A stretch of 64,000 nucleotides of DNA, taken from positions 398,459 through 462,458 of the forward strand of contig DIBV01000001.1 of NCBI GenBank assembly GCA_002415085.1. Reading direction: 5' to 3'. The translations under genes and the position numbers were made by a program. Origin of the DNA: Arsukibacterium sp. UBA5043 (GTDB lineage Bacteria > Pseudomonadota > Gammaproteobacteria > Enterobacterales > Alteromonadaceae). Position 1 is the first letter of the stretch, and each line of letters starts with the position of its first letter. The notes below the pieces were generated by a model, which was not told the origin of the DNA, ran no database searches, and worked only from the letters and a program-made list of their open reading frames with translations. Shown here piece after piece: positions 1 to 64,000 of this stretch.

Positions 1-991
1 TGTTCAGCTCTTTTAAAACTTCATGGCAGGTATCACGCATAACTTTGGCCCGCGGGTCAAAGTTCTTGTATACGCGGTGACCAAAACCCATCAGTCGGAA
101 GCTGTCATTTTTATCTTTAGCCCGGGCCACGAATTCCGGGATACGTTCTACCGAACCAATTTGCTGCAACATTTTCAGACAGGCTTCGTTGGCGCCACCA
201 TGAGCAGGGCCCCATAACGATGCGACACCAGCGGCAATACAAGCATAAGGATTAGCGCCTGAAGAGCCGGCCAACCGAACTGTTGATGTTGATGCGTTTT
301 GCTCGTGATCCGCATGCAGCATAAAAATCCGGTCCATGGCTTTAGCCAGGATAGGGCTAACTTTATACTCTTCTGCTGGCACTGAGAACATCATATGCAG
401 GAAGTTTTCAGAGTAGCTTAAATCGTTGCGTGGATGAACGAAAGGCTGGCCAACGGTATACTTGTAGGCCATCGCTGATATCGTGGGTAACTTGGCAATT
501 AAGCGATGGGCGCTGCGTTTACGCTGCTCTGGGTCGTTGATATCTAAATCAGAATGGTAGAACGATGACAATGCGCCGACAACGCCACACAGCATGGCCA
601 TTGGATGCGCATCCACCCGGAAACCCTGGAAAAATGATGCAATTTTTTCATGTACCATGGTATGGCGGGTAATGGTGGTGACGAAATCGGTATATTGTTC
701 TTTTTTCGGCAATTCACCTTCAAGTAACAAATAACATAATTCAAGATAATCTGAATGTTCTGCCAATTGCTCAATAGGGTAGCCACGATGCAATAATACG
801 CCGTTGTCGCCATCAATGTAGGTGATTTTAGATTCGCAGGAGCCCGTTGCCATAAAGCCCGGATCAAATGTGAAATAACCTTGCTGCCCGAGCGTACGAA
901 CGTCAATTACGTCAGTACCAGCCGTGCCAGAATAAATCGGTAATTCAAATGACTTACCATCAATCTGCACGACGGCCTTTTTATCTGCCAT
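1..991 (-). CDS. gltA: Citrate synthase, type II (3' end cut by window edge)
   Basis: Condenses oxaloacetate with acetyl-CoA to citrate, the entry step of the TCA cycle, in the cytoplasm. Translating the minus strand from the ATG at 991 gives [20 protein letters not shown] and an unbroken frame of 330 codons to the window edge. The type II landmarks are visible: the N-terminal beta domain, [31 protein letters not shown] with its catalytic His, and [14 protein letters not shown]. About 100 C-terminal residues lie outside the window. The start has a good ribosome site, AGGAGAAATCC, just upstream. It is divergent from sdhC, the usual gammaproteobacterial arrangement. A second citrate-synthase-family gene, prpC, lies at 57.3 kb but belongs to the methylcitrate pathway. 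Confidence 0.97.
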
Positions 992-1040
992 TGGATTTCT
1001 CCTAATTGTTGTAGTTTCGGATTCTAAGGGTATTGCATCT

Positions 1041-1071
1041 ATTCTACTCGCAAACTGCCCCTATAAGTCAA
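1041..1071 (-). promoter_or_regulatory. Candidate gltA promoter
   Basis: Read on the minus strand: TTGACT (1066-1071), a 19-bp spacer, then TAGAAT (1041-1046), about 50 bp before the gltA start. The -35 is good, but the spacer is 2 bp longer than optimal, so the assignment is tentative. Confidence 0.4.
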
Positions 1072-1180
1072 TTTTAATGCGTTATTGCTTAATAAGTATT
1101 CGACTCTAGTAGTATTGTAACCAGCCACTAAGTGTGTAATGTTTCGGATGCGGAATTTTCCGGCTAAAATCAAACAAAAA

Positions 1181-1209
1181 TTGTAATAAGCGGCTATGAA
1201 ATATATACT
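1181..1209 (+). promoter_or_regulatory. Candidate sdhCDAB promoter
   Basis: TTGTAA (1181-1186), a 17-bp spacer, then TATACT (1204-1209). This is a good sigma70-type match and would give a leader of about 140 nt before the sdhC start at 1359. Confidence 0.55.
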
Positions 1210-1358
1210 ATTGCCGGCGTAAAACCAGTTCACCAGTCAGATAGTTTTTTGTTGAACCAGCTTGAGCAAAAACAAGTATATCGATAAGGCGGGTGGCTGT
1301 TTTACAGCACCTAAAACAACAACTAAAGCTCTGTACGAGCATCGATAGGCAAGAAACT

Positions 1359-1736
1359 GTGAAAAAGCAAAGACCAGTAAATCTAGATTTATCAACGATC
1401 TCTCTACCTGCTGCAGCCAAAGCGTCGATTTTGCATCGTGTTACCGGTGTAGCAATGTTTTTCGCGCTTGTGTTCGTTATCTGGGCGTGGGCTTATTCAT
1501 TGCAAAGCCAGACCAGCTTTGATTATGTGCAGTCCCTGATGACCTCGCATCTGGCGAAGATTATCGCTTTGGGTACACTTTCCGTGCTGATTTATCACCT
1601 GTTGGCCGGGTTAAGACACCTGGTAATGGATATGGGGCATTGGGAAGAGCTTAAATCAGGTACCTTAAGCGCCAATGTCGTCATGGGGTTATGGATAGTA
1701 TTGTCAGTTCTGGCGGGAGTATGGTTATGGTTCTGA
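1359..1736 (+). CDS. sdhC: Succinate dehydrogenase cytochrome b556 subunit
   Basis: Membrane anchor subunit of complex II; with SdhD it binds heme b and ubiquinone. The GTG at 1359 gives VKKQRPVNLDLSTISLP, closely matching the start of E. coli SdhC, and is preceded by AGGCAAG. Upstream in-frame codons would add a non-conserved extension. The product is 125 residues, near the family size of about 129. It has three hydrophobic segments, the SILHRVTG motif and HLLAGLRHLVMDMGHW with the heme-ligand His. It is the first gene of sdhCDAB and overlaps sdhD by 10 bp. Confidence 0.95.
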   Translation: MKKQRPVNLDLSTISLPAAAKASILHRVTGVAMFFALVFVIWAWAYSLQSQTSFDYVQSLMTSHLAKIIALGTLSVLIYHLLAGLRHLVMDMGHWEELKSGTLSANVVMGLWIVLSVLAGVWLWF

Positions 1737-2074
1737 ATCAGGCAAGCTTAAAACGTAATGGTATTCAGGATTACGTGTCGTTACGTGCTACCGCCATCGT
1801 GCTGGCATTGTATACTTTTTTTATTCTTGGTTTCTTCTTAGTTACTCCTGAAGTTACTTTTGAAGTTTGGCAGGGCTTGTTTGCTAATATGGCAATGAAA
1901 GTTTTCACCCTGCTAGCGCTGATCTCGATTGCTGTGCATACCCGTATAGGCTTGTGGCAGGTACTGACTGATTATGTGAAATCAGCCCGGTTACGTGCAG
2001 TGTTGCAATTCTTCCTTTACGCACTGGCCTTTGGTTATGTCGCGGTCGGCTTATTTGTGTTGTGGGGTGCTTAA
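1727..2074 (+). CDS. sdhD: Succinate dehydrogenase hydrophobic membrane anchor
   Basis: Second membrane anchor of complex II. Of the ATGs at 1721 and 1727 I chose 1727: it lies 7 nt after GGGAG, whereas 1721 is only 1 nt away, and MVLNQASLKRNGIQDY aligns with the E. coli start MVSNASALGRNGVHDF. The product is 115 residues, as in E. coli. Three transmembrane segments are visible, along with RATAIVLALY and IAVHTRIGLWQVLTDYV, which carries the conserved His. It overlaps sdhC and abuts sdhA, whose GTG follows the stop directly, indicating translational coupling. Confidence 0.94.
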   Translation: MVLNQASLKRNGIQDYVSLRATAIVLALYTFFILGFFLVTPEVTFEVWQGLFANMAMKVFTLLALISIAVHTRIGLWQVLTDYVKSARLRAVLQFFLYALAFGYVAVGLFVLWGA

Positions 2075-3847
2075 GTGAATATTCCAGTAAGAGAGTTTGA
2101 TGCCATTGTAATTGGAGCCGGTGGTGCAGGCATGCGCGCAGCGCTGCAGATCACTCAGTCAGGGTTAACCTGTGCATTACTATCGAAGGTTTTCCCAACC
2201 CGTTCACACACGGTATCTGCCCAGGGCGGCATTACTGTGGCGCTTGGTAATTCCCATGAAGATAACTGGGAATGGCACATGTTTGATACCGTCAAAGGCT
2301 CAGATTATATTGGGGACCAGGACGCTATTGAGTACATGTGTAAAACAGGTCCGGAAGCAATTACCGAGCTTGAAAATATGGGCTTACCGTTTTCGCGTTT
2401 CGAAAATGGTCGCGTATACCAACGGCCTTTTGGCGGGCAATCTAAGAATTTCGGCGGTGAGCAGGCCGCTCGCACTGCTGCAGCTGCAGACCGTACAGGC
2501 CATGCCTTGCTACATTTGCTTTATCAACAAAACGTTAAGAATAAGACACAGGTATTTTCTGAATGGTATGCCCTTGATTTAGTCAAAAATCAGGACGGTG
2601 CCATTGTCGGTTGTACCGCCATCGATATTGAGACGGGCGAAGTGGTGTACTTTAAGGCTAAGGCTACGGTATTAGCTACCGGTGGCGCAGGCCGTATTTA
2701 TGCTTCTACCACCAATGCGCATATTAATACCGGTGACGGTGTTGGTATGGCGCTGCGGGCTGGCGTACCACTGCAGGATATGGAAATGTGGCAGTTCCAC
2801 CCAACCGGTATTGCCGGTGCCGGTACTCTGGTAACCGAGGGTTGCCGTGGTGAAGGTGGTTATCTGCTAAACAAAGACGGCGAGCGTTTTATGGAACGAT
2901 ATGCGCCAAATGCTAAAGATTTGGCCGGTCGCGATGTTGTTGCCCGCTCAATGATGACCGAAATTCGTGAAGGCCGCGGCTGCGATGGTCCATGGGGTGT
3001 TCACCTTAAGCTGAAACTGGACCACCTGGGCGAAGAAGTGCTGGAAAGTCGCTTACCTGGCATCTGTGAGTTATCCCGTACATTTGCTCACGTTGATCCG
3101 GTAAAAGAACCTATTCCGGTCATTCCTACTTGTCATTATATGATGGGTGGAATACCAACTAATGTTAATGGTCAGGTTATCAGCCCTAAAGCAGATGGTT
3201 CTGAATCCGTAGTACCAGGATTATTTGCCTGTGGTGAAATTGCGTGTGTGTCAGTGCATGGTGCCAACCGTTTAGGTGGCAACTCCTTGCTTGATTTAGT
3301 GGTATTTGGTCGTGCAACCGGCTTGCATCTTGGCGAAGCACTTGCTGCGACCGCAGAAGCGCGTGCAGCATCACAGTCTGACTTAGATGCAGCCTTAACC
3401 CGGACCCAGCGCTGGGAAAACAGCAAAGTGGGCCAGGGCGAAGACCCGGTGCAAATCAAGAAAGATTTGCAAAAATGTATGCAGCTTAACTTCTCTGTGT
3501 TCCGCGAAGGCGAAGCAATGGCAGAAGGTCTTGCTGAGTTAAAAGAAATTCGTGAACGCTTGCAGTTTGCCCGCCTTGATGACAAAAGCTCTGATTTTAA
3601 TACTATGCGTATTGAGTGTTTAGAGCTGGATAACCTGATGGAAACGGCATACTCAACTGCAGTAGCGGCTAATTTCCGCACTGAAAGTCGCGGTGCTCAT
3701 GCCCGGTTTGACTTCCCTGATCGCGATGATGAAAACTGGTTGTGCCACAGCGTATACACCCCTGACACTGAGTCGATGTTCAAGCGCAAGGTTAATCTGG
3801 AACCGAAGTTTCGGGAATCTTTTCCGCCAAAAGCACGTACGTATTAA
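2075..3847 (+). CDS. sdhA: Succinate dehydrogenase flavoprotein subunit
   Basis: Oxidises succinate to fumarate and carries covalent FAD on the cytoplasmic face of the inner membrane. The 590-residue product (E. coli 588) has the N-terminal dinucleotide fold [13 protein letters not shown], the SHTVSAQGG segment whose His45 takes the FAD, the active-site region [11 protein letters not shown], and [14 protein letters not shown] near the FAD site. The C-terminal helical domain is complete. The start is a GTG directly after the sdhD TAA, with the ribosome site GTGGGG inside sdhD. Confidence 0.98.
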
Positions 3848-3861
3848 GAGGCGCAGTAAAA

Positions 3862-4584
3862 ATGACTACATTGACCTTTTCAATTTATCGTTACAACCCT
3901 GATGTTGATACCGCACCACGGATGCAGGATTACACCCTGGAGAATCCCGAAGGCCGTGACATGATGGTGCTGGATGCGCTGATTAAGCTCAAGGAGCAGG
4001 ATCCAAGTTTGTCGTTCCGGCGCAGTTGCCGGGAAGGTGTTTGTGGTTCAGATGGCTTAAATATGAACGGCAAGAACGGTCTGGCCTGTATCACGCCATT
4101 GTCTGAGGTCGGAAAAGGTAAGGGCGGCAAAATTGTTGTGCGGCCATTGCCTGGTTTACCGGTAGTACGGGATTTGGTTGTCGATATGAGCCAGTTTTAT
4201 ACCCAGTACGAAAAAGTTAAACCCTACCTGATAAACGATGATAAGTTACCGCCAGCCGGTGAGTTTTTGCAATCTCCGGAAGAGCGCGCTAAGCTTGATG
4301 GCTTATATGAATGTATTTTATGTGCATGCTGTTCAAGTTCATGCCCGTCGTTCTGGTGGAATCCAGACAAATTTATTGGCCCGGCAGGATTGTTACACGC
4401 CTATCGTTTCTTGGCAGACAGTCGCGATACGGCCACTGAGCAGCGTTTAAATGACTTAGACGATGCCTTTAGTGTATTTCGCTGTCATGGCATTATGAAC
4501 TGTGTCAACGTTTGTCCAAAGGGGTTAAACCCGACCAAAGCCATTGGCCAGATTAAATCGATGTTGTTAAACCGGGCGCTGTAA
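3862..4584 (+). CDS. sdhB: Succinate dehydrogenase iron-sulfur subunit
   Basis: Passes electrons from SdhA to quinone through three Fe-S clusters. The 240-residue protein (E. coli 238) shows the [2Fe-2S] ligands in CREGVCGSDGLNMNG plus the downstream Cys, then the ferredoxin-type region CILCACCSSSCPSFWW and CHGIMNCVNVCPKGLNP for the [4Fe-4S] and [3Fe-4S] clusters. It lies 14 bp after sdhA and is followed by a strong hairpin at 4615-4649, so complex II may form its own transcription unit ahead of sucA. Confidence 0.98.
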   Translation: MTTLTFSIYRYNPDVDTAPRMQDYTLENPEGRDMMVLDALIKLKEQDPSLSFRRSCREGVCGSDGLNMNGKNGLACITPLSEVGKGKGGKIVVRPLPGLPVVRDLVVDMSQFYTQYEKVKPYLINDDKLPPAGEFLQSPEERAKLDGLYECILCACCSSSCPSFWWNPDKFIGPAGLLHAYRFLADSRDTATEQRLNDLDDAFSVFRCHGIMNCVNVCPKGLNPTKAIGQIKSMLLNRAL

Positions 4585-4614
4585 TGCGCCCTTATTTTGG
4601 TTAATATTTGAAAA

Positions 4615-4649
4615 GCCGGCCATTTCGCGAGCGAAATGACGGTTTTTTT
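4615..4649 (+). terminator. Terminator/attenuator between sdhB and sucA
   Basis: The stem CATTTCGC/GCGAAATG (4621-4638), extended by CCG/CGG pairing, is followed by seven T residues (4643-4649). It has the form of an intrinsic terminator and sits about 40 bp before sucA. No convincing new promoter was seen between it and sucA, so partial readthrough is likely. Confidence 0.75.
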
Positions 4650-4688
4650 GCTACTTTTTTCCAGGTGCTCAGAAATAAGGGAAACTAA

Positions 4689-7499
4689 ATGCACGAAGGT
4701 GTAATGAAGGCGTGGTTAGAGTCTTCACATCTTGGCGGTGGTAACATGGCCTATGTGGATGAACTCTATGAATCCTACCTAGCAGAGCCCACCAGTGTTG
4801 GTGACGAATGGCGTGAGTTTTTCGCCGGGTTGCCAAAAATCGATGGGGTCGATCTTGAAACTCGACATGCTGACGTTCGTCAGCAGTTTGCCGATTTAGC
4901 CCGTAACAAGCACCGTGAAGTGGTGGTTGTTAATAGTGGCAGCGCTACTGACACCCGTCAGGTAAAAGTGCTGCAGCTTATCAATTCTTATCGTTTCCGT
5001 GGTCATCAGCATGCCAACCTTGATCCGTTAAACCTGTGGAAGCAACCCCGGGTTCGCGATCTGGAATTGTCGTTTCACGACTTGTCTGAAGCTGATTACG
5101 ATACCGAGTTCAATGTTGGATCATTTGCCAGTGGTCAGGAAACGATGAAACTTGGCGATTTGCATAAAGCACTGGAAAAAACCTACTGTGGTTCTATCGG
5201 TGCTGAATACATGCACATCGTCTCAACTGACGAAAAACGCTGGATCCAGCAACGACTTGAAGGCACGCAATCTACGTCGGTATTTGATAAAGAAACCCGG
5301 CTAGGTATTTTAAAAGGTCTGGTGGCAGCAGATGGTCTGGAAAAATATTTAGGCTCAAAATTCCCCGGGGCCAAACGTTTTGGCCTGGAAGGCGGCGACG
5401 CCATGATCCCGATGCTGAAAGCGATGATTCACCGGGCCGGTGAGCAAGGAGCCAAAGATTCTGTTATTGGTATGGCCCACCGTGGCCGCCTGAATACCTT
5501 AATTAACGTCCTGGGTAAAAACCCGTCTACCTTGTTCGACGAATTTGCAGGCAAATATGAAGTAGTGGGGGCGGGCGATGTTAAATACCACATGGGATTT
5601 TCATCCGATTTTGCGACCAAAGGCGGCAATGTCCATTTGGCATTAGCGTTTAATCCTTCGCATCTGGAAATTGTTAACCCGGTGGTGATTGGTTCAGTGC
5701 GCGCCAGACTGGATCGCCGTGGCTGTACTGACGGTTCTCTGGCATTACCTATTACCATTCATGGTGATTCTGCCTTTGCCGGTCAGGGGGTGGTGGCTGA
5801 AACCTTTAATATATCGCAAACCCGTGCCTTCAAAGTAGGTGGTACTGTCCGGGTTGTTATTAACAACCAGGTTGGGTTTACGACTTCAAACCCGGAAGAT
5901 ACCCGTTCCACCCCTTATTGTACCGATATTGCCAAAATGGTACTGGCGCCGATTTTCCATGTTAATGGCGATGATCCGGAAGCCGTGGTGTTTGTGGCAC
6001 AATTAGCGGTAGATTATCGTAATACGTTTAAACGTGACGTGGTCATCGATTTGTTTTGTTACCGGCGCAATGGTCATAATGAGTCTGACGAGCCAAACGC
6101 TACTCAGCCATTAATGTACCAGAAAATTAAAAAGCATCCGACTCCGCGGGAAATTTACGCTACAAAGTTAATTAATGAAGGCGTATGCACCGAAGATGAG
6201 GTCAAGGCGCTGATTAACAACTACCGTGATGCGCTGGATACTGGCGATTGTGTCGTTGACGAGTGGCAGCCAATGAGCGAGCCGTCGGTTGACTGGACGC
6301 CATTTCTTGGTCATGACTGGGACGCCACCTACGACGCCAGCATGGCGGTAGAAAAGCTGGTAGCACTGGGTGAAAAAGCAATTAATGTACCTGAAAATGT
6401 AACGTTGCAACGCCAGGTAAACCGCGTCTATGAAGACCGGGCGCTGATGCTGACCGGTGAGAAAAAGATTGATTGGGGCATGGCTGAAATACTTGCTTAT
6501 GCTGCAACAGTTGCCGATGGTAACCGGATCCGTTTTGTCGGCCAGGATTCGGGTCGTGGTACCTTCTTCCATCGCCATGCGGTACTGCATAATCAGGATG
6601 ATGGTAGCACTTACACGCCGTTGACTAAAATCAGCGATGAGCAGGGGCCGTTTCAGATTTTTGATTCTGCATTGTCAGAGGAAGCGGTGCTGGCTATCGA
6701 ATATGGCTATGCAACAGCTGAGCCCAGAGCGATGGTGATCTGGGAAGCGCAGTTTGGTGATTTTGCCAACGGTGCTCAGGTTGTGATAGATCAGTTTTTA
6801 AGTTCTGGCGAACAGAAATGGGGTCGCTTGTGTGGCTTGACCTTGTTATTGCCGCATGGCTATGAAGGTCAGGGGCCGGAACACTCATCAGCACGGTTAG
6901 AGCGGTTTCTGCAGTTATGTGCTGATCACAACATGCAGGTTTGTATACCGACTACGCCAGCACAGGTATTTAATATGCTGCGCCGGCAAATGGTGCGGCC
7001 AATGCGCCGGCCATTAATTGTAATGTCGCCGAAATCACTGCTGCGCCACCCTCAGGCCACATCATCGCTTGAAGAGCTTGCCTCAGGTAAGTTCCTCAAT
7101 GTTATTGGTGAGATTGACGATATCAAGGCAGATGAGGTTAAGCGGGTCGTATTCTGTAGTGGCAAGGTGTACTACGAACTGCTCGAAGAACGTCGCAAAC
7201 GTGAGCAAACTGACGTTGCTATTGTCCGGGTGGAACAGCTGTATCCATTCCCCCGGGACGAATTGATGGAAGTGCTTAGTCAGTATCAGCATGTTACCGA
7301 TTTTGTCTGGTGTCAGGAAGAACCACAAAATCAGGGCGCCTGGTACTGCAGTCAGCACCATTTCCGCTCTGCTATTCCGAAAGATGGCTATTTAAGCTAT
7401 GCCGGACGTGAAGCCTCATCGTCGCCGGCAGTTGGTTACTTGTCGGTACACAATAAGCAGCAGCAGGCTTTGGTTAACGACGCGCTAAGCATCAAATAA
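4689..7499 (+). CDS. sucA: 2-oxoglutarate dehydrogenase E1 component
   Basis: Thiamine-diphosphate enzyme that decarboxylates 2-oxoglutarate and transfers the succinyl group to the lipoyl arm of SucB. The 936 residues match the family (E. coli 933). Landmarks are the N-terminal VDELYESYLAEPTSVGDEWR motif, GMAHRGRLNTLINVLGK, HGDSAFAGQGVVAE, the diphosphate-binding region around FCYRRNGHNESDEP, and the C-terminal VWCQEEPQNQGAW. The ATG at 4689 has AAGGGAAAC upstream. A later in-frame ATG at 4707 is possible but has a poorer ribosome site. Confidence 0.98.
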   Translation: MHEGVMKAWLESSHLGGGNMAYVDELYESYLAEPTSVGDEWREFFAGLPKIDGVDLETRHADVRQQFADLARNKHREVVVVNSGSATDTRQVKVLQLINSYRFRGHQHANLDPLNLWKQPRVRDLELSFHDLSEADYDTEFNVGSFASGQETMKLGDLHKALEKTYCGSIGAEYMHIVSTDEKRWIQQRLEGTQSTSVFDKETRLGILKGLVAADGLEKYLGSKFPGAKRFGLEGGDAMIPMLKAMIHRAGEQGAKDSVIGMAHRGRLNTLINVLGKNPSTLFDEFAGKYEVVGAGDVKYHMGFSSDFATKGGNVHLALAFNPSHLEIVNPVVIGSVRARLDRRGCTDGSLALPITIHGDSAFAGQGVVAETFNISQTRAFKVGGTVRVVINNQVGFTTSNPEDTRSTPYCTDIAKMVLAPIFHVNGDDPEAVVFVAQLAVDYRNTFKRDVVIDLFCYRRNGHNESDEPNATQPLMYQKIKKHPTPREIYATKLINEGVCTEDEVKALINNYRDALDTGDCVVDEWQPMSEPSVDWTPFLGHDWDATYDASMAVEKLVALGEKAINVPENVTLQRQVNRVYEDRALMLTGEKKIDWGMAEILAYAATVADGNRIRFVGQDSGRGTFFHRHAVLHNQDDGSTYTPLTKISDEQGPFQIFDSALSEEAVLAIEYGYATAEPRAMVIWEAQFGDFANGAQVVIDQFLSSGEQKWGRLCGLTLLLPHGYEGQGPEHSSARLERFLQLCADHNMQVCIPTTPAQVFNMLRRQMVRPMRRPLIVMSPKSLLRHPQATSSLEELASGKFLNVIGEIDDIKADEVKRVVFCSGKVYYELLEERRKREQTDVAIVRVEQLYPFPRDELMEVLSQYQHVTDFVWCQEEPQNQGAWYCSQHHFRSAIPKDGYLSYAGREASSSPAVGYLSVHNKQQQALVNDALSIK

Positions 7500-7565
7500 T
7501 ACATTGACCGGTCCGGGTAGCGGGCCGGTTAAACGAAATAAGACTAACCGGTAAAAGGTGAAAAA

Positions 7566-8816
7566 GTGGAAATTAAAGTACCCGTACTTCCAGAATCTGT
7601 TGCTGATGCAACCATCGCCACCTGGCACGTAAAAACAGGCGAAGCCGTAACACGCGATCAGGTATTAGTTGATATTGAAACCGACAAAGTGGTGCTTGAA
7701 GTTGCTGCCCAGGCCGATGGTGTAATGGGTGAGATTATTCATGATACTGGTGCAACCGTCTCTGCGGAAGAAGTTATCGGTAAAATGGAAGCAGGTGCCT
7801 CTGCAGATAAAAAAGATGATTCGTCAGATAAAAAAGACGACTCTGCAGATAAGAAAAAAGCCTCAACAGAGAGTAAAGACGCGCAGGACTCAGCAAAATC
7901 AGAAGCAAAGTCTGAAGACAAAGCAGACGACAGTAACGATGATGCATTAAGCCCGTCAGTGCGTCGGATGATTTCAGAAAAAGGTTTAGACGCCAGCAAA
8001 ATCAAAGGCTCAGGTAAAAACGGCCGGGTAACCAAAGAAGACGTTGAGAAATTTGTTGCTGAGGGCAGTAAAAAAGCTTCAGGCAGCAGTTCCACTACTA
8101 CAGCTGTGGCCGGCGATCGCAGTCAGAAGCGCGTGCCGATGACCCGTTTGCGTAAAACAATTGCCAACCGCCTGTTGCAAGCGAAAAACTCAACGGCAAT
8201 GTTAACCACGTTTAACGAAGTTAACATGAAGCCAATTATGGACCTGCGTAAGCAATATCAGGACGTATTTGAAAAGCGTCATGGTATTCGTTTAGGCTTT
8301 ATGTCGTTTTATGTTAAAGCCGTAACTGAAGCGCTGAAACGTTTTCCGGAAGTTAATGCTGCGATAGATGGCGATGACATTGTTTATCATAACTACTTTG
8401 ATGTCAGCATCGCCGTATCAACGCCCCGTGGCTTAGTGACACCGGTATTGCGTGACTGCGACAAAATGAACCTGGCTGAAATCGAAAAATCGATAAAAGA
8501 GCTGGCGTTAAAAGGCCGTGACGGCAAGCTGGCAATGGATGATTTAACCGGCGGTAACTTTACTATTACCAATGGTGGTGTGTTTGGCTCGCTGATGTCG
8601 ACACCTATTATTAACCCGCCACAATCAGCTATTCTGGGTATGCATAAAATCCAGGACCGGGTGATGGTAGTGGATGGCAAGATGGAAATTTTGCCAATGA
8701 TGTATCTGGCATTGTCTTACGATCATCGGATCATCGACGGTAAAGAGTCGGTGGGTTTCCTGGTAACCATTAAAGAATTACTGGAAGATCCAACCCGTAT
8801 ATTACTGGATATCTGA
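7566..8816 (+). CDS. sucB: Dihydrolipoyl succinyltransferase (2-oxoglutarate dehydrogenase E2)
   Basis: Core of the 2-oxoglutarate dehydrogenase complex; transfers succinyl from lipoamide to CoA. The 416-residue product has an N-terminal lipoyl domain with the lipoylated Lys41 in ETDKVVLEV, a low-complexity linker (about residues 78-125), a peripheral-subunit-binding domain ([20 protein letters not shown]) and the catalytic domain ending in [15 protein letters not shown], whose His and Asp form the active site. The GTG start has AAAAGGTGAAAAA upstream. The linker contains near-repeats of DKKDD and is rich in Lys, Asp and Ser instead of the more usual Ala/Pro. No lpd gene for E3 is in the window. 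Confidence 0.97.
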
Positions 8817-8836
8817 TTATTCAGTAAAAACGCAAG

Positions 8837-8868
8837 AAAATGCTGTTGTTTTAGGGCAACAGCATTTT
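8837..8868 (+). terminator. Hairpin terminator after sucB
   Basis: A perfect 12-bp stem AAAATGCTGTTG/CAACAGCATTTT with an 8-nt loop, followed by GTATTT. The T-rich right arm makes it a plausible intrinsic terminator, and it lies directly upstream of the sucC promoter. Confidence 0.65.
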
Positions 8869-8893
8869 GTATTTCGCCGGTTGGCACTATAAT
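8865..8893 (+). promoter_or_regulatory. Candidate sucCD promoter
   Basis: TTTTGT (8865-8870), a 17-bp spacer and a consensus TATAAT (8888-8893), about 70 bp before sucC. Together with the preceding hairpin this suggests that sucCD can be expressed separately from sucAB. Confidence 0.6.
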
Positions 8894-8963
8894 ACGCGCC
8901 GATCGAAACATCAGGCTGCACCATAACGGGCAGCTTCCATATTCAAATGAACGGAAAATAGCC

Positions 8964-10130
8964 ATGAATTTGCACGAGTATCAGGGTAAGCAACTGTTTG
9001 CCCAATATGGTTTGCCTGTATCTAAAGGCATCGCCGCAGCTACGGTAGAAGAAGCGGTAGCAGCTGCAGATAAAATCGGCGGCGATATGTTTGTTGTCAA
9101 AGCGCAGGTTCACGCTGGTGGTCGCGGTAAAGCGGGCGGTGTGAAACTGGTTAAAAGCAAAGAAGACATCAAAGCATTCGCAGAAAAGTGGCTTGGTAAA
9201 AATCTGGTTACGTATCAGACTGACGAGAAAGGTCAGCCTGTAAGCCGTATTCTGGTTGAACCTTGCACCGATATCGCTCAGGAATTATATCTGGGCGCCG
9301 TGGTCGATCGTGCTTCACGTCGCATCGTGTTTATGGCGTCTACCGAAGGTGGCGTTGAAATTGAAACCGTTGCCCATGAAACCCCGGAAAAAATCTTAAA
9401 AGCGGCTATTGACCCGTTAGTTGGCGCTCAGCCCTACCAGGGCCGTGATTTAGCGTTTAAGTTGGGTCTGGAAGGTAAACAGATTAATCAGTTCGTTAAA
9501 ATTTTTATGGGATTAGCGAAACTGTTTCAGGAAAAAGACCTGGCATTACTTGAAGTTAACCCGCTGGTTATTACACCTGCAGGTGATTTGCACTGTTTAG
9601 ATGCCAAGCTGGTGATTGATGGCAATGCGCTGTATCGTCACCCTGAATTAAAAGCGATGCAGGATCCATCACAGGAAGATCCTCGTGAAGCGCATGCCGC
9701 ATCGTGGGAACTGAACTACGTGGCGTTAGGTGGTGATATCGGTTGTATGGTTAACGGTGCTGGCCTGGCAATGGGCACGATGGACATCGTTAAACTGCAT
9801 GGCGGTAAGCCAGCTAACTTCCTGGACGTTGGTGGTGGTGCTACTAAAGAACGCGTAGTTGAAGCGTTCAAAATTATCCTGTCTGATGATGCTGTAAAAG
9901 CAGTATTCATTAACATTTTTGGCGGTATTGTTCGTTGCGACATGATTGCTGAAGGTGTTATTGGCGCGGTGAAAGAAGTTGGCGTTAAAGTACCGGTAGT
10001 GGTGCGTCTGCAGGGCAATAATGCAGAAGTAGGTGCTAAAGTGCTGTCTGAAAGCGGCCTGAACATTATCGCTGACACAGACCTGACCAGTGCTGCTAAG
10101 CAAGTGGTTGCAGCAGCGGCTAAGGCATAA
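8964..10130 (+). CDS. sucC: Succinyl-CoA synthetase, beta subunit
   Basis: With SucD it converts succinyl-CoA, a nucleoside diphosphate and phosphate into succinate, NTP and CoA. It is 388 residues, the same as E. coli. The N-terminal [20 protein letters not shown], the ATP-grasp domain with [32 protein letters not shown], and the C-terminal Rossmann-like part with [17 protein letters not shown] are all intact. It has its own promoter and lies 10 bp before sucD. Confidence 0.98.
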
Positions 10131-10140
10131 GGGGTAACTA

Positions 10141-11013
10141 ATGAGCGTATTAATTAATAAAGATACCAAAGTAATTTGTCAGGGTTTCACCGGTGCTCAG
10201 GGTACTTTTCACTCTGAACAAGCCATCGCATACGGAACTAAGATGGTTGGCGGTGTAACGCCAGGCAAAGGCGGCCAGACTCATTTAGGCTTGCCTGTTT
10301 TTAACACCGTACAGGAAGCGGTCGACACAACCGGTGCTACGGCATCTGTTATTTATGTACCTGCAGCATTTTGCAAAGATTCTATTCTGGAAGCGGCAAA
10401 CAGTGGCATTAAGTTAATTGTTTGTATCACTGAAGGCATTCCAACCCTTGATATGTTAGATGCTAAAGTTAAGTGTGATGAATTAGGGGTGATCCTGATT
10501 GGTCCTAACTGTCCGGGTGTTATCACGCCGGGTGAATGTAAGATTGGTATCATGCCAGGCCATATTCATAAACCAGGTCGGGTAGGTATCGTTTCACGCT
10601 CAGGCACCTTAACTTATGAAGCAGTTAAACAAACTACCGATCACGGTTTTGGCCAGTCAACTTGTGTTGGTATCGGTGGCGACCCGATTCCGGGTTCGAA
10701 CTTTATCGACATTCTGAAGCTGTTTCAGGAAGATCCTAAAACTGAAGCTATCGTCATGATTGGTGAAATCGGTGGTTCTGCGGAAGAAGAAGCTGCTGCT
10801 TATATTAAAGAACATGTTACTAAGCCAGTGGTCTCTTATATTGCCGGTGTTACTGCACCTGCTGGTAAGCGGATGGGTCATGCCGGTGCTATCATCTCAG
10901 GTGGTAAAGGCACTGCAGATGAGAAATTCGCTGCGCTGGAAGATGCCGGTGTTAGAACCGTAAAAAGCTTAGCCGATATTGGTCAGGCCTTGAAAGAAGT
11001 TACCGGCTGGTAA
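10141..11013 (+). CDS. sucD: Succinyl-CoA synthetase, alpha subunit
   Basis: Carries the phosphohistidine intermediate and binds CoA. It is 290 residues, close to the 289 of E. coli. The CoA-binding N-terminal domain starts [20 protein letters not shown]; the active-site His is in [20 protein letters not shown]. The start codon follows GGGGTAACTA. It is the last gene of the TCA block and is followed by an intrinsic terminator. Confidence 0.98.
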
Positions 11014-11032
11014 GCCAGTAGTTACAGAAAAT

Positions 11033-11060
11033 AAAAAAACCGCCAACAGGCGGTTTTTTT
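11033..11060 (+). terminator. Intrinsic terminator after sucD
   Basis: CCGCC-AACA-GGCGG stem (11040-11053) flanked by an A-run on the left and eight T residues on the right. Confidence 0.9.
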
Positions 11061-11237
11061 TATTTAATATAGGTAAAAAAAGAGACAGGATGCGGTAAAT
11101 TAGCGACAAAGTGACATTTTTCGTTGCAATTCAGTTTTGAGCCTTTAGTATAGATTCACATGTCGGTTGAACTTTGACAAAGTTGCGTTGTCATTCGCCG
11201 CCTTTAAACATAATAAAAATCTATTCAGGAAGCTCTT

Positions 11238-14213
11238 ATGAAAAACTTTGCTCCAATTTCCAGGAAGAAGCCTCTGGCTTTGGCTGTCAGCTGCGTGCTG
11301 GCCTCATCCATGTTAAGTCTAAGTGCCAACGCACAGGACGAAAACAGCGAAACAGAAAAAGCAGAAGAAAAAACCGAACGGATTCAGATTGTCGGCTCGC
11401 GTATCCGCACTGATGGTTTGGACCAGGCTCAGCCAATTGAAGTGATTAACGCCAGTGCTGCCGCCAGCCAGGGCATCAGTAACCTGGGTGAGCTATTACG
11501 TAACTCAACCGTGGCCGCTGGTTCTAACCAGATCACTGCTGCAGCTTCTACTGCTTTTGTTACCGAAGGTGGCACGGGCTCAGAAAGTATCTCACTGCGC
11601 GGTTTAGGCGCTAACCGTACTCTTATTTTATTAAATGGTCGCCGGGCGGGTCCTGCTGGTACCCGCGGACAGGTATCGTCTTTTGATCCAAACGTATTGC
11701 CATTATCAGCAATTGACCGGATTGAAATCTTAAAAGACGGTGCATCATCATTATACGGCTCTGACGCCGTAGCCGGCGTTATTAACATTATCACCAAGAA
11801 AGGTGATGAAAGTTCGATTAATTTTAATACCTCACAACCCACCGAAAGCGGTGGAGAAAACTATCAGTTGAACGGTACTTATGGCAGAACATTTGGCCGA
11901 GGTTCATTCCGGGTAGTGGGTGACTATAAAATGCAAAAAGAGTTGGCGCAGGGCCAGCGTAGTTTTTTCAATTGTGCCGAGCGTTATTATTTTGATCCGG
12001 ATAGCGGTGAGCGGGTAGACCCGATTGATCCACGTACTGGCAAAGCTCATTGTAATGATTTGTTGTGGGGCCATGTCTGGTTATACGACTATCAGGGAGC
12101 AGGAGGCAACGTGCCTGCCGGTGCTAAAGCCCAATATGATTATGATGGTGATTTAGCCAATTATATCCCTGGCTTTGCAACCGACCCGAGCAACCCGGAT
12201 TTTATGGTAACACCTCCAGGTTGGTTCCCGGTGGCGTACGACCGTGCCTCAGATGCGGTCGCTAATGCTGATCACCCGTTTCAGGATTTACAAACGCTAA
12301 TCCCGGAAAATGAACTTATTACCGCCTATGCCCAGGGTGATTATGAGCTGAGCGACAGCGTTATGTTGTACGGTGAAGCTTTATTAAACCGCCGTACCAC
12401 CAAGACGAACGGTTATCGGCAATTCTGGAGCTACAAATATAATGAAGACTTCTTTGCCGGTGATCCGTTAAGTGAAGGCTGGACCGGTGCCCAGTGGTTA
12501 AGCCCAACGCCAATTACTGATCATTCAGGTAGTGAAATTACCGTTGACTATCGTCGTTTTGTGCTCGGGTTAAATGGTGACTTTGGTAACTGGTTCTGGG
12601 ATTTGTCTTATCAGGACAGTCATAGCGATGGTGAGTATCAGTCTAAGTTAATTTATGAAGATGCGATATCGCCGTATAACTTTGCTTCAGGTTCTTGCGT
12701 CGGTGAAGTGACAACAATTCGTGGTGTACCTTGTGTTGATGTCCCCTGGTTAGATCCGCAATTCCTGGCGGGTAATATTACCGGTGAAGTAAGAGATTTC
12801 CTGTTTGGTGAGCAAGTTGGTAATACGGTTTACAAACAACAGTCGCTGGAAGGTTATATTACCGGTGATTTATTTGAATTGCCGGCAGGGCCAATTGGTC
12901 TGGCATTAGGTGCCAGCTATCAGCGTGATTCCATTAAAGATACCCCCGGCGTAGAAACGCTGCGTGCTAACACCTGGGGCCAGACTTCAGCGGGTATTAC
13001 TGAAGGTAAACATAATACCAAAGCGGTGTTCACTGAGATTCAAATCCCGTTCCTGCGTGATATGCCATTTGCGGAATCACTGGATTTCTCGGTTTCTGGT
13101 CGATATACCGATGTATCGTCATATGGTAGCGATTATACTTATAAAGTGGGGGCGAACTGGCAGATTGGTCAGGGCTTCCGTTTGCGAGCGTCACGCGGTA
13201 CCTCATTTCGCTCTCCAGCGCTGTATGAGCTTTACTTGAATAATCAAACCAGCTTCGCCGGTCAACGTGCTATTGACCCTTGTATCAACTGGGAAGACGG
13301 TTTAGCTACCGGAACAACCAGTGAAATTGTGGCAAATAACTGTGCTTCAGATGGTATACCAGGTAACTTCGGCGGCGGTGCAATTTCGGCAACGGTAACC
13401 ACAGGGGGTGGTGCCGGCCAGCTGGAAGCTGAGACGTCAGTGGCGAAAACGGTTGGTTTAGTCTGGCTGCCTGAGTTTGATGATAACTTTAGTGCGTCAA
13501 TTGATTATTTTAATATTAAGATAACCGGTGAGGTTACTAACTTGTCTGCCCAGGAGATAGTTGGTAATTGTTATAACTCTGAGACCTTTGGTACTGAACC
13601 TTTGTGTACTCAATTTGATCGGGACCCGACTGATTTACGGATCACTGACGTTCGTGGTGGTTATCTGAACATTGCTACTCAGGTTAACCGCGGATTTGAT
13701 GTGCAATTAGGTTACAGCGTTGATACACCTATCGGTGAATTAAGTGCGACCTACCAGCATACCCGTCAGTTGGAAGCATCACAGCAGTTGTTCGCAACCA
13801 GTGAACCAATTGATAGAACGGGTGAGTTTGGCCGGCCGAAAGATGTCGGTAATCTGATGGTGGCATTAGATTATGAAGATTGGACCTTTAACTGGACAGC
13901 TCGTTACACTGGTGAAGTGTCGAACTATACCCGTTATGGTCTGGGAGAGTATCGTGACACCGGGAGTTATCGTGGCGATGATGTTAAACTAGTGCTGCAT
14001 TCAGACGCTGTTATTTATCATGCGTTCTCAGTAACTAAAGACTTTCTCGATGCAGGGTTTGATGTGACCTTCGGTGTGGCAAATGCGTTTGATAAAGAGC
14101 CGCCGAAAGTCAGTGCAATTGGTGGGGTAACCCGTCTTGGCACCTCAGCTTTCTATAGTCAATATGACTGGCTGGGTCGTCGCTTGTTCCTGAACGCCTC
14201 ATACTCTTTCTAA
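11238..14213 (+). CDS. TonB-dependent outer-membrane receptor
   Basis: A 991-residue outer-membrane beta-barrel receptor for energised uptake of an unidentified substrate. A signal peptide (about residues 1-32: basic start, then LALAVSCVLASSMLSLSANA) is followed by an acidic stretch, a TonB-box-like segment IQIVGSRIR, a plug domain (SISLRGLGANRTLILLNGRR, DRIEILKDGASSLYGSDAVAGVINIITKK) and a barrel ending in the aromatic-terminal strand LFLNASYSF. The size and plug type resemble the large receptors that marine gammaproteobacteria use for carbohydrates or peptides rather than short siderophore receptors. It stands alone after a terminator but precedes the sulfotransferase-like and halogenase genes, which suggests one substrate-related locus. 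The substrate is not deducible. Confidence 0.93.
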   Translation: MKNFAPISRKKPLALAVSCVLASSMLSLSANAQDENSETEKAEEKTERIQIVGSRIRTDGLDQAQPIEVINASAAASQGISNLGELLRNSTVAAGSNQITAAASTAFVTEGGTGSESISLRGLGANRTLILLNGRRAGPAGTRGQVSSFDPNVLPLSAIDRIEILKDGASSLYGSDAVAGVINIITKKGDESSINFNTSQPTESGGENYQLNGTYGRTFGRGSFRVVGDYKMQKELAQGQRSFFNCAERYYFDPDSGERVDPIDPRTGKAHCNDLLWGHVWLYDYQGAGGNVPAGAKAQYDYDGDLANYIPGFATDPSNPDFMVTPPGWFPVAYDRASDAVANADHPFQDLQTLIPENELITAYAQGDYELSDSVMLYGEALLNRRTTKTNGYRQFWSYKYNEDFFAGDPLSEGWTGAQWLSPTPITDHSGSEITVDYRRFVLGLNGDFGNWFWDLSYQDSHSDGEYQSKLIYEDAISPYNFASGSCVGEVTTIRGVPCVDVPWLDPQFLAGNITGEVRDFLFGEQVGNTVYKQQSLEGYITGDLFELPAGPIGLALGASYQRDSIKDTPGVETLRANTWGQTSAGITEGKHNTKAVFTEIQIPFLRDMPFAESLDFSVSGRYTDVSSYGSDYTYKVGANWQIGQGFRLRASRGTSFRSPALYELYLNNQTSFAGQRAIDPCINWEDGLATGTTSEIVANNCASDGIPGNFGGGAISATVTTGGGAGQLEAETSVAKTVGLVWLPEFDDNFSASIDYFNIKITGEVTNLSAQEIVGNCYNSETFGTEPLCTQFDRDPTDLRITDVRGGYLNIATQVNRGFDVQLGYSVDTPIGELSATYQHTRQLEASQQLFATSEPIDRTGEFGRPKDVGNLMVALDYEDWTFNWTARYTGEVSNYTRYGLGEYRDTGSYRGDDVKLVLHSDAVIYHAFSVTKDFLDAGFDVTFGVANAFDKEPPKVSAIGGVTRLGTSAFYSQYDWLGRRLFLNASYSF

Positions 14214-14235
14214 GCTTAGTGATACACTGTTAAAT

Positions 14236-14263
14236 AAATGCCGACGTAAGTCGGCATTTTTAT
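14236..14263 (+). terminator. Intrinsic terminator after the TonB receptor
   Basis: Perfect 10-bp stem AAATGCCGAC/GTCGGCATTT with GTAA loop, followed by T residues. Confidence 0.85.
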
Positions 14264-14355
14264 TTACTTAGCATGCTAAAAAAGGTTAAAAACCTAGTAA
14301 GGCTTTGCCCATTACTTCGTTGTGGGTAATAAAAGAATATAAAAAAGAGATTAAC

Positions 14356-15144
14356 ATGCCAACGATCCACGCCAAACCTGACACGCTAAACAGCATTAAT
14401 GCCAATTATCAGCAAACTGAATTGAAGCAGCCGGTTTTTTTAAATTCGGTACCAAAATGCGGCACGCATTTGCTGAAAAATATCTTCAGAATGTTTGTGC
14501 CGGTAGCGCAGCAGTATCATCAGCAATTTATTCAGATCCCTATTTTGCAGCAGCATTTAGGCGCATTCAGTACCGAAAAACCTAAGCTTAGCTGGGGCCA
14601 TTTGTTGTTTTCAGACAGCTCAGCTATTGCCCTGAAAAATGTCAGGCAAATTGTCATTGTCCGTGACCCGTATGATTGGGTGTTAGCCCGGGCCCGTTTT
14701 TTCCTGTCTGATACCTTTCAGGGCTCTATGGATCATTTAAAAGGTGGCAAAGTATCTATTGAACAAATGCTGAATATGATGATTTTCGGTATTTACCAGA
14801 AAGCGCCAACCTTAAACGAAATTTATACTCATAACGCGGTGGCCTGGCTCGGAACCGGCAGTAAATTAGTGCGCTTCGAAGACGTTATTTCACATTTGAA
14901 AAAACTGGATACGCCGCAGGCCGAAGCCTTTTTTACAGATTTACTGCAACCACTGGGTTTAGCTGAGTTACCGGCAGATTGGCGAGAGCGGGTGTTAGCC
15001 GGCGCCGATAAAGAACAAAGCGGTACCTACCGCGAAAATCTGGCCGGACAAAAAGTGGAGTTACCGTCGGTATTACCCGATATGCAAAAGCAATTGGTTG
15101 AATACGCCGCGCCGGGGTTGCGCCGCCTGCTTGGTTACTTTTAA
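14356..15144 (+). CDS. Sulfotransferase-like protein
   Basis: A 262-residue protein with the two PAPS-binding signatures of the sulfotransferase fold: an N-terminal phosphosulfate loop FLNSVPKCGTHLLKNIFRMF (PKCGTHLL at residues 33-40) and a 3'-phosphate-binding segment IVIVRDPYDWVLARARFFLS (RDP at 103-105). A conserved-looking RFEDV follows near residue 178. There is no signal peptide, so it is probably cytoplasmic. I start it at 14356 because AAGAGATTAAC precedes that ATG; an upstream ATG at 14305 would add 17 unconvincing residues. It is 35 bp ahead of the halogenase-like gene, so the two are probably cotranscribed. It might sulfate a small molecule or peptide, or act as a non-sulfating relative; the substrate is unknown. 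Confidence 0.75.
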   Translation: MPTIHAKPDTLNSINANYQQTELKQPVFLNSVPKCGTHLLKNIFRMFVPVAQQYHQQFIQIPILQQHLGAFSTEKPKLSWGHLLFSDSSAIALKNVRQIVIVRDPYDWVLARARFFLSDTFQGSMDHLKGGKVSIEQMLNMMIFGIYQKAPTLNEIYTHNAVAWLGTGSKLVRFEDVISHLKKLDTPQAEAFFTDLLQPLGLAELPADWRERVLAGADKEQSGTYRENLAGQKVELPSVLPDMQKQLVEYAAPGLRRLLGYF

Positions 15145-15179
15145 CAGAATTAAATAAATAACTTGTTGTGGAGTACACA

Positions 15180-16814
15180 ATGCAACAACGAAAAGTAGTC
15201 ATTGTCGGTGGTGGTTCTGCCGGCTGGATGACCGCCGCCTATCTGAATGGTGCCTTGAATAAGCAGGGGACAGAGCAAAACGTACTGATTGAATTACTGG
15301 AATCGCCAGATATTCCGAGGATCTCGGTAGGCGAAGCGACTATTCCCTCTATGCGCCATTTGCTGGCGGTAGTGGGGGTCGATGAGCGGGAATTTATGCA
15401 GGCCACCGACGCGACCTTTAAACAATCAATAAAATACTGTAATTGGGTACATAATGACAGTAGTTTTTATCACCACCCATTTAGCAGTATGCGGGTTCAA
15501 CCAATAGACAGGGCAGGCCGAGACTGGCTGAAAAGCGATCGCAGTATACCTTTTATGGAAACTTGCTCGGCACAACCCATTATTTGTGAAATGGGCCTGG
15601 CGCCGCTGATGCTGGGTAAATGGGATATGGGCTCCCGGCTAAACTATGCCTACCATATGAACGCTCAGAAATTTGCTGATTACCTGCGTGATTTTTCAAC
15701 TGCTCGTGGCGTAGTGCATACCCTGGCTAATTTAACCGGGGTTGACATGCAGGGGCCGGATAAAATTGTTGCGGTGACCACGGATCAGCAACAGCGGTTA
15801 ACGGCAGATTTATTTGTTGATTGCACTGGCTTTAAAGCCAAACTTATTGAAGAGAAAATGAATGTAGGTTTTGAAGACTGCTCGCAATGGTTGTTATGCG
15901 ACCGGGCCATTACGATGCACTTGCCCTATGATAAATTTTACCCTGGCATGATAAGGCCTTACACCACGGCCACTGCGCTCTCGGCCGGCTGGATTTGGGA
16001 TATCCCGATGCAAAATCAGCGTTCAGTAGGCTATGTGCATGCCAGTCAGTTTATCAGCATAGAGCAGGCTGAACAAGAACTGCGAGCCTATCAGGGGCCG
16101 GGTACGGAGCAACTGAAAGCCAGAGTCGTAGATTTTAAAGTCGGGCGGCGCCAGGGGAACTGGCGGGGTAACTGCGTGGCCATTGGTTTATCGGGTGGCT
16201 TTATTGAGCCGCTGGAATCTACCGGTTTGTATCTGAGTGATTTAGGTGCTGTGTTGCTGGCAGAACATTTTCCTTATGATGATCAGGATATGGACATTTT
16301 GGCGGGTCGTTACAATAGGTTAATGGCCAATCGTTTTTACGAAATTCTCGATTTTATCAATATGCACTACTGTATGACCAAACGCACCGATACGGCGTTC
16401 TGGCGTGAAGTACAAAAACCAGAGCGGATCACCGAGCGCCTGAAAGCTAAATTGGCATTTTGGCGTATTAAACCCCCCAGTGCCCATGATTTTCAGGATC
16501 AGTGGTATCCGGGTATGGTAACAACGGGCGCTGATACGCCATCGTCGCTCTCGGCAGATAGCCGGGCAGCGATTGATACCGGCGGTTTATGGAATCATGA
16601 AAGTTATGAGTGCATTTTATATGGTATGGGCTTTTTAGACGACGAGTGCAGGCAGCGCTACGGCCCTGACTTACCGCCCACCAGCGTGCACCCTGCCATT
16701 ATTCAGCGTTTGCAAATGGCCCGGCAAAAATTACCGCCTCATGCCATCTGGTTAAACCGGGTGCTGGGCATGCCAGAATACCCAACGGCGTACCAGCCAA
16801 AGGGTTGGCTATAA
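15180..16814 (+). CDS. Flavin-dependent tryptophan-halogenase family protein
   Basis: A 544-residue FAD-dependent halogenase of the PrnA/RebH family, which uses FADH2, oxygen and halide to form hypohalous acid. All hallmark parts are present: the FAD-binding VIVGGGSAGW (residues 7-16), the catalytic Lys in FKQSIKYCNW (Lys85), the family signature GWIWDIP (270-276), and FIEPLESTGLY (341-351), which carries the conserved Glu. The ATG at 15180 sits 6 nt after GGAG; the in-frame GTG at 15168 has no such spacing. It follows the sulfotransferase-like gene and the TonB receptor. Homologues beside TonB receptors are common in marine and Caulobacter-type bacteria; in some, indole halogenation has been reported, but the native substrate is mostly unknown. 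No reductase partner is adjacent. Confidence 0.88.
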   Translation: MQQRKVVIVGGGSAGWMTAAYLNGALNKQGTEQNVLIELLESPDIPRISVGEATIPSMRHLLAVVGVDEREFMQATDATFKQSIKYCNWVHNDSSFYHHPFSSMRVQPIDRAGRDWLKSDRSIPFMETCSAQPIICEMGLAPLMLGKWDMGSRLNYAYHMNAQKFADYLRDFSTARGVVHTLANLTGVDMQGPDKIVAVTTDQQQRLTADLFVDCTGFKAKLIEEKMNVGFEDCSQWLLCDRAITMHLPYDKFYPGMIRPYTTATALSAGWIWDIPMQNQRSVGYVHASQFISIEQAEQELRAYQGPGTEQLKARVVDFKVGRRQGNWRGNCVAIGLSGGFIEPLESTGLYLSDLGAVLLAEHFPYDDQDMDILAGRYNRLMANRFYEILDFINMHYCMTKRTDTAFWREVQKPERITERLKAKLAFWRIKPPSAHDFQDQWYPGMVTTGADTPSSLSADSRAAIDTGGLWNHESYECILYGMGFLDDECRQRYGPDLPPTSVHPAIIQRLQMARQKLPPHAIWLNRVLGMPEYPTAYQPKGWL

Positions 16815-16888
16815 CATCTGATATGGCCACCAGGCCCGGACTGATTGGTTTTTTCCAAACTGCTAATAGCTACTGCCACTAGCAGTGT

Positions 16889-16894
16889 TATAAT
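16889..16894 (+). promoter_or_regulatory. Candidate -10 element of glnS
   Basis: Consensus TATAAT about 50 bp before the glnS ATG. A recognisable -35 is lacking. It is preceded by an inverted repeat, CTGCTA/TAGCAG, around 16860-16885. Confidence 0.4.
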
Positions 16895-16944
16895 GGCGGC
16901 CATTTTGGTTATCTTTAATTGTATTAACAAGGACATTTTACATT

Positions 16945-18609
16945 ATGGCGGACGTTGAACATCGCCCCAGCAATTTTATCCGGCAAATTATTGATGCCGA
17001 TTTGGCCAGTGGCAAACATAACGCGGTCCAAACCCGTTTTCCGCCAGAGCCAAATGGCTTCTTACATATTGGTCATGCGAAGTCTATTTGCTTAAACTTT
17101 GGTATTGCTGAAGATTATCAGGGGCAATGTAATTTACGTTTTGACGATACCAACCCTGAAAAGGAGAATATCGACTTCGTTAATTCTATACAACAGGACG
17201 TAAACTGGCTGGGCTTTGCATGGAGTGGCAAGGTTCGTTATTCATCAGATTACTTTGATGCGCTACATGATTTCGCTGTTGAGTTAGTCAGTAAAGGCCT
17301 GGCCTATGTGTGTTTTCTCAACAATGAGCAAATGCGCGAATATCGTGGCAATTTAACCCAGCCGGGTAAAAATAGCCCTACCCGCGACACCTCAGTGGAA
17401 GAGAACCTGGCGTTATTTGCCAAAATGCGTGCCGGTGGTTTTAAGGAAGGCGAGTGTTCACTGCGGGCTAAAATTGATATGAGCTCCAGTTTTATGTGTA
17501 TGCGCGATCCGGTGATTTACCGGGTTAAATTTGCTCATCATCACCAAACTGGCGACAAATGGTGCATTTATCCAATGTACGATTTTACCCATTGCATATC
17601 AGATGCGCTCGAGGGAATAACCCATTCGCTCTGTACTCTGGAATTCCAGGATAATCGCCGTTTGTATGATTGGATCCTCGATAACATCACGATCAATTGC
17701 CATCCGCAGCAAATTGAATTTTCCCGTTTAAACCTTGAGTTTGCAGTGATGAGCAAGCGCAAACTGCAAACGCTGGTTGAGCAAAAAGTGGTGACTGGCT
17801 GGGATGACCCAAGAATGCCGACTATTGCCGGCTTGCGCCGCCGCGGATATACCCCAGCTTCTATTCGTGAATTTGCTAAACGTATTGGTGTCACCAAACA
17901 AGACAATGTTATTGAAATGAGCGCGCTGGAAGCGTGTATCCGCGAAGATTTAGATAGCGCTGCGCCCAGGGCTATGGCAGTGCTCGACCCACTTAAAGTG
18001 ACGATTACAAATTATCCGGCGGATGGTATCGAATGGCTTGACTCACCTAATCATCCGAAAGATGACAGCATGGGAAGTCGCAAGCTGCCATTTGGCCAGG
18101 TTGTTTATATTGATCGCGCAGATTTTAAAGAAGAAGCGAATAAAAAATATAAACGACTGGTATTAAACAGTGATGTTCGGTTAAGAAACGCTTATGTTAT
18201 TCATGCAGATGAGGTAATCAAAGATAACGATGGCAATATAACTGAGCTTAAGTGCAGCTATTTACCCGAAACCCTGGGCGAAAACCCGGCTGATGGTCGC
18301 AAAGTGCGCGGTGTTATTCACTGGGTTGAGGCGACCAATGCCTTGCCTGCTGAATTCCGGGTTTATGATCGTTTGTTCAGTGTGGCTAACCCGGCAGCAG
18401 AAGAAGACTTCTTAACCGTTATCAATCCAGAGTCACTGCTGATCAAACAGGGTTTCGCCGAACCCTCACTGCACACTGCGCTAACTGAGCAGGCTTATCA
18501 GTTCGAGCGGGAAGGCTATTATTGTGCTGATAGAGACTCTTCGGCCAGTAAACTGATTTTTAACCGCACAGTGGGTCTGCGTGACAGTTGGGGTAACTCT
18601 GAACAGTAA
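16945..18609 (+). CDS. glnS: Glutaminyl-tRNA synthetase
   Basis: Class I synthetase charging tRNA-Gln. It is 554 residues, the same length as E. coli GlnS. The HIGH-type motif is in [20 protein letters not shown] (around residues 33-52) and the KMSKS-type motif is VMSKRKL. The two C-terminal anticodon-binding beta-barrels are complete, ending near [11 protein letters not shown]. It is a single gene with its own promoter and terminator. Confidence 0.98.
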
Positions 18610-18630
18610 ACACGACGTTTAATCAAAATA

Positions 18631-18655
18631 AAGGCCACAGTAGTGGCCTTTATTT
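18631..18655. terminator. Terminator shared by glnS and the convergent DUF3185 gene
   Basis: AAGGCCAC-AGTA-GTGGCCTT stem with A-rich left and T-rich right flanks, so it can act in both directions between convergent genes. Confidence 0.8.
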
Positions 18656-18672
18656 ATTGTTAATGACCCGAA

Positions 18673-18867
18673 TTATTTTTTAAGCAACACACCAATACCA
18701 ATAATGGCAGCCAGGCCACCCGCAACCAGATACCAGACTGCGTTATCTGTCGGGCTACCAGTAACCAACTCTGTTACTTCGGAAGCGGCAGAGTTATACG
18801 CGTTGTAACCAAAATACAGCAGCACTGCACCCACAACTAATAACGCCAAACCAATAATTTTATTCAT
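18673..18867 (-). CDS. Small DUF3185-type membrane protein
   Basis: A 64-residue protein, MNKIIGLALLVVGAVLLYFG onward, with two hydrophobic segments (about residues 3-22 and 43-61) separated by a polar loop containing VTGSPTDNAVWYLV. This matches my memory of the DUF3185 family of tiny inner-membrane proteins of unknown function. The ATG at 18867 has AAGGAGAAC 4 nt upstream, which decides the start over an upstream in-frame ATG at 18891. Confidence 0.75.
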   Translation of the reverse strand: MNKIIGLALLVVGAVLLYFGYNAYNSAASEVTELVTGSPTDNAVWYLVAGGLAAIIGIGVLLKK

Positions 18868-19101
18868 ATCGTTCTCCTTTGTTATCTTCACCAGTCTAGC
18901 TAATAATTTAATGAAAGCAAATCAGTATGTTATTAAAGTGAATAAAACGAAAAATAAAGTTCGCGCGCTCCTGTTGCCAGTGGGGCGGGCTCTGATCTAT
19001 AACAATTTTTTCAAAAAAGTTATCCTCGATAAACTGGGTTATTGCAGCGCTGAGTCTGATATCATCAGAGCAGATGCCGATCCGCTAAACTGAGGCCATA
19101 T

Positions 19102-19725
19102 ATGGAATTATTTCTGGCAGTATTGTTTTTTGCATTTTCAACTACCATCACCCCCGGCCCTAATAATGTAATGATTATGTCTTCGGGTGTGAATTACGGT
19201 GTCAAACAAAGCATGCCACACTGGCTGGGGATTTGTTTTGGTTTTCCGCTGATGGTACTTTTGGTCGGTTTAGGGTTCGGTGTAATATTTGATCGCTATC
19301 CGCATTTGCATCAGTTAATCAAAATAGTCGGCACCTTGTACTTAATCTGGTTAGCCTGGCGCATTGCCAGTGCCCGGCCTGAAACGATTGCTACCGGCAA
19401 GAGTAAGCCGTTCACTTTTTTGCAAGCTGCATTGTTTCAATGGGTTAACGGTAAAGCCTGGGTTATGGCCTCTGGTGCAGTTGCCGCGTTCACATCAGTC
19501 TCCGGCGTGTACTGGTTTCAGGTGGTCTTAATCACTTTGGCTTTTTTAGTGATGGCTTTTCCCTGCGTGGGCGTCTGGCTGGTATTTGGCGCAGGTTTAC
19601 GTAAAGTACTGACCCAGCCAATGTTTCAGCGGATGTTTAATATCTTTATGGGGGCCATTTTGTTGTTATCCGTGCTGCCGGTTGTTGCTGAGATCTGGCG
19701 CTACTACTTCACAGCGGCAAGTTAA
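19102..19725 (+). CDS. LysE/RhtB family amino-acid exporter
   Basis: A 207-residue inner-membrane protein with about six transmembrane segments. The N-terminal FFAFSTTITPGPNNVMIMSSGVNYG is the LysE/RhtB signature (TPGPN). Such proteins export amino acids or related metabolites by proton exchange; this one's substrate cannot be told. The next two unrecognised genes follow closely and may be cotranscribed. Confidence 0.9.
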   Translation: MELFLAVLFFAFSTTITPGPNNVMIMSSGVNYGVKQSMPHWLGICFGFPLMVLLVGLGFGVIFDRYPHLHQLIKIVGTLYLIWLAWRIASARPETIATGKSKPFTFLQAALFQWVNGKAWVMASGAVAAFTSVSGVYWFQVVLITLAFLVMAFPCVGVWLVFGAGLRKVLTQPMFQRMFNIFMGAILLLSVLPVVAEIWRYYFTAAS

Positions 19726-19744
19726 TGCTGCTAAGGTAACCGTT

Positions 19745-20278
19745 ATGAACGGGTCTGAAGAGAAAATAAAGCTGGAGCATGAGGCCGCCCGGATTTTTAT
19801 GCGCCGCTACCAGCAGCGCTTTGGGATTAAGATGCGCCATATCTGGCACAATGAACCCGCCAGACCAGATGTGTCATGCTACTATGAAAACAGTAAGCTG
19901 GATTTAGAAATTGCCCATCTGTATGGTAGTGAAGCAGAGGCGATGCATATTCTGGGACGGGCAATCAGCATAGAAACGCATCGCGAGCTGATGGCGTTGC
20001 TGCGAACGCCGCCTGAGCACCGGTTGCTGACCGCGCTTAACCGGATTATCAGCAGTAAGGCGCAAAAGCATTATCAAAGCGACAATGTATGGCTGGTGAT
20101 CCGCAATGCCAATCCGTTATGGACCCGTCAGGATATGCTGTCGCACTGCGATAAACTGTATCTGCCGAAGTCTCATCCGTTTAAGCAAATCTGGTTGGTG
20201 GGAGATATGGCCGGGGAGTCAGGTATTTTGCCACTATATCCTCCTGCATTGCGACAGCAAGAGGTGAATCAATGTTAA
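19745..20278 (+). CDS. Unrecognised 177-residue protein
   Basis: The protein is soluble and basic with no signal peptide. It begins MNGSEEKIKLEHEAARIFMR and contains RPDVSCYYENSKLDLEIAHL, where the spacing of Asp, Glu and Lys is faintly reminiscent of nuclease-type folds, though this is too weak to assign. The ATG at 19745 has AAGGTAAC upstream; an alternative upstream start at 19682 would overlap the LysE gene by 44 bp. It overlaps the next gene by 7 bp, supporting a shared transcript. Codon use and reading-frame openness make it a real gene; its function is unknown. Confidence 0.7.
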   Translation: MNGSEEKIKLEHEAARIFMRRYQQRFGIKMRHIWHNEPARPDVSCYYENSKLDLEIAHLYGSEAEAMHILGRAISIETHRELMALLRTPPEHRLLTALNRIISSKAQKHYQSDNVWLVIRNANPLWTRQDMLSHCDKLYLPKSHPFKQIWLVGDMAGESGILPLYPPALRQQEVNQC

Positions 20279-20640
20279 ATTTTTATCATACGCTGGCTAG
20301 AAAGCTCAAACCATGGCAACCGCTGTGGTTATTATTGGCTCTGGCCAGTCTGGTTTGGCTGGGTTATTTGTTGTTGCTGGCACCCGTCGCAGTAAGCCAG
20401 CGCTGGCAGTTAACCGCAACGGTATGTTTCGCGTTTGCGCTTAATGTGATGTTGTTAACGCTACTGTTTGCACAGCCTGCAACGAATGCCGTCGCCACTG
20501 ATTTTTGGGACAGACTGCAAAACCGGCTGCGTTATGCTGGCCGATATCTGCTTGGCTGTTTGGTCACTGTGTTATTTCTGTTAATTGTATGGCTGTTTCT
20601 GCGTATCGCACTGGGTATAATCGTACCATTACTATTTTGA
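20272..20640 (+). CDS. Unrecognised small membrane protein
   Basis: 122 residues with three clear hydrophobic segments (about residues 17-39, 46-66 and 91-120) and a polar stretch TDFWDRLQNRLRYAGRY between the second and third. It overlaps the preceding unknown gene and ends about 20 bp before the likely earP start, so it may be part of an earP-efp transcript. No family was recognised. Confidence 0.65.
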   Translation: MLNFYHTLARKLKPWQPLWLLLALASLVWLGYLLLLAPVAVSQRWQLTATVCFAFALNVMLLTLLFAQPATNAVATDFWDRLQNRLRYAGRYLLGCLVTVLFLLIVWLFLRIALGIIVPLLF

Positions 20641-20660
20641 ACCAGTTGGCAGGGCGAGCG

Positions 20661-21860
20661 TTGCAGCATTCTAATCAATCAGCTCCTGGTGGAATATGGC
20701 GTATATTCTGCTCGGTAGTGGATAATTTTGGTGATATTGGTATTTGTTGGCGCATCAGTCGCCAGCTGGTGGCAGAACATGGTCTGAGGGTGCAACTATG
20801 GGTTGATGATTTAACCAGTTTTCAGCGTATTTGTCCGCAGATTAAGCCCGAACTGGCTAGACAGTCAGTACTTGGGGTTGAGATATGTTATTGGCCCCCT
20901 GCAACAGAATTTGCAGTTGACTGGCAGCAATTAGCCCCGGCCACTGTGGTAGTTGAAGCATTGGCATGTACTATTCCTGTTGCTTACAAGCAGCATATGG
21001 CAAGCCAGCAACCGCCACCACTTTGGATAAATCTTGAATATTTATCCGCAGAGAGTTGGGTTGAAGGTTGCCACGGCCTGAATTCACCGCAACCTGATCT
21101 CGCTGTTCATAAATACTTTTTTTTCCCGGGATTCACCGAACTTACCGGTGGCTTACTCTATGAGCAAGGCTTGGTACAGCAACTTTCCAGCTTTAATGCC
21201 TCGGATCAGGCCCAAACCGAATTCTGGCAGCAAATAGGAATTGACCATACAGATTTTCAATTAAAAGTGTCGATGTTTGCGTATAGTCATGTCCATATTT
21301 ATGAGCTGCTACAGCAATGGCAGCAGCATCCCGCTAAGGTATTGTGCGTTATCCCACATGGCGATCTTGCTACCGAGCTCGCTGCACAATATCCAGAGCT
21401 GCTAAGTGGCAATGTCGTGCAATTTGATAATCTGAGCTTAAAAGTTATCCCGTTTTTAGCGCAGCCCGATTATGATTTGTTGCTGGCAGTTTGTGATGTT
21501 AATTTCGTCAGAGGGGAGGACTCGATAATTCGGGCGCATTGGGCTGGTAAGCCATTTGTATGGCAAATTTACCGGCAGCAGGAAAACACTCATCTGCTTA
21601 AACTGCAGGCGTTTCTTGACCGCTACTGTCGCCAGATGCCAGAGCAGCTTAGTAAGCCCGTGCAGCAGTTTTATCTGGCTTGGAATACCCATAGTAATCT
21701 GACACTAAACTGGCAGCAATTTTATCCATTGCTATCCGAAATTGCAGAGTATAACCAGCAATGGCGTCAACAATTACTGGCAAATGGAGATCTTGCCAGC
21801 AACCTCGTGCACTTTGCTAAAAAAAAATTTATAATAACGCCCAATTTTTCCCAACAATGA
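20661..21860 (+). CDS. earP: EF-P arginine rhamnosyltransferase
   Basis: Transfers rhamnose from dTDP-rhamnose to a conserved Arg of elongation factor P, enabling translation of polyproline stretches. The diagnostic N-terminus [20 protein letters not shown] is present, and [21 protein letters not shown] near the C-terminus is the conserved nucleotide-sugar site. The frame has no ATG near the conserved start. I choose TTG at 20661, which has AGGGCGAG upstream and gives 399 residues with a 12-residue lead-in; other non-ATG starts are possible. It is immediately upstream of its substrate gene efp, the standard arrangement. Confidence 0.88.
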
Positions 21861-21873
21861 AGATATTTCAATA

Positions 21874-22434
21874 ATGATGAAAACAGCCCAAGAACTGCGC
21901 GCTGGCCAGGTAATTATGGTTGGCACTGAACCGATGGTAATTTTAAAAGCCGAATTCAATAAATCCGGCCGTAACTCTGCCGTGGTTAAAATGAAAATGA
22001 AAAACCTGCTGAATGCTCAGGGCATGGAAACGGTTTACCGTGCTGATGACAAATTTGAGCAGGTTCTGCTGGAAACCAAAGAGGTTACCTATTCTTATTT
22101 CTCTGATCCAATGTATGTATTTATGGATTCTGAGTATAACCAATACGAAATTGAAGCAGAAAACATGACTGAAGCGCTTAAATACCTGACTGACGGTATG
22201 GAGTGTTCAGTGGTATTCTACAACGAGCGGGCTATTTCTGTAGATTTACCTACTGTTGTAGTACGTGAAGTGGTTTACACCGAACCGGCTGCCAAAGGCG
22301 ATACCTCTGGTAAAGTGATGAAGCCAGCGAAACTGGATACTGGCTTTGAACTGATGGTGCCTGCGTTTGTTGAAATTGGTGATAAAATCGAAATTGACAC
22401 CCGTACTGATGAATACCGGAGCCGCGCGAAGTAA
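21874..22434 (+). CDS. efp: Elongation factor P (arginine type)
   Basis: Relieves ribosomes stalled on consecutive prolines. It has the three beta-barrel domains of EF-P in 186 residues. The loop KSGRNSAV has Arg, not Lys, at the modification position, which is Arg32 if translation starts at the second ATG (21877). This fits rhamnosylation by the adjacent EarP rather than beta-lysylation by EpmA. The two ATGs are adjacent and the ribosome site AATGAAGAT is weak, so 21877 is equally likely as the start. Confidence 0.97.
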
Positions 22435-22454
22435 TTTCGCACGTTAACCATTAC

Positions 22455-22484
22455 AAAGGGCGCGTTCTGCGCCTTTTGTTGTTT
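22455..22484 (+). terminator. Intrinsic terminator after efp
   Basis: AAAGG(G)CGC-GTTCT-GCGCCTTT stem followed by TGTTGTTT. Confidence 0.75.
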
Positions 22485-22508
22485 TACAGCCTATAACAGG
22501 ATTGCACT

Positions 22509-22985
22509 GTGACCAATAATGACGTGTTACGCCGCTTGCGGTATGCCTTCGAATACAACAATAGCACCATGAGCGATATTATGGCGCTTGGCGGTCAGAC
22601 GCCAAGCCGTGAGCAGATGATTGGCTGGTTGAGTAAGGATGATGAAAGCGACTTTGGCGCCATGGCTGATATCGATCTTGCCCGTTTTTTAAACGGTCTT
22701 ATTGTCCATAAGCGTGGTCGTAAAGATGGACCACAACCTGAGCCAGAGCAGCGGTTGAACAATAATATTATTTTCCGCAAGCTTAAAATCGCGCTGGATT
22801 TTAAAGATGACGATATTATGGCGGTGATGGCGCTGGCCGATTTCAGATTGAGTAAGCCAGAGTTAAGCGCATTTTTCCGCCGCGCCGACCATAAACATTT
22901 CCGGGTATGTCAGGACCAGGTGCTTCGCAATTTCATCAAAGGCTTGCAACTGAAATTTCGCCCTGATACTCAAGCGCAGGAGTAA
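22509..22985 (+). CDS. yehS: DUF1456 family protein YehS
   Basis: 158 residues made of two homologous roughly 70-residue repeats: NNDVLRRLRYAFEYNNSTMS in the first and NNIIFRKLKIALDFKDDDIM in the second. This is the layout of the DUF1456/YehS family (E. coli YehS 156 residues), whose function is unknown. The GTG start follows ACAGGATTGCACT. It lies 4 bp before the PH-domain pair, so it may be the first gene of that operon. Confidence 0.85.
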   Translation: MTNNDVLRRLRYAFEYNNSTMSDIMALGGQTPSREQMIGWLSKDDESDFGAMADIDLARFLNGLIVHKRGRKDGPQPEPEQRLNNNIIFRKLKIALDFKDDDIMAVMALADFRLSKPELSAFFRRADHKHFRVCQDQVLRNFIKGLQLKFRPDTQAQE

Positions 22986-22989
22986 CTGC

Positions 22990-23544
22990 ATGCATCCCGC
23001 TGACAGCTTCAGCAATCTGCAATTGCGCAGTGAGCAACTCACTCCTCTGCAGGGCTTGCTGTTGGAGCCCTTAGCCAGACGCTATCGGCTGCTGCGCCAG
23101 GGCGTTAATGCTGTTTTTTTTATACTGGTGTGGTCATTGCTGTTGGGGTTGTATCTGCAACCCTGGTGGCCGTTATCAGTTGCGATATCCGATGCCTCGT
23201 ACCATGGCCTTTGGATTGTCCCGTTACTGGGTTTGCTGCGGGCGCTGTATTGCTGGCAGGCCGACAAACACAAATTGTTTGCGCTACGTGAACACGATAT
23301 CAGTTATAAATCGGGTATTTTCTTTCAGGCAATGATCACGCAACCAGTCGTCCGGATCCAGCATATCGAGCTAAAGCAAGGGCCGCTGGAACGCAAAACG
23401 GCACTGGCTCGTTTACAACTGTTCAGTGCCGGTGGTGCTATGCACACCTTTGAAATCCCTGGACTGCAGCTGGAACAGGCTCAGCAAATCCGCCAGTTTG
23501 TATTGCAGCATAAGGATGCATTGCAAGATGAACAACAACAGTGA
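22990..23544 (+). CDS. PH-domain membrane protein, YdbS type
   Basis: 184 residues with two adjacent transmembrane segments (about residues 37-57 and 65-82) followed by a bacterial PH domain with REHDISYKSGIFFQAMITQP and PVVRIQHIELKQGPLERKTA. This is the YdbS-type half of the YdbS/YdbT pair, inner-membrane proteins of unclear role, possibly in envelope stress or lipid trafficking. It overlaps the ydbT-like gene by 17 bp. Confidence 0.85.
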   Translation: MHPADSFSNLQLRSEQLTPLQGLLLEPLARRYRLLRQGVNAVFFILVWSLLLGLYLQPWWPLSVAISDASYHGLWIVPLLGLLRALYCWQADKHKLFALREHDISYKSGIFFQAMITQPVVRIQHIELKQGPLERKTALARLQLFSAGGAMHTFEIPGLQLEQAQQIRQFVLQHKDALQDEQQQ

Positions 23545-25117
23545 GGCTAAGGTCGCGACCCAATCTGACCACGTGCCAGGGATACCCGACCTGGAACAAG
23601 ACGACGGTCAGGGGCAATGGCAACGGGTATCACCGATTGCCATTTTATATTTCGCAGTGGCAGTGTTACGTTTTTTTATTGGTCAGTTAGTTTATCTTAT
23701 TCCCCCTTTTATTCTGCTGTTTAACCGGATTAAAGATAACCCTGGCCTGGCTATTGGCTTGCTCAGTGGCGTGTTATTGTTGGTTGTTGTCTCGGCAATC
23801 CTGAAATTTTATTATTTCCAATACCGGCTTTCGGCCGGGACGGTAGAAATCCGCTCCGGTGTTATCAGTAAAAAATATCTTAATCTACCATTTAACCGGA
23901 TCCAGAATATTAAACTGGAGCAACCCATTTTCTACCGGCCGGCAGATTATGTGTGTTTACAGCTCGATACCGCGGGCTCGGTGCAACAGGAAGCCAGGTT
24001 AGTCGCGCTAAGCCGACCTTTTGCCGAAGCTTTGAAAAAACATATTCTGGCGTTTCATCAGCAGGCTGCCACCATGGCTGAACATGCTGCCAGGGATGAC
24101 GTGATACCTGCCACTACGGCAGAAACTGAACAGCTATTGAATCAGCGCAGTTTGCGCGATTTAATTATTCACGGCATCAGTAATAATCGGATCTGGCTAT
24201 TTTTAGGTTTGGCCGCGCCGTTTTATAATCAGCTGGCGGACAAAATTCTCGATGGGTTGTTGCAGGTGGGTATTGATATACCTGCCATGTTTGACCCAAC
24301 CCAGCAATCCTGGATGATTATTGGCTTGTATGCGCTGTCGTTAACCATGTTTATCATGTTACTCCTGACCCTGTTTTCAGTGTTCGGTTCGGTTTTGTCG
24401 TTTTACGGTTATACCCTGCATAAAAAGCAGGATAATTATATCCGGCGCAGTGGTTTGCTTACCCGGCATGAAGTGAGTATGCGGCTGTCAAGATTGCAAC
24501 AGGTGGCTTTGAAACGCGACTGGCTGGATATGGTGCTGGGCAGAGTTAATCTGAGTTTCGAACAAATTAATGGTCAGCAACAATTTGCTACCGAACAAAA
24601 AATTATGGTGCCTTCGGTCACACCGGCTGAGGCGAGTGCCTTATTAAGCAATGCTTACCCCGATAATCAACTGCGCAATATCGAATTTAATGCGATTAGC
24701 CGGCGTTTTATCTGGCGCAATATTGTGTTGTTCTGGATACCTGCGGCCATTATTGGTCCGGTTATGCTTTGGCTGCAACAACAGCCGCAACTGGCGGCAC
24801 TTAGCGTCATACCGCTAACGTTCTGGGCGCTGTTAATTGTGATGCGCTGGTACCGTTATGGTTATGCGCAGGATGATATTTATTATTATCTTCGTCGCGG
24901 TTATTTTGGCGTGGACTACTATTGTTTCGCCAAATATAAATTGCAGCAGGTCCAGTACAAACAAAGTTGGCTGATGCGCCGGCCCGGACTTTGTACCGTT
25001 AAGCTGCTCACGGCTTGTGGAGCGTTGGAGATACCTTTTGTCAAAGAGGCTGATGGCAGGGCATTGCTGGAGCAGGGCCTGTGGCAAATGCAGCGTAGCA
25101 AAAAAGCCTGGATGTAA
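23528..25117 (+). CDS. PH-domain membrane protein, YdbT type
   Basis: 529 residues with repeated units of membrane segments plus PH domains: YRLSAGTVEIRSGVISKKYL (about residue 101), YTLHKKQDNYIRRSGLLTRH (about 295) and DDIYYYLRRGYFGVDYYCF (about 450). Several transmembrane segments separate them. I start at the ATG at 23528 (MNNNSEAKVATQ), inside the end of the partner gene; an upstream extension would run deep into it. The overlap implies coupled translation and a complex with the YdbS-type partner. Confidence 0.85.
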   Translation: MNNNSEAKVATQSDHVPGIPDLEQDDGQGQWQRVSPIAILYFAVAVLRFFIGQLVYLIPPFILLFNRIKDNPGLAIGLLSGVLLLVVVSAILKFYYFQYRLSAGTVEIRSGVISKKYLNLPFNRIQNIKLEQPIFYRPADYVCLQLDTAGSVQQEARLVALSRPFAEALKKHILAFHQQAATMAEHAARDDVIPATTAETEQLLNQRSLRDLIIHGISNNRIWLFLGLAAPFYNQLADKILDGLLQVGIDIPAMFDPTQQSWMIIGLYALSLTMFIMLLLTLFSVFGSVLSFYGYTLHKKQDNYIRRSGLLTRHEVSMRLSRLQQVALKRDWLDMVLGRVNLSFEQINGQQQFATEQKIMVPSVTPAEASALLSNAYPDNQLRNIEFNAISRRFIWRNIVLFWIPAAIIGPVMLWLQQQPQLAALSVIPLTFWALLIVMRWYRYGYAQDDIYYYLRRGYFGVDYYCFAKYKLQQVQYKQSWLMRRPGLCTVKLLTACGALEIPFVKEADGRALLEQGLWQMQRSKKAWM

Positions 25118-25142
25118 TTTGCTATAACCATAATAAGGCATA

Positions 25143-25805
25143 CTAACGGCTTTGGAGCTGTAAATCGGCCAGCGTAATGTCGGCATGACTATGTTTAAGC
25201 TGGCTCAACAACAGTAAGGCACAACTATACGCATCTGCCAAGGCATGATGCTGATCACTTTGTGGCAATTTATGCCGCTGCAAACACTGGGGCAGGCGTA
25301 AGGCGTCTGTTTTCATCACAATGCCCTGTTTGTGCAGCCGGTAAAGCTCCATGTTCAGGGTGTCGATAAAACTGAATTTTGCCGCTTTGCCGAAGATCCG
25401 CTGGCAGGCTACTTCCAGAAAACGTAAATCCAGCTGACAGTGGTGCGCCACAAAAATATAACCCGCATAAGTCTGCATCAGCTCGGTTAGCACTTCAGCC
25501 AGATCCCGAGCTTGCTTGAAATCCTTGTCGTGCAAGCCATGAAATATCGCACTCTGGCCGACACTAACCGGACTGTGAACCAGATAATGCCGGGCTTCGC
25601 TCAGTACGATTTCATATTGTCGCACCGGCACCCAGCCCAGGCTGAGAATATGATCCTGTCTGGCATTTAAGCCTGTCAGCTCCAGATCAACGACCAGAAA
25701 AGGGCAGTCGGCGGCCCTGACAGATCCAGCAGGTAGCGTCGTCTGATTAAAGGCCTGCACAATGTGACTCAGTGGAGTGGTTTTATTAGCTAACCAGCTT
25801 AGCAT
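25143..25805 (-). CDS. DnaQ-type 3'-5' exonuclease (DEDDh)
   Basis: A 220-residue exonuclease-domain protein. Exo I is FLVVDLELTGLNARQDHILS (Asp and Glu ligands), Exo II includes FVAHHCQLDLRFLE, and Exo III is HHALADAYSCALLLL with the H-x4-D spacing of the DEDDh class. The ATG at 25805 (MLSWLANKT) is preferred over a TTG at 25823. It sits directly behind the cNMP/CBS/DUF294 gene, a pairing often seen near acetate-permease loci, suggesting one operon with a signalling role rather than housekeeping proofreading; that role is inference. Confidence 0.87.
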   Translation of the reverse strand: MLSWLANKTTPLSHIVQAFNQTTLPAGSVRAADCPFLVVDLELTGLNARQDHILSLGWVPVRQYEIVLSEARHYLVHSPVSVGQSAIFHGLHDKDFKQARDLAEVLTELMQTYAGYIFVAHHCQLDLRFLEVACQRIFGKAAKFSFIDTLNMELYRLHKQGIVMKTDALRLPQCLQRHKLPQSDQHHALADAYSCALLLLSQLKHSHADITLADLQLQSR

Positions 25806-25807
25806 TG

Positions 25808-27634
25808 TTATAAATCCCGGCAAAAACGATGTTTAAGCGATGACTGGGCATCATTAATTACGGTAAGGCTATCTTTAAGTTGGTGCCGTTGCAGGCCAGA
25901 TAGCACATTAGGGTCCAGTAAATTACTGACGTCATGACCCTGGAGCAAATCATGCTGATGCTTGTCCCAGCGAAGTTGTGTCAGCACGTCAAAGGCATCG
26001 GATAAATTCTGGGTGTCTTTGCTATCCATCACTCCGTTATTAGCCAGTTGCACTAAACGTTGGCGGGTATTAATTTCACTAATCCCGGCTGATAGTGCAT
26101 ACACTCTGACAATATCGGTGATTAAACTGATCCCTCGCTTTTTTAAATCCAGGCCTTTTTTCTGTTTACCGTCGTGTTCCAGAATAAAGTTTCTTAGAAA
26201 ACTTAATGGCGCACTGCGTTGCAAGGCTGTTTGCGCTAAATGATATAAAAATAACGGATTATCACTGGTTTTTGCCAAAATATCCTGCTGTAAGGCATTA
26301 AATAATCCTTTACTGCCTTCGATAACCCGTAGGTCAAAAAAGATACTGGATTTTAGCAGCGCTTGCGGAGTAGGGGTGGTGACCCACCTGGCAAATTGAC
26401 CAGACCAGCCTTTTAAACTTAAGCGCAAATCACTGTTGGATGCCATGATATTGCCCGGGCATAAAATAATGCCGCAGCGCGCTAAACCCTGACAGACAAA
26501 GTCGGCCAGAGCGGCAAAATAAGTGGCTACCTCAGCCACCGGCTCTTTTTCCAGCAATAAGGCATTGTCCTGATCGGCATTTAGGCTTTGATCCATCCGG
26601 CCTTGCGAGCCAAAGGCCAACCAGCTGAACACGCAGGGCGGCGGGCCAAGTTCGAGTTGAGCCAGGGCAATTAAGCGTTGAGTCAATGCATCAGTAATGG
26701 TAGTAATAATATGACCAGCTTCATGCGCCGGCACCTGTTGTTTACCCAGCGTCAGCGCCAGGCTACTGATCTGACTGGCACAGTGCTCCAGACCATCAAT
26801 ACTGGTCTGGCGATGAATTTCGCCAATCAGATACACCGGGTGATCTTGTTGCGAGCGAATAATATCGGTTGCCGTGATCATCGAATAGCTTTGTTGTTTA
26901 TCTAATACCGGCAAATGATGCACGTTATGCCGGCTCATCAGTTGTACTGCTTCGAACAGATAAGCATGTTTGTCGATGCTATAGGGTTTGGCCGTCATGA
27001 CTTGCCGCACTGGCGTTTGCGCCGGTAAGTCTGCCGCCAGCACTCTGCTGCGTAAGTCACGGTCGGTGACAATGCCGATAAGCTGCTCATTTTGCTCTAC
27101 CAATAATGACGACACCCGTTTTTCAGTCATTAAAGCCGCAGCTTGTTGCACACTTTGCTCACCGTCAATAGCAATTTTCCGGGCCTGAACGATGTCACTT
27201 ATTTTCAGGGTAAAGCGCAAGTTTTGTTGCTGGGCTTTATATTGGTGCAGACGCCGGCTGAACAGGCGTTGAAAGAAAATATCGATATTTTTGTACTGAT
27301 AACGCAGTTGATGAAAAGCATCGGCAGGTAACCAGTAGACCAGGCCGTCTTCTTCACACACCAGACTGTCGTTGTCACTCAGCCCGGTTAATAATAATTG
27401 ATAGCCGTAAAAATCTCCCTGTTCCAGCTTGGTCAATAACGTTTGCTGGTCACTGTACAGGGCAAAAATACCGGTGCGGACAATCATTAATCGTTCAGTG
27501 TTAAGTTGAACTGTTTCACCATTCTGACAATAATAAACACTGATATTAGCAGCCAGACTGGCCAGCCGGGCTGCGTCAAGCTGGTCAAATGGGGTAGTAC
27601 CAGCTAAAAAGGTTGTAACCTCAGCGACTTCCAT
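25808..27634 (-). CDS. cNMP-binding/CBS/DUF294 nucleotidyltransferase-like protein
   Basis: A 608-residue cytoplasmic signalling protein. In order it has: an N-terminal cyclic-nucleotide-binding-like beta domain (about residues 15-130, with LEQGDFYGYQLLL), two CBS domains (about 150-270, with SSLLVEQNEQLIGIVTDRDL and VHHLPVLDKQQSYSMITATD), a nucleotidyltransferase-like DUF294 region with FGSQGRMDQSLNADQDNALL, where the G-S and D-x-D pattern is intact (about 325-345), and a C-terminal helical substrate-domain-like part. The family is related to GlnD-type nucleotidyltransferases and often accompanies ActP-type symporters. It is probably a regulator of acetate metabolism; the modified target is unknown. 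Confidence 0.88.
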   Translation of the reverse strand: MEVAEVTTFLAGTTPFDQLDAARLASLAANISVYYCQNGETVQLNTERLMIVRTGIFALYSDQQTLLTKLEQGDFYGYQLLLTGLSDNDSLVCEEDGLVYWLPADAFHQLRYQYKNIDIFFQRLFSRRLHQYKAQQQNLRFTLKISDIVQARKIAIDGEQSVQQAAALMTEKRVSSLLVEQNEQLIGIVTDRDLRSRVLAADLPAQTPVRQVMTAKPYSIDKHAYLFEAVQLMSRHNVHHLPVLDKQQSYSMITATDIIRSQQDHPVYLIGEIHRQTSIDGLEHCASQISSLALTLGKQQVPAHEAGHIITTITDALTQRLIALAQLELGPPPCVFSWLAFGSQGRMDQSLNADQDNALLLEKEPVAEVATYFAALADFVCQGLARCGIILCPGNIMASNSDLRLSLKGWSGQFARWVTTPTPQALLKSSIFFDLRVIEGSKGLFNALQQDILAKTSDNPLFLYHLAQTALQRSAPLSFLRNFILEHDGKQKKGLDLKKRGISLITDIVRVYALSAGISEINTRQRLVQLANNGVMDSKDTQNLSDAFDVLTQLRWDKHQHDLLQGHDVSNLLDPNVLSGLQRHQLKDSLTVINDAQSSLKHRFCRDL

Positions 27635-27661
27635 AAGACCTCTGGATAAATTAAAAGTAAG

Positions 27662-28189
27662 TTACACGGTCTGGCGTTGGCATAACGTCAACAGCAAAGG
27701 GTCATTTATATCTAATTTATGCCATACCTTGCCAACGGCTTCACCTGGAGCGGGGATGCGCAGCTGCTCAGTAAAATCTGTCCGGGCATGCTGCTGGCAA
27801 TGAACAACCTGTGGTACCCGCTTCGCAGACAGGCGACGCTCAAAGAAATACAGATCAACCAGCCAGATCGCCTCATTGCGCTGATTGGGCGCGGCATTAG
27901 CTATATCGGCAGCAATAAAGCGTAAGGTTTGTGGATGCAGATAACTCCAGGGCCGCCAGAAAGACTGCTGTTCGACGGTGCGTACAACTACCACGCCATC
28001 GGGTAACAGGCTTGCCTGATGTTGATACCAGCTGTATTCACTTTGCACCTGAAAGCCCAACATACCCAACCCGGCAAAAGCGGGGACAAGCCAGCGTGGC
28101 GCTTTTTTTCTACTGATAAAACGAATAGCCAGGGCAATACCCGCAGCTCCTAAACCGGCAACAATGGTGGCAATTAACTCCCACAACAT
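27662..28189 (-). CDS. Unrecognised membrane-anchored protein
   Basis: 175 residues with an N-terminal transmembrane segment (about residues 4-24), a possible second (36-50) and then a soluble region with SFWRPWSYLHPQTLRF and AIWLVDLYFFERRLSAKRVP. No family was recognised. It lies between the actP terminator and the DUF294 gene, on the same strand and 27 bp from the latter, so it may belong to the acetate-linked operon. The good coding signal and conserved context suggest a real gene. Confidence 0.65.
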   Translation of the reverse strand: MLWELIATIVAGLGAAGIALAIRFISRKKAPRWLVPAFAGLGMLGFQVQSEYSWYQHQASLLPDGVVVVRTVEQQSFWRPWSYLHPQTLRFIAADIANAAPNQRNEAIWLVDLYFFERRLSAKRVPQVVHCQQHARTDFTEQLRIPAPGEAVGKVWHKLDINDPLLLTLCQRQTV

Positions 28190-28223
28190 AACGTATTCCT
28201 GCTTATAGTGTGTTTTTAAAACG

Positions 28224-28247
28224 GCGGGCTTTCAAATGAAAGCCCGC
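28224..28247 (-). terminator. Terminator after the actP-like gene
   Basis: Perfect 10-bp stem GCGGGCTTTC/GAAAGCCCGC with a 4-nt loop. Read on the minus strand it is followed by CGTTTTAAAA. Confidence 0.75.
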
Positions 28248-28289
28248 TACTACTTTAACTATTTTCTTAACTTTATTGTTAACTATAGC

Positions 28290-30071
28290 TTAGTGGTCTG
28301 TTGCCTTACCAGCACCCCGCGGGAAACGCACGCTTTCGACCAGTTCCTGAATCCGCACCGGTGGTGGTGCAGTCAGAGCTGAGACTGTGAAAGCGACGGC
28401 GAAGTTGATCATGGCACCTACCGCACCAAACGACAGCGGCGAAATGCCAAAGCCTGTACCACCAAACAACCAATTTTGCGGAATATTCTCAAAGGTGGCG
28501 GTGCCAGGAATAAAGAACCAACCCAGGTAAAGGAAGATATACACACAGGTCGATATTAACCCTGCCAGCATACCGGCAATGGCACCTTTGTTATTAACCC
28601 GCTTGGAGAAAATACCCATCATCAGCGCCGGGAAGATTGACGCAGCGGCAATACCGAAGGCCAGAGCAACCGTTTGTGCAGCGAAGCCGGGGGGATTCAT
28701 GCCGAGCCAGGTAGCTACTACAATAGCCACCCCCATTGAAATACGGGCTGCCATTAACTCCCCTTTCTCGCTGATATCCGGTTTAATCGAGCCTTTAATT
28801 AAGTCGTGACTAATCGCAGACGAGATGGCCAGCAACAATCCAGCTGCCGTGGATAACGCAGCAGCAAGACCACCAGCAGCAATTAAACCAATAACCCAGC
28901 CTGGCAGGTTGGCAATTTCAGGATTAGCCAGTACCAGAATATCGTTATTTACCACCAATTCATTACCGTTCCAGCCCCGCTCGGATGCGGTGGCAGCAAA
29001 TGCCGGCGTATCATTATAAACCTGGATACGACCATCATTGTTTTTGTCGGTAAACTGAATTAAACCAGTGGTTTCCCAGGTTTTCATCCAATCTGGACGT
29101 TCGGCATACTGAATAGAGTCAGCCGTTGGTCCTGCCGGATAAATAGTATTCATCAGGTTTAAGCGCGCCATTGAAGCAACTGCTGGTGCAGTTAAGTATA
29201 GTAAGGCAATAAATACTAAGGCCCAGCCTGCAGACCAACGTGCATCGGCTACTTTAGGTACGGTAAAAAAGCGGATAATAACGTGGGGTAAACCTGCAGT
29301 GCCGATCATCAGTGACAAGGTAAACAGCACCATGTTCAGCTTGTTATCCACGTCAGCGGTGTAGTCACGAAAGCCAAGTTCACTAACAACCTGATCAAGT
29401 TTGGCCAACAATGGCATGCCAGATTCAGTATGCTCAGAAAATAATCCTATCGGCGGTAAAAAAGTATCGGTTAGCTGGAGTGAAATAAATACAGCCGGAA
29501 TGGTATAGGCGATAATTAATACGACGTACTGTGCTACCTGGGTATAGGTAATGCCTTTCATGCCTCCCATAACCGCGTACAGGAAGACAATAACTGCGGC
29601 GATAATCAGTCCCATATCGCTACTGACTTCAAGGAAACGGGAAAACGCCACGCCGGCACCGGTCATCTGACCAATAACATAGGTAACAGAAGCAATTATC
29701 AAACAGGCTACCGCGACCAATCTAGCACCGGTACTGTAAAAACGATCACCGATAAAGTCCGGCACAGTGAACTTACCAAATTTACGTAAGTAAGGTGCCA
29801 GTAACATGGCCAGTAATACATAACCGCCAGTCCAGCCCATTAAAAAGGTAGAATTGGCATAGCCGCCGGCGGCAATTAAGCCAGCCATTGAAATAAATGA
29901 CGCTGCGGACATCCAGTCGGCGGCGGTGGCCATACCGTTCATTACTGGGTTTACTCCGCCGCCAGCCACATAAAACTCTTTAGTGGTGCCGGCACGTGCC
30001 CAGATTGCGATTGCGATATAGAGGGCGAAGGAGCCGCCGACAAATATCAGGTTTATTGCAAATTGACTCAT
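28290..30071 (-). CDS. Sodium:solute symporter, acetate (ActP-like) type
   Basis: A 593-residue SSS-family inner-membrane symporter with about 13 transmembrane segments. AGGGVNPVMNGMATAADWMS and GMAGLIAAGGYANSTFLMGW-like segments near the N-terminus are typical of acetate/short-chain monocarboxylate transporters. A large soluble insert around residues 310-375 (WMKTWETTGLIQFTDKNNDG onward) is a feature of the VC2705-like subfamily that works with a DUF4212 partner. It lies 5 bp after the DUF4212 gene, so the two form an operon. The neighbouring acs and crbSR make acetate the most likely substrate. Confidence 0.9.
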   Translation of the reverse strand: MSQFAINLIFVGGSFALYIAIAIWARAGTTKEFYVAGGGVNPVMNGMATAADWMSAASFISMAGLIAAGGYANSTFLMGWTGGYVLLAMLLAPYLRKFGKFTVPDFIGDRFYSTGARLVAVACLIIASVTYVIGQMTGAGVAFSRFLEVSSDMGLIIAAVIVFLYAVMGGMKGITYTQVAQYVVLIIAYTIPAVFISLQLTDTFLPPIGLFSEHTESGMPLLAKLDQVVSELGFRDYTADVDNKLNMVLFTLSLMIGTAGLPHVIIRFFTVPKVADARWSAGWALVFIALLYLTAPAVASMARLNLMNTIYPAGPTADSIQYAERPDWMKTWETTGLIQFTDKNNDGRIQVYNDTPAFAATASERGWNGNELVVNNDILVLANPEIANLPGWVIGLIAAGGLAAALSTAAGLLLAISSAISHDLIKGSIKPDISEKGELMAARISMGVAIVVATWLGMNPPGFAAQTVALAFGIAAASIFPALMMGIFSKRVNNKGAIAGMLAGLISTCVYIFLYLGWFFIPGTATFENIPQNWLFGGTGFGISPLSFGAVGAMINFAVAFTVSALTAPPPVRIQELVESVRFPRGAGKATDH

Positions 30072-30076
30072 CCTGC

Positions 30077-30343
30077 TTACTCCTCGTCCACGCCAAATTC
30101 TTTATCAAGCTTGTTCATTCTCCAGGCATAGAAGAAGATCAAAACGATAAACGTTAAAATAGAACCTTGTTGCGCAAACCAGAAACCCAGGTCTGTGCCT
30201 CCAACCGCAATACCTGCTAACCATGGCCGCAGTAAAATGCCAAAGCCATAGGACACCAATGCCCATATCGCCAGACTGATAATGATCAAGCGCAGATTCG
30301 CTTGCCAGTATGCCTGGGCGTTACTTTTATGGTCCGCCATCAT
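30077..30343 (-). CDS. DUF4212 small subunit of the symporter
   Basis: 88 residues with two transmembrane segments (about 16-38 and 50-73) and a charged tail MNKLDKEFGVDEE. This matches DUF4212, the small partner encoded ahead of VC2705-type sodium:solute symporters. The ribosome site AAAGGAGAAAT precedes two adjacent ATGs (30343 and 30340); either may be used. Confidence 0.88.
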   Translation of the reverse strand: MMADHKSNAQAYWQANLRLIIISLAIWALVSYGFGILLRPWLAGIAVGGTDLGFWFAQQGSILTFIVLIFFYAWRMNKLDKEFGVDEE

Positions 30344-30409
30344 ATTTCTCCTTTAGTTATTTTTATCGAGCATTGTTAATCTAGCAGTAGTTAACCGGGG
30401 CGCCAGCCC

Positions 30410-30419
30410 GACTTTAGTC
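30410..30419. promoter_or_regulatory. Candidate CrbR-type operator, actP-crbS divergent region
   Basis: GACTTTAGTC, within the perfect inverted repeat CGAC-TTTA-GTCG (30409-30420), between the divergent DUF4212-actP and crbS genes. A similar palindrome occurs upstream of acs. Assignment to CrbR is inference from the shared motif and context. Confidence 0.35.
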
Positions 30420-30496
30420 GAAGCCTGACAGCCAAAGATTGACAGCAAGGGTTATTGCAGCCCAAAGTAGCGTTAATAAGTACTAAGGAGAATGCT

Positions 30497-33400
30497 GTGA
30501 CAGCATGGACTGTCGCCTTATTGGCGCTAATTTATGTCGGGGGGTTGTTCTGGGTTGCGAACTGGGGTGAACGTCATGCCGATGACCGGCTTATACGAAA
30601 GTATGGGGGGCTTATTTATAGTCTGGCTCTGGCAGTGTACTGCACTTCCTGGACCTATTATGGTGCGGTGGGCACCGCGGTTACCCGTGGCTGGGATTAT
30701 ATCCCGATTTATCTTGGCCCCGTGCTACTGTTTATTTTTGGCCAGCCTTTTCTGTTTAAATTGCTGTATGTGTCAAAAAAGCAAAATGTAACCTCAATTG
30801 CCGACTTTATCTCTGCCCGCTATGGCAAGCGTAAAAATATTGCCATGTTCTCGGCCATTATTTGCCTGATTGTGGTGGTGCCCTATATTTCGTTGCAATT
30901 AAAAGCCGTGGCCAGTTCTTATCAGGTACTGCTCGGTGGTGATTTTTCCGACACTGCAAGTCATTGGTATCAGGACAGTGCCTTACTTAGCGCCATCGCC
31001 ATGGCGTTTTTTGCCATTTTATTTGGTACCCGCAAATTACATTTAACTGAGCAGAATCGCGGCGTCATGGTCGCTATAGCCTTTGAATCTGTGGTTAAAC
31101 TGTTTGCTTTACTCACTCTGGCCATCACGGTGTATGTGTTTATTCTGGATAAAGATCAGAATGTACTACGAGTGTTTGCTGAACATGCCGCTAATCAACA
31201 GACCCAGCACAGCACGTCTGGCATCATTGAATTTATTACCAAAACCATTCTGGCGATGGCTGCCGTATTTCTGCTTCCCCGTCAATTCCACGTCGCCTTT
31301 GTTGAAAATGTCTCGCATCATCATTTACGTCATGCCCGGCGCTGGTTTTCGGGCTATCTGCTGTTGGTTACTCTGGTGGTGGTGCCATTGGCAGTAGCCG
31401 GAATGCAGATGTTTCCCGGCATGGCGCAACAGGCTGATAGTTTCGTGTTATTGATCCCTGCACAGTCGGGCTGGAACAGTTTAAGTGCGCTGGTGTTTAT
31501 TGGTGGTTTTTCCGCGGGCACCTCAATGATCATTATTGCCACGCTAGCGCTCAGTACCATGATCAGTAATGACGTGGTGATGCCTAGTTTGTTGCACTCC
31601 AGCCGGCGTAAACGCATCGCCCATGATTACAGTTTACTGATTATTCTGGTACGCAGGGCGATGATTCTGCTGGTGATGGGCTTATCGTATTTTTACTATC
31701 AGATATTTGCCCGCAATTATGAACTGGCTGAAACCGGTTTACTGGCATTTGCTCTGGCTATTCAACTGGCACCAGCGGTATTAGGCGGTCTGTATTGGCG
31801 CCGTGGTAATGCCTGGGGGGTTTATGCCGGTTTAGGCTTGGGGCTGGTGTTGTGGTTTTACACGCTTATGCTACCGCAACTGGTTAATGCCGGCGTAATC
31901 AATAGTGACATTATGCAGCAGGGGCTGTTGGGCGTGCCTTGGCTGTCGCCTACCGGCATGTTTGGCATTTCGCTCGATAGCTTAAGCCATGGGGTACTGT
32001 TGTCGTTAGGTTTTAATATTCTGGCGTATGTGATGGTATCGCTGTTCAGTAATGTCAACCTGCAAGATCGTTTGCAAGCCGTGGCGTTTGTTAAACCTAA
32101 CTTACCTATCGATCATCAGGATACGCCAGCGCGCCGGATCCGTATTCACAATGCAGATTTAAAAATACTGCTGGAGCGGTTTGTTGGCAGCACCCGGGCC
32201 ATTGAGTGTCTGGCAGAGTTTGGTCGTAAGCATAAACTCAGCCTGCAACTCGATGACTTACCTAGCGTTGGATTGGTTGAACATGTTGAACGTGAGCTTT
32301 CCGGTGTTATTGGTGCCTCATCAGCTTCGGCGATGGTTAACGCGGTGCTTGAAGGCCGCCAGCTTGGTTTTGAAGATGTGGTAACCCTGTTTGACGATAC
32401 GACTCAGGCCATTCAGTTTTCCCGCAAAATACTGTTTTCCACATTGGAACACTTAAGTCAGGGGGTAAGTGTGGTTGACCGGGAGCTAAAACTGGTTGCC
32501 TGGAACAAAGCTTACCTGGAAATGTTCAGTTACCCGGAGGGCATGGTTCGGGTAGGGCGGCCAGTTGCCGATATTGTCCGGTTAAATGCTGAGCGGGGGC
32601 TTTGTGGGTCAGGCAATCCGGATGAGCATGTTGAAAAACGTATCGCCCATATGCAAAAAGGTACCGCCCATGTCTTTCAGCGCGTTCGTCCTGATGGCCG
32701 GGTGATTGAAATGCGCGGTAATCCTATTCCTGGCGGCGGCTTCGTGACCAGCTTTACTGATATCTCTGAGCATGTTAAAGCTGTGCAGGCATTGGCTGAG
32801 GCGAAACAACATCTGGAAGACCGAGTGCAGGAACGCACTCAGACTATCTCGGATATCAATCACGAACTGCTGGCGGAAGTCGGACGGCGCAGGGAAACCG
32901 AACTGCAGCTGTTACAAGCGAAAGCCGAAGCGGAAATGGCCAATGCATCGAAAACGCGCTTTCTGGCGCTTGCCAGCCACGATATTCTGCAGCCGCTAAA
33001 CGCGGCCAGATTATTTGCCGCAGCGCTTGGTGGTGCTAAAGAGAAAGCGCAACAACATCTTATTCTAAGCCAACTTGATAATTCTTTAAAAGCCTCAGAA
33101 GAGCTAATTTCAACCTTACTGGAGATTGCCAAACTTGACGATGGCAAGTTGAAACCGGATGTCCATCCGGTGGCCTTGCAAGAGCTGCTGTCACAGCTGG
33201 CGGATGAATTCAGTTTAGTAGCCAGCCAGAAAGGCTTAAACCTGAAAGTCCGGATGACCGCGCACTATGTCCTGACTGACTCGACTTATTTGCGGCGAAT
33301 CTTGCAAAATATGCTGTCAAATGCCCTGAAATATACGGTAAAGGGGCGAATTTTACTCGGTTGTAGAAAGCGTGCCGATACGGTGGTGATTCAGGTATGG

Positions 33401-34048
33401 GATACTGGCCCTGGCATTGCTCCTGATGACTTAGAACGGATTTTTGAAGATTTCTACCGGATAGATGCGACAGCAAAAGGCCAGCAAGGTGTTGGTCTCG
33501 GCTTAGGCGTAGTCCACAGAATGGCAAAATTACTGGGGCACCCGTTGCATGTTCGCTCGTGGCCAGGTCAGGGTACGTTGTTCAGTATTAGTTTGCCGCT
33601 GACGGATCAGCGCCAACGAGCCCTGTTGCCACTACCTGGAAAACAAGCGCAACGACCGTTGCCCGGATTAACAGTAGTATGTATTGATGATGATGTGGCT
33701 AACCTTGCTGCTTTGAAAGTATTGCTGGAGCAGTGGCAGATTGCGACGGTAAGCTGCTTTTATGATGAAGCCGAGTTGCTGGCATATGCCCGTGGTGCCC
33801 CTGCACCCGATGTGATGCTGATAGATTATCAGTTAGGCCAGCATGCCAATGGTCTTGATGTGTATCAGCAAATCAAAGCGTTCTGGGGTGAGGTTGGAGG
33901 CATTCTGGTTTCAGCATCGCCACAAGCAGATTTAGCGGCTCAGGCAAAAGCCGCGGGGTTAATGTATCTGGCTAAGCCGATTAAACCCGGCGCACTCAGA
34001 GCCAGCCTGAACCATTTTAAAATGCTTAAGCGTGCCAGACAGGAATAA
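30497..34048 (+). CDS. crbS: Acetate-responsive hybrid sensor kinase CrbS
   Basis: An 1183-residue membrane sensor. The N-terminal half is a sodium:solute-symporter-like domain of about 13 transmembrane segments. Then come a STAC linker (about residues 550-640, DLKILLERFVGSTRAIECLA onward), a PAS domain (LSQGVSVVDRELKLVAWNKA), a HisKA domain with phosphoacceptor His828 in LASHDILQPLNAARLF, an HATPase domain (WDTGPGIAPDDLERIFEDFY, GVGLGLGVVHRMA) and a C-terminal receiver with Asp1110 in MLIDYQLGQ. This is the CrbS architecture that controls the acetate switch. The GTG at 30497 is chosen because AAGGAG lies 6 nt upstream. It is divergent from actP and convergent with crbR. Confidence 0.9.
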   Translation: MTAWTVALLALIYVGGLFWVANWGERHADDRLIRKYGGLIYSLALAVYCTSWTYYGAVGTAVTRGWDYIPIYLGPVLLFIFGQPFLFKLLYVSKKQNVTSIADFISARYGKRKNIAMFSAIICLIVVVPYISLQLKAVASSYQVLLGGDFSDTASHWYQDSALLSAIAMAFFAILFGTRKLHLTEQNRGVMVAIAFESVVKLFALLTLAITVYVFILDKDQNVLRVFAEHAANQQTQHSTSGIIEFITKTILAMAAVFLLPRQFHVAFVENVSHHHLRHARRWFSGYLLLVTLVVVPLAVAGMQMFPGMAQQADSFVLLIPAQSGWNSLSALVFIGGFSAGTSMIIIATLALSTMISNDVVMPSLLHSSRRKRIAHDYSLLIILVRRAMILLVMGLSYFYYQIFARNYELAETGLLAFALAIQLAPAVLGGLYWRRGNAWGVYAGLGLGLVLWFYTLMLPQLVNAGVINSDIMQQGLLGVPWLSPTGMFGISLDSLSHGVLLSLGFNILAYVMVSLFSNVNLQDRLQAVAFVKPNLPIDHQDTPARRIRIHNADLKILLERFVGSTRAIECLAEFGRKHKLSLQLDDLPSVGLVEHVERELSGVIGASSASAMVNAVLEGRQLGFEDVVTLFDDTTQAIQFSRKILFSTLEHLSQGVSVVDRELKLVAWNKAYLEMFSYPEGMVRVGRPVADIVRLNAERGLCGSGNPDEHVEKRIAHMQKGTAHVFQRVRPDGRVIEMRGNPIPGGGFVTSFTDISEHVKAVQALAEAKQHLEDRVQERTQTISDINHELLAEVGRRRETELQLLQAKAEAEMANASKTRFLALASHDILQPLNAARLFAAALGGAKEKAQQHLILSQLDNSLKASEELISTLLEIAKLDDGKLKPDVHPVALQELLSQLADEFSLVASQKGLNLKVRMTAHYVLTDSTYLRRILQNMLSNALKYTVKGRILLGCRKRADTVVIQVWDTGPGIAPDDLERIFEDFYRIDATAKGQQGVGLGLGVVHRMAKLLGHPLHVRSWPGQGTLFSISLPLTDQRQRALLPLPGKQAQRPLPGLTVVCIDDDVANLAALKVLLEQWQIATVSCFYDEAELLAYARGAPAPDVMLIDYQLGQHANGLDVYQQIKAFWGEVGGILVSASPQADLAAQAKAAGLMYLAKPIKPGALRASLNHFKMLKRARQE

Positions 34049-34065
34049 TCAGCAATCAGTGTCAT

Positions 34066-34740
34066 TCAGTGCTGTTGCGCCATTGCCCGGTCTACCGGCG
34101 GCTCTAAGGTGAGTCGCTGCGCTTGAATGACCACCTGGGTGCGATTGGTGCAGCCCAGTTTGCGAAAAATAGCAGTAATATGCGCTTTAACCGTGGCTTC
34201 TGAAATATGCAGATCATAAGCAATTTGTTTATTCAGCCAACCTTCGGTTAAGTAATATAGCACTTTATATTGTTGCTGAGTAAGCTGCGCTACTTTAGCG
34301 GCCAGGTCTAAATCTTCGCCGGCACTTTGTTCCTGAAACACTGCTTTGTGCAGAGGCGCAGGCACCCAGAGCTCACCTGACAGCACAGCATTCAGCGCTG
34401 TACTGATATCCACTGGGTTAGCCGATTTGGGAATATAGGCCGACGCACCAAAGGCAATTACCCGGCGAATGACATCTAATTCTTCGCTGGCAGAAATAAC
34501 GACTATTGGCAGGCTGGGATGGTTTTTACGCAACTGAATTAATCCCAGAAAACCGCAGTTACCAGGCATATGTAAATCCAGTAGCAACAAATCAGTATCG
34601 GGATGTTGCTCCAATGCAGTGCAGGTACTGTCGAAACTATCTGCTTCGATGGTCGCCTTGGTGACAAAAGTACTGCTTATCGCATTAATCAATGCGTTGC
34701 GAAACAACGGATGGTCGTCTGCAACAATAAGCTTTGTCAT
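34066..34740 (-). CDS. crbR: LuxR/NarL-type response regulator CrbR
   Basis: A 224-residue regulator. The receiver has acidic residues in VADDHPLF and phosphoacceptor Asp55 in LLLLDLHMPGNCG. The C-terminal LuxR-type helix-turn-helix (about residues 150-205) contains QQYKVLYYLTEGWLNKQIAY and ISEATVKAHITAIFRKLGCT. In Vibrio and Pseudomonas the orthologous CrbS/CrbR pair activates acs; the location between crbS and acs supports the same role here. The start ATG follows GGAGGATTTAT. Confidence 0.88.
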   Translation of the reverse strand: MTKLIVADDHPLFRNALINAISSTFVTKATIEADSFDSTCTALEQHPDTDLLLLDLHMPGNCGFLGLIQLRKNHPSLPIVVISASEELDVIRRVIAFGASAYIPKSANPVDISTALNAVLSGELWVPAPLHKAVFQEQSAGEDLDLAAKVAQLTQQQYKVLYYLTEGWLNKQIAYDLHISEATVKAHITAIFRKLGCTNRTQVVIQAQRLTLEPPVDRAMAQQH

Positions 34741-34778
34741 ATAAATCCTCCGGTAAGATCCAGAATTGTAATTATAAT

Positions 34779-34803
34779 AAAGGCCGCAATAGCGGCCTTT
34801 TTT
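34779..34803. terminator. Terminator after acs
   Basis: Perfect 9-bp stem AAAGGCCGC/GCGGCCTTT with AATA loop. It lies between the acs stop and the crbR start, so it acts on the minus strand for acs; it has T-rich flanks in both directions. Confidence 0.75.
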
Positions 34804-34843
34804 GCTGCAACTGGAACAACGTTAAGTGTACGCTGTTTTTTCC

Positions 34844-36799
34844 TTATTGACGATTTAAACGGTTATTCACTAAAATTTCAACAACTGACGGGTCGGCCAG
34901 GGTTGAAATATCACCTAACTGATCATGCTCATTTGCGGCAATTTTGCGCAGGATGCGCCGCATAATTTTACCCGAGCGGGTTTTCGGTAAGCCTGCTGGT
35001 GCCCATTGCACCAGATCCGGGGTTGCGATAGGCGAAATTTCTTCCCTAACCCAGGCCCGGATGGCTTTCGTCAGTTCATCGCTGGGTTCAACGCCAACTC
35101 GTGGTGTAACATAAACATAAATACCCTGACCTTTAATAGGGTGCGGATAACCTACCACTGCCGCTTCTGCTATTGCCTCATGCGCGACTAGGCAGCTTTC
35201 AATTTCGGCAGTACCCAAACGATGGCCGGAAATATTTAATACATCATCTACCCGGCCGGTTAGCCAGTAATAACCATCTTCATCACGCCTTGCGCCATCG
35301 CCGGTAAAATACATGCCCGGATAAGTACTGAAATACGTCTGCTCAAAACGATCATGATCGCCATATAAGGTACGCATCTGGCCGGGCCAACTGTCCAGGA
35401 TCACCAGATTACCAGTAGCGACACCATCAAGTTGCTTGCCTTCATTATCGAGAATTGCCGGTTTTATGCCGAAAAATGGCCGGGTGGCAGAGCCTGGTTT
35501 CAGTGCTGTTGCACCAGGTAACGGCGTAATTAAAATACCTCCGGTTTCAGTTTGCCACCAGGTATCGACGATAGGACACTGGCTATTACCCACCTTTTCG
35601 TAATACCAGTTCCAGGCTTCCGGGTTTATTGGCTCGCCGACGCTACCCAGAATTTTCAGCGAACTTAAGTTGGCACCTTCTACCGGGCTGTCACCATGGG
35701 CCATCAGTGCCCTAATTGCGGTAGGGGCAGTGTAAAGAATATTAACCTGATATTTATCAACAATTTGTGATATACGTTTAACGCTGGGGTAGGTTGGTAC
35801 CCCTTCAAACATCACACTGCTGGCGCCGTTGGCCAGAGGGCCGTAAATAATGTAACTGTGACCGGTAACCCAGCCGACATCCGCTGCGCACCAGTAAATG
35901 TCACCGTCGTGATAATCAAATACGTACTGATGCGTCATCGCTGCATACACCAGATAACCGCCTGTGGTGTGTAATACGCCTTTGGGTTTACCGGTCGAGC
36001 CTGAGGTATAAAGAATAAACAGCGGATCTTCGGCATTCATTGGCTCTGGCTCACAGTGCTTACTCTGGCTGGCGACCAGCTCGTGGTACCAGACATCCCG
36101 CCCGGGATGAAAATCGATATTTTTAGCCACGTGTTTGACCACGATAACATTTTTCACCGGGCTGTCAGTGCCCAGATGGGCCAGCGCTGCATCAGTGTTA
36201 TCTTTTAAGTGCGTTGCTCTGCTACCACGTAGTGCCTGATCAGAGGTAATAACCAGTTTTGAATCGCAATCAATAATCCGGCTGCCCAGCGCATCGGGTG
36301 AAAAGCCGGCAAAGACCACAGAATGGACCGCGCCAATCCGGGCGCAGGCTAATAAAGCGATGGCCGCCTCCGGGATCATCGGCAAATATATTGTTACCCG
36401 ATCACCTTTATTCACCCCCAGCGATTTCATGCCATTTGCCAGCGCACACACCTGATCGTAAAGTTGCTGGTAGGTCACCGTCTTCTGCACCCCGGGTTCA
36501 TCGCCTTCCCAGTAAAACGCAACCTGATCGGCTCTGTCAGCCAGGTGACGGTCTAAACAGTTATAACTGGCATTTAAGGTGCCGTCGCTATACCAGTTTA
36601 CTTTAACCTTACCTAGCTCAAAACTGGTGTCTTTTATCTTGCTGTAGGGCGTGATCCAATCCAGACGCTTACCTTGCTCAGCCCAGAACTGTTCAGGCTG
36701 CTCAACCGACTGACGGTACATTTCCTGATAAATGTCATCGGTAATATGTGTATTGGCTTTGGCCTTAGCACTTACCGGATAAAGGCTTGGATGTGACAT
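34844..36799 (-). CDS. acs: Acetyl-CoA synthetase
   Basis: Activates acetate to acetyl-CoA through acetyl-AMP, the high-affinity acetate scavenging route. It is 651 residues (E. coli 652). Motifs are the AMP-binding P-loop [31 protein letters not shown], the hinge/motif [20 protein letters not shown] and the C-terminal [17 protein letters not shown], whose Lys is the classical acetylation site. It is a single gene on the minus strand, divergent from the DcaP-like porin, with paired palindromes in the shared promoter region. Confidence 0.98.
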
Positions 36800-36882
36800 A
36801 GTTTCCCCTGTGGATCTGCAGTATTTATCTAAGTAATTATAACTGGTTACTTTCTATCGAATTGAGACGGCAATTGAAATTA

Positions 36883-36892
36883 GACCATAGTC
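36883..36892. promoter_or_regulatory. Candidate CrbR-type operator upstream of acs
   Basis: GACCATAGTC inside the perfect inverted repeat TAGAC-CATA-GTCTA (36881-36894), about 85 bp before the acs start. It fits GACYWTAGTC, the same pattern as the actP-crbS site. Confidence 0.4.
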
Positions 36893-36922
36893 TAGCCAAG
36901 CATTGCATATTGCGCTAACTGC

Positions 36923-36932
36923 GACTAAAGGC
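36923..36932 (-). promoter_or_regulatory. Weaker CrbR-type site between acs and the porin
   Basis: Read on the minus strand GCCTTTAGTC, one mismatch from GACYWTAGTC. It lies 30 bp from the stronger site and about 100 bp before the porin start. Confidence 0.25.
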
Positions 36933-37030
36933 TAATTGCGAACTTACAGACTGTCACCCAAAGTTGTACCGTCAAAATTTAAATAACGCAAACCAGATGT
37001 TATTACAATAATAAAGATGGAGAACTTCAG

Positions 37031-38194
37031 ATGAGACAGAGAAAGACCCTAAGTGCCCTGACTGCAGCCATTGTGCTGGCGTTGTCGGCTGGCAGTGTTC
37101 AGGCTAATGGTTTTAATATTGGCGACACTGATGTGACCTTCGGTGGCTACGTTAAACTTGACGCCATGTATACCGACAGCTCCGATGGCCAGATTGCAAC
37201 CGGTATCGGCCGTGACTTTTACATCCCGAGCCTGACACCGGTTGGTGGTGCTGATGAGGGCGGGAGCTTTGATTTTCATGCCCGTCAGTCGCGTTTCTTC
37301 TTTAAAACGACAACCCAGCTGGAGAATGGCAAAACGCTAGGTGGCCACATTGAGCTGGATTTCCTGGCGACAGCGGGCGGAGATGAGCGGATCACCAACA
37401 GTTATTCTCCCCGGTTACGTCACGCCTTTATTACCTACGATGGTTGGTTATTCGGCCAAACCTGGTCCACTTTTATGGATTTAAGTGCGTTGCCGGATAC
37501 CCTGGATTTTATCGGCAATACCGATGCCATGCCATTTGCGCGCCAGGCGCAAATCCGCTATACCAGTGGCAATTTTCAGGTGGCTATCGAGAATCCTGAA
37601 ACCACGGTCACCCCTTTTGGTGGTGGCAGCCGGATCACCACTGATGATAACGCCACGCCGGATTTAGTCTTTAAATATGGCCAGAAGACCGAATGGGGTA
37701 ACTGGTCCGTATCTGCTCTGGTGCGTCAATTGGCTTATGAAACAGCCACGATCGATACAACCACTTCAGCGTTTGGCGTAAGCGCTACGGCAAAAATAAT
37801 GTTAGCTAATAATAATGATATCCGCTTAACCGCAACGACAGGCTCTGGTGTGGGGCGTTATATTGGTTTAAACACGGCAAACGGTGCGGTACTGGATAAC
37901 ACTAACGAGCTTGATGCTATCGACTCCACTGCATTTGCTGTGGCTTACCGGCATAACTGGAATAGCCAGTGGCGCAGCAATCTGGTGTATTCGATGTTAA
38001 GCGTGGATAACGATACTGCGCTAACGGGTGCCGGTGTAACCAAAACGACCAGTAGCTGGACCACTAACCTGATTTATCAGGCGGCTAAAAAGCTGATGTT
38101 TGGTATTGAATACAAATTTGCTAATCGCGAAGTAGAATCAGGTTTAGAAGGTGATATGAATCGTTTGCAGTTCAGTGCTAAGTACGATTTCTAA
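37031..38194 (+). CDS. DcaP-like outer-membrane porin
   Basis: 387 residues with a signal peptide (KTLSALTAAIVLALSAGSVQA, cleaved about residue 25) and a beta-barrel whose first strand is VTFGGYVKLDAMYTD and whose last ends LQFSAKYDF. The GGYVKLD start and HARQSRFFFKTTT segment are typical of the DcaP-like porin family, which in Acinetobacter takes up dicarboxylic and related acids. Divergence from acs suggests it admits organic acids such as acetate; that is inference. The ATG has AGATGGAGAAC upstream. Confidence 0.82.
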   Translation: MRQRKTLSALTAAIVLALSAGSVQANGFNIGDTDVTFGGYVKLDAMYTDSSDGQIATGIGRDFYIPSLTPVGGADEGGSFDFHARQSRFFFKTTTQLENGKTLGGHIELDFLATAGGDERITNSYSPRLRHAFITYDGWLFGQTWSTFMDLSALPDTLDFIGNTDAMPFARQAQIRYTSGNFQVAIENPETTVTPFGGGSRITTDDNATPDLVFKYGQKTEWGNWSVSALVRQLAYETATIDTTTSAFGVSATAKIMLANNNDIRLTATTGSGVGRYIGLNTANGAVLDNTNELDAIDSTAFAVAYRHNWNSQWRSNLVYSMLSVDNDTALTGAGVTKTTSSWTTNLIYQAAKKLMFGIEYKFANREVESGLEGDMNRLQFSAKYDF

Positions 38195-38200
38195 TTAAAA

Positions 38201-38222
38201 AAACCAGCGGTTAGGCTGGTTT
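38201..38222. terminator. Terminator between the porin and rne
   Basis: AAACCAGC/GCTGGTTT stem with a 6-nt loop. A T-run follows on the minus strand (seven T residues) and a shorter one on the plus strand, so it suits the convergent rne gene best. Confidence 0.75.
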
Positions 38223-38245
38223 TATATTCACAGATACAGGTAACG

Positions 38246-38270
38246 GCCCCCAGACAAGGGGGCTTTTTTT
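38246..38270 (+). terminator. Second terminator after the porin, overlapping the rne stop
   Basis: Perfect 6-bp stem GCCCCC/GGGGGC with AGACAA loop followed by seven T residues. It overlaps the rne stop codon and the 3' end of its coding region. Confidence 0.8.
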
Positions 38271-41200
38271 ATTCTGCTTTTTCTGGCTTAGTCATTGGCG
38301 CACTGGCTGCCTGTCTGGCAAAAGCAGAGCCGGCTGGCCGGGTTGAACTGCTGACAGTCGGGCGCTCTGCGACCGGAGTTGCAGGGGTAACTGTCTCAGT
38401 AGCACTGACAGATGCAGACTCCGCTGCGCTAGCAACGGGTTTAGCCATATCGGCCACTACCATATTACCGAAACGGCTTGCTGTTTTGGCCGCAGCGGCT
38501 TTAGGTGCTGGTGTTTTCGGTTCAGCTTTTGGCTCGGTCTTCGGTTGAGCCGGTTGAGCCGGTTGCTCGGTAGTAGCCGCCTTTGCCGTTGGCGGAGTAG
38601 CCGTACCGTTTTCTGCCGGCGCCAGATTCAATTCAGATTGCTCAGGAGCAACTGCTTTCTGTTTAGCTGCTGCCGCAACGGGTTCAGCTTTTTCTGCTTT
38701 AGTTTTCTCCGTGCTTTCAGCGCCTTTATCTGCAGTGGTTTCAGCAGTTTTACGTTTGGCCCGGGGCCGTCCAGGTTTAGCTCTGGCCTTGGCGGGGGCC
38801 TTGGGCTTACTGTCGACGTGCTCTTTTTCGTGTTCAGAAGCATCTTCAGCTGCAGTATCAGCAGTCGTGCTAACGTCGCTGGTATCTGCAACATTTTCAA
38901 CAGCAGGAGTCGGTTCCACTGCAGTTTCCGCTGTGGTTTCTGGCTTGGCTACAGTTGCTGGCACAACCGGGACATCAGTAGCTGTCGTCTCCTGGTTTTC
39001 AGTGACAGGCACTTCCGTACCGGCAGCCAGTTCCTGCTGGTCTTTCTTACGTTTCTGGCCAGCAGCACGTAAATGCCGTGGTGAACGGCGGTTGCGGCTG
39101 CGAGGTTCAGTACTTTCACCTTCTTCCTGATCTGACGTTTCGCTCACTACTGCTTCTGCAGCCGTTGCTTCAACAGCAGGCGTTACCGCTCCAGAGGTGT
39201 TCTCTGTGGCAACTTCAGGTGTTTGGGGTGTTGATGTCGCCACATCGTCGACTTTAGCAGTGCTTACCGCTGTAGTCTGGTTGTCACTGGCAGTTGTATT
39301 AATCGCTTCAGCGGTTTGCTCTGCAGTTGCCGGCGTTTGTTGCCCTGTCAGTGCTGTCTCAGCAGATAATTCAGGCGCAGCCGTTGCCGTTTCAGCAGGC
39401 TGATTAAGCCGAACTGACTTACGTACATTGCGACGTTGCCGGCGCTCTGCCGCAACACTGCGCTCTTTCGGCTCTTCGCCTTGTTCTGCAGACGCGGCCT
39501 CAGCAGCGCGCTCGGTTTGTGGCTTACGGGCGTCTGGCTGGCGGCTGCGTTCCTGCGCAGGGCGCGGAGTACGGTCCTGTTTTACCGGTGCAGCAGCAGT
39601 GCTATTAACGCTATCATCTTTATCTACCGCACGGTCTACCTGATCCGGACGACGGCGTTTGTTATTGCGACGACGATTATTGTCATTTTTACTATCAGCA
39701 CGGCTACTATCACGACCGGTATCACGACCAGAATCACGAGTATTATCCCGACCGGCATCACGCGCGCCATCGCGGTTGTTGCGGCTGGCTCTGCCATCTT
39801 CTTTACGGGCAGTATGCTGCTGGCTTGGTGTTTTGCTGTGCTCAACTTTCGGCTCGCTGCCGGTAATTAACCCTTTAAACCATTTGCTCAGCTTACTGAA
39901 TAAATCAGGTTTAGCATCGGCTACCGGAATACCCGATGCTGGCGCGGGCGCTGAACGGGCAGGGGCTGACTGTGCAATATTAATTGCCGAGACTGCGGGT
40001 TTTTCTTTTACTACTTCAACAGAGGGCTGGTAAGGCTTGCTGATCACTTCTGGTGCCTTAACCATATTGTAACTTACGTCATCCAGCTCTTCATCAATGC
40101 GGATACGCGATACTTCATAGTTTGGTGTTTCCAGGTGCTCATTAGGAATAATAAAGATCTGGATACCATTACGTTTTTCAATCCGACGTACTGATTCCCG
40201 TTTCTCGTTCATTAAATAGGTCGCAACGGATACCGGTACCTGGGCATGGATTTGACTGGTATTGTCTTTAATCGCTTCTTCTTCGATTAAGCGCAAAATT
40301 GACAATGCTGAGCTCTCTGTACCACGAATGGTGCCACGGCCATGACAGCGTGGGCAAACATGGCCTGCAGATTCACCCAGAGACGGACGTAAGCGTTGCC
40401 GTGACATTTCCAGTAAGCCAAAGCGGGAGATGCGACCAATTTGTACCCGGGCCCGATCGTGTTTAACCGCATCTTTCAGACGGTTTTCCACTTCACGCTG
40501 ATGCCGTACCGGCGTCATATCAATAAAGTCGATAACAATTAAGCCACCCAAGTCGCGCAGGCGTAACTGACGGGCAATTTCATCTGCCGCTTCCAGGTTA
40601 GTATTAAAAGCGGTTTCTTCGATATCACCGCCTTTAGTTGCCTTTGACGAGTTAATGTCAATTGCAGTAAGCGCTTCGGTGCCGTCGATAACGATAGAGC
40701 CACCTGACGGCAACCTGACTTCACGGCGAAAGGCTGTTTCTATCTGGGTTTCAATCTGATAGTGCATAAACAGCGGTACTTCGCCGTCATACATTTTTAC
40801 CCGATGGGCAAAATCTGGCCGGAATTGTTGAATATAGACTTTGGCTTCTTCAAAGATTTTCGGGTTGTCGATCAGGATTTCACCAACGTCACGGCGCAGG
40901 TAATCGCGGATGGCGCGAAATACCACATTACTTTCCTGGTGAATAAGGAATGGTGACGGACGTTTAGCGGCTTCTTCGGTGATCGCAGACCAATGTTTTA
41001 ACAGCGCTTTTAAATCGTAATCCAGCTCTTCGTACGATTTTCCTACCCCGGCTGTACGGACAATTAAACCCATACCATCAGGCATTTCCAACTGGCCTAG
41101 TGAGTCTTTCAGATCCTGACGTTCATCACCTTCTATCCGGCGGGAAATACCACCAGCGCGTGGATTATTTGGCATTAGTACCAGATAAGAACCGGCCAGA

Positions 41201-41562
41201 CTAATAAAGGTGGTTAACGCCGCCCCTTTCTGGCCGCGCTCTTCTTTATCGATCTGAATAATAACTTCCTGGCCTTCTTTAACCACCTCTTTAATATTAG
41301 GGCGGCCATCAAAGCTATAACCTTTAGGGAAATACTCGCGGGAAATTTCTTTTAACGGTAAAAAACCATGGCGGTCAGCACCGTAATCAACAAATGCAGC
41401 TTCCAGGCTGGGTTCAACCCGGGTAATTTTGCCTTTGTAAATATTCGCTTTTTTTTGTTCATGACCCGGGCTTTCTATGTCCAGGTCATACAATTTTTGG
41501 CCATCGACCAAAGCAACGCGGATTTCTTCTTCCTGCGTGGCATTTATTAACATTCTTTTCAT
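38269..41562 (-). CDS. rne: Ribonuclease E
   Basis: Essential endoribonuclease and scaffold of the RNA degradosome. The 1097-residue protein (E. coli 1061) starts [20 protein letters not shown]. The catalytic half has an S1 domain (about residues 38-120), a DNase I-like domain with the metal ligands in [20 protein letters not shown], and the Zn-link [17 protein letters not shown]. The C-terminal half, from about residue 500, is disordered. It includes an amphipathic segment [19 protein letters not shown] likely to anchor it to the membrane, an Arg-rich RNA-binding region (residues around 590-650) and long Ala/Glu/Thr/Pro-rich runs. Open antisense frames are a by-product of this composition. 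Confidence 0.98.
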
Positions 41563-42044
41563 TGTTGGGTGACTCTATTATGCAGCCACAACGCAACCTT
41601 ACTGGGCACCTGGGTGTTCAGATGTTATCAGGCATCAAATAATGCAATCTCCCGACTGGGATGCCTGAGGGAACCAAATTGTCACTATTTACAGTATAGT
41701 TATCTGTTTTCGTTTGAATCTGAAACACACCGCCGTTCGGCGTTGCGTTATAGCAAATTATTCTTGTTGCTCAGGTTACTGGAAACTGTGTTTTGCCGTT
41801 ATTGGTAACAGATTACGCAACATCACCTCAGGCAAATGGCTTATTTAAACGCCGGGGCTATAAAAACGTTGGTTTTCACCAAGATTTCGGTATGATCACA
41901 TCCCCTGACGGTGCCGCACAATTTCTCTTATGTCACTTTGAGCGCCCTAATTGCCACATTTTGGCATAATTAGCCGGATGATTATCCCACTAATATGCGT
42001 CGGATAGCAACTTAAAAGTAATTTTAGCAGAGTATTTAAAGCAC
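41563..42044. other. rne-rluC divergent intergenic region
   Basis: 482 bp without a supported gene. It should contain the rne 5' leader, which in relatives is long and autoregulatory, and the rluC promoter (41869-41896). Near 41950-41975 there is an imperfect inverted repeat, AATTGCC/GGCATAATT. I could not recognise the conserved rne leader hairpin by eye. Confidence 0.5.
41869..41896 (+). promoter_or_regulatory. Candidate rluC promoter
   Basis: TTGGTT (41869-41874), a 16-bp spacer and TATGAT (41891-41896). It would give a leader of about 145 nt before rluC. Confidence 0.45.
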
Positions 42045-42998
42045 ATGGCAGATGAAATCAAATTACCAATACAAATGATTGAAATAGAAGATGATTTTAT
42101 CGGTCAGCGAATAGACAATTTTTTGCTGGCACGCTTGAGAGGGGTGCCCAAAAGTGTCATTTACCGCGTTTTGCGAAAAGGTGAGGTGCGAGTTAATAAA
42201 AAACGCGTCAAACCTGAGTATAAGTTACAGCAGGCGGATATCGTCCGGGTGCCACCGTTAACTGTTGCCGCAGAGCCGGATAGAGTGTCAGTAAAGTTAA
42301 CTTTGGTCAGCGAACTGGAAAGTCATATTCTGTTTGAGGACAGCGACCTGATCGTACTTAACAAGCCTTCAGGCATGGCAGTGCATGGCGGCAGTGGTTT
42401 GCAGTTCGGCGTTATTGAAGCGATGCGAGCCTTACGCCCGCAAGCGAAACTGCTGGAACTCGTGCACCGGCTGGACCGCGATACGTCCGGCTGTTTACTC
42501 ATTGCCAAAAAGCGCTCGGTACTTACGCATTTACATGCCCAGTTACGTGATAAAACCGTTGAGAAAAAATATTGGGCACTGGTCAGTGGTGACTGGGACA
42601 ATAAAGTGCGTAAAGTGACCGATGCGCTTAGAAAAAATACCCTGCAGTCGGGCGAACGGGTGGTTAAAGTTGACGAGGTTAATGGGAAACCGTCAGAAAC
42701 CCGCTTTCGAATTTTGCAGCGTTATCAGGAAGGCACTCTGGTGGAAGCTTTTCCGGTTACCGGTCGGACGCATCAAATTCGGGTGCATACTGCCTGCAAA
42801 GGACATCCTATCGCCTGTGACGACAAGTACGGCGACAACGCCTTTAGTAGTCAGATGCAGCAGCTAGGACTAAACCGGTTGTTTTTGCATGCCAAAAGCC
42901 TCAGTTTTACCCACCCGAACAGTTTGACGACGATGCGGATTGAGGCACCACTTGATGTGCAGCTGGAAAGCGCGATGACCAGATTAACGAGAAAGTAG
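42045..42998 (+). CDS. rluC: 23S rRNA pseudouridine synthase RluC
   Basis: Converts uridines 955, 2504 and 2580 (E. coli numbering) of 23S rRNA to pseudouridine. 317 residues (E. coli 319). An N-terminal S4 RNA-binding domain (QRIDNFLLARLRGVPKSVIY) precedes the RluA-type catalytic domain, with the catalytic Asp in HRLDRDTSGCLLIAKK, and GRTHQIRVHTACKGHPIACD. Position next to rne is conserved in gammaproteobacteria. It is followed 1 bp later by the HAD gene. Confidence 0.96.
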   Translation: MADEIKLPIQMIEIEDDFIGQRIDNFLLARLRGVPKSVIYRVLRKGEVRVNKKRVKPEYKLQQADIVRVPPLTVAAEPDRVSVKLTLVSELESHILFEDSDLIVLNKPSGMAVHGGSGLQFGVIEAMRALRPQAKLLELVHRLDRDTSGCLLIAKKRSVLTHLHAQLRDKTVEKKYWALVSGDWDNKVRKVTDALRKNTLQSGERVVKVDEVNGKPSETRFRILQRYQEGTLVEAFPVTGRTHQIRVHTACKGHPIACDDKYGDNAFSSQMQQLGLNRLFLHAKSLSFTHPNSLTTMRIEAPLDVQLESAMTRLTRK

Positions 42999-42999
42999 T

Positions 43000-43659
43000 A
43001 TGACCCAGCAGAATAATAGCAACGTCGACCTGGTGATATTTGACTGGGATGGTACGGTAATGGACTCCATTGGTCGCATCGTATCTTCGATGCAGGCTGC
43101 CGCTGGTTTAACGGGGCTCGTTGTGCCAAGCAGTTACGCCGTTAAGCAAATTATTGGTTTAAGTCTGGATCCGGCATTCGCTGTGCTTTTTCCCGACACG
43201 AATACCACGCAGCGCGCTCAGCTGTTTGAGCATTACCGCGATCATTACACGATTTACGATACGACGCCGACACCATTATTTGCCGGAGTAGAGCAGGTAT
43301 TAAAGGCGCTGGCTGAACAAAATATCTTGCTGGCCGTTGCCACGGGCAAGGCCAGAAAAGGCCTGGACCGGATGTTTGCGGAAACCGGGCTGGCTGACTA
43401 TTTTGTTACCAGTCGCTGCGCTGATGAGGCACAGTCGAAACCGCACCCGGATATGCTATTGCAGATAAGTCAGCAGTTAGACATTAAACCTGCCAACGCT
43501 ATTATGGTCGGAGACACCAGCCATGATATGAAAATGGCTCAGTCGATTGCGATGCCAAGAGTAGGGGTAACCCATGGCGTGCATGGGGCGGAAGTGTTAA
43601 GTCAATTTCAGCCCAAAGCGATAATTGACGATTTACCTTCGTTGCTGTCACATATATAG
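43000..43659 (+). CDS. HAD-superfamily hydrolase, phosphoglycolate-phosphatase-like
   Basis: 219 residues with HAD motif I DLVIFDWDGTVMDS (nucleophile and acid/base Asp), motif II AVATGKARKG, a conserved Lys in SKPHPDMLL and motif IV MVGDTSHDMKMA. A helical cap lies between motifs I and II, so it is subfamily IA. It probably dephosphorylates a small metabolite; the substrate is not known. Its start is 1 bp past the rluC stop, so the pair is an operon. Confidence 0.9.
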   Translation: MTQQNNSNVDLVIFDWDGTVMDSIGRIVSSMQAAAGLTGLVVPSSYAVKQIIGLSLDPAFAVLFPDTNTTQRAQLFEHYRDHYTIYDTTPTPLFAGVEQVLKALAEQNILLAVATGKARKGLDRMFAETGLADYFVTSRCADEAQSKPHPDMLLQISQQLDIKPANAIMVGDTSHDMKMAQSIAMPRVGVTHGVHGAEVLSQFQPKAIIDDLPSLLSHI

Positions 43660-43698
43660 CTGTCACATATATAGCGCTGCGTCCGGACTGCTGGCTGC

Positions 43699-44304
43699 TC
43701 AATAGCCAGCAGTTAATAAGTCGACGCCTTCATTTCGTAGCAGTTGCAATAGCTTGATTAGCGGCAGACCAATCAGACTGTTGGGATCGTCGCCCCGTAA
43801 TGCACTGAATAAACTGATACCTAAGCCTTCACTCTTAAAACTTCCGGCGCAGTCCAGAGGCTGCTCTCGTGCGACATACGCTGCAATCTCCTGTTCGTTA
43901 AGGATACGAAAACTTACGGTAAAAGGCTCAACAATAAGCTGGCATTGAGCCGTTGTTGCGTTAATCAGGGCCAGACCGGTTAAAAACGTCACACTGTGGC
44001 CACTAAACTGACTCAACTGGGCGATGGCATTGTCCACGGTATGTGGTTTGCCGATAATCTGACCATTAAACACGGCTACCTGATCAGAACCAATCACCAA
44101 CCCTTCGCTTAGCGTGTTTGCCACGGCTTGTGCCTTTGCTCTTGCCAGTCGGCGGACCAGCGCCGTTGCATCTTCGCCAGAAAACGGCGTTTCGTCTGTT
44201 TCAGGTTTGACTGCGGTAAAGTGTGGCGTTAACTTCGCCAGTAATTGCCGTCGATATACCGAGGTAGAGGCCAGATAAAGCGCGGGCAGCGCAGATTGAT
44301 TCAT
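43699..44304 (-). CDS. yceF: Maf-type nucleotide pyrophosphatase YceF
   Basis: House-cleaning enzyme of the Maf family; the YceF subgroup hydrolyses m7GTP. 201 residues beginning [20 protein letters not shown], with the family start LASTSxxRRxLL, ETDETP, the catalytic-loop [17 protein letters not shown] and FKSEGLG near the C-terminus. The ATG at 44304 has GAAGG upstream and aligns with the family start; an ATG at 44349 adds 15 unrelated residues. It is divergent from yceD, as in E. coli. Confidence 0.92.
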
Positions 44305-44414
44305 AAAACCTTCAATGCAGACGATTAAAACGCTATTATGCCAACTCAATACGTGTTGTACAAAGGACGGTTTTTAAGCGGGCAATAAAAAGCAGAAAAA
44401 ACTATGGGATCCCT

Positions 44415-44443
44415 TTGACAGCAGGGGTTGGGTTCTATATGAT
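44415..44443 (+). promoter_or_regulatory. Strong sigma70 promoter of yceD-rpmF
   Basis: Consensus TTGACA (44415-44420), a 17-bp spacer and TATGAT (44438-44443). The predicted transcription start lies within a few bases of the yceD ATG at 44453. Confidence 0.75.
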
Positions 44444-44452
44444 GCGCGCCTT

Positions 44453-44980
44453 ATGCAAAAAGTGAAAATACCTGTTACGCTTGATCCGGTTAAAGCTGCC
44501 CAGAAACGGTCGGTGTTTGACGGCATAGTGCTGCTGCAAACCTTAACCCGGTTAACAGAGAGCCTGGTTGAAAAGCAAGGTGAAGTGGCAGTAAGAATTG
44601 AATGCGGTACCGATGAGCAGGGCCTGGCTGTATTACACGGCGAGGCGGCATGTCAGGTTGCTGTATGTTGTGAACGTTGTGGCGAGCCGATGCAGCTGGT
44701 GTTAGACAGCAAGTTTGTCTACACCCCGGTGAAAGGTGATGATGATGCAGCGCTGGCATTAATACCAGAGCGATATGATGTTGTCGTCCGCAATGAGCAT
44801 GGCGAAATAAATTTACGGCAGTTGGTTGAGGATGAACTTATTCTGGCATTACCACTGTTTCCGATGCATGATGCAGCAGCTTGCCATATTAGCGCTGATG
44901 CGATGAGCTTCGGAGATATAGGGCCAGAACCAGAAAAACCAAACCCCTTTGCCATACTGCAAGAACTGAAAAAAAAGTGA
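44453..44980 (+). CDS. yceD: YceD, 23S rRNA accumulation protein
   Basis: DUF177 protein encoded ahead of rpmF in most bacteria and linked to 23S rRNA accumulation. 175 residues with AACQVAVCCERCGEPMQLVL, a Cys cluster typical of the family, and the C-terminal NPFAILQELKKK. No Shine-Dalgarno is seen before the ATG, and the promoter places the transcript start almost at the codon, so the mRNA may be leaderless. It lies 15 bp before rpmF. Confidence 0.93.
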   Translation: MQKVKIPVTLDPVKAAQKRSVFDGIVLLQTLTRLTESLVEKQGEVAVRIECGTDEQGLAVLHGEAACQVAVCCERCGEPMQLVLDSKFVYTPVKGDDDAALALIPERYDVVVRNEHGEINLRQLVEDELILALPLFPMHDAAACHISADAMSFGDIGPEPEKPNPFAILQELKKK

Positions 44981-44995
44981 TTTAGGAGAAATACC

Positions 44996-45160
44996 ATGGC
45001 TGTTCAGCAAAACAAAAAATCTCGTGCACGTCGTGACATGCGCCGTTCACACGATGCATTAACTGGCCCTACGCTGTCAGTTGATTCAACTACCGGTGAA
45101 ACGCATCGTCGTCACCACATTACTGCCGATGGTTTTTACAAAGGTCGTAAAGTAAAGTAA
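44996..45160 (+). CDS. rpmF: Ribosomal protein bL32
   Basis: A 54-residue protein of the large ribosomal subunit, [20 protein letters not shown] onward, ending GFYKGRKVK. It matches bL32 throughout and is slightly shorter than E. coli (57). The ribosome site TTTAGGAGAAATACC precedes the ATG. It is located between yceD and plsX, as usual. Confidence 0.98.
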
Positions 45161-45166
45161 GCCTGG

Positions 45167-46207
45167 ATGCACCTGGTGCAGCCAATAAAGATTAAACTTG
45201 CTTTAGATATGATGGGGGGCGATCATGGCCCCCTTACTACTATTGCTGCCGCCCTGGCAGCGATTGCTGAGTTCCCCCAGCTAGATCTGGTGTTGTGCGG
45301 CGACACCGAGATGTTGCAACAACAATTGCGTTTCCATAACAGTTTTCCTCACCCCCGACTTAGCCTGGTTGCCAGTAATCACGATGTTGGCATGGCCGAC
45401 AAGCCATCGGTTGCCCTTCGCAGCAAACGAGAATCATCAATGCGCAAAGCGCTCGATTTAGTCGAGCAGGGCGAAGTGCAAGCCTGTGTCAGTGCCGGTA
45501 ATACCGGAGCACTGATTGCGATGGCGCATTATGTATTGAAAATGCTAAACGGTGTCGAACGCCCGGCGTTGATCAGTGGTTTACCCAGTTGTCAGGGCAA
45601 CCCGGTTTATATGCTGGATTTAGGCGCCACGGTTAATTGTGATGCAGATACTTTATTTCAATTTGCCGTGATGGGCGCGGTTATGGCCGAAGAGGTGGTG
45701 GGTATTCGCCATCCTAAGGTGGCATTGCTGAACATGGGCGAAGAGGAGATCAAAGGCTCTGATCAAATTAAGCGGGCGTCGCAATTGCTAACCCACTGTA
45801 ACGACATTAACTATATTGGCTATATCGAAGGCGATGATATTTTTTCGGGTAAAGCCGACGTTATTGTCTGCGATGGATTTGTCGGCAATGTGGCGTTAAA
45901 AACCTGCGAAGGTGTGGCCAAGCTGATATTGCGCCGCTTTGAAACCAGTTTGCGTCAGCGGGTCAGTGCTCAATTTTTCAGCTGGCTGCTGAAACCTTTC
46001 ATAAAAAGTCTTTATCAGGGGGTGAACCCCGACCACTATAATGGCGCAAGTCTGATAGGATTGCGCGGAATTGTAGTGAAAAGTCACGGAAATGCGACAA
46101 AAGACGCATTTTTAAGTGCCATCCGACAAGCAGTGCGCGAGGTTGAACGCCAGGTGCCTGCTAAAATTAAAGATCGGCTGGAACACGTATTAATTGATAA
46201 AGCATAG
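45167..46207 (+). CDS. plsX: Phosphate acyltransferase PlsX
   Basis: Makes acyl-phosphate from acyl-ACP for phospholipid synthesis. 346 residues, with LALDMMGGDHGPLTTIAAAL, SAGNTGALIAMAHYVLK and DGFVGNVALKTCEG, all typical. The stop is 6 bp before fabH. The ATG at 45167 lies 6 bp after the rpmF stop; the conserved part begins at about residue 9. Confidence 0.97.
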   Translation: MHLVQPIKIKLALDMMGGDHGPLTTIAAALAAIAEFPQLDLVLCGDTEMLQQQLRFHNSFPHPRLSLVASNHDVGMADKPSVALRSKRESSMRKALDLVEQGEVQACVSAGNTGALIAMAHYVLKMLNGVERPALISGLPSCQGNPVYMLDLGATVNCDADTLFQFAVMGAVMAEEVVGIRHPKVALLNMGEEEIKGSDQIKRASQLLTHCNDINYIGYIEGDDIFSGKADVIVCDGFVGNVALKTCEGVAKLILRRFETSLRQRVSAQFFSWLLKPFIKSLYQGVNPDHYNGASLIGLRGIVVKSHGNATKDAFLSAIRQAVREVERQVPAKIKDRLEHVLIDKA

Positions 46208-46213
46208 GTTCGC

Positions 46214-47173
46214 ATGTACTCACGCATTATTGGCACCGGGAGTTATTTCCCGTCACAAGTTCGCACCAACGCAGATTTGGAAACCATGGTGGAAACCACC
46301 GATGAATGGATTATCGAGCGAACCGGAATAAAAGAGCGACGGATTATCGGGGCTGATGAGTCGGTTGCCACCATGGGCGCGCAGGCGGCATTAAAAGCGA
46401 TAGAGGCCGCAGGGGTAGATAAAAACAGCATTGATATGATTATCTGTGCGACCACCAGCGCGTCGCGGGCCTTACCCAGCGCTGCCTGTGAAATTCAACG
46501 TGAACTAGCTATACCTGTGATTCCCGCATTTGATATTGCTGCGGCTTGTGCCGGCTTTTGCTACGGCTTAAGCGTGGCTGATCAGTATATAAAAACCGGT
46601 ATGGCGAAACGCATAATGGTCATCGGTTCAGACTGTTTATCGCAGTTAGTCAGCCCGGAAGACCGTTCAATGGTGATTTTATTTGGTGATGCTGCAGGCG
46701 CAGTACTGCTCGAAGCGTCTGAACAGCCGGGTATTCTGTCAACTCATATTCACGCCGAGGGCAAATATTCAGAATTATTATATGTTGATAATCCTATCCG
46801 GGGTAACGAGAGCTCAGTTCATACGTCATGGGGCAGTATGAAGGGTAATGACGTATTTAAAGTGGCCGTTACCAAGTTATCGCAGGTCGTTGAACAAACG
46901 CTCAGTGCCAATAATATGGATAAATCAGAAATAGACTGGCTGGTACCGCATCAGGCAAACTTGCGAATTATCTCGGCGGTGGCCCGTAAACTGGATATGT
47001 CGATGGATCAGGTGGTGATTAACCTGGATCGTTATGGCAATACCTCTGCCGCAACCGTGCCGACAGCGCTGGATGAAGCAATCCGCGACGGCCGGATTAA
47101 ACGTGGCCAGACCCTACTGTTGGAAGCCTTCGGCGGTGGATTTGCCTGGGCATCTGCGCTGGTTCGTTACTGA
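46214..47173 (+). CDS. fabH: Beta-ketoacyl-ACP synthase III
   Basis: Condenses acetyl-CoA with malonyl-ACP to start fatty-acid synthesis. 319 residues with the catalytic Cys in [14 protein letters not shown], the His in [11 protein letters not shown] and the Asn in [16 protein letters not shown]-terminal [22 protein letters not shown] matches the family. Confidence 0.97.
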
Positions 47174-47207
47174 TTTTTCGTTACCGTTTAAACATGCAGG
47201 ACAAAAA

Positions 47208-48149
47208 ATGACTCAAAAACTTGCAATCGTATTTCCCGGGCAGGGTTCACAAAGCGTGGGTATGCTTGGCGATCTTTATCAGCATGATAGTGTCAAAGCC
47301 ACCTTTGCCGAGGCCTCTGCCGCGCTGGGTTATGACTTATGGTCACTGACGGCTAATGGTCCGGAAGCGGATTTAAATGAAACACATCGCACACAACCGG
47401 CACTTCTCACTGCATCAGTCGCTATCTGGCGCCTGTGGCAACAACAAGGTGGTGCTATGCCGGTATATCTGGCGGGTCATTCTCTGGGCGAATACTCGGC
47501 CTTGGTTTGTGCGCAAGTGTTAAGCCTTGGCACGGCGGTGAAGCTGGTTGAACAACGTGGGCACTATATGCAACAGGCGGTGCCGGCCGGGGTTGGCGCT
47601 ATGTCTGCCATTATTGGCCTGGATGATGTTGCCATTACCAAAGCCTGCGCCGAAGCGGCACAGGGTGAAATCGTCGCGCCGGTAAATTATAATTCGCCGG
47701 GCCAGGTTGTCATCGCTGGCCATAAAGCTGCGGTAGAACGGGCTGGTGAGCTGTGTAAAGCAGCCGGTGCCAAACGGGCTTTGCCGTTGCCGGTAAGTGT
47801 TCCTTCACATTGCGCCCTGATGCGCCCGGCTGCAGAACAACTGGCTACGGATTTAGCGGCACTGACTTTTAATACCCCGCAATTACCGGTGATAAACAAC
47901 GTTGATGTCAGTATTGCTATTGACAGTGCCGCCGTAAAAGAGGCACTGGTTCGTCAGTTGTACAGCCCGGTTCGCTGGACCGAAACCATTCAATGGCTGG
48001 CCAGTCAGGGCGTGACTGACGTGATTGAGATAGGCGCTGGCAAGGTACTAAGTGGCCTGGTTAAACGTATTGATAAAAATCTTAATACCAGTTCGGTGAA
48101 TGATCAGGCGTCGCTGCAGTCTGCGTTAACTCAGCTTACACAGGAATAA
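47208..48149 (+). CDS. fabD: Malonyl-CoA:ACP transacylase
   Basis: Loads malonyl onto ACP. 313 residues starting MTQKLAIVFPGQGSQSVGML, with the nucleophile Ser in LAGHSLGEYSALVCA and the active-site His in PVSVPSHCALM. The ATG at 47208 follows AGGACAAAAA; a longer upstream frame runs into fabH and is not conserved. Confidence 0.97.
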   Translation: MTQKLAIVFPGQGSQSVGMLGDLYQHDSVKATFAEASAALGYDLWSLTANGPEADLNETHRTQPALLTASVAIWRLWQQQGGAMPVYLAGHSLGEYSALVCAQVLSLGTAVKLVEQRGHYMQQAVPAGVGAMSAIIGLDDVAITKACAEAAQGEIVAPVNYNSPGQVVIAGHKAAVERAGELCKAAGAKRALPLPVSVPSHCALMRPAAEQLATDLAALTFNTPQLPVINNVDVSIAIDSAAVKEALVRQLYSPVRWTETIQWLASQGVTDVIEIGAGKVLSGLVKRIDKNLNTSSVNDQASLQSALTQLTQE

Positions 48150-48151
48150 TT

Positions 48152-48898
48152 ATGACAAATTTACTTTCATTAGAGGGCAAAGTTGCTTTGGTAACGGGAG
48201 CCAGTCGTGGTATTGGCAAAGCTATTGCAGAGCAATTAGCCGCCTTGGGAGCAAAAGTAGTGGGTACCGCTACTTCGGAAAAAGGCGCGGCCGCTATTTC
48301 GGCTTATCTGGCCGATAAAGGCCAGGGGCTGGTGTTAAACGTTACTGACCCTGAGTCAATTGAACATTGTTTAACCGAAATCAAAAACCAGTTTGGCGAA
48401 ATTGATATTTTGATTAATAATGCTGGTATTACCCGCGACAATTTATTAATGCGGATGAAAGACGACGAGTGGTTTGACATTATTCAGACTAACCTGACAT
48501 CGGTATTCCGGTTAAGCAAAGCAGTGTTGCGTAGTATGATGAAAAAGCGTTATGGTCGCATTGTTACTATTGGCTCCGTGGTGGGTTCAATGGGTAATGC
48601 CGGCCAAACTAACTATGCGGCGGCTAAAGCGGGGGTGTTAGGTTTTACCAAGTCGTTGGCACGCGAAGTGGCATCACGCGGTATTACGGTTAATGCCGTT
48701 TCGCCGGGTTTTATTGATACAGATATGACTAAAGAGCTGTCTGACGAGCAAAAAGAAGCTATTTTTTCTCAGGTGCCGGCCAATCGGCTGGGGCAGCCAG
48801 AAGAGATTGCAGCGACAGTTGCTTTTTTAGTTTCAGCACCGGCAGCCTATATTACTGGTGAAACAATTCACGTTAACGGCGGGATGTATATGCTCTGA
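48152..48898 (+). CDS. fabG: 3-oxoacyl-ACP reductase
   Basis: NADPH-dependent reduction of beta-ketoacyl-ACP. 248 residues of the short-chain dehydrogenase fold: VTGASRGIGKAIAEQ for the cofactor, NNAGITRDNLLMRM, and the Ser-Tyr-Lys triad in IGSVVGSMGNAGQTNYAAAK. The start is 2 bp after the fabD stop. Confidence 0.98.
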   Translation: MTNLLSLEGKVALVTGASRGIGKAIAEQLAALGAKVVGTATSEKGAAAISAYLADKGQGLVLNVTDPESIEHCLTEIKNQFGEIDILINNAGITRDNLLMRMKDDEWFDIIQTNLTSVFRLSKAVLRSMMKKRYGRIVTIGSVVGSMGNAGQTNYAAAKAGVLGFTKSLAREVASRGITVNAVSPGFIDTDMTKELSDEQKEAIFSQVPANRLGQPEEIAATVAFLVSAPAAYITGETIHVNGGMYML

Positions 48899-49025
48899 GC
48901 AGAGCAGGTTTGACCAGCAAAAAATGCTGGTAAGCATGCTTGCAACAATTGCAGCTTACGCATAAACTAGCGCCACACAAAATTGCACGAATTGTTGCGA
49001 TTTATATGAGAAAAAGGAAGAAAAG

Positions 49026-49262
49026 ATGAGCAACATCGAAGAACGCGTTAAAAAAATTATCATTGAGCAACTGGGTGTTAAAGAAGACGAAGTAAAGAAC
49101 GAAGCGTCTTTCGTTGATGACTTAGGTGCCGACTCACTGGATACTGTTGAGCTGGTAATGGCGCTGGAAGAAGAATTCGATACTGAAATCCCTGACGAAG
49201 AAGCAGAGAAAATCACTACTGTACAGTCGGCGATTGACTACATTAAAGCCCACGCTGAGTAA
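49026..49262 (+). CDS. acpP: Acyl carrier protein
   Basis: A 78-residue acidic carrier with the phosphopantetheine-attachment Ser in [20 protein letters not shown]. It is almost identical in length and motif to E. coli AcpP. AAAAGGAAGAAAAG precedes the ATG. The 127-bp gap from fabG contains a hairpin (CCAGCA/TGCTGG near 48913) and probably a separate promoter, consistent with the need for high ACP levels. Confidence 0.98.
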
Positions 49263-49275
49263 GCGAAAAGCTTGT

Positions 49276-49302
49276 AAAACGGGTAGCTTAGCTACCCGTT
49301 TT
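49276..49302 (+). terminator. Terminator after acpP
   Basis: Perfect 12-bp stem AAAACGGGTAGC/GCTACCCGTTTT with a 3-nt loop and T-rich tail. It sits 40 bp before fabF, so it may attenuate rather than fully stop transcription. Confidence 0.8.
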
Positions 49303-49342
49303 CGTTTCAAGACAGATAAAATTTGCTAAGACGGAGGACACG

Positions 49343-50581
49343 ATGGCAAAACGTCGTGTGGTAGTGACTGGTCTGGGAATGTTAACGCCACTGGGCAATG
49401 ACGTAACCAGTAGCTGGCAGGCTATGCAGCAAGCCAAGAGTGGCATTGGTTTTATTGAGCATTTCGATACCAGTGCATACACTACGAAGTTTGCAGGGTT
49501 GGTAAAAAATTTCGATATTGAACCTTATTTTCCGGCCAAAGAAGCCAAGAAAATGGATTTATTTATTCAATATGGTGTTGCGGCCGGTATTCAGGCATTT
49601 CGTGACTCCGGATTGGAAATCTCCGAACAGAATGCGCCACGAATTGGTGTAGCTATTGGTTCTGGCATCGGTGGCCTGGGGTTAATTGAAGAAAATCATA
49701 CCAAACTGATAAACAGCGGCCCTAAACGATTGTCGCCGTTTTTTGTTCCCTCGACCATTATTAATATGATTGCGGGTCATCTGTCCATCAACCTTGGGTT
49801 GCAGGGACCGAATATCAGTATTGTTACCGCTTGTACTACCGGGGTACACAATATTGGTCAGGCGGCCAGGATGATTGCCTACGGTGATGCCGATGCAATG
49901 ATAGCGGGTGGTGCAGAAAAAGCCTCTACGCCACTTGGCATGGGTGGTTTTGGTGCGGCGAGGGCATTGTCTACCCGTAATGATGCACCAGAGCAAGCCA
50001 GTCGTCCCTGGGATAAAGACCGTGATGGTTTTGTGTTAGGTGATGGTGCGGGTGTTATGGTGGTTGAAGAATACGAGCATGCAAAAGCCCGCGGTGCAAA
50101 AATTTATGCTGAACTGGTTGGTTTTGGCATGAGCGGTGATGCCTATCACATGACCTCACCACCAGAAAGTGGCACCGGTGCGGCGTTATCAATGAAAAAT
50201 GCCTTGAATGATGCCGGAGTAAACCCGGATCAGGTGCAGTATATTAATGCGCATGGTACCTCAACCCCAGCGGGTGATATTGCTGAAACCATGGCGATTA
50301 AATCAGTTTTTGGTGCTAAACCACAAAACCTGATGGTCAGTTCATCCAAATCAATGATGGGGCACTTGCTTGGCGCTGCCGGCTCGGTAGAGTCAATTAT
50401 CACCGTATTGTCCTTGCAGGATCAGCTGGTGACGCCGACCATTAATCTGGATAACCCCAGCGAAGGCTGTGATCTGGATTATGTTCCTCATACCGCTCGC
50501 CAGGCAAAGCTTGAGTTTGCTCTTTGCAATTCATTCGGTTTTGGTGGTACCAACGGTTCTATCTTGTTTAAACGGATATAA
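49343..50581 (+). CDS. fabF: Beta-ketoacyl-ACP synthase II
   Basis: Elongating condensing enzyme. 412 residues with the catalytic Cys in [14 protein letters not shown], and His residues in [12 protein letters not shown] and [15 protein letters not shown]-terminal [18 protein letters not shown] matches FabF. The ribosome site ACGGAGGACACG is strong. Confidence 0.98.
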
Positions 50582-50600
50582 CCCCCTGGTATCGACATCA

Positions 50601-50628
50601 AAGGCTGCCGCGGCAGCCTTTGTTTTAT
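50601..50628 (+). terminator. Terminator after fabF
   Basis: Perfect 20-bp palindrome AAGGCTGCCGCGGCAGCCTT followed by TGTTTT. Confidence 0.75.
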
Positions 50629-50678
50629 CTGCAAATTAAGGCATACTCGGCTTTATTTACCTGTTGTTATAGCGCTAC

Positions 50679-51449
50679 GTGACCAACATTATCAATCCGA
50701 ATGATCGCTGCTTTTTATACGGTGATGGTTTTTTCAGTACTATCCGGGTCACCGATGGTGTTGCTGAGCTATGGCCACTGCATCTGAGTCGATTACAATA
50801 TACCGCTGAACAGTTGGCGATTAAAATTGCTGACTGGGATCTGATCAGCAGCGCAGTCCTGAACGCTATCGCGGCGCAGAATACGGATAACGCAGTATTA
50901 AAAATCCAAATCTCGCGCGGCTCTGGTAATCGAGGCTACAGCCCGGCAGGGATCGCGCCGGCCAGTATTTATATCAGTATGAGTACGCTGCCTGATTATA
51001 GTCGCTGGCAGCAGCGTGGGGTAACGCTGGCATTAGCTGAACTGCAGCTGGCGGTGCAACCACTTCTGGCCGGATTGAAACATTGTAATCGTCTGGAGCA
51101 GGTATTGTTAAAGCAGCAAGCAATAAGCCGTGGGGTTGATGATCTGCTGGTGTGTGATCAGCAAGGCTATGTCACTGAAGCTATTGCGGCAAACCTGTTT
51201 TTGCATCGTCAAGGCCACTGGTATACGCCAGAGCTAAAGCGTGCTGGTGTTGCCGGCGTCATGCGCAGCTATGTGCTCAGCCGCGATCCTGACATTGAAC
51301 AGGTTAACTGGCGACTGCCTGAGCTGAATAAGGTCGATGCGATGGTGCTTACTAACGCGTTGATGGGTGCGGTACCGGTGCAATCATACAATAAGCAGCC
51401 GCTTGATCTGGCGCTGGCTAAAACCTGGTGTAATAAGCTTTTATGCTAA
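50679..51449 (+). CDS. pabC: Aminodeoxychorismate lyase
   Basis: PLP enzyme converting 4-amino-4-deoxychorismate to p-aminobenzoate for folate synthesis. 256 residues of the class IV aminotransferase fold; the PLP Lys is in LLAGLKHCNRLEQVLLKQQA, with YVTEAIAANLFLH downstream. The start is GTG. It overlaps mltG by 7 bp, and the order fabF-pabC-mltG-tmk-holB is conserved. Confidence 0.93.
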   Translation: MTNIINPNDRCFLYGDGFFSTIRVTDGVAELWPLHLSRLQYTAEQLAIKIADWDLISSAVLNAIAAQNTDNAVLKIQISRGSGNRGYSPAGIAPASIYISMSTLPDYSRWQQRGVTLALAELQLAVQPLLAGLKHCNRLEQVLLKQQAISRGVDDLLVCDQQGYVTEAIAANLFLHRQGHWYTPELKRAGVAGVMRSYVLSRDPDIEQVNWRLPELNKVDAMVLTNALMGAVPVQSYNKQPLDLALAKTWCNKLLC

Positions 51450-52459
51450 AAAAAATGTTTGTTGTTTTGTTAATAGCCGTTGTGGCTGTGGTGGTGTTGC
51501 TAAGCGTTGCAATTAAACAGCTGGAGCAACGACCTGTACAATTGGCCCAACCCTATTTTAACCTGCAAGCGGGCAGCAGTGCCCGCAGCCTCTGTCAGCA
51601 ATGGCTGGTTCAAGGGCAGCTAAAGGCATACGACTGCTATCTGCTCCGATTGTATTTAAAATGGCAGCCTGAACTGGCGCAGTTACGACAGGGCACTTAT
51701 CGTACGCCAGCAGATGCCACTTTATTGTCGTTGTTGCGTTTATTTGCCAGTGGCGAGGTAGCCCAGTTCAGTCTGACGTTTATTGAGGGTGAAACGGTAC
51801 AACAGGCGCTACTCCGATTGCAGGCGGCTGAGCACTTACAACAGGATATCAGTAGTACCCGGCAGATGCTGGCACTACTAAGCTGGCCTGCTGACTGGGG
51901 CGCCCCGCCACAGCACCCGGAAGGGCTGTTATTTGCCGACACGTATTTTTATACGGCAAATAGTACTGCCAGCGAATTGGTAGAACGGGCTCAGCAAGCC
52001 ATGTTGCGCCAGCTTGAACTCGCCTGGCAGCAGCGACAGGGCGCTCTACCGCTGCAAAATCGCTATCAATTGCTGATCATGGCATCGTTGATTGAAAAAG
52101 AGAGCGGTTTGCTGGCTGAAAAATCACTGGTGAGCTCGGTATTTGTTAACCGCTTAAACCACAATATGCGGCTGCAAACAGATCCAACTGTAATTTATGG
52201 TTTAACCAACTATGCGGGCCGGATAACGTATGCTGATTTACGTAACCCTCACCCTTACAACACCTACCGCCATCATGGCTTACCGCCTGGGCCGATTTCG
52301 CTGGTCGGAGCCAGCGCCTTGCAGGCGGCAGCACAGCCCGATAACAGTGATTATTTTTATTTTGTCAGCCGCGGCGATGGCTCACATGTATTTTCAGTGA
52401 CCCTGGAGCAACATAATGCTGCAGTAAGGAAGTATATTTTGGGAAAGAAAGATGACTAA
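51443..52459 (+). CDS. mltG: Endolytic murein transglycosylase MltG
   Basis: Inner-membrane enzyme cleaving nascent glycan strands. 338 residues: an N-terminal transmembrane anchor (about residues 5-25), a LysM-like part, and the YceG domain with the catalytic Glu in [14 protein letters not shown] and the substrate motif [19 protein letters not shown]. It overlaps pabC and tmk by a few bases on each side. Confidence 0.95.
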
Positions 52460-53093
52460 TCCCGGTCGGTTTATTGTCGTAGAAGGGCTGGAAGGGGCAG
52501 GTAAAAGCAGCGCGATAGCGACTATCCGCAGCTGGTTGTTGCAACGTCAGCTAACGGTGGTGTGTACCCGCGAACCCGGCGGCACGCCACTGGCAGAACA
52601 ATTGCGCACTCTGGTAAAACAGGTGGATAACACTGAGATACTCGCGCCACAAACCGAGTTGCTGCTGATGTATGCTGCCCGGGTGCAATTGCTGACCAAC
52701 GTTATCCGGCCCGCGCTTGGCCGTGGTGACTGGGTGCTGGCTGACCGGCATGATATGTCATCCCGCGCTTATCAAGGAGGCGGCCGGCAGTTGGACGAAC
52801 AACTTATTAATAATCTTCGCAATACGGTTCTGGGCAATACCCGGCCGGATCTGACCCTGTATCTGGATATCGATCCGGCAATAGGCTTAAGCCGCGCGGC
52901 GGCACGCGGTGAACTGGACCGGATAGAGCAGGAACAACTGGCCTTTTTTATCAGAACCCGGCAAAAATACCGGCAAATAGCGGCAACAGAGCCCGATATT
53001 ATTACCATTGATGCCAGTCAGCCGCTGGCTGAAGTGCAGCAAGCCATTACTGCGGCATTGCAAAACCATTTTGCCGGGCATGCAGATGACTGA
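52452..53093 (+). CDS. tmk: Thymidylate kinase
   Basis: Phosphorylates dTMP to dTDP. 213 residues with P-loop [12 protein letters not shown], the dTMP-binding [14 protein letters not shown], and [17 protein letters not shown]. It overlaps mltG by 8 bp and holB by 8 bp. Confidence 0.96.
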
Positions 53094-54009
53094 GCTTTAT
53101 CCATGGTTGTTACCACCGTTTCAGCAAATGCAGGCACTAACAGAAAATGGTCAGCTGGCTCATGCCCTGGTGCTTACCGGGGCGGCCGGTATTGGCAAAA
53201 ACGCCCTGGCCAATGCGCTGGCCGCGTTGCTGTTATGCAAAAATCGCCAGCCGCAGGGCGCTTGCGGTGCGTGCAAAAGCTGTTTATTGCGCCAGGCCGG
53301 TAATCACGCCGATTTGCTGGTTTTGCAAAGCGAGACCCAGCATATCGGGGTGGATGCAATACGCCAGCTTAACCAGTTTACCTATAGCGCAGCGCAGCAG
53401 CAGGGATACCGGGTGGTGATTATTCCGGGTGCTGACAGTATGACTGAGGCGGCAGCTAACGCCTTACTTAAAACATTAGAAGAACCTCCTGCAGGTTGCT
53501 TTATTGTTCTGGTCACCAGCACTTATTCGCAGTTATCAGCGACCATTCGCAGCCGTTGTCAGCGCTGGCAATTGAACGCCGGTAGGGCAACAGATTTGGA
53601 ACAATGGCTTAGCAGGCAAAGCCGCCAGCCAATCCCGCCAGAATTGCTCGACTATTGTCAGGGCTCACCCTTAAAAGCGCTCCGTCTGCTGGCCAATGAA
53701 CAAGCAGATAGTCTGAGCAAGATGCTGACCATACTGGACGACTATTTTGCTGGCAAATTACTGTTGTCAGCTACAGTAAAACAACTGGACGGTAACGCAG
53801 AATTAAGTGGTATGCTGGGCTTTTATTTGCGGCAACGTCTGGCTCAGCCGTTAGATTTTTTACGCCAGCAAACAGTTTTAGCGGTTTATCAGCGCTGGTG
53901 TCGTGACGCGACCCGGATAATAGGGCAAAATAGCGCCTTAGCGTTAACCGGTTTATTAACTGAATTAAAACCTTTATTGCAACATCAGGAGGCAAAATGG
54001 AAGAGCTGA
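53086..54009 (+). CDS. holB: DNA polymerase III delta' subunit
   Basis: Clamp-loader subunit. 307 residues starting [18 protein letters not shown]; it has a degenerate P-loop [14 protein letters not shown], the zinc module Cys set in [11 protein letters not shown], and [20 protein letters not shown] with the sensor [11 protein letters not shown]. The start at 53086 overlaps the tmk end; a longer upstream frame would lie inside tmk. The last 13 bp overlap the PilZ gene. Confidence 0.94.
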
Positions 54010-54323
54010 CTCTGGGCTTTAGCGATAATAAAGAGTTATATCGCTGCTATATGCCCTTTTTCAAAAATGGTGGTTTGTTTGTCCGCTCTGCCCGGCAATA
54101 TAAAATGGGCCAGTCGCTGGCGCTTAGCGTCACCTTACCCGACGCGCTTGAACCGATGGTTGTCACCGGCAAAGTGGCCTGGGTTGCACCGCATGGTTCG
54201 CAAAGCGCCAATCCTGCCGGTATCGGGGTTGCTTTTATTGATGATAAAGCCAATTTATCAGGCAAAATTGAGAAGTTGATTGGCGGTATGCAAAATAGTA
54301 CCGACCCTACGTATACGATGTAA
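53997..54323 (+). CDS. PilZ-domain protein
   Basis: 108 residues of the PilZ fold, located between holB and tatD, as pilZ is in many gammaproteobacteria. It resembles the PilZ of type IV pilus biogenesis, which lacks the usual RxxxR and D/NxSxxG cyclic-di-GMP motifs: neither is clear here (ARQYKMGQSLALSVTLPDAL, GIGVAFIDDK). It is thus probably a non-binding pilus-assembly PilZ; the exact role is inferred from position. Confidence 0.82.
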   Translation: MEELTLGFSDNKELYRCYMPFFKNGGLFVRSARQYKMGQSLALSVTLPDALEPMVVTGKVAWVAPHGSQSANPAGIGVAFIDDKANLSGKIEKLIGGMQNSTDPTYTM

Positions 54324-54342
54324 TTGATGTTAAGAGGTTGTT

Positions 54343-55125
54343 TTGTTTGTAGATTCGCATTGTCACCTGGATAGGTTAGAACTGGATAAACTTGGCCTTA
54401 GCCTGGCGCAGGTTATTGATGCTGCGCTGGCGCGCCAGATTGAGCATATGTTGTGTGTGTCAGTCAGTCTTGCTGAGTTCTCTGATATGGCCGCCAAAGT
54501 GGCAGCCTATCCTCAGGTATCGGTATCTTGTGGTGAGCATCCGTTGCATCAAACCGGTACGGTAGATCCGCAGCAGTTACTTTCGCTATGTCAGTTAGCT
54601 AAGGTGGTTGCTGTGGGCGAAACCGGCCTGGACTATTTTTATGCACCAGAATCTAAACTGGCTCAGCAGCAAGCGTTTGTAAGTCATATCGAAGTTGCGC
54701 GCGAGGTCAATAAGCCCTTAATCATTCATACCCGGGATGCCCGCAGTGATACCATTGCGTTACTAAAGTCGCACCAGGCAGATCAGGCGGGTGGGGTATT
54801 GCACTGCTTCACCGAAAGCTATGACATGGCCAGAGCCGCACTTGACCTTGGTTTTTACATTTCAATTTCCGGCATTATGACCTTTCGTAATGCTGATGAG
54901 CTTCGGGCAGTGGTGAAAAAACTGCCAATGGACCGGTTGTTAATTGAAACAGATTCACCTTACCTGGCACCGGTACCTTATCGTGGCAAAACTAACCAGC
55001 CTGCTTATGTCACTGCAGTTGCTGAGGCAATTAGCGAGTTGCGGGGTATCAGTGTCGATAGTCTGGCTGAGCAAACCACAGCGAATTTTTACCGTTTATT
55101 TAATTTATGTAATAAAGCCGCCTAG
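54343..55125 (+). CDS. TatD-family metal-dependent hydrolase YcfH
   Basis: 260-residue TIM-barrel hydrolase with metal ligands in MFVDSHCHLDRLE, the Glu in AVGETGLDYFYAPE, the His residues in PLIIHTRDARSDT and LHCFTESYDMA, and the Asp in LIETDSPYLAPVPYRGK. The start is TTG, with AAGAGG upstream. Members have DNase or RNase activity. Position after pilZ-holB-tmk matches ycfH in relatives. Confidence 0.92.
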   Translation: MFVDSHCHLDRLELDKLGLSLAQVIDAALARQIEHMLCVSVSLAEFSDMAAKVAAYPQVSVSCGEHPLHQTGTVDPQQLLSLCQLAKVVAVGETGLDYFYAPESKLAQQQAFVSHIEVAREVNKPLIIHTRDARSDTIALLKSHQADQAGGVLHCFTESYDMARAALDLGFYISISGIMTFRNADELRAVVKKLPMDRLLIETDSPYLAPVPYRGKTNQPAYVTAVAEAISELRGISVDSLAEQTTANFYRLFNLCNKAA

Positions 55126-55630
55126 TATTGCCATCGCTTTGCAATATTACAGCCATGTTATTGTTTTAATTTAATTATTTTAAATAGATAGGGTTAGCCG
55201 CTGCAGATAAAAGAAGCCCAGAACCAATCCGAATTGTTCTGGGCCTAGGGGAATGGCTCATAGGGAATGAGCCGTGCGCTATCGAAAAATCGTTGCTAAC
55301 AAGTTGCCAATCAAAGTAAGGAAGAGTGTAGTAAAGCTAATTCACTTTTTCCTGTTATCTGTTGCCGCTCTTTTCTGGTTATCTGTAAAGTTACCCACCG
55401 GTTCTACCCAGCTTATGCCCAGCTTATCCCCTGATTTGTGCCGCGGCATCGCATTTTTGCAGTCTTTGTCCTTAAATGGGGGCAAATTTTTTTTATAAAA
55501 AATTGATATAAAAACTAATTTTAAACAAAAAAAAAGTCTAAAAAATAATCTGTAAAAACGTAATTTTATCCAGCCAATTTAATTATCAACCTGATATACC
55601 TGTTCTATGTTACTGCTACTTTAGGCGCAT
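55126..55630. other. Long AT-rich intergenic region after tatD
   Basis: 505 bp without a supported gene. It contains a strong hairpin (55216-55244) and an A/T-rich tract (about 55490-55580) with runs of T and A. A 74-codon open frame at 55274-55498 has no convincing ribosome site or homology and was not called. Confidence 0.6.
55216..55244. terminator. Terminator-like hairpin after tatD
   Basis: Nine-base stem GCCCAGAAC/GTTCTGGGC with an 11-nt loop. The T-run is better on the minus strand, so it may be a factor-assisted end for tatD. Confidence 0.5.
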
Positions 55631-55642
55631 ATTGTCGACAAT
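55631..55642. promoter_or_regulatory. PrpR (GntR) operator 1
   Basis: Perfect palindrome ATTGTCGACAAT, 16 bp upstream of the prp -35 element. GntR-type PrpR regulators of Shewanella-like bacteria are known to use TTGTCGACAA-type sites. Confidence 0.7.
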
Positions 55643-55657
55643 CTATCTGGTTTTGGC

Positions 55658-55686
55658 TTGACATAGCAGTTAAACAAGCTTAAAAA
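55658..55686 (+). promoter_or_regulatory. Promoter of the prp operon
   Basis: Consensus TTGACA (55658-55663), a 17-bp spacer and TAAAAA (55681-55686). It is flanked by the two operators, a layout suited to repression. Confidence 0.65.
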
Positions 55687-55703
55687 GAGACCATTATTTA
55701 TTT

Positions 55704-55715
55704 ATGTCGACAATT
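55704..55715. promoter_or_regulatory. PrpR (GntR) operator 2
   Basis: TATGTCGACAAT type site (one mismatch from the palindrome), ending 1 bp before the prpR start codon, so a bound regulator would block its own transcription. Confidence 0.65.
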
Positions 55716-55716
55716 C

Positions 55717-56400
55717 ATGCATCAACCTCATCCAGCTTTGCGACAGCCGGTTACGGCGGCCGACCGGGTATTACTGGAAATACAACGTGCCATTGTTGAA
55801 GGTGATATCGCGCCTGGCAGCAAAATAAGTGAGCCCGAGCTGGCGCGGCGCTTTGATTTAAGCCGGGCTCCGCTACGTGAAGCGCTGGCCCGCTTGGAGC
55901 GGTGTCATTTAATTGAACGCATTCCTAACGCTGGTGCCAGAGTCGTTACCTTGTCGACAAAGGGGCTGTTGGCGCTATATCAGCTGCGCGAAAACCTGGA
56001 AGGGCTGGCCTGTAAGCTGGCAGCGGAGCATATGACTGAGGCAGAGATCAGTGAAGTGCGCCAATTGCTGGATCAACATTTATCTTCGCAACGGGTACGG
56101 GAAGGCGAAAGCTATTATCAGGAAGCCGGAGATCTTGATTTTCATTACCGGGTGATCCTGGGTAGTAAAAACAGTTATCTTATCAACATATTATGTGACG
56201 AGCTGTACTACCTGGTAAGAATGTACCGGGTTCAGCTCGGTATGAATGGGCCACGGGTTTCCCGTGCGTTTGACGAACATAAAGCTATTATTAATGCCAT
56301 TGCTAACCGTGACGGTGAGCTGGCCGACTTACTTATGCGTCGCCATATTGCAGCATCGCGACGAAATATCGAACAACAACTTGAACAAATGGGAACCTGA
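55717..56400 (+). CDS. prpR: GntR-family regulator of propionate catabolism
   Basis: A 227-residue FadR-type repressor. The N-terminal winged helix has [20 protein letters not shown] and [20 protein letters not shown]; the C-terminal FCD ligand domain includes [15 protein letters not shown] and [15 protein letters not shown]. It heads the prp cluster and presumably senses 2-methylcitrate or a related acid. No Shine-Dalgarno precedes the ATG because operator 2 fills that space. Gene symbol by position; this is not the sigma54 PrpR of E. coli. Confidence 0.88.
55951..55960. promoter_or_regulatory. PrpR-like site inside prpR
   Basis: TTGTCGACAA, the exact operator core, 234 bp into the prpR coding region. 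It could be an auxiliary operator allowing DNA looping, or chance. Confidence 0.3.
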
Positions 56401-56401
56401 T

Positions 56402-57292
56402 ATGGCTAATACTCTTTCAGCGGGCGCTAAGTTTCGTGCCGCTATCACTGCTAACCAACCCTTACAAATTGTCGGCACCATTAACGCATACACCGCAATG
56501 ATGGCGGAGCGTTGTGGTCATCAGGCGATATACTTATCCGGGGCAGGAGTGGCGAATGCCTCATTTGGGTTGCCGGATTTAGGCATGACCTCGTTAAATG
56601 ATGTATGTGAAGATATTCGCCGTATCACCGCAGCCAGCAATCTGCCGCTGTTAGTTGACGCTGACACTGGTTGGGGCGGTGCGTTTAACATTGCCCGTAC
56701 CGTAAAAGAAATGAGTCGTGCCGGCGCAGCAGGTTTTCATATTGAAGATCAAGTCGCCCAAAAACGCTGCGGTCACCGGCCTAATAAAGAAATTGTCAGT
56801 TTAAATGAAATGGTCGACCGGGTTAAGGCCAGTGTTGATGCACGGGATGATGAAAGTTTTTTTATTATGGCTCGAACTGACGCGCTGGCGCAGCAAGGTA
56901 TAGATGCTGCCCTGGAACGGGCACTGGCCTGCGAAGCTGCTGGCGCAGATGCTATATTTGCCGAAGCCGTGCATACCCTGGAGCAATACCATCAGTTTAC
57001 TAACGCGTTAAAAATTCCGGTGCTGGCCAATATTACCGAGTTTGGCCAGACCCCACTGTTTAACAAAGCCGAGTTGGCTGGTGTCGGGGTGGCGATGGTG
57101 TTGTACCCGCTAAGTGCGTTTCGGGCCATGAATAAAGCGGCGTTAAATGTCTATCAGTCTATTCTGGATAATGGTGATCAGAAAGCCGTTATAGAGACTA
57201 TGCAAACCCGCGCTGAGTTATATGATTTTTTAAATTATCACAGCTTTGAGCAAAAACTTGACGCGCTGTTTACCGACGGTAAAAACAAGTAA
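56402..57292 (+). CDS. prpB: Methylisocitrate lyase
   Basis: Cleaves 2-methylisocitrate into succinate and pyruvate, the last step of the methylcitrate cycle. 296 residues of the isocitrate-lyase/PEP-mutase fold, with [20 protein letters not shown], metal-binding [11 protein letters not shown], the catalytic-loop [10 protein letters not shown], and [12 protein letters not shown]. The ATG at 56402 overlaps the end of prpR; a longer upstream frame lies inside prpR. Confidence 0.97.
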
Positions 57293-57342
57293 GCCAGCCG
57301 TGGACAGTTAACAGATTAAATAGCAAAGAATTGGAGTAGAAA

Positions 57343-58470
57343 ATGGCAAATGCAAAACAATTATCAGGCGCAGGCTTACGCGGCCAGGTTGCGGGTAAAA
57401 CCGCGTTATCAACCGTGGGTAAAACCGGTTCAGGCCTGACGTATCGTGGTTATGATGTTAAAGATTTAGCGGCAAGCTGCGAATTCGATGAAGTGGCGTT
57501 TTTAATTTTAAAAGGCGAGTTACCAAATAAGGCTGAGCTTGCACAATATAAAACGAAACTAAAAAGCATGCGCGCGCTGCCACAGGCATTAAAAGACGTG
57601 CTGGAACGGATCCCGGCATCTGCTCATCCGATGGATGTGATGCGCACAGGTTGCTCTATGCTGGGTAATCTGGAAACTGAACAGCGTTTTGCCGAGCAGC
57701 AGGATATTACCGACCGAATGCTGGCGGTGTTCCCGGGTATGGTTAACTACTGGTACAACTTCAGCCATCACAACAAGAAAGTTGATGTAGAAACGGATGC
57801 CAATTCAACTGCTGAGCAGTTTTTATGGACCTTGCATGATGTTAAGCCGACAGCGTTGCATACCCAGGTAATGGAAGCGTCGCTGATTTTATATGCTGAG
57901 CATGAGTTTAACGCTTCTACCTTTACGGCCCGGGTATGTGCTTCTACCCTTAGCGATATGCATTCTTGTATTACCGGCGCTATTGGTTCGTTACGCGGCC
58001 CGCTGCATGGCGGCGCCAACGAAGCAGCGATGGAACTAATTGAAAACATGAAAAACCCGGATGACGCTGAGCAAAAGCTGCTGGGTATGCTGGAACGCAA
58101 AGAAAAAATTATGGGCTTTGGTCATGCAGTGTATGCTGAGTCTGATCCACGCAATGCGGTTATCAAACAATGGTCAGAAAAGTTGGCTAAGGCTAATGGT
58201 GATACGCGGTTATATGACGTATCAGAGCGTTGTGAAGCGGTAATGTGGCGCGAGAAGAAGCTGTTTTGTAATGCTGACTTTTTCCATGCCTCTGCCTACA
58301 ACTACATGGATATCCCCACTAAGTTGTTTACGCCAATTTTTGTTTGCAGCCGTTTAACCGGCTGGGCAGCACATGTCATGGAGCAGCGCGCAGATAACCG
58401 GATTATCCGGCCAAGTGCTGACTATGTAGGCGTAGAGCCGCGCAGCGTTAAACCAATTAATGAACGGTAA
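57343..58470 (+). CDS. prpC: 2-Methylcitrate synthase
   Basis: Condenses propionyl-CoA with oxaloacetate. 375 residues of the citrate-synthase fold, with LRGPLHGGANEAAMELIENM, GFGHAVYAESDPRN and KLFCNADFFHASAYNYMDIP. Shorter than GltA and lacking its N-terminal domain, as is usual for PrpC. Ribosome site TTGGAGTAGAAA. Next gene acnD starts 6 bp later. Confidence 0.97.
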   Translation: MANAKQLSGAGLRGQVAGKTALSTVGKTGSGLTYRGYDVKDLAASCEFDEVAFLILKGELPNKAELAQYKTKLKSMRALPQALKDVLERIPASAHPMDVMRTGCSMLGNLETEQRFAEQQDITDRMLAVFPGMVNYWYNFSHHNKKVDVETDANSTAEQFLWTLHDVKPTALHTQVMEASLILYAEHEFNASTFTARVCASTLSDMHSCITGAIGSLRGPLHGGANEAAMELIENMKNPDDAEQKLLGMLERKEKIMGFGHAVYAESDPRNAVIKQWSEKLAKANGDTRLYDVSERCEAVMWREKKLFCNADFFHASAYNYMDIPTKLFTPIFVCSRLTGWAAHVMEQRADNRIIRPSADYVGVEPRSVKPINER

Positions 58471-58475
58471 TAGCA

Positions 58476-61076
58476 ATGAATAACGACTATCGTAAAAAAC
58501 TGCCCGGCACAGAGCTGGAGTATTTTGATACTCAGGCCGCGGTCGATGCTATAGAACCCGGCGCATACGCCAAATTGCCTTATACCTCACGCGTTTTTGC
58601 TGAAAATTTAGTACGGCGTTGCGATAAAGCCACCCTGACTGATTCGTTAAAACAATTTATCTACCGCAAAAACGACTTAGATTTTCCGTGGTATCCGGCC
58701 CGGGTAGTCTGCCATGATATTCTGGGCCAGACCGCGTTAGTGGATTTAGCCGGCCTGCGCGATGCAATTGCGGAACAGGGAGGCGATCCGGCTAAAGTTA
58801 ACCCGGTGGTACCAACGCAGTTAATTGTCGATCACTCCTTAGCGGTAGAGCATGCCGGTTTTGAGAAAGACGCGTTTGAGAAAAACCGCAGTATTGAAGA
58901 TCGGCGCAACGATGATCGGTTTCACTTTATTAACTGGACCAAAAAAGCTTTTAAAAATGTCGATGTTATCCCACCGGGTAACGGCATTATGCACCAGATT
59001 AATCTTGAGCGGATGTCGCCGGTAGTGCATTCGCTGGATGGTGTGGCATTTCCTGATACGCTCGTGGGTACTGACAGCCATACCCCGCATGTTGATGCAC
59101 TGGGCGTTATTGCCATCGGCGTTGGCGGCCTGGAAGCAGAAAGCGTGATGCTTGGTCGTGCCAGCTGGATGCGCCTGCCTGATATTATTGGTGTTGAACT
59201 AACCGGCAAAGCGCAGCCTGGCATCATGGCCACCGATATTGTGCTGGCATTAACTGAGTTTTTACGCAAGCAAAAAGTGGTATCGAGCTATCTGGAGTTT
59301 TATGGCGAAGGTGCCCGCAGCTTAAGTCTGGGTGACAGAGCCACCATCTCCAATATGACGCCGGAATACGGCGCCACCGCCGCCATGTTCTATATTGATC
59401 AGCAAACGCTGGACTATTTAACCCTGACAGGCCGCGAAGCCAAACAAGTTCAGCTGGTTGAAACCTATGCTAAAACAGCAGGTTTATGGGCAGATAGCCT
59501 GGAAACGGCAGAATACGAGCGGGTGCTGAAGTTTGATTTATCCAGCGTTGGCCGCACCATGGCCGGGCCATCGAACCCGCATGCGCGCCTGGCAACCAGT
59601 GAGTTAACCAGCCGCGGTATCGCCGGTAAATACGAGCTGGAAGAGGGCAAAATGCCCGATGGCGCGGTTATTATTGCCGCCATTACCAGTTGTACCAATA
59701 CTTCAAATCCACGCAATGTTATTGCCGCGGGCCTGTTAGCCCGCAATGCTAATGCCAAGGGCTTAACCCGCAAGCCGTGGGTTAAAACCTCACTGGCACC
59801 TGGCTCAAAAGCAGTGCAGTTATATCTGGAAGAAGGCGCATTGCTGCCTGAGCTTGAGCAATTAGGCTTTGGTATTGTTGGTTTTGCCTGTACAACCTGC
59901 AACGGCATGAGCGGTGCGCTGGATCCGGTGATTCAAAAAGAAGTGATTGAACGTGATTTATACGCCACCGCGGTGTTATCCGGTAACCGGAATTTTGACG
60001 GCCGTATTCATCCTTATGCCAAGCAGGCCTTTTTGGCCTCGCCAGCTTTAGTTGTTGCTTACGCGATTGCCGGGACTATCCGCTTTGATATTGAAAAAGA
60101 TATTCTCGGATACGACGACAAAGGTAACGCTATTACCTTAAAAGATATCTGGCCGGACGATGTCGAAATTGACGCTATGGTAGCTAAAAGCGTTAAACCC
60201 GAGCAATTCAGGCGGGTATATGAGCCGATGTTTAACGTTGCGGTTGATTATGGCGAACAAATTAGTCCGCTATATAACTGGCGGCCCCAAAGCACCTATA
60301 TTCGCCGGCCGCCGTACTGGGAAACTGAAGGTGAGGGCGCCATTGCCGGTGAACGCAGCTTAAGCGGTATGCGGCCTTTGGCGGTGTTGGGGGATAATAT
60401 TACTACCGACCATTTATCGCCGTCTAACGCCATTATGCTCGACAGTGCTGCGGGTGAATACCTGCATAAAATGGGTGTTCCTGAGGAAGATTTTAACTCT
60501 TACGCCACCCACCGTGGTGATCACTTAACCGCGCAGCGGGCCACCTTTGCTAACCCGAAGCTGATTAATGAAATGGCCGTGGTTGATGGCAAAGTGCAGC
60601 AAGGTTCGTTAACCCGGCTGGAGCCAGAGGGTAAAGTTGTACGCATGTGGGAAGCGATTGAAACCTATATGCAGCGCAAGCAGCCATTGATCATCATCGC
60701 TGGTGCTGATTATGGCCAGGGTTCATCACGCGACTGGGCAGCGAAAGGTGTGCGCTTAGCCGGGGTTGAAGCCATTGCTGCAGAAGGTTTTGAGCGTATT
60801 CATCGAACCAATTTAATTGGCATGGGCGTATTGCCGCTGGAGTTTAAACCGGGCACTACCCGTGAAACTCTTAAGCTTGATGGCACTGAAACCTATGACG
60901 TTACAGGCGAGCGCAAGCCGCGGGCCGAGCTTAGCCTGGTTATTCACCGGGCCAACGGCGAAACGCTGCAGGTGCCGGTAACTTGCCGCCTGGATACCGG
61001 CGAAGAGTTGTCGATTTACGAAGCCGGTGGTGTACTGCAGCGCTTTGCCCAGGACTTTTTGCAAGGGTCTGTTTAA
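58476..61076 (+). CDS. acnD: Fe/S-dependent 2-methylisocitrate dehydratase AcnD
   Basis: Dehydrates 2-methylcitrate to 2-methylaconitate; it replaces PrpD in this pathway and needs PrpF. 866 residues of the aconitase-A fold. [4Fe-4S] ligands are in AAITSCTNTSNPRN and GFACTTCNGMSG; DSHTPHVDALGV and GADYGQGSSRDWAAKG (swivel domain) are present. There is no prpD in the window. It normally abuts prpF; here 489 bp separate them (see repeats). Confidence 0.97.
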   Translation: MNNDYRKKLPGTELEYFDTQAAVDAIEPGAYAKLPYTSRVFAENLVRRCDKATLTDSLKQFIYRKNDLDFPWYPARVVCHDILGQTALVDLAGLRDAIAEQGGDPAKVNPVVPTQLIVDHSLAVEHAGFEKDAFEKNRSIEDRRNDDRFHFINWTKKAFKNVDVIPPGNGIMHQINLERMSPVVHSLDGVAFPDTLVGTDSHTPHVDALGVIAIGVGGLEAESVMLGRASWMRLPDIIGVELTGKAQPGIMATDIVLALTEFLRKQKVVSSYLEFYGEGARSLSLGDRATISNMTPEYGATAAMFYIDQQTLDYLTLTGREAKQVQLVETYAKTAGLWADSLETAEYERVLKFDLSSVGRTMAGPSNPHARLATSELTSRGIAGKYELEEGKMPDGAVIIAAITSCTNTSNPRNVIAAGLLARNANAKGLTRKPWVKTSLAPGSKAVQLYLEEGALLPELEQLGFGIVGFACTTCNGMSGALDPVIQKEVIERDLYATAVLSGNRNFDGRIHPYAKQAFLASPALVVAYAIAGTIRFDIEKDILGYDDKGNAITLKDIWPDDVEIDAMVAKSVKPEQFRRVYEPMFNVAVDYGEQISPLYNWRPQSTYIRRPPYWETEGEGAIAGERSLSGMRPLAVLGDNITTDHLSPSNAIMLDSAAGEYLHKMGVPEEDFNSYATHRGDHLTAQRATFANPKLINEMAVVDGKVQQGSLTRLEPEGKVVRMWEAIETYMQRKQPLIIIAGADYGQGSSRDWAAKGVRLAGVEAIAAEGFERIHRTNLIGMGVLPLEFKPGTTRETLKLDGTETYDVTGERKPRAELSLVIHRANGETLQVPVTCRLDTGEELSIYEAGGVLQRFAQDFLQGSV

Positions 61077-61129
61077 CTGTAACAGATAGCCATAGCCCTT
61101 TTGGGGCTTCGGTTGCAACTCCCCGAAAA

Positions 61130-61315
61130 GCTCGCCACAGCAACTCTCTCGCTGCTGGCGCGCTCGTTCAGACACTCTGTGTCGACTTTTCCGGGATTCC
61201 AACCTTCGCTATCAAGTTAAGCTGACATCGACAAGGGAGGGCCGATGCCTCTTTCTGCTCATCACAGAGTGTCTGAGCCCTGCCGTAGGCATTAGGGCGA
61301 GTTGCTGTGATGAGC
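61130..61315. repeat. Two inverted copies of a roughly 55-bp repeat (BIME-like)
   Basis: A copy on the minus strand (61130-61181) and one on the plus strand (61263-61315) share a perfect 13-bp match (61169-61181 with 61263-61275, inverted) and a 15/17 match (61130-61146 with 61299-61315, inverted). The region between these two conserved ends is 22-23 bp in each copy and differs. The paired, opposite orientation recalls bacterial interspersed mosaic elements. No other copy was seen in this window. Confidence 0.75.
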
Positions 61316-61334
61316 AGAAAGAGGTTGTCGGCCC
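61239..61334. repeat. Long foldback in the acnD-prpF gap
   Basis: Perfect 20-bp inverted repeat CCTCTTTCTGCTCATCACAG (61248-61267) and its complement (61305-61324). Beyond a 2-3 nt mismatch it extends by GGGCCGA (61239-61245) and TCGGCCC (61328-61334). The 37-nt loop carries parts of the repeat that also pair with upstream copies, so two exclusive folds are possible. Confidence 0.9.
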
Positions 61335-61370
61335 GGACTAAGCAAATTTCGTAATAAGAGATCAGTACTT

Positions 61371-61418
61371 ATGTCTGCACCACAAATTAAAATCCCCGCA
61401 ACTTATATGCGTGGCGGT
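61371..61418 (+). pseudogene. Second, diverged copy of the prpF 5' end
   Basis: Encodes MSAPQIKIPATYMRGG, matching MFAPQIKIPATYMRGG of prpF at 61566. The 48-bp segments differ at 8 sites, seven of them silent third-position changes. After residue 16 the frame continues into unrelated hairpin DNA. Probably a relic of an earlier or foreign prpF start. Confidence 0.85.
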
Positions 61419-61565
61419 AAAATTTTTTACCGGAGAAAGCTGCTCCTGCAGTTTTCTCCTTTCACTGCGGAAAAATGCGATTTTTCCTTGCTCGCAGGCA
61501 CTAATGTGCCTGGCGGTAGTTCCCTCTACCGCAGAGGTTCCGCTTTTTTCGCTGTAGGAGGTTAA
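61371..61565 (+). CDS. Possible 64-codon leader ORF upstream of prpF
   Basis: Open frame formed by the prpF-like start plus an insert, ending in TAA that touches the prpF ATG at 61566 and lying in the same frame. The ribosome site of prpF (GTAGGAGG) lies within its last codons, so it could couple translation. The upstream ATG has a modest AAGAGATCAGTACTT leader. Residues 17-64 (KIFYRRKLLLQFSPF...) have no recognised family. It may simply be an interrupted gene. Confidence 0.35.
   Translation: MSAPQIKIPATYMRGGKIFYRRKLLLQFSPFTAEKCDFSLLAGTNVPGGSSLYRRGSAFFAVGG
61419..61565 (+). repeat. Hairpin-rich insert with cloverleaf-like fold
   Basis: Four consecutive stems: GGAGAAA/TTTCTCC (61432-61459), GGAAAAA/TTTTTCC (61469-61487, or alternatively TGCGA/TCGCA 61476-61496), CAGGCAC/GTGCCTG (61495-61512) and GCGGTAG/CTACCGC (61513-61532). 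GCGGAA (61467-61472) can pair with TTCCGC (61538-61543) to close a 77-nt cloverleaf-like structure. It lacks tRNA features (4-nt 'anticodon' loop, no GTTCNA T-loop). Nature unknown. Confidence 0.7.
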
Positions 61566-62753
61566 ATGTTTGCACCACAGATAAAAATTCCAGCCACTTA
61601 TATGCGGGGCGGCACCTCTAAAGGGGTGTTTTTTAAACTCGATGATTTACCAGAAGCGGCGCAGAAGCCGGGCTCAGCCCGCGACAAACTATTGTTGCGG
61701 GTTATCGGCAGTCCCGATCCTTATGGCAAACATACCGATGGTATGGGCGGCGCCACATCCAGCACCAGCAAGGCGGTTATTTTAAGCAAAAGCAGCAAGG
61801 CCGACCATGATGTGCATTATATTTTCGGCCAGATAGCGATAGACAAGCCCTTTATCGACTGGAGTGGTAACTGCGGTAATCTAAGTGCTGCGGTGGGCTC
61901 ATTTGCCATTAGTAACGGTTTGGTTGCCAACGATCGCATTCCACAAAATGGTATCTGTACCGTGCGGATCTGGCAGGGTAATATTGGCAAAACCATTATC
62001 GCCCATGTACCTATCACTAATGGTGAAGTGCAGGAAACCGGCGACTTTGTGTTAGATGGTGTGACATTTCCGGCCGCTGAAGTACAAATTGAATTTGTAA
62101 ATCCAGCCGCTGACGCAGGAGAGGGGGGTGGCGCCATGTTCCCCACCGGCAACGTGGTCGACGAGCTGGATGTGCCAGGTATTGGCAGTATTAAAGCAAC
62201 CCTGATTAACGCCGGGATCCCGACTATCTTTATTAACGCGGCAGATATTGGTTATCACGGTACCGAATTACAAGATGCGATAAATGGCGATGCGGCTGCC
62301 TTACAACGTTTTGAAACCATTCGGGCCTATGGGGCGCTGAAAATGGGTTTAATTAATGAAGTTGAGCAAGCGAGCGTGCGCCAGCACACGCCAAAAGTAG
62401 CCTTTGTCGCCCCACCACAGGAGTATAAATCATCCAGTGGCAAAACCGTGCCGGCTACAGATATCGACTTACTGGTAAGAGCGTTATCAATGGGTAAACT
62501 GCATCACGCCATGATGGGCACTGCTGCAGTAGCCATTGGCACCGCTGCTGCTATTCCTGGCACGTTAGTTAACCTGGCCGCTGGCGGTGAAGCACGCGAA
62601 GCCGTGCGGTTTGGCCATCCGTCAGGGACGTTAAAAGTGGGCGCCGCTGCAGAAAAAGTCGATGGCGAATGGACCGTGACCAAGGCGATTATGAGCCGCA
62701 GTGCACGGGTGCTGATGGAAGGCTGGGTACGCGTACCGGGTGATTACTTCTAG
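61566..62753 (+). CDS. prpF: 2-Methylaconitate cis-trans isomerase PrpF
   Basis: Isomerises the AcnD product so that the methylcitrate cycle can continue; required with AcnD. 395 residues, with the family start KIPATYMRGGTSKGVFFKL, catalytic-region GGATSSTSKAVILS, DWSGNCGNLSAAVGSFAI and FGHPSGTLKVGA. Strong ribosome site TAGGAGGTTAA. It is intact despite the repeat-laden upstream region. Confidence 0.96.
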   Translation: MFAPQIKIPATYMRGGTSKGVFFKLDDLPEAAQKPGSARDKLLLRVIGSPDPYGKHTDGMGGATSSTSKAVILSKSSKADHDVHYIFGQIAIDKPFIDWSGNCGNLSAAVGSFAISNGLVANDRIPQNGICTVRIWQGNIGKTIIAHVPITNGEVQETGDFVLDGVTFPAAEVQIEFVNPAADAGEGGGAMFPTGNVVDELDVPGIGSIKATLINAGIPTIFINAADIGYHGTELQDAINGDAAALQRFETIRAYGALKMGLINEVEQASVRQHTPKVAFVAPPQEYKSSSGKTVPATDIDLLVRALSMGKLHHAMMGTAAVAIGTAAAIPGTLVNLAAGGEAREAVRFGHPSGTLKVGAAAEKVDGEWTVTKAIMSRSARVLMEGWVRVPGDYF

Positions 62754-62774
62754 TCAGAAACCACCTTTTGAACA

Positions 62775-62796
62775 GGGCGCTGCGGCGCCCTTTTTT
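62775..62796 (+). terminator. Terminator of the prp operon
   Basis: GGGCGC-TGCG-GCGCCC stem followed by six T residues; also overlaps the intI stop. Confidence 0.88.
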
Positions 62797-63760
62797 ATAG
62801 CAGTTGTGATAGGGGGCTTTTAACGCCACTGGCACCATGTTTCAGGACATGGGTATATATTTGGGTGGTGCGTACATCTGTATGACCGAGTTGCTCTTGC
62901 ACGGTGCGGATATCCATACCGGCTTGCAGCAAATGCGTAGCAAAGGAATGGCGAAGCGTATGGCAGGTTACATTTTTCTTAATTTTAGCCTGTCGAGCCG
63001 CCAATTTAACGGAACGCCGGACAGTAGTTTCATCAATATGATGTCGCCGTAGCAGTTTAGATTCCGGATCAACACTTAACTGGCTCGATGGAAACAAGTA
63101 CTGCCAGCCAAGGTCTTTAGGAGCTGCCGGATATTTTCGGGCAAGAGCAAAAGGCAGCCATACACCGGCATATTGCGGGTTCTGGAAGTCAGCCTGAAAA
63201 TACTGCTCAACGTGATGGATTTGGATATGTAAAACAGGAACCAACTCTGCTGCCAGCGTAACCCGACGGTTTTTATTACCTTTGCCCTGCCACACCATTA
63301 CTGACAAATAGTCAAAATCAATATCTTGCACCCGAAGTCGTACTGCTTCCATCAGGCGTAAACCACTGCCGTACAATAGTTGGGCTATCAATTTGTATTT
63401 TGGATCTATCACTAACAGAATTTGTTGTATTTCGGCTTTGGTTAATACCACTGGCAACTTTTGGGCTATGCGGGCTTTATTAAAATTCAGCTGCAAAGAC
63501 AGCGGTCGCTGAACAATATGTTTATACAGAAAACTCAACGCATTCAGCGCCGTTGCTTGCGTTTTTACTGCAACACTGCGTTGGTTTGATAGAAAAGACA
63601 AAAACTGTTCAACTTCCAGATCGCCCAGTACATTAGGATGCTGTTTGTTGTTGTGCAATATATAAAACCTGATCCAATACAGGTAGGTATCAATAGTCCG
63701 CTTGGCATAGCGGCGGGTTCTCATAAAGTCGGCGATATATTCCAGAAATGGGGATGCCAT
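62795..63760 (-). CDS. intI: Integron integrase
   Basis: Tyrosine recombinase that inserts and excises gene cassettes at attI/attC. 321 residues. The catalytic set is Arg135 (LLYGSGLRLMEAVRLRVQDI), Lys160 (GKGNKNRRV), His267/Arg270 (CHTLRHSFATHLL), His293 (LGHTDVRTTQ) and Tyr302 (IYTHVL). The integron-specific extra domain is present (residues about 199-251, with RKYPAAPKDLGWQYLFPSS and LRRHHIDETTVRRSV), separating it from XerC/D and phage integrases. The ATG at 63760 has AAAGGTGAC upstream; an in-frame start at 63820 would overlap the promoter. Length resembles the chromosomal integrases of Vibrio (about 320) more than IntI1 (337). Confidence 0.93.
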   Translation of the reverse strand: MASPFLEYIADFMRTRRYAKRTIDTYLYWIRFYILHNNKQHPNVLGDLEVEQFLSFLSNQRSVAVKTQATALNALSFLYKHIVQRPLSLQLNFNKARIAQKLPVVLTKAEIQQILLVIDPKYKLIAQLLYGSGLRLMEAVRLRVQDIDFDYLSVMVWQGKGNKNRRVTLAAELVPVLHIQIHHVEQYFQADFQNPQYAGVWLPFALARKYPAAPKDLGWQYLFPSSQLSVDPESKLLRRHHIDETTVRRSVKLAARQAKIKKNVTCHTLRHSFATHLLQAGMDIRTVQEQLGHTDVRTTQIYTHVLKHGASGVKSPLSQLL

Positions 63761-63773
63761 GGCGTCACCTTTG

Positions 63774-63793
63774 TAGTGTTTATTTATACAGTA
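63774..63793. promoter_or_regulatory. LexA box in the intI promoter
   Basis: Minus-strand sequence TACTGTATAAATAAACACTA matches the gammaproteobacterial consensus TACTGTATATATATACAGTA at 17 of 20 positions. It includes a -10-like TATAAA and starts 14 bp upstream of the intI ATG. Confidence 0.75.
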
Positions 63794-63819
63794 GTATGGC
63801 CTGAGTAAAATATCCACCA

Positions 63820-63845
63820 ACTTGCGGGCACAATGCCTGCTTTTA
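63820..63845 (+). repeat. Direct repeat copy 1 near attI
   Basis: 26-bp sequence with core GCGGGCACAATGCCTGC, a small hairpin (GGCA/TGCC). It matches 63949-63974 at 21 of 26 positions. Confidence 0.6.
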
Positions 63846-63948
63846 GTTAATTTTATTAACAGTGGTAAACAGAAAGTTGTTGATAACCGGTGTTTTTCGG
63901 GTTAGTTTTGGGAAATTAAAATTTTCGAGAATGCAACTTGCTGGCGCG

Positions 63949-63974
63949 ACTCGCGGGCATAGTGCCTTCTATTA
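63949..63974 (+). repeat. Direct repeat copy 2 near attI
   Basis: 26-bp sequence with core GCGGGCATAGTGCC, also a GGCA/TGCC hairpin. Spaced 129 bp from copy 1. Confidence 0.6.
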
Positions 63975-64000
63975 AATTGTTCTGTCTCGCCGGAAGCTCG

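Follow-up and report, generated by a model that had tools for sequence, protein, structure and literature searches.

The platform end of a chromosomal integron beside the prp operon of Arsukibacterium, and probable platform replacement at two docking sites in the genus

The end of the 64,000-nucleotide window (the whole stretch of DNA analysed here, from Arsukibacterium sp. UBA5043) holds a recombinase gene next to the prp operon, and the question that this locus raises is whether it is the edge of a chromosomal integron and, if so, how such an integron persists at one place in the chromosome. We regard it as very probable that the window ends in the platform of a chromosomal integron and that prp and relA-mazG are docking sites at which platforms have been replaced. 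The platform-end reading follows from an intact intI gene beside prpF, a LexA-type box, an attI-like region and a cassette junction. Genomes, contigs and loci carry our G, C and L labels where they must be told apart; G000 is the window's own genome, and G007, G030 and G023 are presumably A. indicum, A. tuosuense and Arsukibacterium sp. UBA3155.

The intI gene lies on the minus strand at 62795..63760 and encodes a product of 321 residues, which scored 466 bits against the integron-integrase profile TIGR02249 (cut-off 265) and aligned with V. cholerae IntI4 (PDB 2a3v) over residues 1 to 320 at an E value of 2.3e-130. All six residues at the positions that we take to be catalytic in IntI proteins (R135, K160, H267, R270, H293 and Y302 in IntI4 numbering) are found in it, together with the IntI-specific insert ARKYPAAPKDLGWQYLFPS at 207, so that the intact integrase described in the original prediction is borne out and, by these features of its sequence, the protein is an IntI and not a Xer protein. 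That it is instead a Xer or phage-type recombinase, with which it has the Phage_integrase domain in common, can be set aside as wholly improbable, given 148 and 140 bits with the XerD and XerC profiles (both short of their cut-offs, 330 and 335) against 466 bits with TIGR02249, the full-length IntI4 match, the insert, and the attC arrays that adjoin the intI genes of relatives.

As first called, the open reading frame had 341 residues and began with a TTG at 63820, which is probably not the true start. We prefer the ATG at 63760, since residue 1 of IntI4 aligns there and the starts of the intact aligned relatives agree, lying at the matching position or no more than about three codons from it. 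The broken intI copy in G030 has ATT where the window copy has this ATG.

A candidate LexA-type box, TACTGTATAAATAAACACTA, lies on the minus strand at 63774..63793, 14-33 bp upstream of the ATG, and matches 17 of 20 positions of the LexA consensus. The best 20-mer within 100 bp upstream of intI matched 14-18 of 20 positions in all 34 of the 40 intI copies that were examined (G023_C23, G012_C30, G012_C2, G004_C47, G008_C19 and G021_C8 were left out), against 9-13 of 20 in in-gene control stretches of equal size. At most 1% of single-base shuffles (200 per copy) reached the observed score, and the pattern CTGTN8ACA was found in 32 of the 34 upstream regions. The intI promoter thus appears to carry a LexA box, the mark of an SOS-regulated integron. 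Control of intI by the SOS response is reported to be widespread in marine integrons (PMC3108266). As in the family at large, LexA would repress intI and DNA damage would relieve the repression.

Upstream of intI there is non-coding DNA of the kind anticipated for an attI site. It holds a direct repeat on the plus strand, also seen by eye in A. indicum, with one copy at 63820..63845 and a second, 81% identical, at 63949..63974, ending 4 bp before the crossover triplet; the repeat resembles what we assume to be the integrase-binding repeats of known attI sites. The orthologous region of the A. indicum locus L019 is identical at 145 of 179 positions, and the two sequences agree through the GTT at 63979-63981 and diverge immediately beyond it. 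The conserved region, the repeat and the crossover GTT shared with A. indicum point to an attI upstream of intI, as expected of an integron, and the last 22 bases of the window, 63979..64000 on the plus strand and opening with this GTT, would be the start of the first gene cassette.

The contig (G000:C13) ends at window base 64000 (C13:462458), 22 bases into that cassette, and any array of the window's own would lie beyond the assembled sequence. At up to three mismatches, the 22 bases have one other place in the own genome, an exact match at C11:1-22 on the other strand. Since this too is a contig end, the assembly could have broken at a repeated cassette. An insertion sequence at the contig end was also considered, several other contig ends sharing about 22 bases, but matches inside cassette arrays favour a repeated cassette here. 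Of 147 genomes drawn from the family, six of which belong to the window's genus, three contain the 22-base start at up to two mismatches, namely the own genome, G013 and G007, and the copies in these two congeners differ from the window by one mismatch. It stands there behind attC-like sequences (recognised by eye, at two places in G007 and one in G013) that are not among the listed covariance-model hits of these genomes; other covariance-model hits flank it on both sides. In both congeners it opens a 315-bp cassette (end set by eye), which is identical at 315 of 315 positions between the two G007 copies and at 308 of 315 between G007 and G013. For this reason the window most likely ends within the same or a sibling cassette.

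The cassette start bears directly on whether the integrase is solitary, its intI and attI being followed by few cassettes if any (In0). In favour of this, the covariance model found no attC within the 64-kb window, and the own genome is nearly without model hits: two at E<=1 with 150 of 972 candidates scored, and, in 42 own-genome stretches totalling 825,677 bases, seven at E<=2, of which two fell below 0.01. When two own-genome attC candidates were folded as single strands, 4 of 200 shuffles were as good as the one and 176 of 200 as good as the other. The sister genome G030 gave only two genome-wide hits at E<=0.05, yet six in two fetched intI stretches, a smaller search. Against it, two congeners have a 315-bp cassette whose start matches the 22 bases past attI with one mismatch, and these bases recur at an own-genome contig end where a repeated cassette can account for the break; a solitary integrase is accordingly quite unlikely. 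On pieces of the own genome, the hits of an in-house attC scanner at lowered thresholds were spread over both strands and included two 'strict' ones within the window, so the scanner was not relied on there.

Among relatives, integrases of this kind stand beside arrays, and the check proposed in the original prediction, a search for attC sites past the integrase, comes out positive there. A strict in-house attC scan of intI loci in named genomes, covering the best 80 of the 175 found, placed all 112 attC-like sites on the array strand and 111 of them upstream of intI, across 40 loci; the single downstream hit (L022) is probably due to chance. The rule behind these counts is partly tuned on the data, because its consensus, at first too strict (8 loci), was relaxed on 12 loci and then given a stricter filter on 80. 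Scan hits that failed it (131 on the plus and 42 on the minus strand) were not counted. Since 37 of the 112 strict sites served to train the covariance model (R1), the model is not independent of them, and four of the 40 loci searched with it (L188, L196, L204 and L205) are on contigs judged to have supplied training sites. These 40 genus intI loci (38 from congeners, L011 and the window) yielded 195 attC sites at E<=0.05. All were oriented as expected and none fell outside the array side, though this side makes up 155,049 of the 525,102 bases searched. At least one site, with cassettes adjacent to intI, was present at 30 of the 40 loci; at the other ten, the array side is just 2 to 3547 bases long, and the window, whose contig ends 22 bases into the cassette, is one of them. 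In whole-genome searches at E<=0.05, all eight congeners tested gave attC hits, 2 to 44 each, counts that are lower bounds because 150 candidates were scored per genome. G016 and G017, both among these eight, have attC hits despite having no intI match at E<=1e-60. In two sister arrays we listed the open reading frames of 24 intervals between attC sites, which mostly hold one small frame without obvious function; these arrays do not strengthen the hope of novel systems beside the window integrase.

The other side of intI is host sequence. Reading on the plus strand toward the integrase, the window has a presumed prpC (57343..58470) and a presumed acnD-like aconitase gene (58476..61076), both named after the operon and used as locus markers, and then prpF (61566..62753; PF04303, E 8.8e-173), which is convergent with intI. 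A consensus scan placed a terminator-like hairpin 3' of prpF at 62774..62791 on the plus strand, its T-run touching the intI stop codon, and congeners have a similar hairpin (by eye). The first 47 bases of prpF (61566-61612) are duplicated at 61371-61417, 195 bp upstream, with 85% identity, and a perfect 20-nt inverted repeat (61248-61267/61305-61324) lies nearby; this looks like an old duplication or insertion. Farther away, at 55205-55351, the small RNAs SdsR/RyeB and SraC/RyeA have matches on opposite strands.

Comparison across the genus indicates that this junction is old. At E<=1e-60, intI was found in 29 of 31 genus genomes, the own genome included. It adjoins the prp operon in 21 of the 31, remnants stand beside prpF in two more (G016 and G017), and of the 30 genomes that have prpF, 16 show by eye an intI 3' end that abuts its terminator. 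This is the stable chromosomal locus within a lineage that characterises a sedentary integron, and the suggestion that the place beside the core prp operon might be such a locus held up when related genomes were compared, the prp site being a long-lived one. Seven further copies adjoin relA-mazG, and five genomes (G000, G006, G007, G023 and G030) have copies at both sites. Twelve copies lie elsewhere so far as the fetched stretches show, 'elsewhere' meaning that no prp or relA-mazG marker was in the stretch, some of which end at a contig edge. Taken together, these counts suggest that prp and relA-mazG are two conserved integron sites of the genus.

The second site is occupied in the own genome as well. 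An integron on contig C5 (L011 8641-10678) has an intI 70% identical to that of the window, and some 1 kb from this complete gene the mazG site also has about 29 codons of a detached intI 3' end; genes for a Rap1a-like immunity protein and a Tae4-like T6SS amidase lie between the two. At L011 10992-12910, between the attI region of this integron and the next cassette-like gene, there is a gene for an IS91-type transposase (Y2 transposase and zinc-binding domain) and, next to it, one for a tyrosine recombinase. The end of C5, used as a query, found one further similar place in the own genome, at C4:120777. The start of C11 (L109 1-60) has an attI-like sequence followed by the 22-base cassette start, and C11 has no intI match; none of 1000 single-base shuffles was as good as its match to the window attI, against 306 of 1000 for the C5 attI, and it is possibly the trace of a third integron.

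The integrases at the two sites do not form two lineages. Window-type IntI occurs at prp in the own genome, in G030 (broken) and in G023 (cut by the contig end), and at mazG in G007 (interrupted); C5-type IntI occurs at mazG in the own genome, G030 and G018, and at prp in G007, G010 and G027, among others. We placed 38 of the 40 copies (all except G004_C47 and G021_C8) with five outgroup rows on a 43-row tree, dropping the last 14 residues from rows longer than 300. The prp label needs 11 changes on this tree, at least five of them forced by the starred branches, and the mazG label needs four, at least three of them forced. Label shuffles were as low as observed in 25 of 500 cases for prp and 5 of 500 for mazG; since the labels still cluster in this way, replacement has not been free mixing. 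A single clade of mazG-site IntI was rejected (p-AU 3.9e-65), as was a single prp-site clade set against mazG-site IntI (p-AU 4.2e-38), with groups chosen after inspection of the tree.

The ends of the genes behave differently from their bodies. Among the tails read, for 36 of the 40 copies, SPLSM ends six of the seven mazG-site copies, which belong to three clades, and none of the 29 others; the exception, G023_C21, is a mazG-site copy without the site-typical Met. The prp-site tail, SQLL, occurs at other sites too, so at the protein level only the mazG tail is site-specific. At the DNA level, the A. indicum mazG-site copy is 90/86/84% identical to the window copy over the body but matches it at 12 of the last 21 bp, whereas the A. 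indicum prp-site copy is 66/61/69% identical over the body and matches at 20 of 21. Different IntI clades occur at both sites, while the final codons of intI and the DNA beyond them go with the site. These patterns suggest an exchange of platforms at fixed docking sites, the breakpoint lying in the 3' end of intI. Over its first 163 residues the prp-site copy in G030 is 97% identical to the window IntI, while prpF is 91% identical, which fits a transfer between species, movement within a genome being the alternative route. In G007 a segment of some 270 bp (L174 1576-1845), its ends inverted as judged by eye, interrupts the window-type intI close to codon 290, and the tail past the interruption is closer to the other IntI type (97% vs 83%).

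Could the two-site pattern have arisen without exchange, from several ancient integrons per genome that were lost differently at each site? Multiple copies per genome do occur, five of the 31 genomes having copies at both sites and others elsewhere. Such a history leaves unexplained why tails should go with the site and bodies with the clade (the Met in 6 of 7 copies against 0 of 29) and why identity changes abruptly in the last 21 bp, and we consider it unlikely, if less so than a solitary integrase. Exchange of platforms is the reading that we prefer. As elsewhere in the family, IntI would recombine the single-stranded attC of circular cassettes with double-stranded attI at G^TT, and new cassettes would be added at the attI end. 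From the comparison of genomes, prp and relA-mazG would act as conserved docking sites, and platforms (attI plus the intI body) would have been replaced or exchanged there through recombination that broke the DNA in the final codons of intI on one side and beyond attI, somewhere in the array, on the other. A more specific proposal, to which we give somewhat less than an even chance, is that attI and the intI body are swapped as a unit at prp and relA-mazG, within or between genomes, through crossovers in the conserved intI 3' end at one side and in shared cassettes at the other; a 'sedentary' integron would then be a resident site with an exchangeable platform.

Set against known systems, the window integron itself is ordinary, and a conserved neighbour, multiple integrases and replacement at one locus are already known. 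In its full-length integrase match, LexA-type box, attI-like region and, in relatives, same-orientation attC arrays, it resembles the sedentary chromosomal integrons of marine Gammaproteobacteria of the V. cholerae IntI4 type; it differs in that any array of its own would lie off the contig and that the eight congeners tested have at least 2 to 44 genome-wide hits. Open-licence literature gave no paper joining an integron with Arsukibacterium or a chromosomal integron with Rheinheimera; papers that combine integron, Rheinheimera and integrase were, among the matches listed and in their accessible parts, mostly on resistance elements and surveys. Nor did that literature, among the matches listed, contain a description of two-site exchange with a mapped 3' breakpoint. 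More than one integrase is reported for about a fifth of integron-bearing lineages (PMC2426708). In Shewanella, IntI of different groups lie downstream of the same gene, trpA, and the available part of that paper (PMC9229058) describes no intI breakpoint or two-site exchange such as we propose here. The closest parallel that we cite, again from the accessible text, is the Xanthomonas integron at ilvD, a genus-wide conserved locus where one species has a replaced intI variant (ilvD 97.1% vs intI 68.2% identity), read as recombination (PMC12444791). Unlike that single locus, Arsukibacterium has two sites in one genus, with IntI clades at both, and this two-site comparison is a natural test of platform replacement with a persisting site and a mapped breakpoint, which could matter more than the window integron itself.
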